From positions 682,001-746,000 of the forward strand of contig NZ_FOYT01000002.1 of the NCBI RefSeq assembly GCF_900112175.1: 64,000 nt of DNA. The letters run 5' to 3'. Both the position numbers and the translations under genes were made by a program. The stretch's first letter is position 1. Each line of letters begins with the position of its first letter. This stretch comes from Halogeometricum rufum (GTDB taxonomy: Archaea > Halobacteriota > Halobacteria > Halobacteriales > Haloferacaceae). The notes under the pieces are model-generated. The model did no database searches. It saw nothing but the letters and a program-made list of their open reading frames with translations, and was not told the origin of the DNA. Positions 1 to 64,000 of this stretch are shown in pieces.

Positions 1-615
1 CTCGCCTTTGTATATCGCTCTGAGTTGGTCGCCGGTGAGTTTCGTCACGCCGGCGTCGTACACCGCGCGGGAGACGACCAAGGGTTGGCCGTCGACGCCG
101 ACGACGTGGTTGACGAACGTGTCGAGCGTGGACTGGTCGGCGTCGGGGAGTTCGTCCGCGACGGGCGCGGAGGAGTTGCCGATGTCCACCTGCCCGTTCA
201 TCACTTTCGTGACGCCGGTGCCGGAGTGTGAGAGTCCGACGTTGACGAGGAACGGCGGCTGACCCTCCTCGCCGCTGAAGCCGTAGCGGCCGGCCCAGTA
301 GTCGGCCATGTTGGCGTCCGTGTCGATGTCGTACTGCCCGGGGCCCCAGTACTCCTCGTCGTCCGCCGGGGGGTTGGAGTTCCAGACCGACGCGCCATCG
401 GACGTGATGGGGTACACCGTCGAGGACCCGTCCACCGTCAGCGGTGCCGTCTCGGTGGACCCGCCGGACCCGCCGCCGGCGTCGGTCTGTCCATCGGGTG
501 TGCCGGACCCGCCACCCGCACACCCGGCCAGTCCCGCGACGCCTGCGCTGCCGAGGAGTGCGGCGAACGCGCGCCGGTCGATACGTGCCCCGTCGTCGGC
601 GTTGGCGTCTGACAT
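1..615 (-). CDS. pstS: Phosphate-binding lipoprotein PstS, second copy (C-terminus outside window)
   Basis: This is the N-terminal 205 residues of a periplasm-side phosphate-binding protein that feeds a Pst ABC importer; the reading frame is still open at base 1. The ATG at 615 is followed by a Tat-type leader (RRAFAALLGSAGVAGLAGC) whose Cys would be lipidated to anchor the protein outside the membrane. The PstS phosphate-loop sequence VDGSSTVYPIT and the segment SHSGTGVTKVMNGQVDIG are visible. It lies 94 bp downstream of pstB on the same strand, so it either ends the first pst operon or starts a second one running off the left edge. It is a close paralogue of the pstS at 4407-5552, with stretches identical at the DNA level. 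Confidence 0.9.
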   Translation of the reverse strand, partial: MSDANADDGARIDRRAFAALLGSAGVAGLAGCAGGGSGTPDGQTDAGGGSGGSTETAPLTVDGSSTVYPITSDGASVWNSNPPADDEEYWGPGQYDIDTDANMADYWAGRYGFSGEEGQPPFLVNVGLSHSGTGVTKVMNGQVDIGNSSAPVADELPDADQSTLDTFVNHVVGVDGQPLVVSRAVYDAGVTKLTGDQLRAIYKGE

Positions 616-709
616 GGGAGAACGGTTGTGACCGAACGTGGATAACAGACACGGCTACATCGAGCCGAGAAGAGACGACGAGAACTGCCCGCGAGGCGCG
701 CCGCCGCGA

Positions 710-1633
710 CTATCCGAACTTACCCGTGATGTAGTCTTCGACGCGTTGACTCTCGGGGTTCTCGAATATCTTGTCGGTGTCGTCGTACTCCACGAGGTAG
801 CCGCCGGTGAGGAAGACGGCCGTCTGGTCGGAGATGCGGGCCGCCTGCTGCATGTTGTGCGTGACGATGACGACGGTGTAGTCGTCCGAGAGGTCGTTGA
901 TGAGGTCCTCGATACGGGAGGTGGCGATGGGGTCGAGTGCGGACGCCGGTTCGTCCATCAGGAGCACTTCGGGGTCCGTCGCCAGCGCGCGAGCGATGCA
1001 GAGACGCTGCTGCTGACCGCCGGAGAGCCCGAGCGCGTTGTCGTCGAGCCGGTCGTTCACCTCGTCCCACAGGGCCGCCTGCCGCAGGCAGCGTTCGACC
1101 AGTTCCTCCTCTTCCGCTCTGTCGTCGCGGCCGAGGAGTCGCGAGAGGAGGCTCACGTCGATGTCGCCGTGCTTCCGCGGACCGTAGGAGATGTTCTCCC
1201 GAATCGACTTCGGGAACGGGTTGGGCGACTGGAACACCTGCCCGACGCGCTTTCGCAGTTCGACGAGGTTCGTCCCGTCGTCGTAGATGTTCTTGCCGTC
1301 GAACTCCACCTCGCCGGAGACGCTGGCGGCCTTGATTCGGTCGTTCATCCGGTTGAGACACCGGAGGAAGGTGGACTTCCCGCATCCGGACGGCCCGATG
1401 AGCGCGGTGACGCTGTTCTTCGGAATCTCCATCGAGATGTCGTGCAGGGCGTGTTCGTCGCCGTAGTGGACGTTCACGTCCTGCGTCTTGATGGCCGTCT
1501 CGCCGTCGAAGTCGTACTGGACCCACTCGTCGCGGAGTTTCTCCTGCGTCTCCCCCTCGACGGTCGTCCCGGCGCTCTGTTGGTTCGTCGTCTCTACGGA
1601 CTGGGCTTTGGATGTGGCTTGTGAGTCACTCAT
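710..1633 (-). CDS. pstB: Phosphate ABC transporter ATP-binding protein PstB
   Basis: A 307-residue ATPase that energises phosphate import from the cytoplasmic face of the PstCA channel. Walker A is GPSGCGKST (about residues 80-88), the ABC signature LSGGQQQRL lies at 203-211 and Walker [14 protein letters not shown] follows at 223-235. The first ~45 residues are a polar, acidic extension beyond the usual ~255-residue family length. Its ATG overlaps the stop of pstA by 4 bp (ATGA), so translation is probably coupled. Fourth gene of pstS-pstC-pstA-pstB. Confidence 0.97.
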
Positions 1634-3210
1634 GATCGGAGTTTGTTACGGAAGTACGCTCGCGAGGCGATGCCGACCGCGTAGAAAGACAGAACCACCA
1701 GGAGCAGAACGAGCGTCGTCCCCCAGCCGAACGCCTCGCTCTGGCCGACGCCGGCCGTGATGATGGCGTACAGTTGGTAGGGGAGCGCGCTCGCGGAGTT
1801 CAACAGCGCCTCCTGGTTGACGAAGCTCCCGGTCACGAACGGGAAGTTGCTGGTGAAGGCGAAAGTGATGTCGAGAACGTCGGGCGCCTGCCGCTTCGAG
1901 GGGAACGGCGACCCGCTCATGACGAGGAGGATGGGCGCCGTCTCGCCGGCGATGCGGCCGACGCCGAGGATGACGCCGGTGATGACCCCGGGCATCGCCG
2001 CGGGGACGACCACGCTCTTGATGGTCTCCCACTGGCTGACACCGAGGGCTGCGCTGGCGTCGCGGTACTCGTCTGGCACGCTGTTGATCGCCTCTCGACT
2101 GGTGATGAGTACCAGCGGGATGAGCATAAAGGCGAGGACGAACATCCCGGAGAGCAGCGACGTCGTGTTGCCGAATCGGGGGACGAGGAACGCGTAGCCG
2201 AACAGCCCGAAGACGATGGAGGGCGTCGACCACAGCCCGTTCGTCGCGAGTTCGACCACCTGCGTGAACCGTCCCTGTTCGGCGTACTCGGTGAGGAACA
2301 CCGCCGCGCCGACGGCCAGCGGAACGGCCATGACGACGGACCCCACGACGAGCCAGAACGTCCCGACGATGGCGGGGAAGACGCCGTCGACGTCGTTCGT
2401 CAACTGGACGCCGTTCTGGACGAACGGCCACGTGAGGCCGGACGCGCCCACGGAGAAGCCCTCGAACAGCGGGCCGATACCCTTGCTGACGACGAAGGCC
2501 ACGAGGAGGACGAGCACCGACAGGATGCCCAGCGCGTTCAGCGCGATGAGCATGTACGCGCCCGTCTGTCGCCCGCGCGCCCCGAAGCCCTCGTACGCCT
2601 TGCCGGCCGCCCAACTCGCCACGAGGACGGCCGTCTGCGTGAGGAAGGGGACGACGATTTTCGGCGTGAACGTCGCGGAGAAGTCGGCGGGGCGCCACGA
2701 CCACTCCGGGCCGATGACGTTCGTCAGGAAGACGAGTCCGACGAGGAGGGCGAACGCGCCCGCGGCGAGCGTCGACCCCAGGTCCTCGCGGAGGAAGACG
2801 GCGACGCCGGCGGCGACGCCGCCGAGCAGCAGTCCCGCCGGCAGCCACAGGAACCAGCCGAGTCCGAACGTCTGCGAGGCGACGAGGCCGCCGACGCAGA
2901 ACCACAGCAGGCCGACCAGCACCGCGGCGACCAGACCGGCGCTCCGGTCCGGCGTCGTCTCGACGTAGCCCGTGTAAGAGGCCACGCCGAGGCCGACGAC
3001 GCCCAGACCGACCACCGTCGTACCGAGGCCGAGGAGGTTCGACAGCGATAGTCCGACGAACGTCGCGTCGAGGCTGACCAACTCGAACAGCGCGGCCAGC
3101 GAGAACGCGAACGCCAGTGCCCCGACACCGACGATGCTCGCCGCGGTGCGTTCGTACGTGGTCGAGTCGCCTTCGACTAAGTCTCGTTCGTATGCGTCAC
3201 TCATTGTCAT
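1630..3210 (-). CDS. pstA: Phosphate ABC transporter permease PstA, with long N-terminal membrane extension
   Basis: Membrane channel subunit of the phosphate importer. The C-terminal half (about residues 240-520) is the recognisable permease domain, with the EAA-type loop [19 protein letters not shown] that contacts PstB. At 526 residues it is much longer than a typical PstA (~280-300): the first ~240 residues form an additional block of about six hydrophobic segments that the family core does not need. The gene overlaps pstC by 4 bp and pstB by 4 bp. The start could be the ATG at 3210 or a second one at 3204 (MSDAYERD). Confidence 0.93.
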
Positions 3211-4322
3211 TCACCGCCGAGCGTCTCTTTCAGTTCGGCCTCTATCTTCAGCGAGGTGAGCGAGAGGAACAGCACCGTCACGAACAGGACGACTCCGGCC
3301 GCGAACAGCGCGCTCAGTTGCGTCTCGCCCGCGTCGCCGTACTGGCTGGCGATGAGCGTGGTGAGCGTCACGTTGTTGCCGAACACGTCGTACAGCGGTT
3401 GCGGCAGGCCGACGGTGTTTCCGAGGATGACCGTGGCGGCCATCGTCTCGCCGATGGCGCGGCCGACGCCGAGCAGCACCGCGGCGGAGACGCCCGAGAA
3501 CGCCGCGGGAAGCGTGATGCTGGTCATCGTCTGCCAGTCGGTCGACCCGAGGGCGAGCGCCCCGTCTTTCATCGAGTCCGGCACCGTGTCCAGCGAGTCC
3601 TCGGCGACGGAGACGACGGTGGGGAGCGCCATCAGGCCGATGACGCCGCCGACGAGGAAGAAACTCCCCTGCGTCGGCGTCCGGAAGTTCTGAAACACGT
3701 ACGTGTTGAGGATGGTGAATCCGATGAACCCGTAGACGATGGAGGGGATACCGGCCAGAATCTCGATTCCCGGCTTCACTATCTCGCGCACCCAGTTGGG
3801 AGCGATTTCGGCGAGGAACAGCGCGCACGCGATGCCGAGCGGTGCCGCGACGGCCGTCGCGATGAGCGTCGTCACGAACGTTCCCCACATCGCGGGGACG
3901 AGCGAGTAGGTGGCGGAACTGGGTTGCCAGAACACGCCGCCGAGGCCGGGCAGGACCGTCACCCCGAACAGGGTGACCGGTTCGCTCATGCCGATGAGTA
4001 TCTCCGGGCCCATGAGCCTGAAGGCGTGGAGCGATTCGAGGACGAGGAAGACGGTGATCATCCCGAGAATGAGCACCGTCGACACCGTCATCAAGAACGT
4101 CATCGACTTCGCCGCCAGCCCCTGGTGGGCGTACCATCCGTATCCGAGCACCACGAGGAACCCGAGTATCGAGGGTACTTCGAGACCGAGCCGAAGTACG
4201 AACGACGCCAACGCCGTCAGGAGGAGCACCGCGCCTACCGCGCCCGCGACGAGGGCGCTCGTATCGATATCTTCGGCCGTTCGGAATGCGTCGAACGACT
4301 GCTTCAAACTTGATTGTGCCAT
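3207..4322 (-). CDS. pstC: Phosphate ABC transporter permease PstC
   Basis: The second membrane channel subunit, 371 residues, pairing with PstA. Two hydrophobic segments near residues 25-75 are followed by the periplasmic loop containing GVTVLPGLGGVFWQP and the permease core with the coupling loop EDSLDTVPDSMKDGALALG. It lies 84 bp after pstS and overlaps pstA by 4 bp, consistent with one transcript. Function is assigned from family motifs and gene order. Confidence 0.95.
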   Translation of the reverse strand: MAQSSLKQSFDAFRTAEDIDTSALVAGAVGAVLLLTALASFVLRLGLEVPSILGFLVVLGYGWYAHQGLAAKSMTFLMTVSTVLILGMITVFLVLESLHAFRLMGPEILIGMSEPVTLFGVTVLPGLGGVFWQPSSATYSLVPAMWGTFVTTLIATAVAAPLGIACALFLAEIAPNWVREIVKPGIEILAGIPSIVYGFIGFTILNTYVFQNFRTPTQGSFFLVGGVIGLMALPTVVSVAEDSLDTVPDSMKDGALALGSTDWQTMTSITLPAAFSGVSAAVLLGVGRAIGETMAATVILGNTVGLPQPLYDVFGNNVTLTTLIASQYGDAGETQLSALFAAGVVLFVTVLFLSLTSLKIEAELKETLGGE

Positions 4323-4406
4323 CGTTTTCTGGTTTTGTATGTACGGAAAGAGAGGGAGACGCTAGGTTTAATTCCTGACGATGCGCCGTAGCGGAGAGTC
4401 GTCCCC

Positions 4407-5552
4407 TCAGTTCGACGGCTCGGGCAGCTTGGCCCGCTCTTCTTCCTGGCGCGTGTCCGAGAGCACGAAGTAGTTGTTCGGCTCGACGAACATCGTCTGT
4501 CCGTAGTCGCTGATGAGCATCCGCAGGAACGCGGCTTCCTGCTCGGAGGTGCCCTCCCACGTGTAGCAGTGGAGGTCACGGCTGAGCGGGTAGCCCTTGT
4601 CGCTCAGGTTCTTGCCCGGCGTGTACGTCGTGCCGTCGAGCGTGAGCGAGATGGGGACGACGCCGTTGCCGACGAACGCGAGCGCCATGTACGCGATGGC
4701 GTTGTCGGAGTTGCGGACGAGCGTCGCGACCTGCTGGTTCTGACCCTTGCGGATGTCGGGGCTCATCTCGGCTTCCGGGTCGCCGTAGAGGTTCGCGCGG
4801 AAGGCGGTGTCGGTGCCGGAGCCCTCGGCGCGGCCGACGGCCTGAATCTCGCGGTCCGGGCCACCGACTTCGCTCCAGTTGGTGATCTCCTGCTTGTAGA
4901 TAGCGCGGAGTTCGTCGCCGGTCAGTTCCTCGACGCCCGCGTCGGCGATCTCCTGCGAGACGACGATGGGCTGGCCGTCGACGCCGACGACGTGGTTGAC
5001 GAACTTGTCGAGCGTGGACTGGTCGGCGTCGGGGAGTTCGTCCGCGACGGGCGCGGAGGAGTCACCGATGTCGACCTGTCCGTTCATGACCTTCTCGACG
5101 CCGGTGCCGGAGTGCGAGAGACCGACGTTGACGAGGAACGGCGGCTGACCCTCCTCGCTGCTGCTGAAGCCGTAGAGGCCGCCCCAGTAGTCGGCCATGT
5201 TGGCGTCCGTGTCGATGTCGTACTGCCCGGGGCCCCAGTACTCCTCGTCGTCCGCCGGGGGGTTGGAGTTCCAGACGGCCGCGCCGTCGGACGTGATGGG
5301 GTACACCGTCGAGGACCCGTCGGCCGTCAGCGGGCCGACGTCCTCCTTGCTGGACCCGGACGACTCCGTGGACGTGTCCGACGAGTCGCCGGACGCCTCC
5401 GTCGCGGTGTCCTCGGCGCCGCCGGACGCCTCGGTGCCCTCGTTCCCACTGCCGGAACAACCGGCGAGGCCCGCCAGGCCCGCCGCGCCCGATGCAACGA
5501 TGAATTTACGCCGCGAATAGTCCGCTCCCACTGATTTGCTGTCGCGCGTCAT
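4407..5552 (-). CDS. pstS: Phosphate-binding lipoprotein PstS, first copy
   Basis: Extracellular phosphate receptor of the Pst importer, 381 residues from the ATG at 5552; a TTG one codon earlier is less likely. A twin-Arg leader SRRKFIVASGAAGLAGLAGC ends in a lipobox Cys. A Ser/Thr/Asp/Gly-rich linker (about residues 35-75) then leads to the ligand-binding core with VDGSSTVYPIT and GRAEGSGTDTAFRANLYGD, the latter being the typical phosphate-binding SGT motif. First gene of the operon; probable promoter at 5590-5616. Closely related to the partial pstS at 1-615. Confidence 0.96.
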   Translation of the reverse strand: MTRDSKSVGADYSRRKFIVASGAAGLAGLAGCSGSGNEGTEASGGAEDTATEASGDSSDTSTESSGSSKEDVGPLTADGSSTVYPITSDGAAVWNSNPPADDEEYWGPGQYDIDTDANMADYWGGLYGFSSSEEGQPPFLVNVGLSHSGTGVEKVMNGQVDIGDSSAPVADELPDADQSTLDKFVNHVVGVDGQPIVVSQEIADAGVEELTGDELRAIYKQEITNWSEVGGPDREIQAVGRAEGSGTDTAFRANLYGDPEAEMSPDIRKGQNQQVATLVRNSDNAIAYMALAFVGNGVVPISLTLDGTTYTPGKNLSDKGYPLSRDLHCYTWEGTSEQEAAFLRMLISDYGQTMFVEPNNYFVLSDTRQEEERAKLPEPSN

Positions 5553-5555
5553 CAA

Positions 5556-6038
5556 CTGCGGATAACCGAAGACGCTGTAAAACCCCTGCTATTATAGATA
5601 TATAGAAAAAATATTCCTCGGTAGGCATACTGTGTTGGCATAAATTCACACGTTCTTGAATACGCAAACTCCAGTTAGATTACGTTATAGGCCATTTAGT
5701 CTGTTTAGACCGCTCGAAGTAGCCAGAGAATTTGCCTACAGACAGTCGTGCGGAGACGAACGTTCGAGCGTCAGACGACCGAATTGTGCGACGTGTTCAC
5801 ACAAAATATGGTGGAAGCGGATTCAGTATATATTACTTGGTTTCGGGGCGAATGTAGGGGCTCGGCCGAGGAGTCTGCTCTCGGTATCGGAAACGGCGCG
5901 CATGCGAGAGACGCCACGTTGGGGGGTGAGCCGAGCGAACAGCGGCTAATAGTCGCAAAACGCACGTGGAAGCAGTAGTCGGATAGTATAGTATATAGAG
6001 ATAGGCAGTTTTATCATGCCGACAGACACAGCAACGGT
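5556..6038. promoter_or_regulatory. Divergent pst/phoU intergenic control region
   Basis: A 483 bp non-coding gap, clearly more AT-rich than its surroundings, between the divergent pstS and phoU-like genes. On the pst side an AT run at 5591-5607 reads as a TATA element on the minus strand about 40-55 bp before pstS. On the phoU side TTTTATC at 6009-6015 is ~27 bp before the ATG, fitting a leaderless promoter, and a second AT run (AGTATAGTATATAGAGAT, 5984-6001) lies just upstream. Short open frames inside the gap look spurious. Phosphate-responsive regulation is expected from the neighbours but no operator was proved. Confidence 0.65.
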
Positions 6039-7040
6039 ATGGTCGAAACCCGAAAGGTGCAGGTGACGGGCGGGTCGACGTACACCGTCTCGATTCCCAA
6101 GGACTGGGCGACCGAGAACAACGTCTCCGCGGGGAGCGAGGTCGAGTTCTACCCCGAGGGCGACTCGCTGTTCCTGACGCCGCGCACGGAGGACGAGCGG
6201 ACGGAGGGGACCCTCGACATCGCCAACCTCGACGGCGACGAACTCACGCGCGCGGTGATGACGATGTACGTCAGCGGGTTCGACATCATCGCCTTAGAGA
6301 GCGGCCGCATCACGACCGAGCAACGACGGACCATCCGCGAGGCGACGCAGAGCCTCGTCGGCCTCGAAGTCCTCGAAGAGACGCGCGACCGGGTCGTCAT
6401 CCGCGACCTGTTGGACTCCTCGGAACTGTCCATCCACAACGCGGTGACCCGGATGCGACTCATCGCGCTGTCGATGCTCGAAGACGCCATCGCCGCCATC
6501 GCGGAACTGGACGACGACATGGCCCGCGACGTCATCCAGCGAGACGACGACGTGGACCGCCTCTGGATGGTCGTCTCCCGCATCTTCCGCGCGACGCTCC
6601 GGACCCCGAAGGCCGCCGAGGAACTCGGCCTGCCGCGTGAGGTGTGCTTCGACTACCAGTCGGCCGCCCGACAGCTCGAACGCATCGGCGACCACGCGAC
6701 GAAGATAGCCCATCTGACGCTCAACTTCGAGGAACCCGTCTCCGAGGAAGTCGCCGAGGCGCTCGAAGAACTGTACGTCGAGGCGCGCAAAGTCGTCGAC
6801 GACGGTATGGACGCCCTGTTCACCGACGACGCCGACGAGGCGTCGCGCCTCGCCAACGACGCCCGGGAGAAGGTGCAGGCGATAGACGAACGCGCCCGGA
6901 AGATAGACGAACTCCTGCGCGAGTTGGACCCCGCGCGCGCCCAACTGCTCGGTCTCATCGTCGACTCCGTCTCCCGGAGCGCCGACTACGGCGGCAACAT
7001 CGCCGAGACGGCACTCCAGAAGGCCGCGCCGACGCCCTGA
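6039..7040 (+). CDS. phoU: PhoU-type phosphate uptake regulator with AbrB-like N-terminus
   Basis: A 333-residue protein in the common archaeal arrangement: a SpoVT/AbrB-like swapped-hairpin fold at about residues 1-50 (VETRKVQVTGGSTYTVSIPK, then GSEVEFYPEGDSLFLTPR), followed by two PhoU helical-bundle repeats. The second repeat has the PhoU metal-site signature ARQLERIGDHATKIAH near residues 208-223. It probably senses or limits Pst transport and may bind DNA through the AbrB fold. Divergent from pstS, separated by the 483 bp control region. Leaderless ATG at 6039. Confidence 0.9.
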   Translation: MVETRKVQVTGGSTYTVSIPKDWATENNVSAGSEVEFYPEGDSLFLTPRTEDERTEGTLDIANLDGDELTRAVMTMYVSGFDIIALESGRITTEQRRTIREATQSLVGLEVLEETRDRVVIRDLLDSSELSIHNAVTRMRLIALSMLEDAIAAIAELDDDMARDVIQRDDDVDRLWMVVSRIFRATLRTPKAAEELGLPREVCFDYQSAARQLERIGDHATKIAHLTLNFEEPVSEEVAEALEELYVEARKVVDDGMDALFTDDADEASRLANDAREKVQAIDERARKIDELLRELDPARAQLLGLIVDSVSRSADYGGNIAETALQKAAPTP

Positions 7041-7114
7041 CCGGGCCGAACTGCACCTTCCCGTTCGGTCGCACGCACCGCACCTCACCGACCACCACCG
7101 CTCTTCGCCGACCG

Positions 7115-7155
7115 CTACCGCTTCTGACCATCTACCGCTTCTGACCATCTACCGC
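7115..7155. repeat. 17-bp tandem direct repeat after phoU
   Basis: Two perfect copies of CTACCGCTTCTGACCAT (7115-7131, 7132-7148) followed by a partial third (CTACCGC). Non-coding, in the gap between the convergent phoU and eS8 genes. Confidence 0.8.
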
Positions 7156-7224
7156 ACCTCGCCGATACTCACCGCGGAGCGGTCGCTGGCGACGGGAGAA
7201 GACGAGAGAGAATCCGCGGCGCAG

Positions 7225-7602
7225 TTACTCGTCGTCCACGAGGACGGCGTTGACCTGTCCGTCCTGACCGGGGCGGGAGGTGACGCGGGCGCGGCCTTCG
7301 CTGGTCTCGATGATGGCGCCCTTCGTGATGATGTTCCGGCGGATGTAGTTGACGTTCGAGGGGTTGTCCACGACGTTCTCTATCTCGGCTTCGGCGACGT
7401 CGCCGCCGTCTGCGACCTGCGCGACGTTGGTCGAGAGGGCGCGGACCTTCTGCTTGTTACCGCGGGAGTCGACGACGCGGAATCGGGGTTCGCCGACGGT
7501 CGTCTCGGTCGGTTCGCGGCCGAGTTGGTATCGCTTCTTCTTGTGCGAGGGTCGAAGTCGCCCGCCGGTGCGCTTCCGCTTCGAGCGTCCTTGGTCCTTC
7601 AT
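7225..7602 (-). CDS. rps8e: 30S ribosomal protein eS8
   Basis: Small-subunit ribosomal protein eS8, 125 residues, the normal archaeal length. The N-terminus MKDQGRSKRKRTGGRLRPSH and the later KKKRYQLGREPTETTVG are hallmark S8e sequences, and VNYIRRNIITKGAIIET marks the C-terminal half. The open frame extends upstream of the ATG at 7602, but the protein family begins with this Met. Highly basic N-terminus, acidic tail VLVDDE as usual in haloarchaea. Convergent with phoU. Confidence 0.97.
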   Translation of the reverse strand: MKDQGRSKRKRTGGRLRPSHKKKRYQLGREPTETTVGEPRFRVVDSRGNKQKVRALSTNVAQVADGGDVAEAEIENVVDNPSNVNYIRRNIITKGAIIETSEGRARVTSRPGQDGQVNAVLVDDE

Positions 7603-7741
7603 AGGGGGAGAGTATCCCGGTAAGTACTTCAATCGCTCGAATCGCCCCTCGTCGTGTGCCGCACACTCACCCGGGGCGCGAGCGCCCGCCGGACGGACGA
7701 AACCGGGAACTCCTTGTGCGGGCGCGACCCGACACGTGGAC

Positions 7742-8182
7742 ATGAGCCTCGACGTCGCGGTGGCGGTGCCGTTCAAACAGCGCGGGACCTCTCGCATGGG
7801 CGAAGGCGAGTTCGTGGTCGCTCTCTCCCTGGACCGCGACTGGTTCTCGCCCGACCAGGCGAAGCGACTCATCGACGTCGCCGCCGGGCGCGGCCTCCTG
7901 ACGCGCGAGGACGACGCCGTCGTCGCCGCGTTCGACCCCGCCGACGTCACCGTCCCCGAGGACTACGAACCCGACCAGTCCGTCCTCCGCGAGCAGTCGA
8001 CGTTCGAACGGATGCTCGACGCCCTCGTCGCCGCCGGCCACGACAAGCAGTCGGCCGTCGCGGAGGTGAACGACCTCCAGCGTCGACTCGGCGTCAACGT
8101 GGAGGCGGCCGCCGCCCTGTACGCCACGCGGCGCGGCGTGGACGTGGCCGACGCCGCCCGTGACGCGCGCGAGGAGTTGTAG
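7742..8182 (+). CDS. DUF2240 family protein
   Basis: A 146-residue protein matching the archaeal DUF2240 family as I recognise it (MSLDVAVAVPFKQRGTSRMG start, then DRDWFSPDQAKRLIDVAAGRGL, resembling a winged-helix-like helical domain). The C-terminal half (EVNDLQRRLGVNVEAAAALYA) is helical. Function is unknown; the helical architecture would suit nucleic-acid or protein binding, which is inference. ATG at 7742 chosen because upstream in-frame sequence is antisense to eS8 and does not look like family sequence. Confidence 0.75.
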   Translation: MSLDVAVAVPFKQRGTSRMGEGEFVVALSLDRDWFSPDQAKRLIDVAAGRGLLTREDDAVVAAFDPADVTVPEDYEPDQSVLREQSTFERMLDALVAAGHDKQSAVAEVNDLQRRLGVNVEAAAALYATRRGVDVADAARDAREEL

Positions 8183-8335
8183 CCGCGGACACGACGGCGG
8201 CCGGTCGGGATGAACCGTCGCCGAGCGTGCGAGGACGGGCGAGGGTGCCGTCCGTTCGCCGTCGTCGCGTGGAGCGAGGACGGGGGGCGGTTCGAGAGAC
8301 GTTATGTGTCCGCGGTTCGACGACCCGGACGAGAG

Positions 8336-8662
8336 ATGGAACGGACGGTCGACCTCTCGGGCGACTCGCTCGCCCGGTTCCTCTACGCGTCCCAACTGGC
8401 CGCGCTGTTACTGGTCGTCTTCTTCGTGGCGGTCCCAGTCGACGGCGTCGCCGGCGTCGCGGTGGCGGTTCTGTTCGCGTCGCTGTCGGCCGCGGCGGCG
8501 GTCGGCCTGTGGCGAACGGTGAGGGACCGCGAGGGCGGCGAGCATCTCGGAACCGTCGACGACATCACGTACGACCCGTTCGCGGACCCCGGGCAGGCCG
8601 CCAGAGACAGGTGGGAGAAGGCGGTCCGCCGGCTCCCGGACGGGGACGACGAACGGGACTGA
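8336..8662 (+). CDS. Small haloarchaeal membrane protein, function unknown
   Basis: A 108-residue protein with two adjacent hydrophobic segments (about residues 18-37 and 41-57) forming a helical hairpin, followed by a soluble acidic/basic tail with DDITYDPFADPGQAARDRWEKAV. The tail would lie in the cytoplasm. The frame is open further upstream to 8210, but that part has no hydrophobicity or codon pattern like the rest, so the ATG at 8336 is preferred. No function can be assigned. Confidence 0.65.
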   Translation: MERTVDLSGDSLARFLYASQLAALLLVVFFVAVPVDGVAGVAVAVLFASLSAAAAVGLWRTVRDREGGEHLGTVDDITYDPFADPGQAARDRWEKAVRRLPDGDDERD

Positions 8663-8748
8663 CGGCGGAGTCGCGGGCGGCGGCGCGAACCCACTCGGGA
8701 CCGCCGACAACCGCGCCGTCTAAACCGCCGAGCGGTCAACGGGCACGT

Positions 8749-9120
8749 ATGGTCGAGGACCGCCTGACGCACGGGAAGCGAATCGCCCAACTCGTCGCCA
8801 GCGAAGTCACGGGACACGAGCGGTCGCTGTCGTCGCTGTCGGTGACCGAGTCTGACCCCGACGTGGACCCCACCGAGGACGGCGCGTTCGCCTACGCCGT
8901 CGAACGCGAGGGCGAACGCGTCGCCGAGGTGTACGTCCACCCGGACCGCGCTCGCGTCGAGTTTCTCGTCGAACAGGAGGCCGTCGCCGCCGCCGCCGAA
9001 CGGGAGGGGCTCCGCGTCCGGCCGAAGGCCGTCCGTCCGCCGCGGACGCTCGTCTTCGTCGAGGACGGAGCGCAGGTGAAGTGGCTGTTGCCCGCTCTCA
9101 GGGCCGTCGCCGACCCGTGA
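8749..9120 (+). CDS. Conserved haloarchaeal protein, function unknown
   Basis: A 123-residue soluble acidic protein: helical N-terminus (MVEDRLTHGKRIAQLVASEV), then an alternating strand/helix region with VAEVYVHPDRARVEFLVEQE, VRPKAVRPPRTLVFVEDGA and a final helix VKWLLPALRAV. Codon use and acidity match the neighbours, so it is a real gene. ATG at 8749 follows a non-coding stretch. I do not recognise a characterised family. Confidence 0.7.
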   Translation: MVEDRLTHGKRIAQLVASEVTGHERSLSSLSVTESDPDVDPTEDGAFAYAVEREGERVAEVYVHPDRARVEFLVEQEAVAAAAEREGLRVRPKAVRPPRTLVFVEDGAQVKWLLPALRAVADP

Positions 9121-9142
9121 CCGCGGGTCGAAGCGACCCGTC

Positions 9143-9829
9143 TCAGAGCGACGCCAGCACCGACGGCAGTCGCTCGACCAGTACCTCGCGTTCGACGTGG
9201 GCGGCGGCGCGGGCGTCCGGGGCCGGGCCGCCCTCGAAGACGACCTGAATCGGCACGAGTCCGGCGTCGGCCGCACCCCCCACGTCGGCGTCCACGTCGT
9301 CGCCGACGTACGCCGTCTCCGCGGGGTCCGTGCCGAGAGCGTCCAGGAGGGCCTCGAACGCCGCCGCGTCGGGCTTGCCGGCGGGGAGTTCGCCCGTGAC
9401 GAGGGCCACGTCGAAGGCGTCCTCCCAGTCGAGGGTAGCGAGTTTGTCGCGTTGGGCGACGCGCGGGCCGTTGGTGAGGAGGCCGACGGCGTACTCCTCG
9501 CGCAGGTCCGCGAGGAACGCCTCCGCGCCGGGCACGGGGACGAGGGCGTCGGCGATGTGTTCGCGGTACGCCGTGGCGACGGCGGCCGGGTCGGCGTCCG
9601 TGTCCCGGCCGGCCAGAAGCGACTCGAATATCGGCGTCCGCGTCTCCCGCGTGAGGTTGCGCCCGTGCGCGTCGAGGTAGGCCTCTCTGGAGAGTGGTGG
9701 CGCGCCCGCGGCCGTCGCGGCGTCGCGCAGAATCGTCGCTCGGTCACGCGTCGGTACCGCGAGTGTGTAGTCGAGGTCGAACCCGACCGCCCGGATAGTC
9801 ACGGCTGGCGCTACGCGACGCACCACCAT
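9143..9829 (-). CDS. HAD-superfamily hydrolase (phosphatase-like)
   Basis: A 228-residue haloacid-dehalogenase-type phosphatase. Motif I is GFDLDYT (nucleophile D18, acid D20), motif II TNG near residue 119, motif III Lys in AGKPDAAAF near 152 and motif IV GDDVDADV near 177-184. The helical cap lies between motifs I and II, as in the phosphoglycolate phosphatase/2-haloacid dehalogenase-like group. Substrate unknown. A GTG at 9802 just before TIRAVGFDLDYT is an alternative start. Divergent from nurA with ~80 bp between them. Confidence 0.88.
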   Translation of the reverse strand: MVVRRVAPAVTIRAVGFDLDYTLAVPTRDRATILRDAATAAGAPPLSREAYLDAHGRNLTRETRTPIFESLLAGRDTDADPAAVATAYREHIADALVPVPGAEAFLADLREEYAVGLLTNGPRVAQRDKLATLDWEDAFDVALVTGELPAGKPDAAAFEALLDALGTDPAETAYVGDDVDADVGGAADAGLVPIQVVFEGGPAPDARAAAHVEREVLVERLPSVLASL

Positions 9830-9907
9830 GACCGTTCCCGTCGCGGCGGCCGCCGCGACGGACGCCGCGTGAGAGGGTTTTTCTACGACCACGCCCACAG
9901 GTGGGCC

Positions 9908-11164
9908 ATGACCCTCGACCCCGTCCACGTGGACGGAATCGCGGACCTGGCGGCCTATCTCGCCCGAAACGTGGACGACGAGGAGCACACCGACCTCGCC
10001 CGAACCGTCTGGGAGGAGTATCTGGACCCCCTGTACGGCCCCGACGGCGACGTGGTCCTCGACCCCCTCGGGACGCGCCGCCTCCGGTCGGTCGACGTGG
10101 ACGACGTCGCCCTCGCGGACCCGCCGTTCGAGACGGTCCACGGCCTCGACTCGGGCACCATCAACCCGACGACGTTCAAGAACGGCATCGTCCTCGACGT
10201 GGCGCAGGCGGCGATGGCGGCCGTCCCCTCGGACCTCGACCTCCACCGCCACCGCAGCATCGTCGCCACCACCCACGCGAACGACGCCACGCTGAAACTG
10301 GACGAACCGTGGCGCAAACTCGACGAGGGGCACTGTCGCTGGCGCATCATCCACGCGCCCCGGGTGAGTCGCTACGCCGAGGGCGTCGTCCACGCACTCG
10401 CCCTCTACCTCGCCGAGAGCACGCACGCGCTGGAACACGCCGACGCGGTGGACGACCTCCTCGTCCTCGACGGCCCCCTCTACCCGAAGGAACTCCTGAA
10501 CTGGCGCGACAGGGACGGCGAACTCCGCGACCTGTCGCGCGAGGCAAAGCCCAAACAGGTCGTCGAGAACTACGTCCGTCTGGTCGAACGGTTCGTCGAA
10601 CGCGACGTCCCCCTCTGCGGGTTCGTCAAGAACCCCGCGGCGAAACACCTCGTCACCGCCGTCCGCGACAGGGGGATGGAGGCGCCGTGGACGGACGACA
10701 CCGCCTTCTTCACCCGTCTGCTCGAACGCCGCGCGGCCGGCAGTCGGGGGACCGAAGGGCGGGACACGTCGGAACTGACGTTCACCAACTGGTTCGTCTC
10801 CCGCGGCGGGTCCGACCGGACGTTCTCGACGGACGGCGACGCCTACGGACTGGAACGGAACCTCGACGACGACCTGTACGAAGTCGCGTTCGTCGTCGTC
10901 TACGACCCCCGGACGGACGTCCTCTACCGCGTCGAGACGCCCGTGGCGTTCGCGCGCGACGAGGAGGTGCGACGGCGACTCACGACGCAGATGCTCAGGG
11001 GCGTCGCGGCCGAACGGGGGCCGCCCGAGTCCGTCGCGAAGGCGGACGAACTGGCGCGCATCAGCGCGCGCGAGAAGATAGCGCTCAGGCGGAAACTGGA
11101 GGAGAACCTCGACTCGGACGCCGTCCGCCGGTACGACGACGTCCGGTGGACGCCCGAGGAGTGA
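9908..11164 (+). CDS. nurA: DNA end-resection nuclease NurA
   Basis: A 418-residue protein matching haloarchaeal NurA, the 5'-3' exonuclease that works with the HerA translocase in double-strand-break end resection. Likely metal-binding acidic positions are in VHGLDSGTINPTTF (Asp near residue 81) and LLVLDGPLYPKE. The middle region RHRSIVATTHANDATLKLDEPW and the later CGFVKNPAAKHL fit the family. ATG at 9908 is the first Met after the divergent HAD gene. The herA-like gene lies just downstream, separated only by a small gene on the other strand. Confidence 0.88.
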   Translation: MTLDPVHVDGIADLAAYLARNVDDEEHTDLARTVWEEYLDPLYGPDGDVVLDPLGTRRLRSVDVDDVALADPPFETVHGLDSGTINPTTFKNGIVLDVAQAAMAAVPSDLDLHRHRSIVATTHANDATLKLDEPWRKLDEGHCRWRIIHAPRVSRYAEGVVHALALYLAESTHALEHADAVDDLLVLDGPLYPKELLNWRDRDGELRDLSREAKPKQVVENYVRLVERFVERDVPLCGFVKNPAAKHLVTAVRDRGMEAPWTDDTAFFTRLLERRAAGSRGTEGRDTSELTFTNWFVSRGGSDRTFSTDGDAYGLERNLDDDLYEVAFVVVYDPRTDVLYRVETPVAFARDEEVRRRLTTQMLRGVAAERGPPESVAKADELARISAREKIALRRKLEENLDSDAVRRYDDVRWTPEE

Positions 11165-11182
11165 GCGCGGACGGGTGGCGTC

Positions 11183-11524
11183 TCAGGTCGTGCCGGGTTC
11201 GGACTTCACCACTTCGATGCGCACGTCGTCGGCGGCGACGCCGACGCGGGCGAACTGCGTCCGGACGTGCTCTTTGGCCGCCGCGAGGGCCTGTTCGCGC
11301 GTGTCGAACCCGCGGGGCATCGGCGAGTCGAACGCGACGTTGATGGTCCGCCCGTCTATCTCCGTCTCCGACCCCCCGCTCTCGACTTCGTAGAACTCGT
11401 CGCAGACCCACACGTACGGCGCGTCCTCGTCGGGCGCACCCTTGTACGACGGGGCCTCCTCGCCGCGTTCGAAGATGGTGCCCGTCAGCGTGGTGCCGCC
11501 GCCGTGGCCGCGAACTAGAAGCAT
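11183..11524 (-). CDS. DUF7113-type small haloarchaeal protein
   Basis: A 113-residue protein starting MLLVRGHGGGTTLTGTIFER with a central VCDEFYEVESGG and a C-terminal helix EQALAAAKEHVRTQFARVG. I recognise it as a small haloarchaea-restricted family (DUF7113, from memory); function unknown. It lies between nurA (tail to tail, 18 bp) and herA (head to head, 90 bp), so it shares the herA promoter region. The ATG at 11524 is preferred over upstream in-frame Met codons that run into herA. Confidence 0.75.
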   Translation of the reverse strand: MLLVRGHGGGTTLTGTIFERGEEAPSYKGAPDEDAPYVWVCDEFYEVESGGSETEIDGRTINVAFDSPMPRGFDTREQALAAAKEHVRTQFARVGVAADDVRIEVVKSEPGTT

Positions 11525-11581
11525 ACCGTTCCGATACGCACCCCAACCCCAAAAGACGCGCGGGGGTGTCGGAGCCATGGG

Positions 11582-11614
11582 TATTTTTAACGACGGCCTA
11601 CCGTGTCGCAGACT
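11582..11614 (+). promoter_or_regulatory. TATA element for leaderless herA
   Basis: TATTTTTAA at 11582-11590 is 25 bp ahead of the ATG at 11615, the spacing expected for a leaderless archaeal transcript. This decides in favour of 11615 over the in-frame GTG at 11603. Confidence 0.6.
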
Positions 11615-13534
11615 ATGTCCGACCTCGGTGATTTCACCGACTTCGAGGGCGACTCCGAGGCGGAGTCGTCCTCCCAATCGACCGACGCGTCCGCCGCCGG
11701 GGAGGCGCAGACGCGGACGCAGACGGCGTCGTCCGACTCCGCCGCCGACACCGACGCCGCCGACGACGGCGTGCGCGACGAGGTGTCGTTCGAGTCCTAC
11801 GACGTGTCGCCCGCGGGCGAGGACCGCGGCATCGGCGCCGTCTCCGTCTCGCAGGGCCTCCGCGTCGCCGAGGACGGCGACGACACCACCCTCCGGGCGT
11901 TCGTCACGACGGGCAACCGCGACGACGTGCGCCTCGGCAAGTACCTGCTCGTCCCCTACCCGGACGACGAACTGCTGTTCTGTCGCATCACCGCCTTAGA
12001 GTACGCACAGGAGTTCCAGACGGACGACGCGACGGAGATTCACGCCCGGCGCGCGATGCGCCGGCAGGGGTTCGAGGAACGCGACTACAAGTTCGTCGCG
12101 TCGCTGGACCCCGTGGCGGTGCTGTTCGAGGATACCGAGACGCGAAGCGTCTCGGAAAGCCGGACGCCGTCCGGCGACGGGACCGAACTCAAGCGACGGA
12201 TGGTCGACAGAGTCCCCAAACCGGGCGCCGTCGTCGCCGAGGCGACGGACCCCGAGCAGATAAAGACGGGCCTGAAGATTCCCGCCGAGGGTGTCTTCCT
12301 CGGCCACCTCTCCGTCGGCGGCGAGAAGGTCCGGACCGCCGCCGAACCGCCGACCATCGACTACCGCCTGAAGGACGACTACGCCGACGGCGACCCACTC
12401 GTGTTCCGGCACACTCTCGTCGCCGGGGGCACCGGGTCCGGGAAGACGCACGCCTCGAAGAACCTCCTGCGGCAACTGCTGGACGCCGACCGGACGTACG
12501 AGATGGACGACGGGCGCGACGCTCGCATGGCCGTCGTCCAGTTCGACCCGCAGGACGAGTACGCGCAGATGCACGACGACAACCCGGCGATGACCGAGTC
12601 GGTGGCGCGGCGGTACGAACGCGAGGGCGTCGCGCACGGCGGCCACGACGACACGCTCTGTCTCGTCCCGAAGGAGGACGGCGTCCCCTACGGCGGCGAC
12701 AACCACCGCGCCGAGCAGTTGGAGTTCACCATCCCCTTCTCGATGGCGCGCGACAGGCCGTGGCTGGTCGCCGGCAGCAGCCTCAACGAGAACCAGTTCC
12801 CGGCGCTGAAGGAACTCCTCCGGCGGTTCTTCCGGCAGTACGGCGACGAGGGGACGTACCGGGAGTTCCTGACGTTCCTCGACGACCCCGCGTTGAAGGA
12901 GGAACTGCACGAGTCCGGCCGCGTCCACGAGGCGACGTACGACGCCGTCAAGCGGCGGGTCCGGGGCGTCCCGAACGGCGTGTTCGACCAGTCCGCGCGG
13001 CCCATCACGGAGTTGGACCACGAACTCGTCCGACCGGGCGGCCTCACCGTCGTCCCCACCTACCACCTCTCGACGAGTCGCGCCAAGGAGATGTTCGTCC
13101 TCGCGGTGTCGAGCATGCTCATCGACGACAAACTGTCGAACGCGCCCGACTCGACGCGAATCAAGGAGACGCCCCTCGTCCTCGGGATGGACGAGGCGCA
13201 CAACTTCCTCGCCGACGCCGACAACGTGCAGGCGCGGAAAGTCGTCTCGAAGTTCACCGAGGCGGCCAAGCAGGGTCGAAAGGAGCGTCTCGGCCTGTTC
13301 CTCATCACGCAGGACCCGCAGGACGTGGCCGAACCCGTGTTCAAGCAGGTGAACACGAAACTCGTCCTCAACCTCGGCGACGAGGACGCCATCAAGAGCG
13401 TGAACATCCCGCCGAACCTGGAGGACAAGGTACCGTACATGGAGAAGGGGCAGATGGTCGTCTACTCGCCGGACAACTCCGAACCGGTCGAACTCGTCGG
13501 CCTCTCCACGTGCGTGACGCGGCACGGCGAGTGA
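11615..13534 (+). CDS. herA: HerA-type DNA translocase ATPase (DUF87)
   Basis: A 639-residue hexameric FtsK/HerA-like ATPase expected to pump DNA for NurA during end resection. Residues 1-55 are a disordered Ser/Asp/Ala tail, followed by a HAS-barrel-like region (about 56-170). The ATPase has Walker A GGTGSGKT at 271-278, Walker B LVLGMDEAHNF near 520 and a downstream LFLITQDPQDVAEPV sensor region. The conserved C-terminus (VYSPDNSEPVELVGL) is present. Located just after nurA, the usual archaeal partnership, though here transcribed from its own promoter. Confidence 0.9.
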   Translation: MSDLGDFTDFEGDSEAESSSQSTDASAAGEAQTRTQTASSDSAADTDAADDGVRDEVSFESYDVSPAGEDRGIGAVSVSQGLRVAEDGDDTTLRAFVTTGNRDDVRLGKYLLVPYPDDELLFCRITALEYAQEFQTDDATEIHARRAMRRQGFEERDYKFVASLDPVAVLFEDTETRSVSESRTPSGDGTELKRRMVDRVPKPGAVVAEATDPEQIKTGLKIPAEGVFLGHLSVGGEKVRTAAEPPTIDYRLKDDYADGDPLVFRHTLVAGGTGSGKTHASKNLLRQLLDADRTYEMDDGRDARMAVVQFDPQDEYAQMHDDNPAMTESVARRYEREGVAHGGHDDTLCLVPKEDGVPYGGDNHRAEQLEFTIPFSMARDRPWLVAGSSLNENQFPALKELLRRFFRQYGDEGTYREFLTFLDDPALKEELHESGRVHEATYDAVKRRVRGVPNGVFDQSARPITELDHELVRPGGLTVVPTYHLSTSRAKEMFVLAVSSMLIDDKLSNAPDSTRIKETPLVLGMDEAHNFLADADNVQARKVVSKFTEAAKQGRKERLGLFLITQDPQDVAEPVFKQVNTKLVLNLGDEDAIKSVNIPPNLEDKVPYMEKGQMVVYSPDNSEPVELVGLSTCVTRHGE

Positions 13535-13581
13535 CCGGAACGCGGACAGGTATTTTTGTAGATTGGTAACGTACCGTGAGT

Positions 13582-14004
13582 ATGGCCCGACACCTGCTCC
13601 TCCCCGTCGACGGGTCGCCGCAGTCCCTGGAGGCGCTTCAGTTCGCCGCCTCGGAGTGGGAGGACGCCCGCGTCACCCTGCTCAACGTCATCAACCCGGT
13701 GGACGCCGGCTACCGCTTGAGCGGGTTCCCCGCCGGGTCCGAGGAGTGGTACGACGCCGCCCGCGAACGGGCCGAGGCGGTGTTGGACGAGGCGCAGGCC
13801 GAACTCCCCGCGGACGCGACGGTGGACCGGCGCGTCGAAGTCGGCAGGCCCGCCGCGGCCATCCTCGAAGTCGCCCGCGAGGGCGACGTCGACCACGTCG
13901 TCGTCGGCAGTCACGGCCGCGAGGGAATCTCGCGCATCCTCCTCGGCAGCGTCGCGGAGGCCGTCGTCAGGCGGTCGCCCGTCCCCGTGACCGTGGTTCA
14001 CTGA
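13582..14004 (+). CDS. Universal stress protein (UspA family)
   Basis: A 140-residue single UspA domain: N-terminal strand ARHLLLPVDGS, an ADP/ATP-binding signature VVVGSHGREGISRILLGSVAEAVV (the G-2X-G-9X-G(S/T) pattern) and the terminal strand RSPVPVTVVH. It probably binds ATP. TATTTTTG at 13551-13558 lies ~27 bp before the ATG at 13582, so that ATG is preferred over the GTG at 13576. Confidence 0.92.
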   Translation: MARHLLLPVDGSPQSLEALQFAASEWEDARVTLLNVINPVDAGYRLSGFPAGSEEWYDAARERAEAVLDEAQAELPADATVDRRVEVGRPAAAILEVAREGDVDHVVVGSHGREGISRILLGSVAEAVVRRSPVPVTVVH

Positions 14005-14038
14005 CGGCCGCGGCGGCGGCGGCGCGCGGCCGGCCGGT

Positions 14039-14060
14039 GTCACCGGCGTAACCCGGTGAC
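14039..14060. terminator. Possible hairpin after the stress-protein gene
   Basis: Perfect 8-bp inverted repeat GTCACCGG / CCGGTGAC (14039-14046 and 14053-14060) with loop CGTAAC, 35 bp after the stop. There is no following T-run, so its role as a terminator is uncertain. Confidence 0.35.
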
Positions 14061-14154
14061 GCCCGCCCTACGAGCCGTGAGAGCACGGAATCGGTGTCGG
14101 AGGCGTCCGCCGGTGTCACCCGCGCTTTACGTCCCTCGTCCGTACGGTCGGGCG

Positions 14155-14847
14155 ATGGAATACGACGAAGTCGTCACGTCCCGGCGGTCCGTCCACCAGT
14201 ACGCAGACGAACCGCTCCCGACCGACGTCATCGAGTCTATCTTCGAGCGCGTCCGCTACGCGCCGTCGAGCTACAACCTCCAGCCGTGGGAGTTCCTCGT
14301 CCTCACGGACGACGGGAAGCGTCAGCGACTCCGCGAGGCGGCGTTCGACCAGGAACACGTCACCGAGGCGCCCGTCGCCGTCGTCGTCCTCGGGAACAAG
14401 GACCCCGCCGCGCACGCCGAGGCCGTCCTCGACGACTGGCTGGCGAAGGGCTACCTGCCGAACGCCGAGGCTCGCGACGCCGTGAAGGGCAACGTCGAGG
14501 GGATGGCCGACCAGCCCGAGGAGGAACGACGCGTCTGGACGGTTCGGTCGTCCACCATCGCCGCGACGGAACTGATGAACGCGGCGTGGGACGAGGGCGT
14601 CGCTTCCTGCCCGATGGGCGGGTTCGACCCCGAGGGCGTCCTCGACGCGTTCGACGTCGACGGCGACCAGTACGAACCCGTGCTGCTCGTCACCCTCGGC
14701 TACCCCGCCGAAGAGGCCGCGGACGTGGAGAACGAGCGGAAGTACCGCCGTCCCGTCGACGAAATCGTCCACTACGACGAGTTCGACCCCGTCGAGTCGA
14801 CCGAACTCCCCGAGGACGCCGTCGCCGAGGCGGCCGCCGACGACTGA
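14155..14847 (+). CDS. Nitroreductase family protein
   Basis: A 230-residue FMN-dependent NAD(P)H nitroreductase-fold enzyme. The start MEYDEVVTSRRSVHQYADEPLP is the classic RRSxRxY FMN-phosphate site, APSSYNLQPWEFLVL the second conserved block, and DEGVASCPMGGFDPEGV the C-terminal block. The acidic tail (VESTELPEDAVAEAAADD) is haloarchaeal. It transfers electrons to an unknown acceptor, possibly quinones or nitroaromatics. Confidence 0.93.
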   Translation: MEYDEVVTSRRSVHQYADEPLPTDVIESIFERVRYAPSSYNLQPWEFLVLTDDGKRQRLREAAFDQEHVTEAPVAVVVLGNKDPAAHAEAVLDDWLAKGYLPNAEARDAVKGNVEGMADQPEEERRVWTVRSSTIAATELMNAAWDEGVASCPMGGFDPEGVLDAFDVDGDQYEPVLLVTLGYPAEEAADVENERKYRRPVDEIVHYDEFDPVESTELPEDAVAEAAADD

Positions 14848-14921
14848 CCCGACGCCAGTCGGTCACACCGCCGACCCCAGACCCGCAGGACCGCCGTCTC
14901 GCGCCCGATTCGGACCGCGCC

Positions 14922-15830
14922 CTACTCGTACGCGGCGACGACCGAGGCGACGGCGTTCACCACGTCGTCGCGGGCGTCGCCGTCGAGGGCGACGAGTGGC
15001 GGGCGGACCGCGTCCGCGTCGAGGACGCCGCGGGCCCGAAGTCCCGCCTTCGCGACGGGCGCGAACCCGTGGTCGACGCACTGCTGGAACAGGGGTGCGA
15101 CGTGTTCCTCGTGGACCCGGCGCGCCGCGGCCGTGTCGCCCGATTCGACGGCGTCGGCGGCCGCCACGAACGCCTCCGGAATCACGTTCGACAGCGCGTT
15201 GATGCCGCCGTCGGACCCGAACAGGAGTCCGGGGACGAGGTGGCTGTCGAACCCCTCGAACAGTTGGAACGCGTCGGGCGTCCGCCGGAGGAGTTCCGAG
15301 AAGTAGTTGAAGTCGCCGCTGGAGTCCTTGAGCCCGAGGACGCGTTCGTGGTCGGCCACCCCGACCACGGTGTCGACGGGTATCTCGCGCCCGACGCATG
15401 CGGGGAGGTTGTAGAGGTAGACGGGGAGGGCGGCGTCGTCGGCGACGGCGCGGAGGAACGCCGCGTCGCCCGCCGGGTCGTTCGACCCGTGGAAGTACGG
15501 CAGGGTGACGAGCGCGGCGTCCGCACCCGCCGCGGCCGCCGCCTCGACTCGGTCGAGCGTCTCCGCGACGCCCGTCGCCGCCGTCCCCGCGAGGACCGGC
15601 GCACCGTCGGCGTGTTCGACGGTCGTCTCGACGACGGCGCGGTTCTCCGCGGGCGTGAGGCTGGCGAACTCACCCGTCGTCCCGCACGGCACCACGCCGT
15701 CGACGCCGCCGTCGAGGACGTGTTCGACCAGCGACCCGAGCGCTCCGTGGTCCACCGCGCCGTCGGCGTCGAACGGCGTGACGAGCGGACAGTGGACTCC
15801 TCGAAACCGTCGCGTGACGTCTGCGACCAT
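14922..15830 (-). CDS. DapA/N-acetylneuraminate-lyase family aldolase
   Basis: A 302-residue TIM-barrel class I aldolase. The pyruvate-carboxylate motif is CGTTGEF (50-55), the catalytic Tyr is Y140 in LYNLPA and the Schiff-base Lys is K168 in LGLKDSSGD. The family includes dihydrodipicolinate synthase, KDG aldolase and related lyases; lysine genes are not nearby, so the exact substrate is open. Convergent with the nitroreductase, with a 74 bp gap. Confidence 0.88.
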   Translation of the reverse strand: MVADVTRRFRGVHCPLVTPFDADGAVDHGALGSLVEHVLDGGVDGVVPCGTTGEFASLTPAENRAVVETTVEHADGAPVLAGTAATGVAETLDRVEAAAAAGADAALVTLPYFHGSNDPAGDAAFLRAVADDAALPVYLYNLPACVGREIPVDTVVGVADHERVLGLKDSSGDFNYFSELLRRTPDAFQLFEGFDSHLVPGLLFGSDGGINALSNVIPEAFVAAADAVESGDTAAARRVHEEHVAPLFQQCVDHGFAPVAKAGLRARGVLDADAVRPPLVALDGDARDDVVNAVASVVAAYE

Positions 15831-15940
15831 GGTTCGTACTCCCGGACGGTGCAGTTATAGCTTCCTTCGGTCACCGACCGGTCGACGCGGCCGGGGCCCG
15901 CCACTCCCAAGTGTGTCACTCTCTAACGTACCAATGGGTC

Positions 15941-16066
15941 ATGTACCCGCTCATCCGTCGCACGGACGAATCGGCGTTCGACCGTATCCGCGACGCGATT
16001 CTCAACCGCGGCGACCCGGACGACGGCCGTGACCCGGCCAATCCCGGCGGACCGACGCCCGCGTGA
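15941..16066 (+). CDS. Possible 41-residue small protein
   Basis: An ATG at 15941 opens MYPLIRRTDESAFDRIRDAI and continues with a charged tail DPDDGRDPANPGGPTPA to a TGA. It fills the gap between the aldolase and the convergent KaiC-like gene. Acidic composition fits a haloarchaeal protein, but length and lack of a recognised family leave it doubtful. Confidence 0.35.
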   Translation: MYPLIRRTDESAFDRIRDAILNRGDPDDGRDPANPGGPTPA

Positions 16067-16100
16067 GTGCGGGCGGTCCGCCCGCCGTCACCGCCCGCGG

Positions 16101-17345
16101 TCAGAAGATGTTCGCCTGTCGGTAGACGCTGATGCCGTCGCTCGTGAGTTCGTACGGCTTCGTCTCCCGGGAGTGGTTCGCGTCGCGTATCTTCTGAATC
16201 TCGATGGCCAGTCGCGTCTCGCGGAAGTCGCTCGGGCGGACGTACTGGAGGACGAACACCGCGTCGGCGAGGTACTCGACGAGTCCGTGCCGCGAGGTGT
16301 AGGGGTTGTCCTCCTTCGCCTCGGAGGTGAGAAGCGTCGTCACGCCCGCGTCCTTCAGCGCGCGGGCGAAGTCGAACACCTGACTCCGGCGTTCCGAGGG
16401 GTGGTCGTACATCATCTCCAGCAGCGAGACCGAGTCGAGAACGAGGCGTTCGGCTCCGAAGTCGGCGACGAGGCGCGGCAGGTCGCTCTGGATGTTGGCC
16501 AGACTGTTCGCCATCTCGACGGGGTCGAGGTCGATGACGGCCAGTCGGTCCTCCGCGGCGTACTGCCGGAACTCCCAGCCCTTCTCCTCGGCGGTGTCGA
16601 AGATGCGCTCTCGGCTCTCCTCCAGCGTGATGTAGACGGCCTTGTCCCCGTTCTCGAGCGCCCGGTTGAGAAACTGCAGGCCGAACGTGGTCTTGCCCGT
16701 CCCGGCCGAACCGATGGTGACCATCAGCGACCGCTTCGGGACGCCGCCGAGGACCATCTCGTCCAGTCCGTCGATGCCGATGTCGAGGCGGTCGATGTCG
16801 GAGTCGAACTCCTCCTCGTCGAAGCTCTCGGTGCCGGCGTCCGGGCGCGGTGCCTCCCCCTCGGCGTCGCCGGAGACCGAGGGCGCGCCCTTCATCGCGG
16901 CGGCGAAGTCCTCGGGGAACGGGTCGTGGCCGTCTTCGCTCCGCCCCGGCGGCGAGCGCTTCGGGCCGTCGCGCACGCCGCCGAACGGGTCCGCGCCGGC
17001 GTCCTCGGAGTCCGAGTCCGCGGACGCCGCGCCCGCCTCGAAGCCGAACGCGGCCTCGAAGTCGTCGCCGGTGGACGCCGGAGACTCCGGCGGTGTCCCG
17101 TCGGTCGGCGGCGGGTCCGCGGTGGCGTCGCCCCGAGACGCCGCGTCCTCGGAGGCGTCTGCCGGTGTGTCGCGCGGGTCGCGCGTCGATGGGTCGTCCG
17201 ACGCCGTCGTCCCCCGGCCCTCCGCGTCGGCAGGGTCAGCGTCGCCGGGGTCCGCGTCGTCGTCCGCGGGTGCGTCGTCGGCCTCGTCGCCGCGCGACGC
17301 CTCCTCGTCCGCGAACGCGCGTTCGAACCAGTCGTCGTCGCTCAC
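16101..17345 (-). CDS. KaiC-like RecA-fold ATPase with acidic disordered N-terminus
   Basis: A 414-residue protein from a GTG at 17345. Residues ~184-414 are one KaiC domain: LDIGIDGLDEMVLGGVPKRS, Walker A GSAGTGKTT (212-220), the LEESRERI segment, Walker B-like RLVLDSVSLLEMM and SHGLVE-like SRHGLVEYLADAVFVLQ. Such single-domain KaiC proteins are common in archaea and may act in signalling. Residues 1-183 are Asp/Glu/Ala/Pro-rich and carry three similar short motifs (DDDWFERAF at 3-11, DDFEAAF at 94-100, PEDFAAAM at 144-151). Partners unknown. Confidence 0.88.
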   Translation of the reverse strand: MSDDDWFERAFADEEASRGDEADDAPADDDADPGDADPADAEGRGTTASDDPSTRDPRDTPADASEDAASRGDATADPPPTDGTPPESPASTGDDFEAAFGFEAGAASADSDSEDAGADPFGGVRDGPKRSPPGRSEDGHDPFPEDFAAAMKGAPSVSGDAEGEAPRPDAGTESFDEEEFDSDIDRLDIGIDGLDEMVLGGVPKRSLMVTIGSAGTGKTTFGLQFLNRALENGDKAVYITLEESRERIFDTAEEKGWEFRQYAAEDRLAVIDLDPVEMANSLANIQSDLPRLVADFGAERLVLDSVSLLEMMYDHPSERRSQVFDFARALKDAGVTTLLTSEAKEDNPYTSRHGLVEYLADAVFVLQYVRPSDFRETRLAIEIQKIRDANHSRETKPYELTSDGISVYRQANIF

Positions 17346-17535
17346 GCGCCGTCCCTCCGCGAGGCGTCGGCGAGTCGGGCGGCGCGAGAACGCGAAGCGG
17401 TCGATTCCATCGCAGTCGTCGGTAGGTGGTGGTCAGGTGCTATGAATGTTGCCGTGGCGAGGACGCCGCGCGACCGGCGAGCGAATCGGGTGACGGTGGG
17501 CTTTTGCCGGGTGAGAGTCAACCGGAGAGACGAGC

Positions 17536-18360
17536 ATGCAGGTGGCCATCGTCGCACAACGGGGGAACAGTCGGGCCGCGTACCTGTCCGACGACCTCCG
17601 CGAGCGACTCCGCGAGGCGGGTGTGGAGGTCCGGGTCGACGCGAAGACGGCGGCGGAACTCGGCGTCGAGGGCCACCCGGTCGAGACGTTCGCGACGGCG
17701 GACCTCGTGGTGAGTATCGGCGGCGACGGAACGTTCCTGTTCGCCGCGCGCGGGGCGGGCGGGACGCCCATCATCGGCGTCAACCTCGGCGAAGTCGGCT
17801 TCCTGAACGCCGTGGGTCCCGAGGACGCCGTCGAGGCGGTGATGGCCGAAGTCGAGCGCTTCCGCGACGGCGAGTCGCTCACGCACCGCGAGGTGCCGCG
17901 CATCGCCGCCCGGACCGACGGCTGGACCGGCCACCCGGCGATGAACGAAATCGTCGTGCAGGGGCCGAGACGCGGCCACGGCGGCGGCGTCGGCGTGGAA
18001 GTCCGCGTCGACGGGTCGCTCTACACCGGCGGCCACGCCGACGGCGTCCTCGTGGCGACGCCGACGGGGAGCACCGCGTACAACCTGAGCGAACGCGGAC
18101 CGCTCGTCCATCCGAGCGTCGAGGGCCTCGTCGTCAACGAGATGGTGCCGGACAGCGGGATGCCGCCGCTGGTCGTCGCGCCGGACGCCGAGGTGAGCAT
18201 CACCGTGACGGACGCCGAGGAGGCCGTCGTCGTCAGCGACGGGCGGCACCGACAGTACGTCACGCCGCCGACCGAGGTGACGATAGCGACGACGGACGAC
18301 CCCGTCCGACTCGCCGGACCGTCGTCTGACTTCTTCGAGGCGCTCGGAAAACTCGACTGA
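17536..18360 (+). CDS. nadK: NAD kinase
   Basis: A 274-residue cytosolic enzyme phosphorylating NAD to NADP. The signature [11 protein letters not shown] (from residue 62), the NE motif in AMNEIVVQG near 136, and the [11 protein letters not shown] nucleotide motif near 175 are all present, with the C-terminal [12 protein letters not shown] strand pair. Standalone; start ATG at 17536 gives the family length. Confidence 0.96.
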
Positions 18361-18400
18361 CGCGCGGTCCGCCGGCCGACGCTCGGTCCGCGGACTGGGC

Positions 18401-19171
18401 TCAGTCCGCCGACTCGCTCTCCTCGACCGCTTCGGTTCCCGGGTCGGGTCGCGCCGCCGCGGGCGCGGTCTGCCAGTCGATGTCGACGACGCCCTCGGGC
18501 GTGCCGCGGAGGCCGCGACGAGCGACCACCTCGAACGTCCGGTCGGCCGCCGCGGGCGTGAACAGGGAGGCGACGCAGAGGCCGGCGACGTCGGCGCGGG
18601 GGATGCTCCCGGAGACGGTGTCGCCGCCCTCGCCGACGACGACGTCACCCGTCGCGTCGGCGTTCGTCAGCCCGCCGGGACGGAGAATCGTGTAGGTGAC
18701 TCCCGACTCTCTGAGGTGCGCCTCCGCGCGCGCCTTCGCCGGGAGGACGCCGAGTCCGCGGAACAGGAGGCGGAGGCCGAGTTGCATCCCCGGGGCGGAG
18801 TCGCCGACGCCGAGCGAGGAGACGAGGACGAAGTGGTCGACGCCGGCCGCCGCGGCGGCGTCGACGAGGTTCTTCGTCCCCTCGCCGTCGGCGAAGTCCG
18901 ACGTGAGCGTGCCGATACCGGGCGAGGAACCGAGCGTACAGACGACGGCGTCGACGGCGTCGACGGCGCGGGCGGCGTCGTCGGGCGTCAGCACGTCGCC
19001 GACGACGACTTCGTCGGCACCGCGTTCGCGAAGCGACGACTCGCTGTCCGCGTCGCGCGTCATCGCGCGGACGACCACGTCGCCGTCGGCCGCCCGGAGG
19101 AGGTCCACGACGCGGCGGCCCGTCCCCCCCGTCGCGCCGGCGACCAGCACTCGCCCGCTCGTGATTGTCAT
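18401..19171 (-). CDS. Atypical SDR / NAD(P)-binding reductase
   Basis: A 256-residue Rossmann protein of the NmrA/SDR_a5 type: dinucleotide motif VLVAGATGGTGRRVV (8-22), acidic loop after strand 2, SSLGVGDSAPGM, then KARAEAHLRESGVTYTILRPGGLT, typical of NAD(P)H-binding domain 10 proteins. These often act in quinone or isoprenoid redox or complex assembly. A Met-rich upstream extension of the frame is not supported; ATG at 19171 places the glycine motif normally. Substrate unknown. Confidence 0.87.
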   Translation of the reverse strand: MTITSGRVLVAGATGGTGRRVVDLLRAADGDVVVRAMTRDADSESSLRERGADEVVVGDVLTPDDAARAVDAVDAVVCTLGSSPGIGTLTSDFADGEGTKNLVDAAAAAGVDHFVLVSSLGVGDSAPGMQLGLRLLFRGLGVLPAKARAEAHLRESGVTYTILRPGGLTNADATGDVVVGEGGDTVSGSIPRADVAGLCVASLFTPAAADRTFEVVARRGLRGTPEGVVDIDWQTAPAAARPDPGTEAVEESESAD

Positions 19172-19371
19172 GCGGTATCGTGGTGCCCGGACGTACATAA
19201 CGGTTCGTTCGGTGGACAAAATCTGCGGTCGCGAACGCAGTCGCGGGAGGGCGCCCACGGCATGCCGACAGGTGACAGACACCGTGCCGCGTGGACGCCG
19301 TCGCCCGCACCGTGGGAATAGGTGGCACGGGCCAAAAAACTCGTCGGGGGTGCGCGCGCCGCGAACGACCG

Positions 19372-22300
19372 CTACTCCGCGCCCCAGTCGGCCGTCCGCT
19401 TGGGACGTTCGGAGATGGCCAGCACGTCCAGCGACTCCTCCTTCGAGCCGACCGCTTCGAGGGCGGCCGAGGCGGAGGCGTGCGTGGAGAAGTACGTTAT
19501 CTCCTCTTCGACGCACAGTTCGAGGAGGTCACGGTTGCGCGACACCACGAGGTCGATCCGCCCCTCGCGGACGGCGGCGTCGCGTTCCTCGGTGTCCTCG
19601 AAGGACGCGATGTCGAAGTGCTCGGCGACGCCGTCGCGGAGGGCGGCGCCCGCCTCGGTGTCGGCGTCGGGGAACTCCTCTGCGGAGAGGTCGACGATGG
19701 CCGTGCCGCCCGCGGGAATCGGCTTGCCCGTGGCGTCCTGCGCCTTGTCGTAGGCCCTGCCGAACGACCGCGCGGTGCCCATCACCTCGCCCGTCGACTT
19801 CATCTCCGGGCCGAGGCGCGGGTCCGAACCCGGCAGGCGGTCGAACGGGAGGACCACCTCTTTCACCGAGGTGTGCTCGGGAATCTGCTCGGTTACGTCC
19901 AGCGATTCGAGCGTCTCGCCCGCCATCACCTTCGCGGCGAGTTTGGCGATGGGGACGCCCGTCGCCTTCGAGACGAACGGGACGGTGCGCGAGGAGCGCG
20001 GGTTCGCCTCCAGCACGTACACCTCGCCGTCTTTGACCGCCAACTGGACGTTCAGGAGACCCACCGTGTCGAGGGCGGTGGCGATGTCCTCGGTCACCTC
20101 GCGGACGCGGGCCATCGTCTCCTCGTCGAGGGCGCGCGGCGGAATCATGCAGGCGGAGTCGCCGGAGTGGACGCCGGCGCTCTCGACGTGTTCCATCACG
20201 CCGCCGATGAGGGCGCGGCGGCCGTCGCTGACGGCGTCCACGTCGAGTTCGACGGCGTCGTCGAGGAACTCGTCCACGAGGATGGGTTTGTCCGGCGAGA
20301 CGCGGACGGCCTCCTCGATGTACGTCTTCAGTTCCTCGTCGGAGTGGACCACGTCCATCGCGCGGCCGCCGAGGACGTACGACGGGCGGACCAGCACCGG
20401 GTAGCCGATGTCGCGGGCGAGTTCGAGCGCTTCCTCCTCGCTCCGGGCGGACCCGCCTTCGGGTTGCAGGATGCCGAGTTCGTCCATCAGGAGGTTGAAC
20501 CGGTCGCGGTCCTCCGCGAGGTCCATCGCGTCGACGGTCGTCCCGAGAACCTCGCAGTCGAGGCCGCGGCGCTGAATCTCCGATTCGAGGGGGTGGCCGA
20601 TGTTGACCGACGTCTGCCCGCCGAACTGGACCATCACGCCGTCGGCGTCGACGGCCTCGACCACGTCCGCGACCTCTTCGGCCGTGATGGGCTCGAAGAA
20701 CAGGCCGTCGGAGGTGTCGTAGTCCGTGGAGACGGTCTCGGGGTTGTTGTTGACCACGTGCGCGTCGATGCCCATCTCGCGCAGGGCGCGGACGGCGTGG
20801 ACCGAGCAGTAGTCGAACTCGACGCCTTGGCCGATGCGGATGGGACCGCCGCCGACCACGACGACGCTCTCCACGTCGCGGTCGACGCGGAGTTCGCCGG
20901 CGGCGGCGTCGCCCTCGTAGGGGCCGGAGAAGAACTCCGGCTTGCGCGAGGAGTAGTAGTACGGCGTCTGCGCGGCGAACTCGCCGGCGCAGGTGTCGAC
21001 CTGTTTGTACGTGCGGCCGGGTACCTGCGTCTCGACGGTTCCCACGTCGCTGCCCGTCGCGGCGGCTATCTCGGTGTTCGTGTGCCCCGCGGTGGCGGCG
21101 GCGGTGAAGTCGCCCTCCTGCGCGGCGGCGACGGAGTCGGTGACGCGCTTGAACCGCTCGACGTACCACTCCTTCATCTCGGTCATCTCGACCACGTCGT
21201 CGACCGAGTAACCGCGCTCGAACGCCTCGAAGATGGCGTACGGGCGGTCGGGCGTCGGCGTCTCCAGATAGTCGGCTTCGAGTTCGTCGTCGGACACCTC
21301 CGCCCAGTCGGCGGCAGGGTCGTACTCGGTCGAACGAAGCGCCTTCAGGAGCGACTCCTCGAACGTCCGGCCGATGGACATCGCCTCGCCGGTGGACTTC
21401 ATCGCCGTCGAGAGCTCGAAGTCCACCTCGTCGAACTTGTCTTTGGGCCACCGCGGAATCTTCGTCACCACGTAGTCGATTGCGGGCTCGAAGGCGGCGG
21501 TGGTCTCGCCGGTAATCTCGTTCTCTATCTCGTGGAGGCGCTTGCCGAGGGCCACCTTCGCCGTCACGCGGGCGATGGGGTACCCCGTCGCCTTCGACGC
21601 GAGGGCGGACGAACGGGAGACGCGGGGGTTCACCTCGACGACGCGGTACTCGCCGCCGGGGGTGCCGTCGTCGTGCCACGCGAACTGGATGTTACAGCCG
21701 CCCTGGATGCCGAGTTCGCGGATGACTTCCAACGCCGCGTCGCGCATCTCCTGGTGCCCCTCGTCCGGAATCACCTGCGACGGCGTGACGACCATCGACT
21801 CGCCGGTGTGGATACCCATCGGGTCGATGTTCTCCATGTTGCAGATGATGATGCAGGAGTCGTCGGCGTCGCGCATCACCTCGTACTCCAGTTCGACCCA
21901 CCCCGAGATGGACTCGGTGATGAGCACCTCGCTGTTGCGCGAGAGGCGGAGGCCCTTGCGGACGCGTTCGACGAGTTCGTCCATCTCGTGGACGACGCCC
22001 GACCCCGACCCGCCGAGCGTGTACGTCGTCCGGGCGATGACGGGGAGGCCGCCCACCGCGTCGACGGCCGCCTCGACGCGTTCTTCGAGGTCCGCTTCCG
22101 TGACGTTGGCCACCTTCTCGTCCTCCTCCAGCGAGATGGTGGTCGACGCCGGCACCGGTTGGCCGATGTTCTCCATCCGCTTGCGGAACAGGTCGCGGTC
22201 CTCCGTCGCGTAGATTGTGTCCAGCGGCGTCCCCATGATGTCCACGTCGAACTCCTCTAAGATGCCCTGCTCTGCGAGTTCGGCCGTGACGTTCAGTCCC

Positions 22301-22608
22301 GTCTGCCCCCCGAGTCCGGCGATGACGCCGTCGGGCTCCTCCTTCCGAATCACCTCGGAGATGGCCTCGGGCGTGATGGGTTCGATGTAGACCTTGTCGG
22401 CCATCTCGGGGTCGGTCATGATGGTCGCCGGGTTCGAGTTGACGAGGACGACTCGTGCCCCCTCCTCCTGGAGCGCTCGACACGCCTGCGCGCCGGAGTA
22501 GTCGAACTCGGCCGCCTGTCCGATCTGTATCGGCCCGCTTCCGATGAGTAGAATTGTCCTGTTCTCGCTCCCGGTCGGAGAGCCAGTCGAGGTGTCCTCG
22601 TCGGTCAT
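19372..22608 (-). CDS. carB: Carbamoyl-phosphate synthase large subunit
   Basis: A 1078-residue enzyme producing carbamoyl phosphate from glutamine-derived ammonia, bicarbonate and two ATP, for arginine and pyrimidine synthesis. Two homologous halves are clear: GSGPIQIGQAAEFDYSG at the start of the first and GGGPIRIGQGVEFDYCSVH at the start of the second, each with an ATP-grasp. The C-terminal MGS-like regulatory domain begins near residue 940. The small subunit carA is not in the window. Leaderless-looking promoter and an inverted repeat lie upstream (22633-22686). Confidence 0.97.
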   Translation of the reverse strand: MTDEDTSTGSPTGSENRTILLIGSGPIQIGQAAEFDYSGAQACRALQEEGARVVLVNSNPATIMTDPEMADKVYIEPITPEAISEVIRKEEPDGVIAGLGGQTGLNVTAELAEQGILEEFDVDIMGTPLDTIYATEDRDLFRKRMENIGQPVPASTTISLEEDEKVANVTEADLEERVEAAVDAVGGLPVIARTTYTLGGSGSGVVHEMDELVERVRKGLRLSRNSEVLITESISGWVELEYEVMRDADDSCIIICNMENIDPMGIHTGESMVVTPSQVIPDEGHQEMRDAALEVIRELGIQGGCNIQFAWHDDGTPGGEYRVVEVNPRVSRSSALASKATGYPIARVTAKVALGKRLHEIENEITGETTAAFEPAIDYVVTKIPRWPKDKFDEVDFELSTAMKSTGEAMSIGRTFEESLLKALRSTEYDPAADWAEVSDDELEADYLETPTPDRPYAIFEAFERGYSVDDVVEMTEMKEWYVERFKRVTDSVAAAQEGDFTAAATAGHTNTEIAAATGSDVGTVETQVPGRTYKQVDTCAGEFAAQTPYYYSSRKPEFFSGPYEGDAAAGELRVDRDVESVVVVGGGPIRIGQGVEFDYCSVHAVRALREMGIDAHVVNNNPETVSTDYDTSDGLFFEPITAEEVADVVEAVDADGVMVQFGGQTSVNIGHPLESEIQRRGLDCEVLGTTVDAMDLAEDRDRFNLLMDELGILQPEGGSARSEEEALELARDIGYPVLVRPSYVLGGRAMDVVHSDEELKTYIEEAVRVSPDKPILVDEFLDDAVELDVDAVSDGRRALIGGVMEHVESAGVHSGDSACMIPPRALDEETMARVREVTEDIATALDTVGLLNVQLAVKDGEVYVLEANPRSSRTVPFVSKATGVPIAKLAAKVMAGETLESLDVTEQIPEHTSVKEVVLPFDRLPGSDPRLGPEMKSTGEVMGTARSFGRAYDKAQDATGKPIPAGGTAIVDLSAEEFPDADTEAGAALRDGVAEHFDIASFEDTEERDAAVREGRIDLVVSRNRDLLELCVEEEITYFSTHASASAALEAVGSKEESLDVLAISERPKRTADWGAE

Positions 22609-22632
22609 CGTGGTGTAGAAATCGGCACATCG

Positions 22633-22686
22633 TAATAAGCCCGGCGAATTTCTACGAGATACGAAATCGAGTTTCGAATTTCGTAG
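22633..22686 (-). promoter_or_regulatory. carB promoter with flanking inverted repeat
   Basis: On the minus strand GCTTATTA (22633-22640) lies 25-32 bp before the carB ATG, fitting a TATA box for a leaderless message. Directly upstream, CTACGAGATACGAAA (22652-22666) and TTTCGAATTTCGTAG (22672-22686) form an imperfect 15-bp inverted repeat (2 mismatches) around a 5-bp centre. Its place beside BRE/TATA suggests a regulator binding site. Confidence 0.5.
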
Positions 22687-22876
22687 TGGCGGTCGGGAGT
22701 CGGCGAATCAGCGCGCTCGCGGCGTCAGCGGCGTCGCTCGACGGCGTGCGAGAGGACGACACCCGGACGGGCGTCGGGGTGACGAGGCGGGAGGCAGGAC
22801 GGGACGAGATGGGACGGGGCAGACCGAGACGGGGCGAACGGAACGGACGAAGAGAGAACGGATAACGGAACGTGCG

Positions 22877-23410
22877 CTACGCGTACACGTCGTCTTCGGA
22901 GAGGTCGCGCTCCGCTCGGTACTGTTCGACGAACTCGCTCACGTCGAAGTCGAGCATCTTCGTCTCGAAGTCGGAGACGGCCGAGTCGTCCTCGGCGTGG
23001 GAGACGGCGTGTTCCATCAGTTCGACGACGAGTTCGACGATTATCTCGTGGAGGCGGCGGGAGTCGAAGTCGGTCACCCAGACGATGCCCGCGCCGACGT
23101 CGCCGTCGTCGCTCACGTCCGCCGAGACGACCGCTCGGGGGAACTCCTCGAGGACGATACCCATCAGGTGCGGGGTGCCGAACTCCGGCATGTCCTCGCT
23201 CGTCGTCTCGATGGCCTCGCGGAGGACGTCGACGAGGAACTCCGGCAGGAAGCGGTCCGGCGGGTGCACGTCCATCACCACCGCGTGCGTGTCGCCGCAC
23301 GGACAGTCGAACTCGCGGAGACCGAGGTCGAGGCTCCGAACGCGCTTCGTCTCCCCGCACGGGAGGTCGAGTTCCTCGCCACGGTCGCCCGGGACGCGCG
23401 GTTGTGCCAT
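22877..23410 (-). CDS. DUF5815-type haloarchaeal protein
   Basis: A 177-residue acidic protein. Near the N-terminus it has LPCGET and FDCPCGDTHAVVMDVHPPD, a pair of Cys-Gly knuckles that could hold a metal. The rest is helical and strand-rich (FLVDVLREAIETTSEDMPEFG, VELMEHAVSHAEDD). I recognise it as a conserved haloarchaeal family (DUF5815, from memory) without known function. Located upstream of carB on the same strand, but with its own 268 bp gap. Confidence 0.7.
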   Translation of the reverse strand: MAQPRVPGDRGEELDLPCGETKRVRSLDLGLREFDCPCGDTHAVVMDVHPPDRFLPEFLVDVLREAIETTSEDMPEFGTPHLMGIVLEEFPRAVVSADVSDDGDVGAGIVWVTDFDSRRLHEIIVELVVELMEHAVSHAEDDSAVSDFETKMLDFDVSEFVEQYRAERDLSEDDVYA

Positions 23411-23536
23411 GGGGGGTCGTTGTCGTCGCGGTGGGTTAAACGTCGCGTTCTCCGGAGGGGAGAGACGGGCGCTGGGCGACGGCAGGGGCGCGGTGCGCGC
23501 GGAAGGATGCGGGGTCGGGCCGTCGTCCGGGCCGGA

Positions 23537-23788
23537 TTAGCTCCGCGAGGTGGTCCACAGCAGTGGACCGACGACGAGGAGGGCGATGCCGAGGAAGAGG
23601 TAGTGCGTGGGGACGAGTGACTGGGGCGTCAGGATGAAGATGACGCCGAACGCCATCGTGTTGAGGGCGAGGATTTTCGCCGATTTCAGCGGTAGTGCGC
23701 CGAGCGTCGCCAAGACGAAGACGAGCAACAGCGCCTGCCCAACGTTGTAGTTGAGCAGAAAGCTGTCGATGAGTTGTAGGGGGAGCAT
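23537..23788 (-). CDS. Small membrane protein, function unknown
   Basis: An 83-residue protein almost entirely hydrophobic, with three predicted membrane segments (about residues 16-33, 39-55 and 64-79). Short loops and a C-terminal TTSRS tail. No motif identifies a function; genes of this type are widespread in haloarchaea. Confidence 0.65.
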   Translation of the reverse strand: MLPLQLIDSFLLNYNVGQALLLVFVLATLGALPLKSAKILALNTMAFGVIFILTPQSLVPTHYLFLGIALLVVGPLLWTTSRS

Positions 23789-23863
23789 CCTTACCGCGAG
23801 TTTCGGCGCGAATCGAGTATTAAAGTTCCGTTCTCCTCGGCAGACTGAGCGACGGGTCGCCCG

Positions 23864-24118
23864 TCACCGACCCTGCGGCCCGGTGATGTCCATCGGGCGA
23901 ATCCAGCCGTACCAGACGATGAACACCATCCCGCCGTAGCCGAGGATGAAGACGAGGCGGCCGACGCCGTTGTAGCCGAGTTCGCCCAGGAACCGCCGTA
24001 CGAGCCCGGTGCCGGCGATTCCGACGAACAGGACGACCAGCAGGAGCAGTTTGTCGCGGGTGAGCGCGAACATGCTCGACTCCCCGTCGCTCTCGACTGT
24101 CGTCTCGTCGTGGCCCAT
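23864..24118 (-). CDS. Small membrane protein, function unknown
   Basis: An 84-residue protein with a polar N-terminus (MGHDETTVESDGESS) and two membrane segments (about residues 22-41 and 54-72) joined by RRFLGELGYNGVG. The ATG at 24118 removes a long non-conserved upstream open frame that overlaps the divergent acetyltransferase gene. Possibly co-transcribed with the next small membrane gene, 75 bp downstream. Confidence 0.65.
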   Translation of the reverse strand: MGHDETTVESDGESSMFALTRDKLLLLVVLFVGIAGTGLVRRFLGELGYNGVGRLVFILGYGGMVFIVWYGWIRPMDITGPQGR

Positions 24119-24217
24119 ACTCACCGTCGGAACTACACGACCCTGAATCGCTCGGTTCGTGACCGACCGTCGCACGGTTGCACAACCACTTATACGCCGG
24201 CCGGCGACGAGGGGGAT

Positions 24218-25429
24218 ATGCAGCTCCGAACGCTCCCCGAGGACCACCGCGACGCCTGGCGCGCGATGGTGAACTACGCCTTCCGACCGGCGCAGGGGCC
24301 GGACTGGGAGGACCGAGACCGACCGTGGCCCGACCTGTTCACCGCGTTCGGCCTCTACGACGTTCCGCCGGACGGAGAGGCGGACGCGGAGGACCTCCGG
24401 ACCGTCTGCGGGAGCTACGACTTCACCGCGAAGATTCGCGGCGACTGGCACCGCGCGGGCGGCGTCTCGGCCGTCGCCTCGCCGCCCGAACGCCGTCGGC
24501 AGGGGACCGTCGGCCGGATGCTCGACGCCCTCCTCGAACGCTACCGCGAGGCGGGGACGGCGTTCTCGGTGCTCTGGCCGTTCGAGTACGCGTTCTACCG
24601 TCGGCTCGGCTGGGCCACCTGCAACGACTACGCGGAGGCGACGATACCGCCCGAGCAACTCGCCGCCGTCGCCCCCGACCCGGCGGGGTCGTTCCGACAG
24701 TTGGACGCAGAGACCGACCTGACGGCCATCCGAACGGTCCACGAGGCGTGGGCGACCGAGTCGCTGGCGGTTCGCCGAACAGACGGCTGGTGGCGCGAGC
24801 GCGCGTTCCGCGGGTGGGAGAAAGACCCCTACGTCTACGGCTGGTTCGACGACGGAGGGACGCTCCGCGGCTACCTCGTCTACACGTTCGACGACGACGG
24901 CGACGACGGCCGCGACATGCGCGTCTGGGAGTGCGCGTCCGCCGACGACGCGGCGCGCGCGCACCTGCTCCGGTTCTGCCGTGACCACGACTCGCAGGTG
25001 GAGACGGTGACGTTCACGTCGCTGCCGGCGTGGGCCCGACCCATCGACGAGTTGGCCGACCCGCGCGCGGCGACGCTCGAAGTGAAGCCGGGGCCGATGG
25101 TTCGCCTCGTGGACGTGGCGGACGCGCTCTCGGCGCTGTCGTACGACGCACGCGAGTCCGTCGTCCTCGCCGTCTCGGACGACCGGTGCGCGTGGAACGA
25201 CGACACGTTCGAACTCCGCGTGGACGCCGCGGGCGCGCACGTGACCCGCGTCGAGGCGACGCCGGACGCGGAACTCGACGTCGGCGCGCTCTCGCAGTTG
25301 GCCGTCGGGGCGCGCACGCCCGCCGAACTCGAACGCGTCGGGGACCTGACGGTCGCCGATTCCCCGGTCCGGGAGACGCTCGCGGCGTTGTTCCCGCGCG
25401 AACGGACGTTCCTCCGGGAAGGGTTCTGA
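24218..25429 (+). CDS. Eis-like GNAT acetyltransferase
   Basis: A 403-residue protein resembling the Eis family (enhanced intracellular survival): an N-terminal GNAT domain with the acetyl-CoA loop PPERRRQGTVGRMLDALL (near residues 87-104) and SVLWPFEYAFYRRLGW, a second GNAT-like fold, and a C-terminal SCP2-like part. It ends in Phe (FLREGF), as in Eis proteins where the terminal carboxylate is catalytic. The substrate is probably an amine but unknown. The next gene starts 3 bp after its stop, suggesting one operon. Confidence 0.85.
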   Translation: MQLRTLPEDHRDAWRAMVNYAFRPAQGPDWEDRDRPWPDLFTAFGLYDVPPDGEADAEDLRTVCGSYDFTAKIRGDWHRAGGVSAVASPPERRRQGTVGRMLDALLERYREAGTAFSVLWPFEYAFYRRLGWATCNDYAEATIPPEQLAAVAPDPAGSFRQLDAETDLTAIRTVHEAWATESLAVRRTDGWWRERAFRGWEKDPYVYGWFDDGGTLRGYLVYTFDDDGDDGRDMRVWECASADDAARAHLLRFCRDHDSQVETVTFTSLPAWARPIDELADPRAATLEVKPGPMVRLVDVADALSALSYDARESVVLAVSDDRCAWNDDTFELRVDAAGAHVTRVEATPDAELDVGALSQLAVGARTPAELERVGDLTVADSPVRETLAALFPRERTFLREGF

Positions 25430-25432
25430 CAC

Positions 25433-26464
25433 GTGGCGAGCGCGTTCACGCTGACGTTGCTCTTAGGCGGTGCCATCCTCGGCGCGGGACTCGCCTTCCG
25501 CGGCGGCGAGTTGCTGGTGGAAGCGGCGGACAGCCTCGGCGCGTACTACGGCCTCCCACCGGTGGTGCAGGGCGCCGTCGTCGCCGCCGTGGGGTCGAGT
25601 TTTCCCGAACTGGCGAGCACGGTCATCGCTTCCGTGCGGTACGGCGCGTTCGAAATCGGCGTCGGTGCCGTCGTCGGGTCGGCCGTGTTCAACATCCTCG
25701 TCATCCCCGCCGTCTCCGCACTCGCCGGGGGCGGGTCGCTGGCGTCGAACCGCGACCTCGTGTTCAAGGAGGCGCAGTTCTACCTGCTGTCCGTCGCCGT
25801 CGTCTTCCTCGCGTTCACGCTCGCCGTCGTCTACGACCCGCGCGGGGGCGACTCCCTCACGGGGACCATCACGCCGGGCGTCGCCGTCTTCCCGGTGTTG
25901 CTGTACGGGCTCTACATCTTCATCCAGTACCACGACACGATGGACAACCGCCTCGCCTCGCCGTTCGGCGTGGACCCCGACGCGGTGAACGTCGAACGCG
26001 AGTGGGCCCGACTGATGCTCTCGCTCGTGGTCATCGTCGCCTCGGCGGAGTTGCTCGTCCGCGCCGCGGTGGGCTTCGGCGACGCCTTCGGCACCTCGGC
26101 GTTCCTCTGGGGTCTCACCGTCGTCGCCGCCGGGACGAGCCTCCCCGACACGTTCGTCAGCGTCGTCGCCGCGCGGCGGGGCAACGCCGACGTGAGCCTC
26201 GCGAACGTCCTCGGGAGCAACATCTTCGCGCTCCTCGTCGTCCTCCCGGTGGGCGTCCTCGCGGCGGGGCAGGCCGTCGTCTCGCTCCGCACCGTCGTCC
26301 CGATGATGGGCTTTCTCGTCGCCGCCTCCGTCGTCTTCTTCGCCGTCCTCCGCACGGAGATGCGCCTCACCCGCCGGGAGGCGTACCTGCTCGTCGCCGT
26401 CTACATCGGGTTCCTCGCGTGGTTGGTCGCCGAGAGCCTCGGCATCACGTCGTACGTCGGCTGA
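25433..26464 (+). CDS. Sodium/calcium exchanger family antiporter (CaCA)
   Basis: A 343-residue membrane protein with two repeats of the Na_Ca_ex domain. The alpha-repeat signatures are visible: VVAAVGSSFPELASTVIAS with GSAVFNILVIP in the first half, and VVAAGTSLPDTFVSVVAA with LGSNIFALLVVLP in the second. About ten membrane segments, with a hydrophilic loop near residue 170-185. Begins with GTG at 25433, 3 bp after the acetyltransferase stop, so translation is probably coupled. It likely exports Ca2+ in exchange for Na+ or H+. Confidence 0.92.
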   Translation: MASAFTLTLLLGGAILGAGLAFRGGELLVEAADSLGAYYGLPPVVQGAVVAAVGSSFPELASTVIASVRYGAFEIGVGAVVGSAVFNILVIPAVSALAGGGSLASNRDLVFKEAQFYLLSVAVVFLAFTLAVVYDPRGGDSLTGTITPGVAVFPVLLYGLYIFIQYHDTMDNRLASPFGVDPDAVNVEREWARLMLSLVVIVASAELLVRAAVGFGDAFGTSAFLWGLTVVAAGTSLPDTFVSVVAARRGNADVSLANVLGSNIFALLVVLPVGVLAAGQAVVSLRTVVPMMGFLVAASVVFFAVLRTEMRLTRREAYLLVAVYIGFLAWLVAESLGITSYVG

Positions 26465-26473
26465 CGGGCGGCG

Positions 26474-27442
26474 TCACCGCGGCGGGTCGCCGACGCCGTC
26501 GTCGTCCGGTGCGTCGTCCGGTGTGTCGTCCGGTGTGTCGTCCGGTGTATCGTGGCCGAACTCGTCGCGTTCGCCCCGCGAGTCGCCGCCGGCGTCGCCG
26601 GGGGTGTCGACGCCCCGGTGGTCGTCCCACTCGCGGAGCGTCGGCGACCGGTCGTCGACGTCGGCGACGAACCGCATCGACGCCGTCGTGGCCGCGAGTC
26701 CGACGCGGCCGCCGACGGGGATACCGAGCAGGAGTCCGACGACGCCGAGGTTGACGACGAACAGCGACATCGGCACGGAGACGAGGAGCGCGGAGAGGAG
26801 GTAGCCGACGGCGTACGACGCGTACGGGCCGCCCGAGAGCGCGAGGTCGTAGCTGGACCGAAGCGCGTCCGCGATGCCGGTCTCGCGGAGGACGACGAGG
26901 AACGGCGCGGCGTAGAACAGGTAGCCGAACACCGCGTACAGGACGAACAGCACCAAGACGACGGGGAGGAAGGCGGAAGACCCGTCGACGGTGCCGAACC
27001 CGCCGGTCACGAGGACGACGCCGGCGGTGACGAGCGACGGAACGCCCGTCCAGACGGCCATCGGAGCGAGGTGCGCGCGGGCGTCGCCGACGAAGTCGTA
27101 CTCGGCCGCGCCGGCGTCGAGGAGTCGGCGGAGGCTCCCGAGGTAGCCGCCGAGGAGGAACGCCGACGTGACGAAGGCGGCGGCGACGACGCCCAGCGAC
27201 GCCGCGAGGCCGACGTAGGCGTCCGATTGCGGGGTGTTGACGAACTGCCAGACCCCCGACGACGGGGAGGGAAAACTGACCAGCGTCACCCCGATGTGGA
27301 AGCCGTCGAGACCGAGGACGCCGAGTATCTTGTCGACGGAGAACAGCGAGAGGACGACGGGGACGAACGCCAGCCACAGGGCGTCGCCGGAGCGTCGCCA
27401 CCCGTCGGCGATGCGGTCGGTGAACGGAACGGAGGGCGTCAC
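26474..27442 (-). CDS. Multi-pass membrane protein with acidic repeat tail
   Basis: A 322-residue protein (GTG at 27442) with roughly six hydrophobic segments between residues 15 and 255 and a conserved-looking FLVVLRETGIADALRSSYDLA amphipathic helix, as in haloarchaeal DUF4013-like membrane proteins. From about residue 270 it becomes a soluble Asp-rich tail containing TPDD repeats encoded by a 12-bp DNA repeat. Convergent with the antiporter gene, 9 bp apart. Function unknown. Confidence 0.7.
   Translation of the reverse strand: MTPSVPFTDRIADGWRRSGDALWLAFVPVVLSLFSVDKILGVLGLDGFHIGVTLVSFPSPSSGVWQFVNTPQSDAYVGLAASLGVVAAAFVTSAFLLGGYLGSLRRLLDAGAAEYDFVGDARAHLAPMAVWTGVPSLVTAGVVLVTGGFGTVDGSSAFLPVVLVLFVLYAVFGYLFYAAPFLVVLRETGIADALRSSYDLALSGGPYASYAVGYLLSALLVSVPMSLFVVNLGVVGLLLGIPVGGRVGLAATTASMRFVADVDDRSPTLREWDDHRGVDTPGDAGGDSRGERDEFGHDTPDDTPDDTPDDAPDDDGVGDPPR
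26504..26551. repeat. 12-bp tandem repeat encoding TPDD units
   Basis: Four consecutive 12-bp units with consensus GTCCGGTGYGTC (26504-26515, 26516-26527, 26528-26539, 26540-26551; the last has one change) in the 3' end of the membrane-protein gene. They preserve frame and encode D-(A/T)-P-D style repeats. Confidence 0.85.
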
Positions 27443-27535
27443 GTTCGAACCGTCGCGGCGCGAGAAATATAGGTTTCGTGTCGTTTGTGGGCGAGGGAAC
27501 CGCCGCTCGCCCGGTCCTGCGTTCGTCTACCGCGC

Positions 27536-27841
27536 TCAGTCTCGCAGTTCGTACCCCATCTCGCGGAGGAGGCCGCCGACGCGCCCCGAGTGGTCGCCCT
27601 GCAGTTCGATTTCGCCCTCGTCGACGGTGCCGCCGCAGGCGAGTTTGCGCTTCAGTCGGGAGGCGACGTCCCGCAGTTCCGGCGCCGAGAGGTCGAATCC
27701 GGAGACGACGGTGACGGCCTTGCCGTAGCGTCGCGTGTCGACGTGGACGGAGAGTTGCTGGTGGGACTGTTCGAGGTCACGGTCGATGCCGAGTTCCTCG
27801 GGGAGTCCGGCGATGGATGACAGGTCGTCCTTGTTTGCCAC
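27536..27841 (-). CDS. sui1: Translation initiation factor aIF1 (SUI1/YciH)
   Basis: A 101-residue SUI1-fold protein that guards start-codon selection on the small ribosomal subunit. Conserved SUI1 features are TRRYGKAVTVVSGFD, the zinc-less LKRKLACGGTVDEGEIELQGDH block, and the terminal GLLREMGYELRD. Begins with GTG at 27841 (MANKDDLSS). Length is normal for the family. Confidence 0.95.
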   Translation of the reverse strand: MANKDDLSSIAGLPEELGIDRDLEQSHQQLSVHVDTRRYGKAVTVVSGFDLSAPELRDVASRLKRKLACGGTVDEGEIELQGDHSGRVGGLLREMGYELRD

Positions 27842-28034
27842 GCCTCCGCTAGGGGGCCGGCGGATATACGCGTTCGCCCGCCGGCACGGGCGACAAACGG
27901 AGGTGTAGAGGCGGCGTGTGAGCGACGTGTAGGCGGCGTGTGAAACGAGGCGGTGCGGACGCTTCGGTGGGGGGCGAGGGGTGGAGAGCGGGGGGGAACC
28001 GGCAGGCGATTCCGACGCTGCCGAGCGCGGGGGC

Positions 28035-28163
28035 TCAGTCGCCGGGGTTGTTGCCGCGGCCGTAGTGAGCGACCATCTTCCACATCGTCTCGTCCAACTG
28101 CTCCCCGTCGGAGACGGAGACGAGTTGGCGGTACAGCGTGTCTGAGACGGTTATCTCGGGCAT
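28035..28163 (-). CDS. DUF7557-like 42-residue protein (antitoxin-like)
   Basis: A short protein, MPEITVSDTLYRQLVSVSDG followed by EQLDETMWKMVAHYGRGNNP and GD. The first half (a beta strand then a helix with TVSDxLYxxL) resembles the small VapB/RHH-like haloarchaeal proteins grouped as DUF7557 (from memory). No toxin-like gene adjoins it. TATTATA on the minus strand at 28187-28193 lies ~25 bp upstream, fitting a leaderless start and supporting the gene. Confidence 0.6.
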   Translation of the reverse strand: MPEITVSDTLYRQLVSVSDGEQLDETMWKMVAHYGRGNNPGD

Positions 28164-28220
28164 CGAACGCGGATACGACGGTCAGGGGTATAATACTACT
28201 GTGATGCGGAATCGAGTAAA

Positions 28221-28388
28221 TTAGGCGAGAGAGCGCCGGAACGGCGCGGACGACACCGGACGCTCGGTCGATTCGGCGGGAGCGTAGCGGCGCCGTGCGT
28301 AGTGTGGCACGTGACCGAACGACGGTCCGAGTCGGCACGCCGGGTACCGTTCTCCGAGCGTGAGTGTCAGCTCGTCGTACTGTTTCAC
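28221..28388 (-). CDS. Possible 55-residue small protein
   Basis: GTG at 28388 opens VKQYDELTLTLGERYPACRL and continues with a basic middle (HYARRRYAP) to TAA at 28221. It lies between the DUF7557-like gene and the divergent PRTase gene. Its basic composition is unusual for a haloarchaeal soluble protein, and I recognise no family, so it may be chance. Confidence 0.3.
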   Translation of the reverse strand: MKQYDELTLTLGERYPACRLGPSFGHVPHYARRRYAPAESTERPVSSAPFRRSLA

Positions 28389-28479
28389 GGTTTTTTCTTG
28401 CCTAAATCGCGTTATTGGTGCCACTAAAGTGCGTTACCGTGGGTAGAGTAATACGGCCCCGAGGACAGAGTTCCCGATA

Positions 28480-29475
28480 GTGAACTACAGAAGTGTCTCC
28501 GAGTTAAACAGAGATACTCGCCAACTGGCCCGGGAACTCCCGGACCGCATCGACCTGGTCGTTGGCATCCCGAGAAGCGGCCTGCTGGCCGCCAACCTCC
28601 TCTGTTTGAGCCTCGACGTGCCGATGACGGACGTGGAAGGATTGTGTGAGGGACGCATCCTGCAGACGGGGCACCGCTACGACGGCGCGGTCTCGTTCGA
28701 CGACGTGGAGACGGTGCTGGTCGTCGACGACTCCGTGGACACCGGCCGGCAGATGCGGGAGACGAAGGGCCGACTCGCGGAGATGGAGTTTCCGTTCGAC
28801 CTCGAGTACGGCGCGATATACATCTCCTCGCAGGGCCACCGGGAAGTCGACCACTGGGTGGACGTCATCAGTAAACCGCGCGTGTTCGAGTGGAACATGA
28901 TGCACCACCCGATGCTGAAGCAGTTCTGCGTGGACATCGACGGCGTCCTCTGTCGCGACCCGACGCGCGAGGAGAACGACGACGGCCCCCGCTATCGGGA
29001 GTTCCTCACGACGGTCGAACCCCGCGTCGTCCCCACGGAGAAAATCGGGTGGCTGGTGACGTGTCGACTGGAACAGTACCGCGACGAGACGGAGGCGTGG
29101 CTGGACCGACACGGCATCGAGTACGAGAACCTGGTGATGATGGACCTGCCGTCGAAGGAGGCCCGGAAGCGACGCGGCAACCACGCCGAGTACAAGGCGA
29201 AGGTGTACCGCCGGACCGACGCGGACCTGTTCATCGAGAGTTCGCGACAGCAAGCCACGAAGATATGCGACCTGACGAGAAAGCCCGTCCACTGCTACGA
29301 GGAGAACGAGATGCTCAATCCGGGGCACCTCGACCGCGCGTTCCAGAAGAGTTCGAGCTACCTGTCGCGGTTCAGCGAGAACCCGCTCGGTTTCTCGCTG
29401 AAGGCGAGCAAGTACGTCCTCAACGAGGGCTACTACACGCTGAGTCGGTTGACGGAGCGTCGGGGCGGGAAGTGA
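28480..29475 (+). CDS. Phosphoribosyltransferase fused to a HAD-like phosphatase domain
   Basis: A 331-residue two-domain protein from a GTG at 28480. Residues ~1-130 form a type I PRTase: LVVGIPRSGLLAANLL and the PRPP-binding loop VLVVDDSVDTGRQM (79-92). Residues ~148-270 form a HAD-like domain with motif I CVDIDGVLCRDP (150-161), a Cys/Arg-containing motif II position WLVTCRLEQY (191-200) and LFIESSRQQA (250-259) in the motif IV region. The C-terminal ~60 residues are helical. Similar fusions occur near sugar-polymer genes, but none lie here; substrate unknown. Confidence 0.8.
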   Translation: MNYRSVSELNRDTRQLARELPDRIDLVVGIPRSGLLAANLLCLSLDVPMTDVEGLCEGRILQTGHRYDGAVSFDDVETVLVVDDSVDTGRQMRETKGRLAEMEFPFDLEYGAIYISSQGHREVDHWVDVISKPRVFEWNMMHHPMLKQFCVDIDGVLCRDPTREENDDGPRYREFLTTVEPRVVPTEKIGWLVTCRLEQYRDETEAWLDRHGIEYENLVMMDLPSKEARKRRGNHAEYKAKVYRRTDADLFIESSRQQATKICDLTRKPVHCYEENEMLNPGHLDRAFQKSSSYLSRFSENPLGFSLKASKYVLNEGYYTLSRLTERRGGK

Positions 29476-29817
29476 CCCGCAGAGACACGGCGCGATAGCC
29501 GGGCGAGCGGGTCGATACTCGGCTCGTTCCCCGATTCGACGGCTGGATTGCGTTCTGCGGAGTCGTTCGGGAACTCGGTTACTGTCCTCACTGCTTCGTC
29601 GGCACACGTCTCTTTGGGCTGTTCGACTACAGTGGTGACACGCGCGTTCCGACCTCCGTCGGCAACCCCAACCGCCCGACTGCGCGGACTACCGTTCACG
29701 CGGTGACCGAACGCACCTGGAAATAGCCGTGGCTCAGAAGTGTGAAGTGTCGAGATTAGGTGGCTGGGGAGTTCCCGCACCCAATCCACCTCCGCCGAAC
29801 GGCGTGAGGTGAGTAGG
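29476..29817. other. Gap without a supportable gene
   Basis: Between the PRTase-HAD gene and tRNA-Ile. An open frame crosses it on the minus strand but has no family resemblance and runs into the tRNA, so nothing coding is called. No repeat or strong promoter was seen. Confidence 0.5.
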
Positions 29818-29891
29818 TGGGCCAACGCGGATTTGAACCGCGGACCTCCCGGTTATCAGCCGAGCGCTCAACCTGACTGAGCTATTGGCCC
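29818..29891 (-). tRNA. tRNA-Ile (anticodon GAT)
   Basis: A 74-nt cloverleaf read on the minus strand: acceptor GGGCCAA pairs with TTGGCCC, D-arm AGCTCAGTCAGGTTGAGCG, anticodon loop CTGATAA giving anticodon GAT, and T-arm CGCGGTTCAAATCCGCG, with A as discriminator. No intron; CCA is not encoded. TCTTAAAC about 40 bp upstream on the minus strand could be its TATA element. No integrase or att-like repeat was seen at its 3' end. Confidence 0.95.
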
Positions 29892-30166
29892 AGGTGAGCG
29901 CATTCAGTCGTTGTTCGAGGATTCGTTTAAGAGTTTCTTTTCGCTACGGGTCCGTCGGGTGGTAGTGAGCCGCACCGTTCCACAGACGCCCGGACGATGC
30001 CGGTCACGACCACCGAGGCGGTGCCCGGACGGACGGCGTCTCACGACGCACACGACCGCCGCGGAAACGAACGGACACCCCCAGCGTGCGTTGCGACGCG
30101 GGCGGGAGACTGAACCGTCGAAGGAGAGGGTGAATCGGAGTCGAGGCGACCGCGAGGCGGCGCGCC

Positions 30167-30676
30167 TCAGGAGTTGTCGTCGTCCGGCCGACCGTAGTTC
30201 TCGGGGTCGAGGTTCACGACGTCGTCGTCCGGGAAGCCGCCGACCCAGACGTTGCCCGAGGCGAAACCGCCGGTCTGCTTCTCCAGATACGGTTTGACGA
30301 CGAAGCGCTTCGTCGTCTCGCGGATGGGGAAGCGCGTCACCGGGATGGCGAGGAGGAACCCGATGAGGTCGGTCACGACGCCCGGCGTGAGGAGGAACGC
30401 GCCCGCGGCGATGAGCAGGCCGCCGTCCAGCAGTTCGTTCGTCGGGATGCCGCCCGTCGCGACTTTCCGCTGGAGTTTCGAGAGCGTGTGTCGGCCCTCG
30501 GCGCGGACGAGGAGCATACCGACGAGCCCCGTCAGAACGACCAACAGGACCGTGGGAACGAACCCGATGGTGCTGGCCAGCGGGACCAGCAGGAGCGTAT
30601 CCAAGAGGGGAATCGCGAGGAGTGCCGCGATGACCCAGCGCGTCTGCATGCGCGTCTCTATTGGGTCGTCGTTCAT
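30167..30676 (-). CDS. fxsA: FxsA family membrane protein
   Basis: A 169-residue protein of the FxsA family: hydrophobic segments near residues 15-35, 39-55 and 84-115, with the family motifs LLVPLASTIGFVPTVLLVV, LLDGGLLIAAGAFLLTPG and VTDLIGFLLAIP. In E. coli FxsA affects phage F exclusion; the general role is unknown. The acidic tail VVNLDPENYGRPDDDNS is haloarchaeal. Confidence 0.9.
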   Translation of the reverse strand: MNDDPIETRMQTRWVIAALLAIPLLDTLLLVPLASTIGFVPTVLLVVLTGLVGMLLVRAEGRHTLSKLQRKVATGGIPTNELLDGGLLIAAGAFLLTPGVVTDLIGFLLAIPVTRFPIRETTKRFVVKPYLEKQTGGFASGNVWVGGFPDDDVVNLDPENYGRPDDDNS

Positions 30677-30739
30677 AGCCCTTGTGTCCTCGGCGTGGGG
30701 AACGAACGGCGCGCGGCCGTCGGGGTGGGAGACCTGCAG

Positions 30740-31144
30740 TCAGTCGAAGTCCGTCGGCCGCGCGAGTTCCAGATACGGTTCCAGCTTCGAGAGCGAGTCG
30801 GTCGGTTCGACCACGTCCGCCTCCCGGTCGTACGTGACGACGCCGTCGTCTTCGAGTCGCGGGAGGTGAGCGTGGTCCAGCGAGACGGTCGTGCGCGTGA
30901 CCTGTTCGCTGGTTGCCTCGTCGATGTCCACGCCGGCCTCCCACGTCGCGACTCTGCGAGCGAGTTCCTCGCGTCCGACCGGTCCGCGCACGTCCGAGAG
31001 GAAGTAGAGCACGAACCGGCGCCTGCGGTTGCTGAGGATGTGGAAGATGGCGTCGAGCGACAGTTCGCCCCCGTCCAGTTGGACGGGAGGAGACAGTTCG
31101 GTCTCGGCGTCGTCGCCGTCTGTCTCGTCGGTTTCGAAGGTCAT
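30740..31144 (-). CDS. DUF7344 winged-helix-type regulator
   Basis: A 134-residue protein with SLDAIFHILSNRRRRFVLYF, the characteristic start of the haloarchaeal DUF7344 winged-helix family, followed by GREELARRVATWEAGV and VSLDHAHLPRLEDDGVVTYD, corresponding to the recognition helix and wing. Probably a transcriptional regulator; target unknown. Upstream lies another small regulator-type gene (HalOD1) on the same strand. Confidence 0.82.
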   Translation of the reverse strand: MTFETDETDGDDAETELSPPVQLDGGELSLDAIFHILSNRRRRFVLYFLSDVRGPVGREELARRVATWEAGVDIDEATSEQVTRTTVSLDHAHLPRLEDDGVVTYDREADVVEPTDSLSKLEPYLELARPTDFD

Positions 31145-31254
31145 GGGTGCCCGTGAGTCCCCGCCAGACCGCAACTCTTCTCTACGTTGCAGGGGGGGAG
31201 ATAAAACATCTTTTGCCGGTCGCTTGACGACCCCTCTCCGACCCACGGCGACGG

Positions 31255-31626
31255 TCAGGTGGCGCGCCGTTCGAAAGCGAGTTCGTCCCGGCGGACGGTG
31301 ACGACGCAGTCGTCCAGTCTGAACGAGAGCGACCCCCCCGAGACGCCGGCGTTCGTGGCGTACGAGTCGACGAGCGTATCGAAAGCATCCGGGTCGATGG
31401 TCTCGTAGGCGGGTTCTAACTCGCACGTATCCACACCCAGCACGTCCGAAACCGCGAGGACGACGTCCACGAACAGTTCGCGCGCGGACGCCGGGTCGTA
31501 GCGGGCGCGATACAGTCCGGCCTGTTCGTCGTATCGGAGGTCGGTGAGCGAGCGGTAGGGTGCGGGCGTTCGGCTCTCAGGGGGTCGGTCGTCGGCCATC
31601 GTGTTCACTCGAACGTAGGATGACAT
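31255..31626 (-). CDS. HalOD1 output-domain protein
   Basis: A 123-residue protein, essentially one HalOD1 domain (SARELFVDVVLAVSDVLGVD, ETIDPDAFDTLVDS, then the strand pair GGSLSFRLDDCVVTVRR). HalOD1 usually ends signalling proteins in haloarchaea; here it stands alone. GATATAAC on the minus strand about 35 bp upstream supports the ATG at 31626; a second Met at 31599 (MADDRP) is possible. Same strand as the DUF7344 gene, 110 bp upstream of it. Confidence 0.8.
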   Translation of the reverse strand: MSSYVRVNTMADDRPPESRTPAPYRSLTDLRYDEQAGLYRARYDPASARELFVDVVLAVSDVLGVDTCELEPAYETIDPDAFDTLVDSYATNAGVSGGSLSFRLDDCVVTVRRDELAFERRAT

Positions 31627-31744
31627 TCGTACAAAAATCCGTCGTTGGAGAACGTTATATCTGACTCACAGGGCAAAGATGAAGTGTTTTTCAACTTTGG
31701 GAGCAGTTTCAGACGTGAAACGAGGCACGTTCGGCGGCGGATAG

Positions 31745-31804
31745 CGTGAGGAGGGAGTGACGAGTCGGACGAATACGTGAGGAGGGAGTGACGAGTCGGA
31801 CGAA
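31745..31804. repeat. Perfect 29-bp tandem direct repeat
   Basis: Two identical 29-bp copies beginning CGTGAGGAGGGAGTGACGAG (31745-31773 and 31776-31804), separated by TA. They sit directly after the stop of the FilR1-like regulator gene (ends 31809 on the minus strand). Non-coding; could affect transcript termination or be slipped-strand duplication. Confidence 0.9.
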
Positions 31805-31808
31805 CGTC

Positions 31809-32561
31809 TCAGAAGAGCGTCGCGAACTCCGCCTGCGAGACGTACGACTCGAACAACTGTTCGGCCCACTCGTACACGTCAGGGTCCGCGGACTCGACGA
31901 AGGGTGCCTGACTCCCGTCCGCACGGTGCGTCGTCATCGCCACCCGGTCGTCGAAGACGAACAGGTCGAACGGACAGTCGTCGTGGATGAGGACCTCGAG
32001 ATCTCCCTCGCGGCACGCCGCCTTCGACTCGCTCGCGTAGTCGTCGAAGAGGATGTCGACGACCTGTCGGTCGAAGACGGCACGGATGGACGACCCGTCC
32101 GTGGCGTGTTCACAGCACCGTTCCACGTACACCGGAGAGACGATACCCGAGAACATCCGCAGAGAGTCGGAGTCGGCCAGCATGTCGGAGACGCGTTTGA
32201 CCGCGAAGTGCGGCCGCCGGCGTCCGCACGGGGTCACCGACGCGTCCGAGAGGGGGCCGACCGGGAACGACACCTCGGTTTCGACGGCCTCGAGGAACGG
32301 CGCCAACTGCGAGGCGGTATCGAGGTCGCGGCGACACTCGGCGACGCTCCGCGTCGCGACGCGGCCGAAACTGGTGAGTTCGAACGCGTCTTCGCGCTTT
32401 CTGAGCAGTCCGAGGTCGGCGAGTCGGTTCGTCGAGCGGTGGACGGTCGAACGCGAGAAGGAGAGCCGGTCCGCTAACTGCGCCGCGGTCCGCGGACGGT
32501 CGGTGAGTGCGTCGAGTATCGGGAACCGTTTGACGACTTCGACCACGTCTTCGTCGTCCAT
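31809..32561 (-). CDS. Winged-helix regulator with FilR1-like C-terminus
   Basis: A 250-residue DNA-binding protein. Residues ~8-75 form a winged helix (FPILDALTDRPRTAAQLADR, FSRSTVHRSTNRLADLGLL, FELTSFGRVATRSV), and residues ~90-250 match the FilR1 (methanogenesis-regulatory) type ligand domain seen in many haloarchaeal regulators (ISPVYVERCCEH-like IVSPVYVERCCEH, then VLIHDDCPFDLFVFDD). Ligand and targets unknown. ATG at 32561 preferred over the GTG one codon upstream. Confidence 0.82.
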   Translation of the reverse strand: MDDEDVVEVVKRFPILDALTDRPRTAAQLADRLSFSRSTVHRSTNRLADLGLLRKREDAFELTSFGRVATRSVAECRRDLDTASQLAPFLEAVETEVSFPVGPLSDASVTPCGRRRPHFAVKRVSDMLADSDSLRMFSGIVSPVYVERCCEHATDGSSIRAVFDRQVVDILFDDYASESKAACREGDLEVLIHDDCPFDLFVFDDRVAMTTHRADGSQAPFVESADPDVYEWAEQLFESYVSQAEFATLF

Positions 32562-32601
32562 CACTCGTGTGCCTCGTTTGTGATCACCGACGAGCGTGCG
32601 G

Positions 32602-32760
32602 TCAGGTCCGCTCTATCTCGGCCTCGACCGTCTCGGCGTCTATCGAGAGGTCGTGCGCGTACTGGGCGTGTTCCTGCACGAGGTGGACGACTTCGTCGTC
32701 GGTGTCTGCGCGAACCATGAAGCTACACCCGTCCTGGAAGCACTCGAACTGAGAGGGCAT
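32602..32760 (-). CDS. DUF1059 small protein
   Basis: A 52-residue protein, MPSQFECFQDGCSFMVRADT then DDEVVHLVQEHAQYAHDLSI. The Cys-x4-Cys near the start and downstream His residues (VQEHAQYAH) resemble DUF1059 proteins and could bind a metal. Divergent from the DUF255 thioredoxin protein across a 120 bp gap containing a hairpin. Confidence 0.75.
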   Translation of the reverse strand: MPSQFECFQDGCSFMVRADTDDEVVHLVQEHAQYAHDLSIDAETVEAEIERT

Positions 32761-32810
32761 GGGGACGACTACTCTTCTCTCCCCCGTAAGGACTCTGGCC
32801 CTAAGGGGAG

Positions 32811-32827
32811 AGTGCGCGGAGCGCACT
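32811..32827. promoter_or_regulatory. Perfect inverted repeat in a divergent promoter gap
   Basis: AGTGCGC / GCGCACT (32811-32817 and 32821-32827, 3-bp centre GGA), itself flanked by GGCCC and GGGCC, in the 120 bp gap between the divergent DUF1059 and DUF255 genes. A dimeric regulator site or RNA hairpin is possible. Confidence 0.4.
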
Positions 32828-32880
32828 GGGCCCGGCGACACCTCGAAGGGCTTACCCCCCGCGGTCACCCAGCGTGAGTC

Positions 32881-34551
32881 ATGACGGACGACGAGACGCG
32901 CGTCGAGTGGCGGCGGTGGGGTCCGGAGGCGTTCGAGGAGGCCGACGCGGCCGGGAAACCCGTGTTGCTGTCGCTGACGGCGACGTGGTGCGACGGCTGT
33001 CACGAGATGGACGTCGAGACGTACGGCGAACCGCGCATCGCCGCGAACGTGAACGACGACTTCGTGCCGGTCCGAGTCGACGTGGACCGCCACCCGCGCG
33101 TCCGCGAGCGCTACAACATGGGCGGGTTCCCCTCGACGGTGTTCTGCACGCCGTCGGGCGAACTCGTCACCGGGGCGATGTACCTCGGCCCCGACGGCAT
33201 GCGGCAGGTGCTCGACCGGGTCCGGGAGGCGTGGACCGATCGAGGCGACGCGGCCGGCCGGGTCCCGCGCGCTCTCGCGGACGACCCGACGCCGGAGGGG
33301 CCGGTGGACACGCACATCGAGGAACACCTCGCCGGGCAACTGGACGAGAAGTACGACGACCGGTTCGCCGGGTGGGGCGACGGGACGAAGTTCCCGATGC
33401 CGCGGACGATAGAGTTCGCCCTGAAGCGGTCGCGGCGACAGGCGGTGGAGACGCTCCGGACGCTGGCGGAGACGCTGTTCGACGACGTGGAAGGCGGCTT
33501 CTTCCGCTACGCCGAGGGCCGGGACTGGTCGGACCCGCACCACGAGAAACTGCTCGACACGAACGCCGCCCTCGTGCGGGCGTTCGCCAACGGCTACCTC
33601 TACACCGGCGACGACGCCCTCCTCGACCCGGCCCGGCGGACGCAGGCCTTCCTCGCGGAACGGCTCTGGAACGGCGCGGCGTTCGGGGGGAGCGTCGGCC
33701 CCGGCGACGGAAGTAGCGTCGGCCCCGACGACGGCGAGGAGTACTACGAACTGGACGCCGACGGCCGCGCCGACCACGCGGGGCCGCGGCGGGACCTGAC
33801 CGCCTACGCCGGCGCGAACGCCCTCGCGGCGGACGCCCTGCTGACGCTGACCGCGTACACCGACGACGAGTCCGCCCGCGACTACGCGGTTCGGACGCTG
33901 GACTACCTCGACAGCCGACTCGTCGACGACGACGGCGTCGTGGCGCACTTCGAGGCGGGCGAGGAGACGGGCGAGACGCTCCTCCTCGAGGACCACGCGC
34001 GGGTCGTCGCCGCGTTCGGCAGGGCGCGACAGGTGCTCGGCGACGACCGGTATCTCGACCGGGCGCGGGTCGTCGCGGACGCGACGCTCGACGAACTGCA
34101 GGCGGGCGACGGCGCCTTCAGAGACGGGCCGGCGTCGGGCGCCGGGTTGCTCGACCGGCCGCTTCGACCGCTGGACGCGAACGTGGAGATGGCCGACGCG
34201 CTCTGTGACCTCGCGGCGGTGACGGGCGAGGACGCCTACGAGGACGCCGCGCGGAACGCCGTCGGCGCGTTCGCGGGCGCGTGGGACCGCATCGGCGTCC
34301 AGGTCGCCGGGTACGGGTCGGTGGCGGCGCGACTGACCCGACCGACGCTCGTCGTCGCCGTCGGCGCGCCGGCCGGGTCGGACCTCCACCGCGCGGCCCT
34401 CCGCGTCGCCGACCACGAGAAGGTCGTCGTCCCCGACGCGCCGGCCGTCTCGGCCGACGCGGCGACGGTTCGCCTCGGCGACCGCGAACGGACCGTCACC
34501 ACACCCGACCAGTTGATGACCGCCGTCTCCGACCTCACCGACGGCGCGTGA
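32881..34551 (+). CDS. DUF255/YyaL thioredoxin-fold protein
   Basis: A 556-residue protein of the YyaL/SPATA20 type. Residues ~10-120 are a thioredoxin domain with the redox pair C37-x2-C40 (ATWCDGCHEMD) and cis-Pro region GGFPSTVF. The rest is an (alpha/alpha)6-barrel-like region, with GDGTKFPMPRTIEFAL and DVEGGFFRYAEGRDW typical of the family. Shorter than bacterial homologues (~690 residues), as in other haloarchaeal versions. Function unknown; a redox or sugar-epimerase-like role has been proposed for the family. Confidence 0.9.
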   Translation: MTDDETRVEWRRWGPEAFEEADAAGKPVLLSLTATWCDGCHEMDVETYGEPRIAANVNDDFVPVRVDVDRHPRVRERYNMGGFPSTVFCTPSGELVTGAMYLGPDGMRQVLDRVREAWTDRGDAAGRVPRALADDPTPEGPVDTHIEEHLAGQLDEKYDDRFAGWGDGTKFPMPRTIEFALKRSRRQAVETLRTLAETLFDDVEGGFFRYAEGRDWSDPHHEKLLDTNAALVRAFANGYLYTGDDALLDPARRTQAFLAERLWNGAAFGGSVGPGDGSSVGPDDGEEYYELDADGRADHAGPRRDLTAYAGANALAADALLTLTAYTDDESARDYAVRTLDYLDSRLVDDDGVVAHFEAGEETGETLLLEDHARVVAAFGRARQVLGDDRYLDRARVVADATLDELQAGDGAFRDGPASGAGLLDRPLRPLDANVEMADALCDLAAVTGEDAYEDAARNAVGAFAGAWDRIGVQVAGYGSVAARLTRPTLVVAVGAPAGSDLHRAALRVADHEKVVVPDAPAVSADAATVRLGDRERTVTTPDQLMTAVSDLTDGA

Positions 34552-34609
34552 GAGCGCCGCCTCGGAGCGCAGAGCCGTGAACCGGCAGAACGTGTAAACC
34601 CCCGGTTTG

Positions 34610-34638
34610 TTTTTAACCGTGGGGGGTCTGTTGTGACC
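34610..34638 (+). promoter_or_regulatory. TATA element of the TrmB-family gene
   Basis: TTTTTAACC (34610-34618) lies ~25 bp ahead of the ATG at 34639, indicating a leaderless transcript and favouring 34639 over the GTG at 34633. Confidence 0.6.
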
Positions 34639-35463
34639 ATGACCAGTCTGCGGGACCTCGGGTTGTCGGAGTACGAGGCGCGAGCGTACCGGTCGTTGCT
34701 GCGGACGGGTGCGACAACCGCCAAGGAGTTGTCGCGCGCCAGCGACGTGCCGATGGGCCGCATCTACGACGTGCTGAACAGTCTCGAACAGCACAGTCTC
34801 GTCCGGAGTCAGGCGGCGAGTCGCCCGAAGAAGTACGTCGCCGTCGAACCCGACACCGCGCTGGACCGTCTGCTGGAGACGAAGCGGCGGGAGTTAGAGG
34901 AGAAGGCCGAACAGTACGAGGCGGTCGTCGACGAACTCACCGACGAGTTGGAGACCGCAGAACCCGTGCAGGGGCAGTTCTGGACCGCCGCCGTCGGGAT
35001 GGAGGAGTCCGTGGACCTGTTGCTCGAACGCCTCTCGGCCGCCGACAGTTCGCTCGTCATGGTCGCCGGGACGCTCTCGCCGCAGTTCGACCTGGGCCGC
35101 GTCGGCGAACTCGTCACGGACGAACTCGAAGCCGCACTGGACCGCGGCGTGGAGGTGTCCGTGCTGATGTCGCCGAAGATAGTCTCGTCGCTCCCCCGGA
35201 GCGTCGGCCAACGCTACGTCGACCGCCTGGAGAACCACCCGCGCTTCGAGGTGCGGACGACGGAACAACTGCCGGGGACGTTCAACCTCATCGACGACGT
35301 GGAGGTGTGCATCGAGGTCCCGAACCCCCTCGACCCCGGCGAACCGTTCGCGATGATAGACCTGAAGGACGCCGAGTTCGCCACCGACATCCGAGAGATG
35401 TTCGACCCGCGGTGGGCGGAGGCCAAGCCCCTCACGCTGTCGAACGTCGAAGCGGACGACTGA
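34639..35463 (+). CDS. TrmB family transcriptional regulator
   Basis: A 274-residue archaeal regulator. The N-terminal winged helix (LGLSEYEARAYRSLLRTGAT, ELSRASDVPMGRIYDVLNSL) is typical TrmB, followed by a coiled-coil segment (residues ~80-110) and the C-terminal phospholipase D-like/sugar-binding-type domain (SSLVMVAGTLSPQFDLGRVG, LIDDVEVCIEVPNP). TrmB relatives sense sugars and control metabolic genes; here neither ligand nor targets can be read from the neighbours. Confidence 0.9.
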   Translation: MTSLRDLGLSEYEARAYRSLLRTGATTAKELSRASDVPMGRIYDVLNSLEQHSLVRSQAASRPKKYVAVEPDTALDRLLETKRRELEEKAEQYEAVVDELTDELETAEPVQGQFWTAAVGMEESVDLLLERLSAADSSLVMVAGTLSPQFDLGRVGELVTDELEAALDRGVEVSVLMSPKIVSSLPRSVGQRYVDRLENHPRFEVRTTEQLPGTFNLIDDVEVCIEVPNPLDPGEPFAMIDLKDAEFATDIREMFDPRWAEAKPLTLSNVEADD

Positions 35464-35587
35464 CCGACGCCGTCGAACCGACGAGGAGAACCGCTCACGG
35501 CAGAGCGAGTCGCTCGGTCGTCGCGGCGTTCGCGCCGGCGATTGCGTCGGCGCGGTCCCGAATCGCGACCGACGACGGCGACCCGGA

Positions 35588-36517
35588 CTACAGGTCCGCG
35601 AGTTCGTCTCTGAGTTCGCCCAGCGACGCGACCCGTTCGGCGTGGGCGTTGTGCTGGTGGATGGACTCGTCGTTCGACTGCTTCATGTGGACGACGGCGC
35701 TGTCGGCGAGGTAGTCGAACTCGTCGACGACCTGTTCGGCCATCGACCGGACGCAGTCCTCGACGAACTTCGCGTTGGCGTGCGCGTGGTAGGTCATGTG
35801 GTCCTCGTCGGGTCGTTTCGCGAGGTTGTAGATGCGTGCGGACATCGAGTCGCGGGCGATGTCCACGAGGTCGATGAGGTCCACGTCGGGCGACCCGTCC
35901 GTCTCGACGGTCAGCGTCGCGTGTCCTCGCTGGGAGTGGCCCGGTTGCGGGACCTGCTCTAGGAACTCCTCGATGGTGTCGTCGTCGACGTCGAGGTCCC
36001 GCATCACGTCGCGGGCGCGGGAGGCCGACATCCCCTGCGAACAGGGACAGACCGTCATGCCGACGACCTCGGCCCCGATCTCCTCGCGGGTGCCGTCCTC
36101 GGTGGCGACCGCGCTGGCGATGATGTTGGCCGTGCTCTGCGTCTGGAGGTCCGACGCCGGAGTGTTCTCGCGGAGGACGAGTTCCGCGGTCATCCGCACC
36201 TCGGCCTCCGAGGTGTAGTCGTGCTTGGCGAGGAGTCGCTCCGCGGTGTCACCACACATGTCCTCGACGCGATACGTCGGTTCGGCGACGGCGTCCTCGA
36301 GGATTTCGTCGATGACCTGCATGTTCCGGCTCATGTCGATCCCCTTGCGTCCGCTGGGTAAGTCGACGAACACCTCGAACTCCGCCATCAGAATCAGCGG
36401 GCGCTTGCCGTCGCGAGCGATTTTGACGAGTTTGTCCACACCCGTCACACCCACCTGGCTCAGTCCGACGGTCACGTCGGGTCTACCTGCCTGAACGTCA
36501 GGCAACTGGTGACTCAT
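35588..36517 (-). CDS. mptA: GTP cyclohydrolase MptA (FolE2 type)
   Basis: A 309-residue enzyme starting archaeal pterin synthesis: converts GTP to a dihydroneopterin cyclic phosphate. Family features include [31 protein letters not shown], the catalytic-metal Cys in [12 protein letters not shown] (near residue 160), [13 protein letters not shown] and [14 protein letters not shown]. Length is normal. Convergent with the TrmB-type gene. Confidence 0.95.
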
Positions 36518-36622
36518 CGTGAGAAGGGTAGGATTGTGTTCGATTAATGCTTTCGCTAGGGGAACGGCGCTGGGCGGCGAAATCGCCCACGTCGCCGCGT
36601 CTGCCGGGAGGTGGTGTCGGTG

Positions 36623-37039
36623 TCAGGGCCAGTCGTCGCGAGTGCTCGTCTCGAACGGGTCGTCCTCCTCCGACTCGCCGGCGAGCGCCCAGCCTGCGGC
36701 CTCTGCGGCCTGTTCGAGCGGGAGATACTCCCACTCGGTCCGGTCGGCGAGATCGCGGTCCTCGTCGCTCGTCCCGACGAAGACGTGGCGGTCGGTGTCG
36801 AACTGCCGTTTCACGTTCTCCAGACTCTCCTCGACGCCGCGCGGTCCGGAGAAGAAGTCCTGACGGACGCGGTGTTTCCGAGTGAAGTTCGTGACGACGT
36901 AGGTGGGCTTGTCGCTCACCACGCCGACGTACTCCGTCCACTGCCGTGCGTCGTTGAAGACGGCGTTCGGGTCGGCGAGCGCCTTCAGCGCCGCCAACTC
37001 GAACGCCAGCGTCATGTCGGTAGAGCCGCCTCCGTCCAT
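36623..37039 (-). CDS. DUF7124-like haloarchaeal protein
   Basis: A 138-residue acidic soluble protein: MTLAFELAALKALADPNAVF, YVGVVSDKPTYVVTNFTRKH, DFFSGPRGVEESLENVKRQF and an acidic end ESEEDDPFETSTRDDWP. I know it only as a conserved haloarchaeal family of unknown function. Start could be 37039 or the Met eight codons later at 37015. The first TnpB element begins ~110 bp upstream. Confidence 0.7.
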   Translation of the reverse strand: MDGGGSTDMTLAFELAALKALADPNAVFNDARQWTEYVGVVSDKPTYVVTNFTRKHRVRQDFFSGPRGVEESLENVKRQFDTDRHVFVGTSDEDRDLADRTEWEYLPLEQAAEAAGWALAGESEEDDPFETSTRDDWP

Positions 37040-37282
37040 GCCCGAAGATGGTCGCGTCGGACGCAAAACCGCTTCGGTTCCGCGACCGAGAAACGGCCGC
37101 CTCACCGGTCGAACCGGAGCGAGAGGAGAAGACCGAGTTACGGAGAATCGAGGAGAAAGCCCCGCCGTTTAGGGCGGGGATGAATCCGACACTACCCTTC
37201 GCAATCCACCGTTCAAACGCTCGGCAGGATATTCCACGCTCAAATACATATTTTCAAGTAACTATCTCGTCATAGGTTACGT

Positions 37283-38563
37283 ATGGCGAAACAGGTCGTC
37301 ACACGCACCTACACTGCTTCCATACGGAACCAACAACGGGTGTCCGACGACCTCGACGCCCTCGGGTTCTCAGCATCAAAACTCTGGAACGTCGGGCGGT
37401 GGGTTTGCGACCGAGTGTGGTCAGAGATAGGTCACATCCCCGGTCACAACGAACTCACCTCGTACCTCAAGTCGCACGAACGCTACGATGACCTGCATTC
37501 TCAGTCAAGTCAGCGAGTTTTGCAAGAACTCGCTGAAGCGTTCAACGGCTGGTACGGCAAACGACGTAACGGAGACACGAGAGCAAACCCACCGAAGTAC
37601 CGCAAACACGGCGACGACCATCCGCGAAGTACGGTCACGTTCAAAGCCGCAGGCTTCAAACTCGACACCGAGTACGAAAGAGTCCGACTCTCGAAAGGCT
37701 CGAACCTCAAGGAGTATTGGTCGGACTTCATCCTCTGCGAATATCAGATTCGCCCCGACGTTAACCTCTCCACCGTGGAAAACGTCCAACAGGTTCGAGC
37801 AGTCTGGACTGGTGACGAGTGGGAACTGCACTTCGTGTGCAAAGTTGAAATCGAGGTTGCTGAATCACCCGGTGAGAAGACCGTGGGTGTTGACCTCGGT
37901 ATCAACAACTTCGCCACGCTCGCCTACGAAGACGGTCACAGTGAACTGTATCCGCTCAACTGTCTGAAGCAGGACGACTACTACTTCAGCAAGCGAATCG
38001 CTTGCTGTGACGACTCAGACTCAGAGCAGGCCACGCGACTGAATCAGAAGAAGTCGGCCCGTCGAACCCACTACTTCCACACGCTCTCGAAACACATCGT
38101 TCAGCGATGTGTTGACGAAGGGGTGGCGACGATTGCGGTTGGCGAGCTCTCCAGTATCCGCGAGGATGAGGAGAACGGCGAGTCGAAGAACTGGGGTAAG
38201 CACGGCAACCTCGACCTGCACTCGTGGGCGTTCGACCGCTTCACACAGATGCTCGAATACAAGGCCGAGATGGAAGGCATCACTGTCGAGCGGGTGTCTG
38301 AGCGCGATACGTCGAGGTCGTGTTCGTGCTGTGGGCGGAAGCGTGACGCGAACCGTGTTGAACGTGGGTTGTATGTCTGCGATGAGTGCGGTACGGTGGC
38401 GAATGCAGACGTGAACGCCGCTGAGAACATTCGACAGAAAGTATCTCCGAATCCCGCCACAGATGGCGGTGATAGGAGTAACGGCTGGTTGGCACAGCCA
38501 TCGACGTACTTGTTCGATTCAGAGAGCGGATGCTTCGCACCGCGAGAACAGGCCACGTCGTAA
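37283..38563 (+). CDS. tnpB: TnpB RNA-guided nuclease (first element)
   Basis: A 426-residue TnpB of the IS1341 type. RuvC residues are intact: Asp in KTVGVDLGINNFATL, Glu in IAVGELSSI and Asp in NADVNAAENI. The zinc ribbon CSCCGRK...CDECG sits between the last two. The N-terminal half (QQRVSDDLDALGFSASKLWN) is the wedge/REC-like region. TnpB proteins use an omegaRNA from the element's 3' end to cut DNA next to a target-adjacent motif. With no TnpA nearby, mobility would depend on a TnpA elsewhere. Confidence 0.93.
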   Translation: MAKQVVTRTYTASIRNQQRVSDDLDALGFSASKLWNVGRWVCDRVWSEIGHIPGHNELTSYLKSHERYDDLHSQSSQRVLQELAEAFNGWYGKRRNGDTRANPPKYRKHGDDHPRSTVTFKAAGFKLDTEYERVRLSKGSNLKEYWSDFILCEYQIRPDVNLSTVENVQQVRAVWTGDEWELHFVCKVEIEVAESPGEKTVGVDLGINNFATLAYEDGHSELYPLNCLKQDDYYFSKRIACCDDSDSEQATRLNQKKSARRTHYFHTLSKHIVQRCVDEGVATIAVGELSSIREDEENGESKNWGKHGNLDLHSWAFDRFTQMLEYKAEMEGITVERVSERDTSRSCSCCGRKRDANRVERGLYVCDECGTVANADVNAAENIRQKVSPNPATDGGDRSNGWLAQPSTYLFDSESGCFAPREQATS

Positions 38564-38620
38564 ACCACAATATCCCACCGGCGGTCGGGAATCCTCGCCC
38601 TTCAGGGCGGGGAGGATGTC
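38470..38620 (+). ncRNA. Candidate omegaRNA/reRNA of the first TnpB
   Basis: By analogy with studied TnpB elements, the guide RNA scaffold overlaps the 3' end of tnpB and the right end. The terminal stem-loop CCTCGCCC-TTCA-GGGCGGGG is visible and the guide would be read from bases after ~38622, inside the neighbouring small gene. Limits are approximate. Confidence 0.45.
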
Positions 38621-38855
38621 AATGGAGTTCGTAGTAGCCGGTGTACCGGACCACGTCGCCGACCGAGAGTTCGGGCGCGCAGACGCCCCGCTTGGACCCG
38701 TCCACCGCCGCCGCGATGGCCGTCTGCGTCCGGTCGGACAGTTCGTCGTAGTGCCACACCCGCGCCGTCGGGTCGATGTCCTCCGCACCGGTTCTGACGA
38801 CAGTCACGCCGTCCGCAGCGTCGCCGTACGTCGGTTCGCACGCAGTCCGTGACAT
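38619..38855 (-). CDS. Small haloarchaeal protein, last codon abutting the TnpB element
   Basis: A 78-residue protein (MSRTACEPTYGDAADGVTVV ... VWHYDELSDRTQTAIAAAVD ... GDVVRYTGYYELH). The motif WHYDELSDRTQ and an ending YTxYYxL/V are familiar from a haloarchaeal family of unknown function. Its TGA (38619-38621) is within the TnpB element's end sequence GATGTCAA, so the IS has probably supplied the stop and replaced at most a residue or so. Confidence 0.65.
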   Translation of the reverse strand: MSRTACEPTYGDAADGVTVVRTGAEDIDPTARVWHYDELSDRTQTAIAAAVDGSKRGVCAPELSVGDVVRYTGYYELH

Positions 38856-39007
38856 ACGATACCAAACAACACGATAGACGATAAAGATTTGGACTGCGGA
38901 AGGGGAGACGCGCGGCGAGAGTCAGCGACGAGTCGAGGGAGAAGAGAGCGAGAGAGAAGATAACGACTGCACGGAGGGGGCGACGGCGCGACTGTCGGGG
39001 AGGGCGC

Positions 39008-40255
39008 TTACTCGGCCGGCGCTTCCTCTTCGAGGTCCAGGTCGTCTATCTCGAACTGCTGTTGCATCAGCACGTCCTTCTGGTCGGCGACGACGCGTTC
39101 CTCGCGCATGAGCTTCTTGTACTTCGACTGCGGCGAGAGGTCACCGATGAGGACGCCGCCGACGATTTTGCCGTCCTTGAAGGCGAGGCGTCGCCACTCG
39201 CTGTCGGAGTACTTCGCCTCCGCCTCGTCGTCCCCGATGGTCGGGTGACCGAACGAGAGGAACGGGAAGTCGAAGTGGGTGATGGAGTACGAGGAGACCC
39301 AGCGGAACTCCTCGGACCCGTAGTCGACCATATTCTGCGCGGCGATGGTCCCCTGTTCCTTCGCCGACCCCCACGCGCCGTTCTGGGCGCGTTCGCCGAG
39401 GATGACGTCGTGGAACTGCGTGATGTCGCCCGCCGCGAACACGTCCTCGTGGTTCGTCCGCATGTACTCGTCGACGACGATGCCGTCGTCGCACTCGATG
39501 TCGGTGCCCTGCAGAATCTCCGTGTTGAAGTCCAGTCCGATGGCGATGCCGACGAAGTCGGCGTCGTACTCGTCACCGTTGGGGTCGACGGCCGTCGTCA
39601 CCGCGCCGTCGTCGTCGACCTCGAAGTGGTCGACGCCGGAGTCGAAGACGGGTTCGACGTTCCGTTCGCGGAGTGCCTCGTGGATTATCTCGGCGCCCTC
39701 CTCCGAGAGCGCGTACCGCCACCAGCAGTTCCCGCGCATGAGGTACTTGCCCTCGACGCCCTGCGCGGCCGTGATGGCCGCGAGGTCGATGCCGAGCAGT
39801 CCGGCCCCCACGACGACGGAACTGTCGGCCTCCTCCATGTGCGAGCGAATCTTGCGGGCGTCCTGGAACGTCCAGAAGTGGTGGACGCCCTCGGCGTCGG
39901 AGTTGTCGACGGGCAGTTGGGTCGGCGTCCCCCCCACGGAGACGAGCAGTTTGTCCCACGAGAGTTCCTCGCCCTCGTGCGTCGTGATGGTGTGCCCGTC
40001 CGGGTCGACGTCGGTGACGAGGGTGTTGAGCTTCAGTTCGATGTCGCGCTCGTCGTACCACTCGGGGTCGTGGATGGAGATCGGCGCTTCGGGGAGTTTC
40101 CCCTTGGCGAACTCTTTGATGAGGATACGATTGTACAGGGCTTCACCCTCGTCGGTGACGACGGTGATGTCGGCGTCGGGTTCCTCCTCACGGAGGGTCT
40201 CAGCGGCGGAACTCCCCGCGATACCGTCGCCGATGATGACGTACGACTGGGTCAT
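39008..40255 (-). CDS. NAD(P)/FAD-dependent pyridine-nucleotide-disulfide-type oxidoreductase
   Basis: A 415-residue flavoprotein. The FAD motif is VIIGDGIAGSSAAETL (5-20), followed by ILIKEFAKGKLPE, the NAD(P)-binding motif SSVVVGAGLLGIDLAAITA and the second FAD motif NHEDVFAAGDITQF. It resembles the NADH-dependent nitrite-reductase/rubredoxin-reductase group. The C-terminal ~60 residues are acidic and Gln-rich. An in-frame Met six codons upstream (40273) exists, but the ATG at 40255 puts the FAD motif in the normal place. Electron acceptor unknown. Confidence 0.88.
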   Translation of the reverse strand: MTQSYVIIGDGIAGSSAAETLREEEPDADITVVTDEGEALYNRILIKEFAKGKLPEAPISIHDPEWYDERDIELKLNTLVTDVDPDGHTITTHEGEELSWDKLLVSVGGTPTQLPVDNSDAEGVHHFWTFQDARKIRSHMEEADSSVVVGAGLLGIDLAAITAAQGVEGKYLMRGNCWWRYALSEEGAEIIHEALRERNVEPVFDSGVDHFEVDDDGAVTTAVDPNGDEYDADFVGIAIGLDFNTEILQGTDIECDDGIVVDEYMRTNHEDVFAAGDITQFHDVILGERAQNGAWGSAKEQGTIAAQNMVDYGSEEFRWVSSYSITHFDFPFLSFGHPTIGDDEAEAKYSDSEWRRLAFKDGKIVGGVLIGDLSPQSKYKKLMREERVVADQKDVLMQQQFEIDDLDLEEEAPAE

Positions 40256-40369
40256 ACGCGGAATCTTTGACACCGGGGTTAATGTGAATTGCTATCCTCG
40301 CTATGCGTCCGAGGAGCCCGAGACCGGCGGGGGACGACCCGGACGGCGACAGACGGGCGGTATCCCCGC

Positions 40370-40636
40370 TCAACGCCCTCCGACCCGGACGCCCACGCGT
40401 CGCAGGACGATACCCGGGAGGGCGAACGCCGCCGGGACGCCGACGAGGAACACCGCGACGAACGCCGCGGGACTCTCGATGTGCGGGGCGGAGACGGCGA
40501 CGAAGACGCCGAACGCGAGGACGGACAGCACGGAGAGCAGACAGTAGCAGACGAGGACGAACAGGGGGTCACGCTCGGTGGGTGCCCCCGAGGCGTCGAG
40601 CCGTTCGCGTATCGTCTGCGGACGTGAGGCGGTCAT
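40370..40636 (-). CDS. Small membrane protein, function unknown
   Basis: An 88-residue protein: a cytosolic helix MTASRPQTIRERLDASGAPT followed by two membrane segments (LFVLVCYCLLSVLSVLAFGV and FVAVFLVGVPAAFALPGIVL) and a basic C-terminus RRVGVRVGGR. The ATG at 40636 removes a basic upstream tract. The next gene on the same strand has the same layout. Confidence 0.6.
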   Translation of the reverse strand: MTASRPQTIRERLDASGAPTERDPLFVLVCYCLLSVLSVLAFGVFVAVSAPHIESPAAFVAVFLVGVPAAFALPGIVLRRVGVRVGGR

Positions 40637-40725
40637 CGGACGAGACGGACGCCGCGAGCGGAGATAAACGTGACCGGGTCCGCACGCCGCACTCGGCCAC
40701 GTCCGCACGGCGACTCGCTCGGCGC

Positions 40726-41064
40726 TCAGACGGCCGCGTCAGCGGAGTCGTGCTCACAGCCGGCCCGCCAGTGTGCGCAGGCGAACCGGCGGAGGCGACG
40801 GCGCAAGCGGGTCACGGCGTCGACGCCGCCGACGGAGACGGCGAACGCCGCCGGCAGGCCGACGAACCACAGGGCCAACAGCGTCGCGACCGGCGGCACG
40901 AACGGCGCCAGTGCGCTCGCGACGACGGCGAACAGGGCGAACCCGAGGAGCGTCCCGAACGCGTCCGCGGCCGCGGTCACGGGGGCGGCGTGGCCGCGGC
41001 GCGTCGGGTCGCCGAACGTCGGTGAGCGGGCGGTACGACCGGGGGAGTGGAGTCGGCGGGTCAT
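40726..41064 (-). CDS. Small membrane protein related in layout to its neighbour
   Basis: A 112-residue protein with two membrane segments (residues ~30-55 and 58-80), the second ending in ALWFVGLPAAFAVSVGGVDA, similar to the VFLVGVPAAFALPGIV of the downstream gene. The C-terminal loop has FACAHWRAGCEHD, whose Cys and His residues could bind a metal. Likely a diverged tandem pair. Function unknown. Confidence 0.6.
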   Translation of the reverse strand: MTRRLHSPGRTARSPTFGDPTRRGHAAPVTAAADAFGTLLGFALFAVVASALAPFVPPVATLLALWFVGLPAAFAVSVGGVDAVTRLRRRLRRFACAHWRAGCEHDSADAAV

Positions 41065-41159
41065 CGTCGTCTCACGTGTGGAGGGACGGCCGCCGACACG
41101 AAAAGTGTAATCTGAACTGAATTTTTGTAGGCGCGCTTACTGAACTGCGTTTCACCAGT

Positions 41160-42056
41160 TCAGCCGAGGCGTCGCCGTTCGACGGCGACGACGGCGAGTT
41201 CGTCGTCGAGCGTCACGCGCAGTTCCTCGTCGTCCAGCGGGATGTCCACGCGGACGCGCCACGGGTCGTCGTCGAGGACGGTGGTCCGGTCGCCGACGCA
41301 CCACTCGAACGTCCAGTGCGGACTGTCCCGCAGGTCGACGCCGTGAGTCGCGTGGAAGCCGACGACGTCGGACTGGTCGAGGAGGCTGAGGCCGACGGGC
41401 GATCGGATGCGGTGGTCGCACTGCTCGCAGCGGTGGACCGAACAGGCGGCCACGTCGAGCGGTCCCGTCTCCTGCGACAGCGTCGTTCCCATTCGTCCGC
41501 CGCACTCCGGGCAGACGCCGTCCGCGGCGAGGCAGTGCAGGTGCCGGACGCGCTGGTCGAACGCGTGCGCGACTTCCTCGTCCGACCGGTCGGTGAGTCC
41601 GCCCGGCGGGAACGGCGCGTGCGCGTGCAGACGGCCGCAGTCCCGACAGCCGACGGAGATGTGTTCGTCGAGGTACGAGGCGGTGAGCGTGCCGCCGCAG
41701 TCGGCGCACTCGCCCGGCACCTCGAACGGTTCGACCGTCGGGTTCTCGTTGAAACTCCCCGAGAGGACGGCGCGGACCACCTTCTCGCCCGCGTGCCTGA
41801 ACTCGTAGCCGTCGTCGGTCTTCGCGACGAACTGGCCGGTGAGTTTGCCGAGGTGGTAGTTGAACTGCGCGCTGTCGCGCATCCCGACCCGACGGCGGAG
41901 GTCCGAGAACGTCACCGGACGCTCCGGCGACCGCCAGAGGGCTTCGAGGATGGCGAGGCGCGTCTCGTTGCCGACGACGGCGAACGCCTCCGCGGGGGCG
42001 AGACAGTCCACACAGTCCGTGAGGAGTCCCTCGTCGCCCGCGTCTGTTTCGCTCAT
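41160..42056 (-). CDS. ArsR-type winged-helix regulator with two zinc-ribbon-like modules
   Basis: A 298-residue protein. Residues ~20-95 form a winged helix (AVVGNETRLAILEALWRSPE, FSDLRRRVGMRDSAQFNYHL). Then come Cys pairs CADCGGT...CRDCGR and CPECGGRM...CEQCDHR, which look like two zinc ribbons, followed by a beta-rich C-terminus. It matches a common haloarchaeal layout (DUF7351-type, from memory). ATG at 42056 is preferred over one 14 codons upstream. The second TnpB element starts ~65 bp upstream and may alter its promoter. Confidence 0.82.
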   Translation of the reverse strand: MSETDAGDEGLLTDCVDCLAPAEAFAVVGNETRLAILEALWRSPERPVTFSDLRRRVGMRDSAQFNYHLGKLTGQFVAKTDDGYEFRHAGEKVVRAVLSGSFNENPTVEPFEVPGECADCGGTLTASYLDEHISVGCRDCGRLHAHAPFPPGGLTDRSDEEVAHAFDQRVRHLHCLAADGVCPECGGRMGTTLSQETGPLDVAACSVHRCEQCDHRIRSPVGLSLLDQSDVVGFHATHGVDLRDSPHWTFEWCVGDRTTVLDDDPWRVRVDIPLDDEELRVTLDDELAVVAVERRRLG

Positions 42057-42120
42057 ACCCTCCGATACCGGGTTCCGACGGCAAAAAGCCACGCACAAAT
42101 TCGTTTAACTGGAATTAGGC

Positions 42121-42151
<31 letters not shown>

Positions 42152-42284
42152 GGAGCGAAGCGACTGAGTAGCGCAGTAGGGAGGGGATACAGCGCCGTCA
42201 TCGTCTCACAAACACTCCGCGACGACTGGCCCACAGGCCCACGCAATCGCAACTCTTAGTTGTGTACTTTGTGTATAGTGTGTT

Positions 42285-42410
42285 GTGGCGACCCGCAAAA
42301 ACATCTCCATCCGTGACGACCAAGAGGAGTGGATTCAGGACAACCACCTGAACCTCTCCTCGTTCGTCCAAGAGAAACTGGACGAACTCATCGAGGAACG
42401 AGAGTCATAG
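42285..42410 (+). CDS. Ribbon-helix-helix-like small protein in front of tnpB
   Basis: A 41-residue protein starting with GTG: MATRKNISIRDDQEEWIQDN then HLNLSSFVQEKLDELIEERE. A basic N-terminal strand (RKNISI) followed by two helices with an LNLSSFV turn is the layout of a ribbon-helix-helix DNA-binding protein. Its TAG (42408-42410) directly abuts the tnpB ATG at 42411 with no gap, so the two are almost certainly translated from one message. It may repress the element or be an antitoxin-like remnant. Small genes like this occur with other haloarchaeal tnpB copies, from memory. Confidence 0.65.
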   Translation: MATRKNISIRDDQEEWIQDNHLNLSSFVQEKLDELIEERES

Positions 42411-43640
42411 ATGCACTACAACTACAAGTATCGACTCGACCCACCAGAAGCCCTCACCGAGACGCTTCTGCACCACATCGATACTTGTAGACAACTCTAC
42501 AACCACGTCCTCTACAAACTCAACGAGGCAGACGACATTCCCGCCCGCTACGAGGTGCAGGGACGACTTCCCGACCTCAAATCGTGGTGGGACGACCTCG
42601 GAGACGTTCACTCGAAGGTATTGCAGATGGTCGTCAAGCGCGTCTACGACAACCTCTCCACGCTCAAAGCACAGAAGGAGAACGGACGCGCCGTGGGAAT
42701 GCTTAAGTGGAAACCACCTCGGGAGTATCGGTCGCTCACCTACAACCAATCCGGCTTCGAACTCAAGAATACGAGTGGTCGGCCTGTCCTGTGGTTGAGC
42801 AAAATCGGTGAGATTCCGATTCACCTCCACCGAGAGATTCCCGAGAACGCGACCATCAAACAGGTCACGGTCAAGCGAGAACCCACGGGCAAATGGTTCG
42901 CCACGTTCGGTCTCGACGTGGACGAAGCCCCACCCGAGAAACCGGAGACGCCCGAGAAGGTCGTTGGCATCGACCTGGGGATTCTCAAGTACGCCCACGA
43001 CACCGACGGATATGCTATCGAGAGTCCCGACTTCAGTGAGGAACGCGAGCGACTCGAATGCGCCCAACATAGCCTCTCGCGGAAGGAACACGGCTCGAAC
43101 AATTGGGAGAAACAACGCAAGGTTGTGGCCGAACGCCACGCCGAGTTGAAGCGAAAGCGCCGTGACTTCCTGCACAAACTGTCGTCATATTATGCCCGCG
43201 AGTACGACCTTGTTGCGGTCGAGGACTTGGACGCGAAGGGATTGGTCGAACTACCGGGCAACTCTCGGAACCGGGCCGGAGCCTCGTGGGGGACGTTCCT
43301 CCGAATGCTCGAATACAAGTGCGAACGCAAAGGAACGCACTTTATCGCTGTGAACCCGCGAGGAACGACCAAAGAATGCGCGTCGTGCGGAACGGAGACG
43401 GACAAACCACTGTGGGTTCGTGACCATTCCTGTCCCGCCTGCGGGTTTGAGGCGGACAGGGACGCGAACGCGGCGTGGAACATCCTTTCTCGCGGTATCA
43501 ACGATGTAGGAGTGGTTCACTCCGAATCAACGCCTGTGGAGACTGCGCTCCCTGTGGATACCTCGGTATCTGCAAAGCGCGTCGTGAAAACAGGAAGCCC
43601 CACCCTCAAGGAGCGAACGGCGTCAGTCGTGAGCGAGTAG
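42411..43640 (+). CDS. tnpB: TnpB RNA-guided nuclease (second element)
   Basis: A 409-residue TnpB of a different subfamily from the one at 37283. RuvC acidic residues are intact: Asp in VVGIDLGILKYAHD, Glu in LVAVEDLDAKGL and Asp in DRDANAAWNI; the zinc ribbon is CASCG...CPACG. The N-terminus HYNYKYRLDPPEALTETLLH is typical. Translationally linked to the upstream RHH-like gene. The last codons lie inside the right-end hairpin, where the omegaRNA scaffold is expected. Confidence 0.93.
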   Translation: MHYNYKYRLDPPEALTETLLHHIDTCRQLYNHVLYKLNEADDIPARYEVQGRLPDLKSWWDDLGDVHSKVLQMVVKRVYDNLSTLKAQKENGRAVGMLKWKPPREYRSLTYNQSGFELKNTSGRPVLWLSKIGEIPIHLHREIPENATIKQVTVKREPTGKWFATFGLDVDEAPPEKPETPEKVVGIDLGILKYAHDTDGYAIESPDFSEERERLECAQHSLSRKEHGSNNWEKQRKVVAERHAELKRKRRDFLHKLSSYYAREYDLVAVEDLDAKGLVELPGNSRNRAGASWGTFLRMLEYKCERKGTHFIAVNPRGTTKECASCGTETDKPLWVRDHSCPACGFEADRDANAAWNILSRGINDVGVVHSESTPVETALPVDTSVSAKRVVKTGSPTLKERTASVVSE

Positions 43641-43655
43641 GGTGGGGTAGTTCAC
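43500..43655 (+). ncRNA. Candidate omegaRNA/reRNA of the second TnpB
   Basis: The 3' part of tnpB plus the right-end hairpin (9-bp perfect stem 43598-43606 / 43639-43647) is where the guide RNA scaffold of such elements is made. The guide would derive from sequence after ~43655. Limits are approximate and no promoter was identified. Confidence 0.45.
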
Positions 43656-43742
43656 GCACGACCGCAGCGGTCGGGTGACGGCGTCGATTCGGTGTCCGCG
43701 ACGCGCACCCTTCAAGACACTCCAGTCCTAACGTCCGGTGAG

Positions 43743-44342
43743 ATGAAAATCCGACAGAACATCCGGCACTTCGCCGCCAAGAAGGCGCTGACGATGCCGG
43801 TCGTCGGGGACATCGCCACGGAGAAACTGGTGGACCTGCACGTCCGCGTGTTCGGCGAGAAGGCCGACCCGGCCCACCGCGAGGAACGCGAACCGCACAT
43901 GGAGGCGTTCTTCGACCTCACGTTCGATACGTACGTGGCGGCGTTGGAATCCGGCTTCTCCGAGGCCGAGGCCCGCGAGATAACGCATATCCAGGCGAAC
44001 TTCGACTTCTACAACCACGGCTGGACGGAGATGATGGAGTTCCCCGCCGACGAACTGGAGGACCACTACGAACGATACGAGGAGTTCTTCCGGCGGTACG
44101 ACATCGACATCGCCGACCCCCTCGGCGACTTCCGCACCCGCGAGGTGCCCGAGGCGCCGTCGACGCCCGAGAAACTCGACGACCCCGAACACCCCCACGC
44201 GGTGGGCGGGTTCGCGGACGACGTCTACGTCGAGAACGAGGCCGGCGAAGTCGTGGTCGGCGGACAGGAGGAACCCGAAGACGTCGACGTGAACGCCGCG
44301 CCCGGCGTGCAGGACGCCGACGTGGACGAGAGCGAAGCGTAG
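43743..44342 (+). CDS. DUF6149 family haloarchaeal protein
   Basis: A 199-residue protein starting MKIRQNIRHFAAKKALTMPV, followed by a helical domain (EPHMEAFFDLTFDTYVAALE, EAREITHIQANFDFYNHGWT) and, from residue ~140, an acidic low-complexity tail. I recognise it as a haloarchaeal family of unknown function (DUF6149, from memory). ATG at 43743 matches the family start; the upstream extension reads through IS-proximal DNA. Confidence 0.78.
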   Translation: MKIRQNIRHFAAKKALTMPVVGDIATEKLVDLHVRVFGEKADPAHREEREPHMEAFFDLTFDTYVAALESGFSEAEAREITHIQANFDFYNHGWTEMMEFPADELEDHYERYEEFFRRYDIDIADPLGDFRTREVPEAPSTPEKLDDPEHPHAVGGFADDVYVENEAGEVVVGGQEEPEDVDVNAAPGVQDADVDESEA

Positions 44343-44479
44343 TCGCGCGAACGGCCCTTTCTTGTCGCGGCGCGACCGCTGGCGTCGTCGGCGACCGGTC
44401 GGACCGGGTCGCCGGAACGGCCTCGGAGCGAATCGAGTGAACCGGCGGAGCGGCCGCCGGCGCACCGACTGCCCGTCCG

Positions 44480-44782
44480 TCACTCCGAGAGCGTCCCGTC
44501 GCTCGCGGGCGGCGCAGCCATCTCTATCCGGCCGTCGCCGCCGACGACCACTCGCAGTCCCGCGTACCGGAACTGGACGGACAGCGCGGGCGGCCCCGAC
44601 GACACCAGTGCGTCCAGCGCGTCCGGGTCGACGCAGTCGGCGAGTATCGGGAGATTTCGCGGGTCCCGATTCGTCCGGCGCGCGACTTCGTTCACGACGC
44701 GGACGCCGACTGGTTCCGACGACCGGTTCGTCCGTTGGTTCTCCAGTTGTGTCACCTCCAGTTTGCTAGTAGCACTCAGCAT
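44480..44782 (-). CDS. HalOD1-like small protein
   Basis: A 100-residue protein: VGVRVVNEVARRTNRDPRNL, VDPDALDALVSSG and the strand pair ALSVQFRYAGLRVVVGGDGR match the HalOD1 layout seen at 31255-31626. It is a stand-alone output domain with no receiver or sensor attached. Function unknown. Confidence 0.75.
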   Translation of the reverse strand: MLSATSKLEVTQLENQRTNRSSEPVGVRVVNEVARRTNRDPRNLPILADCVDPDALDALVSSGPPALSVQFRYAGLRVVVGGDGRIEMAAPPASDGTLSE

Positions 44783-44864
44783 CGGTCAATAGCGCGTACG
44801 ATTCTCGATTTCGGAGAAGTCTACTCGCGAGGGCGGGCGAACCGAGGGCGAACGCGTCCCCACC

Positions 44865-46346
44865 TCAGTCGTCCGCCGCCGGTGCCGCGCGCGCCGTGTC
44901 CACCACGCCCTCGGTCCACGTCCCCCGGAGGAACCAGAGGCCGGCGACGACGGCGCTTGCGACGTTCGAGAACGCGATGGCGTACCAGATGCCGGTCACG
45001 CCGAGGCCCGTCCACTCGACGAGGGCGTAGGCGGGCGGGATGCGGAGCACCCACAGCGAGAGCAAGGAGAACGCCATGGCGGTCCGGGTCGAACCGCTCC
45101 CGCGGAACCCGCCCGAGACGACCCGGAAGACGCCGAGGAAGGCGAACGCGGGCGCGATGATGCGGAGGTAGTCCACGCCGATGGCGACGACGTTCGGTTC
45201 GCCCGGGATGAACACCGCGACGATGGGTTCGGCGAAGAGGGTGCCCACGACGCTGACGACGGCGAGAGCGCCCGCGATGAGGCCGACGCCGAGGAACACC
45301 GCGCGCTTCGCGCGGTCGGCTTTGCCCGCGCCGAGGTTCTGCCCGACGGCGGTTTCGACGCCCTGTTGGAGGCCGATGGCCGGCAGGAACACCAGCGAGT
45401 TGAGTCGGTTGCCGATACCGAACGCGGCGACGGCCGCGGAGGTGTCGACGCCGGCCGCCGTCGCGCCCGCGTAGGCGACGAGTGCCGTCAGGGCCGTCAC
45501 GCCGAGGGCGCGCGTGGACTGCTCGATGCTCGTCGGAGCGCCGATGCGCACTATCTTCCGCACCGTCTCGACCTTCAGGAGGAGGTCCTCCGTCGAGAGG
45601 TGGATGCCCACCCGTCCGGAGAAGAGCAGACCGAACCCGACGAGAGCGCCGACGCCGCGGGAGAACACCGTCGCGACGGCGGCGCCCTGCACGCCCATGC
45701 CGGCGAACCCGGTCAGGCCGTACAGCGTCGACTGGAGGTCGGCCAGTCCGAGCACGCCGAACAGGGGGTTGCCCTGGAACCCGAGGATGAGGAACGGGTC
45801 GATGACGACGTTCAGCACGACGCCGAACGCCATCAGGTACATCGGCGTGCGCGTGTCGCCCCACCCGCGTAGAAGCGCCTGAAAGATGAAGAAGCCGAAC
45901 ATGAAGTAGACGCCGAGGAAGATGGTCCGCGTGTACGACACCGACAGCGCGTGGACCTCGGTGCCGGGGGTCGTGCCGATGAGGGGCAGGAGCACCGGCG
46001 CGACGAGGTAGCCCACGGCGGAGAAGACGACGGAGAGCAGGGTGACGAAGGCGATGGTCTGCCCCGCGACGTGGTCCACCCGGTCGTCGTTGCCCGCGCC
46101 CTTGTTCTGGGCGACCAGCACGGTGCCCGCGACGGTGAACCCGCCGCCGATGGATATCATGAGGAAGACGATGGGCCACGAGAACGAGAGCGCCGAGACG
46201 GCGTTCTCGCCGACGCGGCCGACCCAGAACGTGTCCGCGAGGTTGTAGCCCACCTGCATCAACTGCGAGAGGACGATGGGGAGCGAGAGGACGAGGAGCG
46301 GTTTCAGCATGCCCCCTTCGGTGAGGGTCACGTCGCGCGAACTCAC
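44865..46346 (-). CDS. MATE family efflux transporter
   Basis: A 493-residue membrane protein with about twelve helices in two homologous halves; [20 protein letters not shown] and [20 protein letters not shown] at the N-terminus are typical MATE sequence, and [20 protein letters not shown] marks the second half. It exports drugs or metabolites using H+ or Na+. It starts with GTG at 46346, overlapping the tetR stop by 4 bp, so TetR probably controls it as part of one operon. Confidence 0.94.
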
Positions 46347-47023
46347 CGCCCGTCACCTCCGTCCGCGACCAGCGAGGAGAGGACGAACTCGTCGAGTGCG
46401 GCCGCCACCTCCCCGGGGGCGTCGTCGTCGCCCAGCGTCACGCGTTCGCTCCGCGCGCCGTCGAGTGCGTCGACGAGGAGTCGGGCCGTCCGGTCGGCGT
46501 CCACGTCGCGGAACGCTCCCGTCTCGACGCCGTCGCGGATGACGTCCGCGATGCGGGCCCGGATGACGCCCATGTTCGTCCGCAACTGCTCGCGATAGGC
46601 GTCCTCGTACGGGGCCTGCATCCGGACTTCGAGGATGGCGAGGCCGAATCGGTCGTACTCCGCGTCCTCGGTCCCACCGTCGTCCGCCGCGTCGGTCCCG
46701 CCGTCGCCCACGTCGCTCTCGACCGACTCGTCCTCTGGCAGCATCCGGGCCACGAGGCCGCGAAGTCGCTCTTCGGGGTCCTCGTCCTCGGTGTCCTCGA
46801 ACTTCTCCTCGAACCGTTCGAGGAGGTATCGGAGGAACGCCACCAGCAGGTCGCGCTTCGTGTCGTAGTGGTAGTGGAGGAGAGAGGAACTCACGTCCGC
46901 CTCGTCCGCGATGTTCTGCATCGTCAGCCGGGCGAACCCGCGGGCGCAGAGCGCCCGATAGGTCGCCTCCATCACCGTCTCGTGCACGTCGGGGGGTGCC
47001 GACGCGTCCGTCCGTTCGGTCAC
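46343..47023 (-). CDS. TetR family transcriptional regulator
   Basis: A 226-residue regulator starting with GTG at 47023. The N-terminal HTH is [40 protein letters not shown] (recognition helix) and [20 protein letters not shown]. The ligand domain contains an acidic insert ([20 protein letters not shown], near residues 96-115). First gene of a two-gene operon with MATE. A perfect 14-bp palindrome immediately upstream is the likely operator. Confidence 0.93.
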
Positions 47024-47025
47024 TA

Positions 47026-47039
47026 ACTGACTAGTCAGT
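47026..47039. promoter_or_regulatory. Palindromic TetR operator
   Basis: ACTGACTAGTCAGT (47026-47039) is a perfect palindrome 2 bp upstream of the tetR GTG, followed by a further CAGT. Between TATA and start codon it would block transcription when bound, giving self-control of tetR-MATE. Confidence 0.7.
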
Positions 47040-47119
47040 CAGTCGCGGTAGAAAGGGTTTCGGTTCGTAGGCACCTGTCGGCTAACGAGAACGAACGTTC
47101 GTGAGAGACGGGGGCCGTC

Positions 47120-48472
47120 TCAGTCGTCCGCGACGGCGGACTCGACCGCCGGTGCGCGCCGTCGCTTCTCGGCGATGCGGTCGGCACACTCGTATCCCGC
47201 GACGATGCCGCCGTTCAGCGACCGTTCGGGGTACTGCGCCGCGGAGGCCATCCCCGCGTAGTAGACGCCGTCGGCCACGTCGTCGCCGAGGTCGTACGGC
47301 ACCACCAGGTCGAGGTAGCCGCGTTCGTAGATGGGGCCCGCGCGGGGGTTGCGCGCGACGCGGAACTCCTCGACCGCCGCGCGGTCGAAGTCGGGGAACA
47401 TCCGCGCGATCTCGTCGAACCACACGTCCGCCACCTCGTCGTCGTCCATCTGCCAGAGGTCCTCGTGGGGGCCCTGGACGTAACTGGCGACGTACAGGAG
47501 GTGGTCGCCGCCGTAGCGTTCCCGGGGGACGAAGTTCGTGTGCTCGATGAGCGACCCGAACGGGGCGTCGTGGGCGACGTTGAGCCAGTAGGTGTCCATC
47601 AGCGACTCCGACATCGTGGCGAGACCGCAGACGGCGCCCTGGAACTCGATGTCGCACTCGTGGCCGGTCAGGTCCTCGAGGACGTTCGGCATCGCCGCGA
47701 CGACCACGTCGTCCACCTCGTGCGTCGCGGTTCCGTCCGCCGTCTCCACGGTGAGCGAATCGACCGACTCGCCGTCGGTCGCCAACTCCGTCACGCGCGC
47801 GTCCGTCGTGATGTTCTCGCGGCCGACGGCGTCCACGAGGGCGTCCAAGAGGGGCCGGAACCCGCCGTCGAAGTAGCCGAGAATCTCGCCGCGCAGGAGG
47901 TCCCGTTCCCCGCGGAAGCGGACGCGTCCGAGGAACCACGCGGCCGAGACGTCCTCCTTTCGGTCGCCGAACTTCCCGTCCAAGAGCGGGTCGACGAAGT
48001 TGTCGTAGACGCTCTGCGTCGTGTGTTCGACCACGAAGTCGCGGATGGGGACGTGTTCGTACTCGCTCAGGTCGTCGTAGGCGTCGAAGTCGGGGCGGCC
48101 GCCGCGCACGTCGATGCCCTGCGTGAGCATCCCGAGGCGGAACTTGTCGTAGAGGCTCATGTGCGGGTAGGCGGCTATCTGCCACGCGGTGTCAAGGGGG
48201 TGGACGGTGCCGTCCACGTAGTAGGCGTTCTTGCCGACGCGCCACTCCAGTCGGTCGCCGAGGCCCAGTTCCTGAGCGAGTTCGACGATGGTCTCCTCGG
48301 ACTTCGAGAGGTGGTGGTAGAACTTCTCGATGTCGTCGCCGGCCGTCTCGTAGACGGCGGCCAGACCGCCCACGTCGTCCGTGGCTTCGAACACCTGCAC
48401 GTCGTAGCCGTGTTGTCGCAACCGATACGCCGCAGCGAGTCCCGCGATTCCGCCACCGACGACGCCTATCAT
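47120..48472 (-). CDS. FAD-dependent amine-oxidase-type oxidoreductase
   Basis: A 450-residue flavoprotein of the protoporphyrinogen oxidase/UDP-galactopyranose-mutase-like group. The FAD motif is IGVVGGGIAGLAAAYRLRQH (2-21) with the following ATDDVGGLAAV, and the C-terminal FAD block is GVYYAGMASAAQYPERSLNG. The middle (FDGGFRPLLDALVDAVGREN) is also typical. Such genes are often annotated as NAD(P)/FAD-dependent oxidoreductases in sugar or carotenoid pathways; the substrate here is unknown. Confidence 0.88.
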   Translation of the reverse strand: MIGVVGGGIAGLAAAYRLRQHGYDVQVFEATDDVGGLAAVYETAGDDIEKFYHHLSKSEETIVELAQELGLGDRLEWRVGKNAYYVDGTVHPLDTAWQIAAYPHMSLYDKFRLGMLTQGIDVRGGRPDFDAYDDLSEYEHVPIRDFVVEHTTQSVYDNFVDPLLDGKFGDRKEDVSAAWFLGRVRFRGERDLLRGEILGYFDGGFRPLLDALVDAVGRENITTDARVTELATDGESVDSLTVETADGTATHEVDDVVVAAMPNVLEDLTGHECDIEFQGAVCGLATMSESLMDTYWLNVAHDAPFGSLIEHTNFVPRERYGGDHLLYVASYVQGPHEDLWQMDDDEVADVWFDEIARMFPDFDRAAVEEFRVARNPRAGPIYERGYLDLVVPYDLGDDVADGVYYAGMASAAQYPERSLNGGIVAGYECADRIAEKRRRAPAVESAVADD

Positions 48473-48566
48473 GGGTCGGGCTAAGCGGGCCCGTGGAAAA
48501 TCCGTTTCGCTCGTTCGCAGAAGGAGGATTTATCGCACACGAGCGGAGAGAGATACATATACGGGG

Positions 48567-50435
48567 ATGGACGGGTCAGTAAGTTGGCAGTTCGTCGCGT
48601 ACGCACCACCGTTGTTGGTCGCCGCAGCGGTCCTGTTCGGACTCTCGCTGTACCTCGCCGGGCGGCACGACGTCCGAGAGCGGTTGCCGGAGGCGAACGT
48701 CGCCGCCCTCCTCCTCGGCGCGGCGGCCGTCTGGATTGGCGCGTACGGACTCGAACTGCTCCGCACGGATTACGCGACCAAGGTGCTTCTGAACCGCGTC
48801 GCGTACTTCGGGAGCGCGACGCTGCCGGTGCTCTGGTACGAGTACGTCCGCATCCACGTCGGCGGCGCGGAGGCCATCTCCCGGCGCAGACGGCTCGCCC
48901 TCTGGGCCGTCCCGGCCGTGACGCTCGCGTTGGTGCTCACGAACGGGTGGCACTCGCTGGTCTGGCAGCGGGTCTACCTGAACGACGCGATGGGCTTCGT
49001 CTCGCTCGTCAACGAACACGGGCCGGCGTTCTACGCGTTCTTCCTGTACGCCTACGGGGTCATCTTCGTCGGCATGGCCCGTCTCGTCGCCGTCGCACGC
49101 GATACGAGCGGCACCCGGCAGACGCAGGAGGTGACGCTGCTCGTCGGGGCCGCACTCCCGGCCGTCGGCGGCGCGATATACGCCGCCCCGTGGAACCCGT
49201 TCCCGCAGGTGAACCTCCCGGCAGTCGCGTTCGCGGCGGCCGCCGGCACAGTCGCGTGGAGCGTCGTCCGGCACGGGCTGTTCACCGTCGTCCCCGTCGG
49301 TTGGCGAGCGGTCGTCGAACAGCTCGACGAGGCGGCCATCGTCGTCGACGAGGCGGGACGCGTCCTCGCGTACAACCCCGCCGCGGAGGCGTACATGTCT
49401 CGGGACCCGGTGGCGACGTACGGCGCGGACGGCCGGGACGTGCTGCATCCGACCGTCGCCACCGCGGCGTGGCCGTCGGACGGTGGCGAAACGGCGACCG
49501 ACGGCGGGGGGACAGTCGACGGCGGGACGGTCACCACCCGGAGCCTCGAACGAGTCGGCGAGGGCGTCCGGCACGTCGAGATACGGCGCTCGCCGCTCCG
49601 GGAGCGCGGCCGGCGGACGGGGTCCGTCGTCGTCGTCCGCGACGTGACCGACCGGCGCCGCCGGGAGATGCGTCTGCAGGCGCAGAACGAGCGACTCGAC
49701 AAGTTCGCCTCGGTGGTGAGCCACGACCTGCGGAACCCGCTCAGCGTCGCCCGCGGCTACGCCGAGTTGGCCCGAGAGACGGGCGACGACGAACACTTCG
49801 AGCGAATCGACGAGGCGCACGACCGCATCGAACGAATCGTCAGCGACCTCCTCGTCCTCGCCCGCGAGGGCGACGTTCTGGGCGAGACGGAGACGGTGGT
49901 GCTGTCCGCCGCGGCCGAGTCGGCGTGGCAGTCCGTCGACGTCGGCGGCGACGCCGAGAGCGACGACGGGACGCCGACGCTGGTCGTCTCGGACGAGGCG
50001 ACGTTCGAGGCCGACCCGGACCGGCTTCGACACCTGTTCGAGAACCTCTTTCGGAACGCCGTCGAGCACGGCTCTCGACGTGCCTCCGGTCGCTCTGCTC
50101 CCGGAGACAGCGTGGAGCACGGCTCCACGAGCAGCCGGCCAGCGGCCGACGACGCCGTCGAGCACGGGTCCGCGAGCGACGCGACGGCGCCCGACGGCCT
50201 CACCGTCGAAGTCGGGGCGCTCCCCGACGGCGGGTTCTACGTTCAGGACGACGGACCCGGAATCCCGGGGTCGGACCGCGAACACGTCTTCGAGCGGGGC
50301 TTCAGCACCGACGAGGGGACGGGACTGGGGTTGGCCATCGTCGACGAGATAGCCAGCGCACACGGCTGGGAGTCGAGGGTCGCCGAGTCCGCCGCGGGCG
50401 GCGCACGCTTCGAGTTCGCGCCCGTGAGCGAGTGA
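48567..50435 (+). CDS. 7TM-type membrane histidine kinase
   Basis: A 622-residue sensor. Residues ~8-240 carry seven membrane segments (histidine-kinase 7TM sensor module), ~248-365 a PAS-like domain, then HisKA with the phospho-acceptor H386 in ASVVSHDLRNPLSVARG, and an HATPase with N-box LFENLFRNAVEHGS (490-503), DDGPGIP (561-567) and GTGLGLA (584-590). Between the N-box and DDGPGIP is a 40-residue insert where VEHGS recurs twice (516-520, 531-535). No response regulator lies beside it. ATG at 48567 places TM1 correctly. Confidence 0.92.
   Translation: MDGSVSWQFVAYAPPLLVAAAVLFGLSLYLAGRHDVRERLPEANVAALLLGAAAVWIGAYGLELLRTDYATKVLLNRVAYFGSATLPVLWYEYVRIHVGGAEAISRRRRLALWAVPAVTLALVLTNGWHSLVWQRVYLNDAMGFVSLVNEHGPAFYAFFLYAYGVIFVGMARLVAVARDTSGTRQTQEVTLLVGAALPAVGGAIYAAPWNPFPQVNLPAVAFAAAAGTVAWSVVRHGLFTVVPVGWRAVVEQLDEAAIVVDEAGRVLAYNPAAEAYMSRDPVATYGADGRDVLHPTVATAAWPSDGGETATDGGGTVDGGTVTTRSLERVGEGVRHVEIRRSPLRERGRRTGSVVVVRDVTDRRRREMRLQAQNERLDKFASVVSHDLRNPLSVARGYAELARETGDDEHFERIDEAHDRIERIVSDLLVLAREGDVLGETETVVLSAAAESAWQSVDVGGDAESDDGTPTLVVSDEATFEADPDRLRHLFENLFRNAVEHGSRRASGRSAPGDSVEHGSTSSRPAADDAVEHGSASDATAPDGLTVEVGALPDGGFYVQDDGPGIPGSDREHVFERGFSTDEGTGLGLAIVDEIASAHGWESRVAESAAGGARFEFAPVSE
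50058..50171. repeat. Repeated AVEHGS-coding units inside the kinase gene
   Basis: Three copies of a segment around GTSGAGCACGGSTC coding (A/S)VEHGS start at 50058, 50109 and 50154, about 51 and 45 bp apart. The first is the true N-box end; the others form the insert. Confidence 0.7.
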
Positions 50436-50501
50436 CGAACGGCTGAACGGCGAGTTCTCCGCTTCGCTACCTTTTTATTCGCAGTTGGGGAAAAAAACGC
50501 C

Positions 50502-51377
50502 ATGCGAACGGTTAGGGCACCCGCGACGAGTGCGAACCTCGGGAGCGGCTTCGACGTCTTCGGCGTCGCCCTCGACCGACCTGCGGACGTGATTCGAGTC
50601 GAACGCGCCTCGCGAACGACCATCGACGTGACGGGCGTCGGCAGTCAGTACATCCCCGAAGACCCGGAGAAGAACGTCGTCGGCGCCGTCGCGGAGGCGC
50701 TGGACGCCCCGGCGCACATCGAGATAGACAAGGGCGTCAGACCGTCGTCGGGGCTCGGGTCCTCGGCGGCGAGTGCCGCCGGCGCCGCCCTCGCGCTGAA
50801 CGCCCTGTACGGTCGCGGCCTCTCGCGGACGGAGTTGGTGCCCGTCGCCGCCGAGGGCGAGGCCGTCGTCTCCGGCGAGGCGCACGTCGACAACGTCGCG
50901 CCCGCCCTCCTCGGCGGCTTCACCGTCGCCCGCGAGGACGAGGTGACCACCGTGGAGGCGGACATCGCGCTGGTCGCCTGCCTGCCGGAGATAGCCGTCT
51001 CGACGCGCGACGCCCGCAGAGTCGTCCCCTCGCACGCCGACATGGAGGACGTCGTCCACACCGTCGGATCGGCGGCGACGCTCACCGTCGGGATGTGCCG
51101 GTCGGACCCCGAACTCGTCGGCCGCGGGATGGACGAACGACTCGTCACGCCCGCCCGGTCGGAACTCATCACCGGCTACGGGGGCGTCCGGTCGGCGGCA
51201 CTCGACGCCGGCGCGACGGGCGTCACCGTCTCCGGCGCCGGCCCGTCCGTCCTCGCCGCCTGCTACCCCGACGACCGACGCCGCGTCGCCGCCGCGATGA
51301 TAGACGGCTTCGAGGACGCCGGCGTGGAGGCGCGCGCGTACCAGACGCGCGTCAGCGACGGCGCGACCCTGTTCTGA
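50502..51377 (+). CDS. thrB: Homoserine kinase
   Basis: A 291-residue GHMP kinase phosphorylating L-homoserine for threonine synthesis. N-terminal VRAPATSANLGSGFDVFGVA, the ATP loop PSSGLGSSAASAAGAAL (near residues 81-97) and the C-terminal GVTVSGAGPSVLAAC are diagnostic. CTTTTTATTC at 50471-50480 lies ~25-30 bp ahead of the ATG, fitting a leaderless promoter. No other threonine genes are in the window. Confidence 0.95.
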   Translation: MRTVRAPATSANLGSGFDVFGVALDRPADVIRVERASRTTIDVTGVGSQYIPEDPEKNVVGAVAEALDAPAHIEIDKGVRPSSGLGSSAASAAGAALALNALYGRGLSRTELVPVAAEGEAVVSGEAHVDNVAPALLGGFTVAREDEVTTVEADIALVACLPEIAVSTRDARRVVPSHADMEDVVHTVGSAATLTVGMCRSDPELVGRGMDERLVTPARSELITGYGGVRSAALDAGATGVTVSGAGPSVLAACYPDDRRRVAAAMIDGFEDAGVEARAYQTRVSDGATLF

Positions 51378-51503
51378 GCCCCGGACGACCGCGGATGCAC
51401 ACGGCCAGTCGGTCGATTCAGCCTCCGTGGCTGCCGCTAGCGTGGTTCGAGACAACACGTCTTCGAGCAGATATTTCACGCCGACCGGCGTAGTTTCGGC
51501 TGT

Positions 51504-51989
51504 ATGAAACGAGCACTCGTCGTCGTCACGCCCGGGAACCGCGGGCGTCGCCTCCTCCGCGAAGCGGGAGCGTACGCCGAAGGCACAGACACCGAACTCG
51601 TCCTCCTCACCGTCGTTCCGGAGGAGGAGTTCGAGGAGAAACGCCGAGCGGTCGCCGAAATCGGCTCCTCGGACGCCGTCTACACCCTCGAACAGGCCGA
51701 GGAGTCGGCCGAACGCGAGGCGACAACCGTCGCCGACGACGCGTTGGCGGGACTCGACGTCTCCTACCACGCCGTCGGCACCATCGGCCGCGAGGCCGAC
51801 GCCATCCTCGACGTGGCCGACTCCGAGGACGCGGAGCACGTCTTCCTCGGCAGTCGCCGCCGGTCGCCCGCCGGGAAGGCCCTGTTCGGCGACGTGGCGC
51901 AGACCGTCCTCTTAGAGTTCGACGGTCCCGTGACGCTCCTGATGGGCGAAGACGTGGACGAGACGCCCGGCACCGACGCCGTCGCGTAG
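51504..51989 (+). CDS. Universal stress protein-like
   Basis: A 161-residue UspA-fold protein: KRALVVVTPGNRGRRLLREA, LVLLTVVPEEEFEEKR, and the C-terminal nucleotide-type loop VFLGSRRRSPAGKALFGDVA with a final strand PVTLLMG. The loop is less canonical than in the Usp at 13582, so ATP binding is less certain. The acidic tail EDVDETPGTDAVA is extra. Confidence 0.85.
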   Translation: MKRALVVVTPGNRGRRLLREAGAYAEGTDTELVLLTVVPEEEFEEKRRAVAEIGSSDAVYTLEQAEESAEREATTVADDALAGLDVSYHAVGTIGREADAILDVADSEDAEHVFLGSRRRSPAGKALFGDVAQTVLLEFDGPVTLLMGEDVDETPGTDAVA

Positions 51990-52078
51990 TCGTCGACGAC
52001 CGCCAGACGGTGATTTTTCGACGACCGACCGCCGCGACGCGCAGCGTCTTCGAACGGCAGTGAATCGAACGAGAGCAA

Positions 52079-52124
52079 GTCGAACGACGGCGAGTTAAAC
52101 GGGAGCGAGTCGAACGACGGCGAG
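52079..52124. repeat. 30-bp-period direct repeat
   Basis: GTCGAACGACGGCGAG occurs at 52079-52094 and 52109-52124, inside a longer imperfect 30-bp repeat (GAGC-AGTCGAACGACGGCGAG-AACG). Non-coding, between convergent stress-protein and pdxS genes. Confidence 0.65.
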
Positions 52125-52146
52125 AGAACGAGCGTCCGGAAGCGAC

Positions 52147-53055
52147 TCAGACGCCGCGGCCCTGCAGTTTCTCCTCGTCGGGCAGCGTGGCGTTCGCCTC
52201 GCCCTTCATCCCCGCGCCGAGGTTCGAGGAGATTTCGGCGAGTCGCTCGGGGTCGTCCCAGTTGTTGACCGCCTCGACGACGGCCTCGCCCATCTCCTCG
52301 GGGTTCTCGGCGCCGAAGATGCCGGACCCGACGAAGATGCCGTCGCAGCCGTGGTGCATCATCAGGGCGGCGTCGGCGGGCGTGGCGATGCCGCCGGCGG
52401 CGAAGTTGACGACGGGCAGGCGGCCCATCTCGGCCGTCTCGTGGACGAGTTCGGCGGGCGCTTCGTGTTCGCGGGCCCACTTCTCGCGCTCCTCGAACGT
52501 CTTCCCTTCGATTTCGCGGATTGCGCCCTTGATGTTGCGCTGGTGGTGGACGGCCTGGTTCACGTCGCCCGTGCCGGCCTCGCCCTTCGTGCGAATCATC
52601 GCCGCGCCCTCGTCGATGCGGCGGAGCGCCTCCTGCAGGTTGCGGGCGCCGCAGACGAACGGCGCGGTGAAGTCGCGCTTGTCGATGTGGTAGCGGTCGT
52701 CGGCGGGCGTCAGCACCTCGCTCTCGTCGACCATGTCCACGCCGATGGCCTCCAGAATCTGCGCCTCCTTCGTGTGTCCGATGCGGGACTTGCCCATCAC
52801 CGGGATGGAGACGGAGTCGATAATCTCCGACACGTCGGCGGGGTCGGCCATCCGGGCCACGCCGCCGCGCTTGCGGATGTCCGCCGGGACGGCTTCGAGC
52901 GCCATCACCGCGACTGCGCCGGCCTCCTCGGCGATTCGCGCCTGCTCGGCGTCGACGACGTCCATAATGACGCCGCCCTTCTGCATCTGCGCGAAGCCGC
53001 GCTTGACGAGTTCCGTCCCGCGACGGAGTTCCTCTAGATCAGTCTCCTCGGGCAT
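52147..53055 (-). CDS. pdxS: Pyridoxal 5'-phosphate synthase lyase subunit PdxS
   Basis: A 302-residue TIM-barrel enzyme making PLP from ribose 5-phosphate, glyceraldehyde 3-phosphate and ammonia from PdxT. Signature regions: [47 protein letters not shown]-like [20 protein letters not shown], and [19 protein letters not shown] with [12 protein letters not shown]. PdxT is not in the window. Length and sequence normal for archaea. Confidence 0.97.
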
Positions 53056-53108
53056 GTCCTGAGGTTACGGTCGGACCCACTTAAGCCCAACCAGTGCGCG
53101 GTCGAACG

Positions 53109-53495
53109 TCAGTCGCGCCGGACGTCGCAGCCGAGGTCCGAAAGCGCCGCGAGCGCCGACTCCGCGTCGTCCTCGGCGACGAGGACGTGGTCCGTGGAGT
53201 ACGCCGACAGGACGAACACCGCCACGTCGCGTTCGGCGAGCGCCGACGCCACCGCGGCGAGAAACCCGACCAACTCGAAGGGGAGGACGACGTCGAACGT
53301 CAGGAGCGTCCACCCGGGGTTCGTCCGGGTGACCGCTCGCTCGTCCACTCGCGCCTCGGGGACGACGTGGGTCCGCTCCCGTCCGTCGTCTACCGTCGCG
53401 AACGCACCGGGCACGTCGCCGTCGGCGGTGACCACGGCGTACGTGTCGGGCGCGACGACGACGGGACAGCCTTCGAGGACGGACGAGGGGTCCAT
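53109..53495 (-). CDS. ACT-domain (CASTOR-type) protein
   Basis: A 128-residue protein made of two ACT-like halves, the second with WTLLTFDVVLPFELVGFLAA, VASALAERDVAVFVLSAYST and DHVLVAEDDAESALAALSDL. Such small proteins are thought to bind amino acids and regulate metabolism. Downstream of pdxS start on the same strand, ~50 bp upstream of it, so possibly co-transcribed. Confidence 0.85.
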   Translation of the reverse strand: MDPSSVLEGCPVVVAPDTYAVVTADGDVPGAFATVDDGRERTHVVPEARVDERAVTRTNPGWTLLTFDVVLPFELVGFLAAVASALAERDVAVFVLSAYSTDHVLVAEDDAESALAALSDLGCDVRRD

Positions 53496-53694
53496 GCGTC
53501 CCGTCGGCGAGCGACGACGATAGCGCTACGAATCCGGACGTCGAGCGCCCCGAGCGGCGGTTCCGCGCGACTGCGGCGCGGACGCCGGGGACGCACCGAT
53601 GCAAGCGCGGTGACGCATCGGTGCGAAACTCGGGGGATGTGCCCACCCCCGACGGAACCGCCACCGATTTGTATCGGTCGGACTTCCCCCACAC

Positions 53695-54447
53695 ATGGCA
53701 CCGTCCACCGGTCTCCGACGCCTCGCGGACGGCGACGGACTCCCGCCCGCGGACCGACTGCCGTGGTGGCTCTCGCCGCTCCCCGAGTGGCTGGAGAACG
53801 TCGGTCTCAACCTCGTCTGGGTCGTCGTCGCGATAAACCTCCTCGGGACGGCGTTCGGCTTCTGGTACTACGGCTTTCACCCGATTCCGCTGTCCGACCC
53901 GTTGATAACGTGGCAGTTCGCCGCCGAACCGGTCGTCATGTGGCCGTTCGTCCCCGACAGTCCCATCGCGACGCTGTTCATCGCCGCCGCCTTCGGCCTC
54001 TGGAAACTCGGTCGGACGAACGAGTACGTGAACGCGCTGGCGTTCTTCGGCTGCTGGAAGCTCGGCCTGTGGACGCCGTTCGTCCTCGCGACGTTCTCGG
54101 AGGCGTTTCTGGAGATAAATCCGCTCCCGATGTACCTGTTCCTGTTCTTCAGCCACCTCGCGATGGTCGTCGAGGCGTTCGTCATTCACCGCATCTCGGA
54201 CTTCCCGGTGCGCGCCGTCGCCGTCGCCGTGGTCTGGTACGGCTTCAACGACGTGGTGGACTACTTCTATCCCATCGTCGGCGACCCCCACCACACGTCG
54301 CTCCCCCTCGCGGACGCCGCCCCGTTCGCCGGCAGCACCGTCCTCCAGATAGCCGCCGCGGGCGCCGTCGTCCTGACGCTGGTGGCGACGTTCACGTCGC
54401 TCGCGACGCGCGTGAAGAAGTTGGAGTCGGGGTCGCTGCGGCCGTAG
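53695..54447 (+). CDS. DUF1405 membrane protein (first copy)
   Basis: A 250-residue protein with about six membrane segments. Family-like blocks: LNLVWVVVAINLLGTAFGFW, PFVPDSPIATLFIAAAFGLW, WKLGLWTPFVL and WYGFNDVVDYFYPIVGDPHH. I recognise it as DUF1405 (a conserved archaeal/Bacillus membrane family of unknown function). A related gene lies at 55686-56354 on the other strand; the two flank the enolase-type gene. Confidence 0.85.
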   Translation: MAPSTGLRRLADGDGLPPADRLPWWLSPLPEWLENVGLNLVWVVVAINLLGTAFGFWYYGFHPIPLSDPLITWQFAAEPVVMWPFVPDSPIATLFIAAAFGLWKLGRTNEYVNALAFFGCWKLGLWTPFVLATFSEAFLEINPLPMYLFLFFSHLAMVVEAFVIHRISDFPVRAVAVAVVWYGFNDVVDYFYPIVGDPHHTSLPLADAAPFAGSTVLQIAAAGAVVLTLVATFTSLATRVKKLESGSLRP

Positions 54448-54545
54448 CGCCCGGCGTCGGGGCCGGCAGTCGGGTCTCGGAAGTCGCCCGCGGCCCTAGA
54501 AAGTGGGGTGGTACACTGATACCCCCGGACGTTCAACGTCCATCG

Positions 54546-55601
54546 ATGAGTGACCTCTACGACGCCGTCGCCGACCTCCCGTTGCGAATCGGCGACACGG
54601 CGCGGACGCGACGCGACAGAGACACCTCCAGCGGATTCCGTCGCGCGACGACGACGTTCCACCTCCGCGGGGACGGCGTCGCCGGCCACGGCGAGGACGT
54701 CTCCTACGACACCGACGACCACGACGCCCTCGAGAGCGCACCGGCGTTCGACCTCGGCGGCGAGTACGGGTCGTTCGACGCCTTCTCGGACCGCCTCGAC
54801 GAACTCGACCTGTTTCCGACGGCCGCCCCCGCACGCGAGTCGGCCGAGCACTACCGCCGGTGGGCGCTCGAATCCGCGGGGTTGGACCTCGCGCTGAAGC
54901 AGAACGACCTGTCGCTCTCTGAGGCGGTGGGGCGAACGCCCAGTCCGCTTCGGTTCGTCGTCTCCACGCGCCTCGGCGACCCGCCGACGACCGACCGGGT
55001 GGACGGCCTCCTCGACGCCTACCCCGGCACGGAGTTCAAACTCGACCCGACGGTCGACTGGACCGACGAACTGGTCGACTCGCTGGCCGCCACCGAGTCG
55101 GTCCGCATCGTCGACCTGAAGGGCCACTACGAGGGGACCGAGGTGGACCAGGACCCGGACCCCGCCCTGTACGAGCGGATTCTGTCCGGCTTTCCCGACG
55201 CGGTCGTCGAAGACCCGGCGCTGACCGACGAGACCCGGCCCCTGTTCGACGGCGAGGAGGACCGCGTCTCGTGGGACGCGCCGATAACGGGCGTCGAGTC
55301 GGTCCGAGACCTCCCCTTCGAACCGTCGTGGCTGAACGTCAAGCCGTCGCGGTTCGGCACCGTCGAGTCGCTGTTCGAGACCATCGAGTACGCCGAGGAA
55401 CGCGACGTGTCGCTGTACGGCGGCGGCCAGTTCGAACTCGACGTCGGGCGCGACCACGTCCAACTGCTCGCCGCCGTCTTCTACCCCGACGGCCCGAACG
55501 ACGTCGCGCCGGGCGCGTACAACGACCCCGACGTGGCGACGGACCTGCCGACGAGTCCGCTCGACGCGCCGTCGAACACCGTCGGACTCGCGTGGGAGTG
55601 A
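54546..55601 (+). CDS. Enolase-superfamily (mandelate racemase-like) protein
   Basis: A 351-residue protein whose C-terminal barrel fits the enolase superfamily: FKLDPT (K165, D167), VDLKGHYEG (D190, K192), VEDPA (E222, D223), SWDAP (D244), LNVKPSRFGTVES (K266) and YGGGQFELDVGRDHVQLLAA (strand 8). These correspond to the usual metal ligands and general bases. The N-terminal capping domain (residues ~1-130) is diverged. Substrate unknown. Start ATG at 54546; located between two DUF1405 genes. Confidence 0.75.
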   Translation: MSDLYDAVADLPLRIGDTARTRRDRDTSSGFRRATTTFHLRGDGVAGHGEDVSYDTDDHDALESAPAFDLGGEYGSFDAFSDRLDELDLFPTAAPARESAEHYRRWALESAGLDLALKQNDLSLSEAVGRTPSPLRFVVSTRLGDPPTTDRVDGLLDAYPGTEFKLDPTVDWTDELVDSLAATESVRIVDLKGHYEGTEVDQDPDPALYERILSGFPDAVVEDPALTDETRPLFDGEEDRVSWDAPITGVESVRDLPFEPSWLNVKPSRFGTVESLFETIEYAEERDVSLYGGGQFELDVGRDHVQLLAAVFYPDGPNDVAPGAYNDPDVATDLPTSPLDAPSNTVGLAWE

Positions 55602-55685
55602 GGTGAGCGGGTCGGGACGGACGCGTGTCGACGGCGGTGGGTCTCTGTCGACCGACCGCACCCCCTGCCCCCTCGACGCGGCGTC

Positions 55686-56354
55686 TCACGTCTCGTTCTC
55701 CAGCCGTCGAACGCGAATCGCGAGTGCGAGAAACGTGCCGAGAACCGTCAGACAGACGGCCGCGGCGGCGGCGACGTCGTGCGCGCGGACGGAGTGGTCG
55801 CCGGCGCCGGCGAGTCTGGGACCGAAGTACGTGTGGTGGTAGTCCCCGACGAGGGGGAGGAAGTAATCGACGACGTCGTTGAAGCTGAACCAGACCGCGG
55901 GGACGGCGACGGACGGGACGGTGAACTCGGCGTACCGGTGGACGACGAACGCCTGAAGCCCCATCCCGAGGTGGCTGACGAGGAGGAACCACTGGTAGGG
56001 GTCGCCGGTCGCGAACACGTCGTTGACGGCGACTTGGACCACGACCACCCAGAACCCGTACTTCAGGTTCCCCACGAACGCCAGCGCGTGAATCCAGTTC
56101 CGGTCCCGGCCGACCTTCCACGACACCAGACTCGCGACCATGAACAGCGTCACCAGCGGGCTGTCCGGAACCGCGGGCCAGATGACGGGCCGGCTGTTCG
56201 CGAGCTGAAACCGGTAGTGCCAGAACCCGAACGCGGTGCCCGCGAGGTTGACCGCGACGAGCACCCACGCGAGGCGGAGGGCTATCGATTCGACCGGGTC
56301 GGGAAGCGGCGAGAGGTACGCCGGGAGGTCGTCTGCGGGGGGAATCCGAGCCAT
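55686..56354 (-). CDS. DUF1405 membrane protein (second copy)
   Basis: A 222-residue membrane protein paralogous to the one at 53695: LAWVLVAVNLAGTAFGFWHY, PAVPDSPLVTLFMVASLVSW, LKYGFWVVVVQV and WFSFNDVVDYFLPLVGDYHH align with it. Convergent with the enolase-superfamily gene (gap 84 bp). Function unknown. Confidence 0.85.
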   Translation of the reverse strand: MARIPPADDLPAYLSPLPDPVESIALRLAWVLVAVNLAGTAFGFWHYRFQLANSRPVIWPAVPDSPLVTLFMVASLVSWKVGRDRNWIHALAFVGNLKYGFWVVVVQVAVNDVFATGDPYQWFLLVSHLGMGLQAFVVHRYAEFTVPSVAVPAVWFSFNDVVDYFLPLVGDYHHTYFGPRLAGAGDHSVRAHDVAAAAAVCLTVLGTFLALAIRVRRLENET

Positions 56355-56538
56355 CGCGGCTACCCTCTTTCGAGGGCGGTCACTCGGGCGTTTCGCTCCG
56401 GCCGCCGGGACGTTCGCGAGTCGATGGACCGAACGTTCGCTCTCGGCGGTCGTTTCGGCGACGCGGTTCGCCGGGGAAGCGCGTTCCGTACGGCCGACCC
56501 ACCTCGTGCGGGCGGGCCGTCTCGTGCGGCCGGGCCGC

Positions 56539-57465
56539 TCAGTTCCCCGTGCGCGAGAGTTCGTCGGCGTCGGCGCCGGCGTGCGACCGGACCCACAGTT
56601 CGCCGATGCGCGACAGGCGGGTTCGGTAGGACTTGCCGTGTTCCTCCTGTTCGATGTAGCCCTTGCCGCCGGGACCCAGCCTGTCGACGTTGTAGATGAC
56701 CTTCGAGCGGAAGGAGTCGGTGTACTCCTCGTTCATGTCGCGGGCGAGCGTCTCGGCCAACTCGGAGACGGACTCGAACTCGCCGTACTCGCCCAACTCG
56801 AACAGGATTATCTCCTCGAACGGCTTCACGCTGGAGAAGGAGGCGACGGGGAGTTCGACGATGTGTTCGCCGCCGATGCGCTTGGCGCCGATGGTCGTCC
56901 CGCGTTCGTCGAACTCCTCCAGCAGGTCGGACGCCGAGTCGAACCGCTCGCGGACCCTCTCGTCGGCGACGTCGTCGCCGTCGAGCATGTCGCCCAACAG
57001 GTCCCGGGCCGCCCGAACCTCCTCTGCGAGTTCGGTCTCCAGGTACTTCTCGGGAGCCGTGTAGTAGGTGTGGATTCGCTCTCTGTCCTCCTGCCGTTCG
57101 ACCATCACCGAGTGGGCGGCGGTGGCGAACGCGAACGAGACGGGCCGCGGCATCGCCGAGACGTTCACCCACACCTCGCTGTCGTCGGCCTTGTCCAACT
57201 CGGTGTTGATGAGGTGGTACGCCTGTTCGAAGGCGGCGTCGTAGTCGTACACGTCCTCGACGACGACGCGTTCGGTCTCCGCGCCGAGGAGGTTGCGGAA
57301 GTCCTTCTCCAGTTTGGTCGAGAGGTTCCGGGAGTACTCGACGTTCGCCTCCGACCCCACCGCCCCCTCCAGTAAGATGACGTGGTCGACGTCCAACTGG
57401 TCGCGGATGAGCGGCGCGATGAGTCGGTCGTAATCGAACCCGACGGGGACGACGTGCGTCTGCAT
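56539..57465 (-). CDS. HFX_2341-type (DUF6293) CARF-like regulator
   Basis: A 308-residue protein. Residues ~1-130 (MQTHVVPVGFDYDRLIAPLI, then VDHVILLEG, VVVEDVYDYDAAFEQAYHLI and EVWVNVSAMPRPVSFAFATA) have the strand-loop pattern of a CARF-like ligand-binding Rossmann domain. After a helical linker, the C-terminus (FELGEYGEFESVSELAETLA, DSFRSKVIYNVDRLGPGGKG, SRIGELWVRSH) is a winged helix. The family is known in haloarchaea as HFX_2341. ATG at 57465; the longer frame upstream is not family-like. No CRISPR-cas genes nearby. Confidence 0.8.
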   Translation of the reverse strand: MQTHVVPVGFDYDRLIAPLIRDQLDVDHVILLEGAVGSEANVEYSRNLSTKLEKDFRNLLGAETERVVVEDVYDYDAAFEQAYHLINTELDKADDSEVWVNVSAMPRPVSFAFATAAHSVMVERQEDRERIHTYYTAPEKYLETELAEEVRAARDLLGDMLDGDDVADERVRERFDSASDLLEEFDERGTTIGAKRIGGEHIVELPVASFSSVKPFEEIILFELGEYGEFESVSELAETLARDMNEEYTDSFRSKVIYNVDRLGPGGKGYIEQEEHGKSYRTRLSRIGELWVRSHAGADADELSRTGN

Positions 57466-57542
57466 ACCTGGTAGTTGCCGTCGGAGGTTAAAAATGGACA
57501 GAGACGGCTCGGCGGGCGGTGACGCCGAGCGGTCCGTCCCGC

Positions 57543-57863
57543 CTACGCCCGCCGCCGCCACGTCGGCGCGTCAGCGAGCGTCGGCACCGCCGCGTCGAGG
57601 TCCATCCGCGCCGCGCCGTAGAACCGCTCTCGTCCCACCGGCGTGCGGAGGCGGACGACGTCGGTGTGCGTCGTCACGCGGTACAGGGCGAGCGTCCACG
57701 ACGACCCGGTGTGCTCCCACTCGCCGCGGAGGGTGGCGTCGTCGTCGCCGACGACGCGCGACCCGAGTTCCCAGCTCAACCGACTCGGACAGTCCACCTC
57801 GAACGGGACCACGGCGGGGAGCGTCGCGCCGTCGCAGCCCTCGCGAGAGACGTGTGTGGCCAT
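57543..57863 (-). CDS. Conserved haloarchaeal protein, function unknown
   Basis: A 106-residue soluble protein with beta-rich sequence (RLSWELGSRVVGDDDATLRG, SSWTLALYRVTTHTDVVRLR, GRERFYGAARMDLDAAVPTL). Gene-like codon use and acidic content. Ends 78 bp upstream of the HFX_2341 gene on the same strand. No family identified with confidence. Confidence 0.6.
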   Translation of the reverse strand: MATHVSREGCDGATLPAVVPFEVDCPSRLSWELGSRVVGDDDATLRGEWEHTGSSWTLALYRVTTHTDVVRLRTPVGRERFYGAARMDLDAAVPTLADAPTWRRRA

Positions 57864-57912
57864 ACCACGTGTCGCGTGGTCTGTGTATAAAAAAGATAAT
57901 CGTTCGCTCGCG

Positions 57913-58296
57913 TCACTCGAAGGCGGTCAGGTCGAAGTGCCGCCCGCCGCGGAGGTAGTCGACGCCGACGAACAGCAACGGCAGGCCAGAGACGGCGGTG
58001 ACGGCCGAGAGGAACGCGTCTTCCGCCCCGCCGCCGAGCATGCGCGTCGCGTTCAGGACCATCCCGACGCCGAGGGCGACGTCGGCGACGCCGGCGAAGG
58101 CGTACCACGGCACGTCCCGGCCACCGACGGGCACCGACGCCCGGAGGCCGGCGACGGCGAACCCGAACCCGGCGACGAAGAAACAGCCGAGGAGGACGGC
58201 GGTGAGGATGGTGTGCGGCGGGCTGAGGACGGCGAACGCGACGGACCCGGGGAGGAAGACGGCGGCGGGGACGAGGAGGAGGGCGCGGCGGTTCAC
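57913..58296 (-). CDS. Small multi-pass membrane protein, function unknown
   Basis: A 127-residue protein with four hydrophobic segments (near residues 5-22, 30-50, 65-80 and 95-112) and a polar C-terminus YLRGGRHFDLTAFE. The GTG at 58296 (VNRRALLLVPAAVF) is preferred because residues upstream to the ATG at 58371 are basic and overlap the neighbouring pseudogene. Confidence 0.55.
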   Translation of the reverse strand: MNRRALLLVPAAVFLPGSVAFAVLSPPHTILTAVLLGCFFVAGFGFAVAGLRASVPVGGRDVPWYAFAGVADVALGVGMVLNATRMLGGGAEDAFLSAVTAVSGLPLLFVGVDYLRGGRHFDLTAFE

Positions 58297-58364
58297 ACCG
58301 GACGCTCGGCCGACGACGGGGTAAAGCCACCGTCTGCGCGGACTGTCGTGTTTCGTGGTGCCAA

Positions 58365-58694
58365 CGCACATGCAGGCTTCACGACCTGTCGGGCGACCGG
58401 CGCGGTGTGACGGCGTTCAAGACGTACAATCGGCGGTACCCCGAGGCGTTCCCCGACTTGGAGTAGGAGGTTCGGGACGTGGTGGCCGGCGAGGACAGAG
58501 TAGCGTTCCACGCGCGGATGTGTGGGGCGTTGGAGGGGGAGTTCCGGGGATTCGACCCGACGGGCGAGTCGTTCGAAGCGGAAGGAATCGTCATCGCCCG
58601 CGTCGAGGACGGGAAGACCGCCGAGCGGTGGGCGAGTTACGACGCCCTCGGGATGCTGCGGCAACTCGGCCTGTCGGACGGGGCCACCGAGTGA
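58365..58694 (+). pseudogene. SnoaL-like ester cyclase remnant with in-frame stop
   Basis: The frame reads HDLSGDRRGVTAFKTYNRRY, PEAFPDLE, then TAG (58464-58466), then EVRDVVAGEDRVAFHARMCG, EGEFRGFDPTGESFEAEGIV, RVEDGKTAERWASYDALGML and RQLGLSDGATE to TGA. This is the SnoaL polyketide-cyclase-like family (EAFPDL, DRVAFHAR, PTGESFE, ERWASYDALGMLRQLG) interrupted at one codon. The N-terminal ~35-40 residues of the family are also missing. Unless the stop is read through, only the 71-codon piece from the ATG at 58479 could be made. Confidence 0.8.
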
Positions 58695-58707
58695 ACGGAG
58701 CGGACGC

Positions 58708-59277
58708 TCAGAGGCCGGCGAGGACCTCGTCGGTCGTCGCCACGTCGGCGAACTCACCGTAGAGGTGGGTCAGGGCCGTCCGGTGCATCGTCTCGGCCGA
58801 GTACGTCTCGCCGTCCGGTCCCTCGCGTTCGAACGTCGCCGTGGCGTCGGAGACGACGGTGGGTTCGAAGCCGAGGTTCTCGGCCATCCGCGTCGTCGTC
58901 GAGACGCAGTGGTCGGTGGTGAGGCCGACGAGGACGACGCGTTCGCAGCCGTTCTCGCGGAGCCACGACTCCAACTCGGTGCCGACGAACCCCGAGTTGA
59001 CCCGCTTCGTGAACACCGTCTCGCCGTCGCGCGGTTCGGTCTCGGGCTTCCACGCGAACCCCGGACTGTCCCCTCGCAGGGGGGAGTCCGGTTCCGTGGA
59101 GTCGTGTCTGACGTGAGCCAACGGGAGGTCACGCTCCCGCCACGCGTCAAGGAGGCGGGCCGCGTTGGACTCGGCGTCGGGGGTGCTCCGGTCGCCGTAC
59201 GCCGGGTCGTCCAGCCCCGTCTGCAGGTCGACGAGGACGAGGGCTGTTCGGTCGGCGTCGAACGCGGCGTCAGTCAT
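58708..59277 (-). CDS. Isochorismatase-family cysteine hydrolase
   Basis: A 189-residue hydrolase with the catalytic triad D17 (LVLVDLQTG), K91 (VFTKRVNSGF) and C124 (LTTDHCVSTT). Similar enzymes hydrolyse amides such as nicotinamide, or isochorismate; the substrate here is not clear. Its start overlaps the stop of the upstream YqcI/YcgG gene by 8 bp, so the two are co-transcribed. Confidence 0.92.
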   Translation of the reverse strand: MTDAAFDADRTALVLVDLQTGLDDPAYGDRSTPDAESNAARLLDAWRERDLPLAHVRHDSTEPDSPLRGDSPGFAWKPETEPRDGETVFTKRVNSGFVGTELESWLRENGCERVVLVGLTTDHCVSTTTRMAENLGFEPTVVSDATATFEREGPDGETYSAETMHRTALTHLYGEFADVATTDEVLAGL

Positions 59278-60088
59278 CGGCGGTCCTCGGCGCGGGTTCG
59301 GTCCGGGGCGGGGCGGCCTTCGGGTGGTCGCGCGTGACGACGATGGGGCACTCGTCGGGCGAGTCGTCGGGGTCCTCGCGGAACAGGTACTGCGGCCACT
59401 CGCGGTCCGATTCGACCCCCCAGTCGCCCAGGTCGGCGTGCGGGCAGACGCCGTCGTACTCCTCCATGCGGGCCTGGATGGTCTCGCGCGCCTGCCGACC
59501 GGCCTCGGTGTCGGCGGTGATGCCGTCGAACAGCGACCGGGGTTGGAACGTTATCTCCAGTCCGACCGGGCAGTACCTGCTCTTGCGCTCCTCGTAGAAC
59601 GGCGCGCGACACGTCGGGAACATCGGTTCGCCGCCGAAGCAGAACTCCCAGTGGGGGTCGTCGGGGTCCGTCGGGATGTCCGCCGGCCACGGTTCCGGGT
59701 CGTGGACGTGGAGGAACTGCAGGAGGTGCCACAGCGTCTCGTGGTAGTCGCCTTCGGTGAACTCGCGGTCCGGCGGCCGGAAGAACGTCACGAACGACGC
59801 CCTGCCCGGTCGGTCGCGGTAGACGTCCAGATACTCCAAGAGCGCGTCGCGGAAGGCCAAGAGCGCGTCCTTGTCTGTCGTCGACGGCACCGCGGTGTAG
59901 AGCGGTTCGCCGTCGCGGACGGACTGTGCGCCGAAGTGGCAGGGGAACGGCGTGCCGTTCCGTTCGCCCAGAACCGCGTCGGTGAACGTCTCGAAGTGTC
60001 GGACGACCCAGTCGGGCATCGCTCCGGACTCGACCCGTTCGGCCATCGTCTCCTGGTCGACGACCGCCTGCACGCCCGGTTCGTTCAT
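59270..60088 (-). CDS. YqcI/YcgG family protein
   Basis: A 272-residue protein of the YqcI/YcgG family: FPCHFGAQSVRDGEPLYTAV, FVTFFRPPDREFTEGDYHET, WHLLQFLHVHDPEPWP, FCFGGEPMFPTCRAPFYEER and a C-terminal GVCPHADLGDW. Cys and His residues in these blocks could bind a metal or haem. Function unknown; in one operon with isochorismatase (8-bp overlap). Confidence 0.88.
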   Translation of the reverse strand: MNEPGVQAVVDQETMAERVESGAMPDWVVRHFETFTDAVLGERNGTPFPCHFGAQSVRDGEPLYTAVPSTTDKDALLAFRDALLEYLDVYRDRPGRASFVTFFRPPDREFTEGDYHETLWHLLQFLHVHDPEPWPADIPTDPDDPHWEFCFGGEPMFPTCRAPFYEERKSRYCPVGLEITFQPRSLFDGITADTEAGRQARETIQARMEEYDGVCPHADLGDWGVESDREWPQYLFREDPDDSPDECPIVVTRDHPKAAPPRTEPAPRTADD

Positions 60089-60233
60089 ACGAACACGTTC
60101 GACCGAACCGGCATGAGCGCTTCGGAAGTGAGAGAATCGGTAGGTGCGCGAATCGACAGTTATCGGGCCTCGAAACCGCTCGGACGGCGTCCGTTCGCCC
60201 GAACGGCTGTCGGAATCTCGAACGGGCGGTCGG

Positions 60234-61736
60234 TCAGTCGGCGCGACTGCCGACGGCGAACGTCCCGGCGTCCTCGCCCGCGGCCGCGGGGGTCAGGTAG
60301 GAGACGCCGACGGTGAGGGCGAGCGAGAGCGCCATCCCCCACAGCGCGAAGTCCCAGCCGAAGTACGTCGCGCCGAACAGCGTCGTCCCGCCGACGGTGA
60401 CCTCCGGGAGGAAGACGTGCAGGAGGTAGAACGCCTGCCCCCCGCCGACGCCCGCGAACATGCCGGACCGGGTCGTCTTCGGCCAGTAGAGCGCCACCAT
60501 GACGGGCAGCGCCAGTTGCGCGAAGCCGCCGAACGCGGTGTCGCCCACCTCGATGAGCGTCCCCGGTCGGAACAGGCTGGCGACGAACGACAGCGTGGCG
60601 AAGGCGGCGACGCCGAGGCGAGCGACCCAGCCCTCGCGTTCGTCGGAGGCGGTCGGGTTCAGGAACGGCCGGTAGAGGTCGCGCGTGAGGTACGACGACC
60701 CCGAGAGCAGCATCGAGTCCGAGGAGGACATCATGGCCGCCATCGCCCCCGCGACGACGAGGGCGGCGAACCAGACGGGCGTGTACTCGTTCAGGAGTGC
60801 GGGGACGACGTTCGACCCCTCCGCCACCTGCACCCCCAGTCCGGCGGCCCACGACCCGAGCAGGAACGCGGGGACGAACAGGAGGAGTACGAGGACGGGC
60901 CAGAGCGCGAACGACCGCTTCAGCACCCGGTCGTCCTTCGCGACGAAGAACCGCTGGTTTATCTGCGGGAACATGATGACGCCGAAGGCGATGGTGACGG
61001 CGGTGGATATCATCCACTCCGGCGAGTAGAGGCCGCCGCCGAGCGCGAGGAACTCGGGCGTGTTGTCGGCCATCGAGGCGGAGATGGTCGAGAGGCCGCC
61101 CGCCGAGGTGACGACCCACGCGACGGCCACCCAGACGATAGAGAGCATGAACAGCCCCTGAATCGTGTCCGTCCACGCGACGCCGCGGAGGCCCGCGAGG
61201 ACGACGTAGATTATCATGAACACTGTGATGAGGGCGGCGCCGGCCCAGTAGGGAACGATGCCCTCGGTCAGGCCGACGATGGCCTCACCCGCGCCCATCT
61301 GCTGGAGCATCACGTAGGGGAACAGCCAGAAGATGCTGACGCCGGCGACGAGGGCGCGGAGGCGCTTGGACCCGAAGCGGTCGCCGAGCATCTCCCCGAG
61401 GGTGACGTAGCCTCGGTTGCGGCCGATGAGCCACTGGCGGTAGCCGACGGCGTACCAGAGGATGGCGAACAGGACGCCGTCCATCAGCCCCATCACGAGA
61501 ATCCACTCGGGGCCGGCCGAGTAGGCGAGGTTGGGGCCCCCGAAGAACGTGAACGCCGAGAGCAGCGTCGCGAACGTCGTGAACAGCAGTACGACGGTGC
61601 CGAGCGACCGACTGGCGAGGTAGTAGTCCTCGGCGTCCCGACTCGTCAGGCGGTAGGCCACGACGCCGACGGCGAGCGAGACGACGAGGTAGACGCCGAC
61701 GACGCCCAGTTGGACGAGGAGGTCGGAGGTGGCCAT
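60234..61736 (-). CDS. Sodium:solute symporter (SSS family)
   Basis: A 500-residue transporter with about 13 membrane segments. Family regions: EDYYLASRSLGTVVLLFTTF, GWRQWLIGRNRGYVTLGEML-like sequence near residue 105, PYWAGAALITVFMIIYVVLA, GLRGVAWTDTIQGLFML and AAMMSSSDSMLLSGSSYLTR (Na+-site region). Substrate unknown. Starts 3 bp after the DUF3311 gene on the same strand; the pair is typical of bacterial and archaeal SSS operons. Confidence 0.94.
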   Translation of the reverse strand: MATSDLLVQLGVVGVYLVVSLAVGVVAYRLTSRDAEDYYLASRSLGTVVLLFTTFATLLSAFTFFGGPNLAYSAGPEWILVMGLMDGVLFAILWYAVGYRQWLIGRNRGYVTLGEMLGDRFGSKRLRALVAGVSIFWLFPYVMLQQMGAGEAIVGLTEGIVPYWAGAALITVFMIIYVVLAGLRGVAWTDTIQGLFMLSIVWVAVAWVVTSAGGLSTISASMADNTPEFLALGGGLYSPEWMISTAVTIAFGVIMFPQINQRFFVAKDDRVLKRSFALWPVLVLLLFVPAFLLGSWAAGLGVQVAEGSNVVPALLNEYTPVWFAALVVAGAMAAMMSSSDSMLLSGSSYLTRDLYRPFLNPTASDEREGWVARLGVAAFATLSFVASLFRPGTLIEVGDTAFGGFAQLALPVMVALYWPKTTRSGMFAGVGGGQAFYLLHVFLPEVTVGGTTLFGATYFGWDFALWGMALSLALTVGVSYLTPAAAGEDAGTFAVGSRAD

Positions 61737-61739
61737 CGG

Positions 61740-61958
61740 TCACACCCCCCGGTCGACGTCCATCCCTCTGTCCCACGCGCCGCGCGTGAACAGGTAGAAC
61801 GCCACCGACGCCAGCAGCATCCAGCCGACGTGCCACCACAACCACACCGGGAGTCCCGCCCACGTCGTCGCGTCGCGCCACAGGAACCACGGGATGGCGA
61901 ACGTCACCAGTACGGCGAACACCGCAATCCACAGGTAATCGGTCCTCGGTCGAGTCAT
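61740..61958 (-). CDS. DUF3311 small membrane partner of the symporter
   Basis: A 72-residue protein with two membrane helices (YLWIAVFAVLVTFAIPWFLW and VWLWWHVGWMLLASVAFYLF) and a polar end RGMDVDRGV. This is the DUF3311 family, which accompanies SSS transporters. The stop is 3 bp before the symporter ATG. Confidence 0.9.
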   Translation of the reverse strand: MTRPRTDYLWIAVFAVLVTFAIPWFLWRDATTWAGLPVWLWWHVGWMLLASVAFYLFTRGAWDRGMDVDRGV

Positions 61959-62297
61959 CTGGCGTCTCTAGTCCCCCGAAACAAGTAAACATTGTTGTTT
62001 CTAATTCGGATAGGAGTTCCGAAGAATATTGTTCTTCAGTAGTCGAAGTTGGGTGGCGGCGGTCAACCAACGCGTCGGAACGGGCGGGCGAGGGGGTTCC
62101 CCGGCGACGCGGCGGGTCGTCGGCGAGCAGAGTTCGGCCGACTCCGGGGGCGTCACCGGCGCGACGACGACGAACGTCGAAACAACTACGAGTACGATAG
62201 TTATTTGCCTCCAGCAGTCCTTATATAAGGCCGTCACCGACCGATTCGTGACACTATCACCGACATCATCTCACCACCCGAGAGGGGTGCTTCATCA
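61959..62297 (+). promoter_or_regulatory. dnaG upstream region with palindromic TATA element
   Basis: A 339 bp gap between divergent genes. CCTTATATAAGG (62219-62230) is a perfect palindromic TATA element about 70 bp upstream of dnaG, implying a leader of ~45 nt; GAGGGGTG at 62282-62289 could serve as a Shine-Dalgarno-like site. The left part also serves the DUF3311-symporter operon. A hydrophobic open frame on the minus strand inside the gap is judged spurious. Confidence 0.6.
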
Positions 62298-63935
62298 ATG
62301 GACGATACAGCAAAATATCTCATTCACGCCGCGATTACTGCGGACGGCGTCGTCGAACGTTCGGACGTCGTCGGCGCAATCTTCGGGCAGACGGAAGGTC
62401 TGCTCGGCGACGACTTGGACCTGCGGGACCTCCAACAATCGTCGAAAGTCGGCCGCATCGACGTACAGATAGAGAGCGAGAACGGGCAGTCGTTCGGGAA
62501 CGTCACCATCGCCAGCAGTCTGGACAAGGTGAAGACGGCCATCCTCGCCGCCTCGCTGGAGACCATCACGCGCGTCGGACCGTGTCAGTCCGACGTTCGC
62601 GTCACGGACATCGAGGACGTGCGCGAGGCGAAACGCCGCGAGGTGGTCGACAGGGCGAAAGAACTGCTGTCGACCTCGTTCGACGACAGCGTCATGACCT
62701 CCTCGGAGATTCTCGAGGAGGTCAAAGAGAGCGTCCGCGTCGAGGACATCACCGAGTACGAGGGCCTGCCCGCGGGCCCGCGCGTCCTCGACTCCGACGC
62801 CATCATCGTCGTCGAGGGGCGCGCGGACGTGTTGACGCTCCTCCGCTACGGCATCAAGAACGCCATCGCCGTCGAGGGGACGAACGTTCCGGACCCCGTC
62901 GCCGACCTGACGCAGGACCGCACGGTCACGGCGTTCCTCGACGGCGACCGGGGCGGCGAACTCATCCTGCGCGAACTCGTGCAGGTGGGCGACGTGGACT
63001 ACGTGGCGTTCGCGCCCGACGGGCGGTCCGTCGAGGACCTGCAGCGTCACGAGGTCATGTCCGCCCTGCGGAGCAAGGTCGCACTGGAGATGCTCCCGGC
63101 CGAGGGGAGCGTCCGCGAGGCCGCTACCGACGGAACCGTCGCCGACGCCGGCGGTGACCCGTCGGACCCTCCTCGGGAGTCGCCGACGACTGAGTCGGCG
63201 ACTCCACCCTCCGAGACGGGGGCGAACGAGGACCGCATCGACCGAAACCCGAGCGTCACCGTCGAACGACTGGACGACGCCGCGGCGACGACGAACGCGT
63301 CCGCCGACGCGGACGCGGCGCCGCCGGAGCGTCAGACGACGGACGAGGGAGGGGCGACCGGCACCGAGACCGACGCCAGCGCCGACTCCGCCGACGCGTC
63401 GGGCGTCGGGGCCGGCGTGGCGAGCGTCGTCAGCGAGACGGCCGACTCCCCGTCGGCGTCGACCGAGACGGACGACGGCGGCGACGAGACGGCGGACGCG
63501 GCGACCGACGCAGACGAGGGAACGGCCGGCGCGGAATCGACCGCGGCGGCGGAGTCGGTCGAAGACGCGGCGTCTGCCGCGGACGGGGAGACCGACGCGG
63601 CGGCGGCCGCCGAGGCCGACCGACCGGCCCCGAAGTCGCTCCGTGAGCACGTCCGAGAGGTCGTCCGCGGCGGGACGGGCGCCGTCCGGTTCCTCGACGC
63701 CGACTTCGCGACGACGGACGAACGCGACGCCGCCGAGGCGTTCGACGCCATCCGTGACGCGGAGACGCCGCCGGACACCGTCGTCCTCGACGGGACGTTC
63801 GACCAGCGTCTCGCCGACGTGTCGGCGCAACGCGGCGTGGGTCGCGCCGTCGCCGCCACCACCGGCGACTTCGTGAAGAAGCCGGTGAGCGTCCGCGTCC
63901 TCACCGCAGACCAACTGTTCGAGACCGACGAGTAG
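62298..63935 (+). CDS. dnaG: Archaeal DnaG primase/exosome subunit
   Basis: A 545-residue archaeal DnaG, a TOPRIM-domain protein found both as a primase-type enzyme and as part of the archaeal exosome. N-terminus MDDTAKYLIHAAITADGVVE, TOPRIM motifs IIVVEGRADVLTLL (E173) and AFLDGDRGG (D215, D217), and VDYVAFAPDGRSVEDLQ. Residues ~275-440 are an Asp/Ala/Thr/Ser/Glu-rich linker without structure, followed by a small conserved C-terminal domain (LREHVREVVRGGTGAVRFLD). The linker is longer than in most archaeal DnaG proteins. Confidence 0.95.
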   Translation: MDDTAKYLIHAAITADGVVERSDVVGAIFGQTEGLLGDDLDLRDLQQSSKVGRIDVQIESENGQSFGNVTIASSLDKVKTAILAASLETITRVGPCQSDVRVTDIEDVREAKRREVVDRAKELLSTSFDDSVMTSSEILEEVKESVRVEDITEYEGLPAGPRVLDSDAIIVVEGRADVLTLLRYGIKNAIAVEGTNVPDPVADLTQDRTVTAFLDGDRGGELILRELVQVGDVDYVAFAPDGRSVEDLQRHEVMSALRSKVALEMLPAEGSVREAATDGTVADAGGDPSDPPRESPTTESATPPSETGANEDRIDRNPSVTVERLDDAAATTNASADADAAPPERQTTDEGGATGTETDASADSADASGVGAGVASVVSETADSPSASTETDDGGDETADAATDADEGTAGAESTAAAESVEDAASAADGETDAAAAAEADRPAPKSLREHVREVVRGGTGAVRFLDADFATTDERDAAEAFDAIRDAETPPDTVVLDGTFDQRLADVSAQRGVGRAVAATTGDFVKKPVSVRVLTADQLFETDE

Positions 63936-64000
63936 CCGACGCCGGCGGCCCACGGGGACCGAGAGCCCGGTGCGGCGCACTCAGTCGACGGGTCGGGCGT

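Follow-up and report, generated by a model that had tools for sequence, protein, structure and literature searches.

An HFX_2341-family CARF–winged helix regulator of Halogeometricum rufum: near-core distribution, a changed pocket and plasmid relatives beside TGT/CBASS genes

This study examined a CARF–winged helix-turn-helix (wHTH) regulator encoded in the window, that is, the whole 64,000-nucleotide stretch of Halogeometricum rufum DNA analyzed here. CARF domains are usually interpreted as detecting cyclic oligoadenylates made by CRISPR systems. In contrast, the CARF domain described here is kept by almost every haloarchaeon in a set of 292 genomes in which no Cas10 was found, its pocket is changed, and its sister branch lies beside CBASS-type genes. 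We consider that the protein is probably a dimeric wHTH repressor, global and independent of CRISPR, which is gated by a nucleotide-like ligand other than cyclic tetra-adenylate (cA4).

The gene itself is not new: it is the ortholog of HFX_2341 (proposed name crr) of Haloferax mediterranei, which a 2024 paper described as a global repressor acting independently of CRISPR. The present analysis adds the near-core distribution set against cas1 and Cas10, the Met in the pocket, and the sister clade linked to TGT/CBASS genes. As the mobile relatives lie beside another antiviral defence, the signal of the regulator is worth testing, and the changed pocket, the lack of Cas10 and the sister branch together make a clear and cheap test possible, both of the pocket ligand and of TGT/CBASS control.

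Identity, fold and distribution of the regulator

The ORF is real. It had initially been annotated as an HFX_2341 regulator with a CARF-like N-terminal domain and a C-terminal winged helix, and each of these readings was borne out. The ORF runs from an ATG at 57465 to a stop codon at 56539–56541, and the profile search with the NCBIfam equivalog NF051475 (TransRegHFX_2341) exceeded the curated cut-off over residues 1–297 (Table 1), placing the protein in this family. Pfam HFX_2341_N (91.5 bits, residues 3–141) and DUF7776 matched as well, and the PADLOC class was CARF3. The 80 orthologs compared were 74–92% identical to the window protein, the closest being those of Halogeometricum (91–92%), with Haloferax at about 81–82%.

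Table 1. Positions of the regulator and its parts in the window, and of related genes at other loci
Feature	Location	Strand	Basis or remark
HFX_2341-family CARF-wHTH transcriptional regulator, 308 aa	56539–57465	−	ORF; NF051475 587.1 bits, cut-off 500
CARF domain, residues 1–141 (Pfam HFX_2341_N)	57043–57465	−	Pfam; AlphaFold2 model; PDB structure matches
Linker domain DUF7776, residues 142–211	56833–57042	−	117.3 bits; 6 of 70 positions invariant over 88 sequences
Winged helix-turn-helix, residues 212–296	56578–56832	−	AlphaFold2 model of residues 206–308; Foldseek; 19 of 85 positions invariant over 88 sequences
Pocket motif 1, G9-F10-D11-Y12-D13-R14	57424–57441	−	position of Csa3 motif 1 (PMC8844856)
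Pocket motif 2, N101-V-S-A-M105-P106-R107	57145–57165	−	CARF signature (PMC4012209)
TATA-like TTTTTAA	57488–57494 (57494–57488)	−	by inspection
Met-Pro-Arg CARF-wHTH paralogs	L149 6992–7903; L151 6992–7900; L152 6992–7882; L157 6992–7885; L158 6986–7864; L159; L174 4213–5115; L164 6077–6961	L164: −	divergent from TGT/Cap10-like gene
Met-Gly-start genes	L169 6783–7148; L171 6793–7065; L172 6963–10028; L166 3674–4309; L149 4762–5934		near TGT-like genes
DFIYGDI small acidic proteins	L151 5539–5901; L152 5569–5952; L158 5540–5911; L159 5558–6022

The TATA-like box lies about 27 nt 5' of the ATG, which suggests that the transcript may be leaderless; by eye, a T/A-rich box stands at a matching distance in most of the 80 ortholog upstream regions. 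A palindromic operator over the TATA box, striking in a few genomes, was rejected, since two tests gave it no support: its top Z was 3.6 in a column-pair test against neighbor-gene promoters (controls, 3.2 to 4.7), and z was −1.6 in a per-sequence test against shuffles.

The full-length AlphaFold2 model, built from an alignment of 44 of the 81 orthologs, was weak (mean pLDDT 63.9, pTM 0.52), with residues 1–140 better. All 15 PDB matches of the N-terminal domain model at E ≤ 0.001 in Foldseek were CARF proteins (Cam1, Csm6, Csa3 and Can2), and VIA superposed the domain on Can2 with Z 15.0 (1.7 Å over 111 residues) and on Csa3 with cA4 with Z 12.3 (2.5 Å over 123 residues). The modelled domain thus has the Rossmann-like CARF fold, and the lack of any structural match to CARF, which would have counted against the original reading, did not occur. 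Residues 206–308, modelled separately, gave a pLDDT of 85.9 and the order H-H-H-E-E-H, namely three helices, a wing and a long helix; in Foldseek this model came closest to Halobacterium salinarum RosR and to MarR-type proteins, the matches having E values of 2.4e-3 or weaker and none reaching E ≤ 0.001. Neither a single-sequence nor a profile search found a relative of the protein among PDB chains.

NF051475 matched in 283 of the 292 genomes of the class and in all 77 genera, indicating a near-core haloarchaeal gene. Cas1 matched in 102 of the 292; among the 283 genomes with NF051475, 101 had Cas1 and 182 had no Cas1 match. The Cas10 palm model matched in none of the 292 genomes and the Csm1 model in none over its cut-off, these counts coming from one palm and one Csm1 model, neither of them calibrated on known haloarchaeal Cas10. 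At E ≤ 0.001 the Csm1 model matched in 189 of 292 genomes, and among the matches listed these reached at most 27.4 bits and lay within roughly the first fifth of the model.

The whole genome that contains the window had no match to Cas1, the Cas10 palm or Csa3_N, and the window held no CRISPR array at the settings used. The claim that this regulator stands away from CRISPR is therefore upheld, and strict co-occurrence with type III CRISPR, which would have spoken against it, was not seen with the two Cas10 models; the genome search proposed for a cyclic oligoadenylate producer likewise returned no Cas10 palm. The only repeat noted in the array search was a 31-nt direct tandem repeat in two copies (31745–31806). 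No relatives of the regulator were found in viral contigs (two profiles) or in phages.

The following data have been reported for HFX_2341 of H. mediterranei: HHpred similarity to Csa3a, a vertical history, and presence in the CRISPR-negative Halobacterium salinarum (PMC11434293). In the same report, deletion derepressed many transport and metabolic genes, the regulated genes being enriched in transport, and cas genes were little changed by RNA-seq and increased by qPCR; over-expression strongly repressed cas genes, and its authors noted that the effects may be indirect (PMC11434293). Since the ortholog was published as acting outside CRISPR, the idea of such a role, raised anew for the window gene, is already in print. 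Repression of cas genes cannot be the role of the window gene, because its genome lacks Cas1.

Around the 81 chromosomal copies, two neighbors recur, a symporter-like gene on the upstream side (44) and, on the downstream side, one that is PdxS-like (40), both named by reading translations; no defence gene family recurs. In the window, two similar membrane proteins that read as DUF1405-like (53695–54447, plus strand; 55686–56354, minus strand) flank the enolase-like gene adjoining the regulator, and members of this one blastp family stand beside the regulator in 35 of 83 rows.

Pocket residues and candidate ligands

In Csa3, motif 1 (G9-F10-N/D11-x-x-F14) and motif 2 (G96-M97-R98) are reported to hold cA4, which is lost in the F10A, F14A, G96A and R98A mutants (PMC8844856, PMC8699464). 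The check for conserved ligand residues proposed in the initial annotation gave a divided picture: G9, F10, D11 and R107 are kept, and G96 and F14 of Csa3 are replaced by Met and Arg, respectively. In a joint alignment of 81 orthologs and seven TGT-linked paralogs, which left out the unreadable or partial L138 and L145, G9, F10, D11 and R14 were invariant, R107 (R98 of Csa3) was Arg in 81 of 81 and 7 of 7, and the column of Csa3 G96 was Met (M105), again in 81 of 81 and 7 of 7. In the same alignment, Met occurred at this place in none of 31 other PF19810 proteins (all G, A, C or S) and none of 22 Csa3_N proteins (all G or S). The CARF signature [DN]X[ST]XXX[RK] (PMC4012209) is present after strand 4, with S103 changed to Cys in 11 of 81 orthologs.

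Only the G96 position is telling, because F14 is also missing from 13 of the 22 Csa3_N proteins; R14 was dropped as a mark of changed specificity, as it occurs in other PF19810 proteins and in 4 of the 22 Csa3_N proteins too. As the Gly needed by Csa3 is an invariant Met here, cA4 is unlikely to be bound in the Csa3 manner, by analogy with one Csa3. The pocket may therefore have kept its phosphate grip and lost the Csa3-type pose of cA4, as judged from its residues.

Over 88 sequences (81 orthologs, six plasmid regulators and that of locus L164) at about 40% identity, 55 positions were invariant. The CARF domain contributed 30 of its 141 positions, including G9, F10, D11, R14, N101, M105, P106, R107, Y134 and Y135. 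This conservation bears on the proposal that the CARF domain is a ligand-free dimerization scaffold and the protein a constitutive global repressor. The invariant bulky Met may fill the pocket, and over-expression alone represses cas genes in H. mediterranei (PMC11434293), as such a scaffold would allow; however, the pocket motifs are among the best-kept positions across this divergence, and we regard the proposal as quite unlikely.

A Csa3-like sensor of type III cyclic oligoadenylates would account for the fold match to Csa3 and for the kept GFD of motif 1 and Arg of motif 2. We nevertheless hold it to be very improbable, since neither Cas10 model gave an accepted match in the 292 genomes, the invariant Met stands at the Gly whose Ala mutant is reported to lose cA4 (PMC8844856), and the Csa3 model TIGR01884 scored 14.7 bits against a cut-off of 60.2, which keeps the protein out of the Csa3 family.

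The authors of the 2024 study suggested cAMP or c-di-AMP as the signal (PMC11434293). According to this idea, DacZ makes c-di-AMP, the two CARF half-sites bind the two-fold symmetric dinucleotide, and transporter expression shifts. The idea agrees with the reported enrichment in transport and with the reported essentiality of dacZ in Haloferax volcanii (PMC6741144). The diadenylate cyclase (DAC) domain was found in all 292 genomes, with two matches in the genome of the window. However, both genes are near universal and the nine genomes without NF051475 still have DAC, so that co-distribution is no evidence for c-di-AMP. We know of no CARF protein that binds c-di-AMP, which also counts against this receptor, and we consider it unlikely.

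We favor the reading given at the outset, a repressor whose gating ligand is nucleotide-like but is not cA4. In such a protein, the two CARF domains of a homodimer would form one two-fold pocket, and a ligand in this pocket would change how far apart the two C-terminal winged helices stand on promoter DNA. We infer a phosphate-bearing ligand because R107 is kept at the place of Csa3 R98, and one other than cA4 bound as in Csa3 because of the Met at Csa3 G96 and the lack of Cas10 in these genomes. Its main role in the cell would be to repress transport and metabolic genes globally, as in H. mediterranei, and not to serve as a part of CRISPR.

Plasmid relatives beside TGT/CBASS genes

A tblastn search of PLSDB plasmids with the window protein found 11 records, nine of them at ≥80% coverage and all below 60% identity. 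With a plasmid relative as the query, 11 records with 12 places were found, nine records again at ≥80%; these nine hold 10 places (L149–L152, L156–L159, L174 and Salinigranum rubrum), a count that leaves out a Halobaculum record (41% coverage). At all 10 of these places on haloarchaeal plasmids, the regulator and a gene of one homologous, TGT/Cap10-like set are divergently oriented; L164, which lies on a contig from a related genome (G040), brings this to 11 of 11 intact places. The broken Natribaculum copy (L173) has no TGT within 5 kb.

PADLOC called the partner gene a TGT (CBASS accessory) in L157 (153.9 bits), L149 (79.7), L151 (45.4), L158 (38.7) and L152 (28.6). The L150 and L156 partners are 98–99% identical to that of L149; the L159 partner had no PADLOC match and is 60% identical to that of L152, and L174 carries the protein accession of L159. 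The Salinigranum partner, split into two frames, matches that of L157 at 2e-20. Intact CBASS operons, with a CD-NTase and Cap15 or SLATT, were found at 2 of the 11 places: L157 combines TGT with two CD-NTases and Cap15 (98.8 bits), and L164 has TGT (7029–7958, 436.6 bits), a CD-NTase (7962–9011, 533 bits) and a SLATT_4 effector over its cut-off (9035–9685). Salinigranum retains a CD-NTase remnant (238.5 bits), and the genes scanned at the other eight places included no recognized CD-NTase. The plasmid sister clade is thus CBASS-linked in the sense of lying beside TGT or CD-NTase genes. The window gene is not, as the window showed no similarity to TGT, CD-NTase, Cap15, SLATT or QueC queries. 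TGT-like genes also occur in records without a relative of the regulator (L166–L169, L171, L172 and L175).

The sister-clade regulators and the window protein are 41–68% identical to the L149 protein, the window protein at 41%. In a maximum-likelihood tree of 56 N-terminal domains, 21 sampled orthologs formed one group (100/100) and joined six TGT-linked regulators (100/99), apart from 29 other PF19810 proteins; the six grouped by themselves in 42% of the bootstrap trees, and where the long branches belong is unsure.

A rival explanation is that TGT/CBASS modules come with a nucleotide signal or stress to which the whole Met-Pro-Arg clade responds; the chromosomal copy would then be a domesticated member that still reads a chemically similar signal of the host, and plasmid-borne CBASS and CRISPR may also be under its control. 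The divergent arrangement at every intact place, the operons of L157 and L164, the clade support and the identical pocket residues at about 40% overall identity argue for this explanation. Against it, no TGT, CD-NTase or Cap15 gene lies near any of the 81 chromosomal copies, at 9 of the 11 places the stretch searched lacks an intact CD-NTase, and many of the genomes that carry the chromosomal gene may lack CBASS. On balance we think it doubtful, if worth serious attention.

A bolder form, which we regard as somewhat more doubtful still, holds that the HFX_2341 clade left CRISPR and now serves TGT/type IV CBASS modules. The signal read by its Met pocket would be either the product of a CD-NTase or a nucleotide connected with 7-deazaguanine protein conjugation; mobile copies would repress TGT/CBASS until the signal arrives, and the domesticated chromosomal copy would tie host metabolism to the defence state. 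In type IV CBASS, TGT-family Cap10 and QueC-like Cap9 are reported to modify the CD-NTase, joining a 7-deazaguanine to its N-terminal Gly (PMC11996544), and this N-terminus is described with an MGGS motif (PMC13279940). At its N-terminus the L164 CD-NTase reads MGGGYSTS, and the first L157 CD-NTase reads MGNTYRSS. The open-access literature searched gave no report that places a CARF-wHTH regulator beside CBASS.

Several further features of these loci were observed. Met-Gly starts (MGGRYG, MGGRFG, MGGGGS and MGDG) occur in genes that are not recognized as CD-NTases and that adjoin or lie near TGT-like genes (Table 1), and from their sequences these proteins are possible other substrates of 7-deazaguanine N-terminal conjugation. 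On four plasmids, the TGT-like gene is followed by a gene for a small acidic protein; these proteins have a DFIYGDI stretch in common, and those scanned gave no family match. The Haloplanus plasmid NZ_CP147875.1 has two regulator/TGT modules (33673–38114 and 203665–208103; L174 and L159), the regulator of one being annotated as two pieces. L167 (4077–7870) and L168 (4126–7881) have TGT/CD-NTase operons without a CARF regulator, and the protein encoded upstream, which ends in a winged helix and matches AAA models weakly, is perhaps another regulator of the module.

Eight regulator/TGT intergenic regions were compared for a shared motif. GGTGCCA occurred in four of eight, a level reached by shuffles; ACCTTCG occurred in five of eight, which the best 7-mer reached in 2 of 300 shuffles, and it may be a shared motif, but four of these plasmids are related. 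A SMODS match in the genome of the window (L155 532–1974; 22.6 bits against a cut-off of 26.5) was rejected as a CBASS cyclase, since it reads as CCA-adding-enzyme-like.

Comparison with known systems

Like HFX_2341/crr, the window protein has 308 aa with a CARF domain and a wHTH, is chromosomal and away from CRISPR, and passes the equivalog cut-off of the family; it differs in coming from another organism, with a genome lacking Cas1. With Csa3 (PDB 2wte, 6w11 and 6wxq) it shares the CARF-wHTH architecture, the GF(D/N) loop, the Arg after strand 4 and a VIA Z of about 12. Unlike Csa3, it has Met105 for Gly96, Arg14 for Phe14 and the additional DUF7776 linker, and its gene has no cas link, with no Cas1 or Cas10 palm in the genome.

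Other archaeal PF19810 proteins, such as the paralog in the same genome (G000:C2:371689-372114; L113 3663–4496), share HFX_2341_N and a GxExDR motif 1; they differ in having G, A, C or S at the place of M105 (31 of 31) and a DUF6293_C winged helix, and in forming a separate clade. This paralog, with HFX_2341_N, DUF6293_C and the pocket motif NISTGTN, lies just 3' of genes that read as succinyl-CoA synthetase-like.

Bacterial CBASS operons can carry the ligand-type wHTH repressor CapW, as reported in PMC9122588, which parallels the plasmid sister clade in joining a ligand-type domain to a wHTH beside CBASS. CapW differs in that its sensor is a WYL domain instead of CARF and in being bacterial, and the CBASS link on the haloarchaeal side belongs to the sister clade and not to the window gene.
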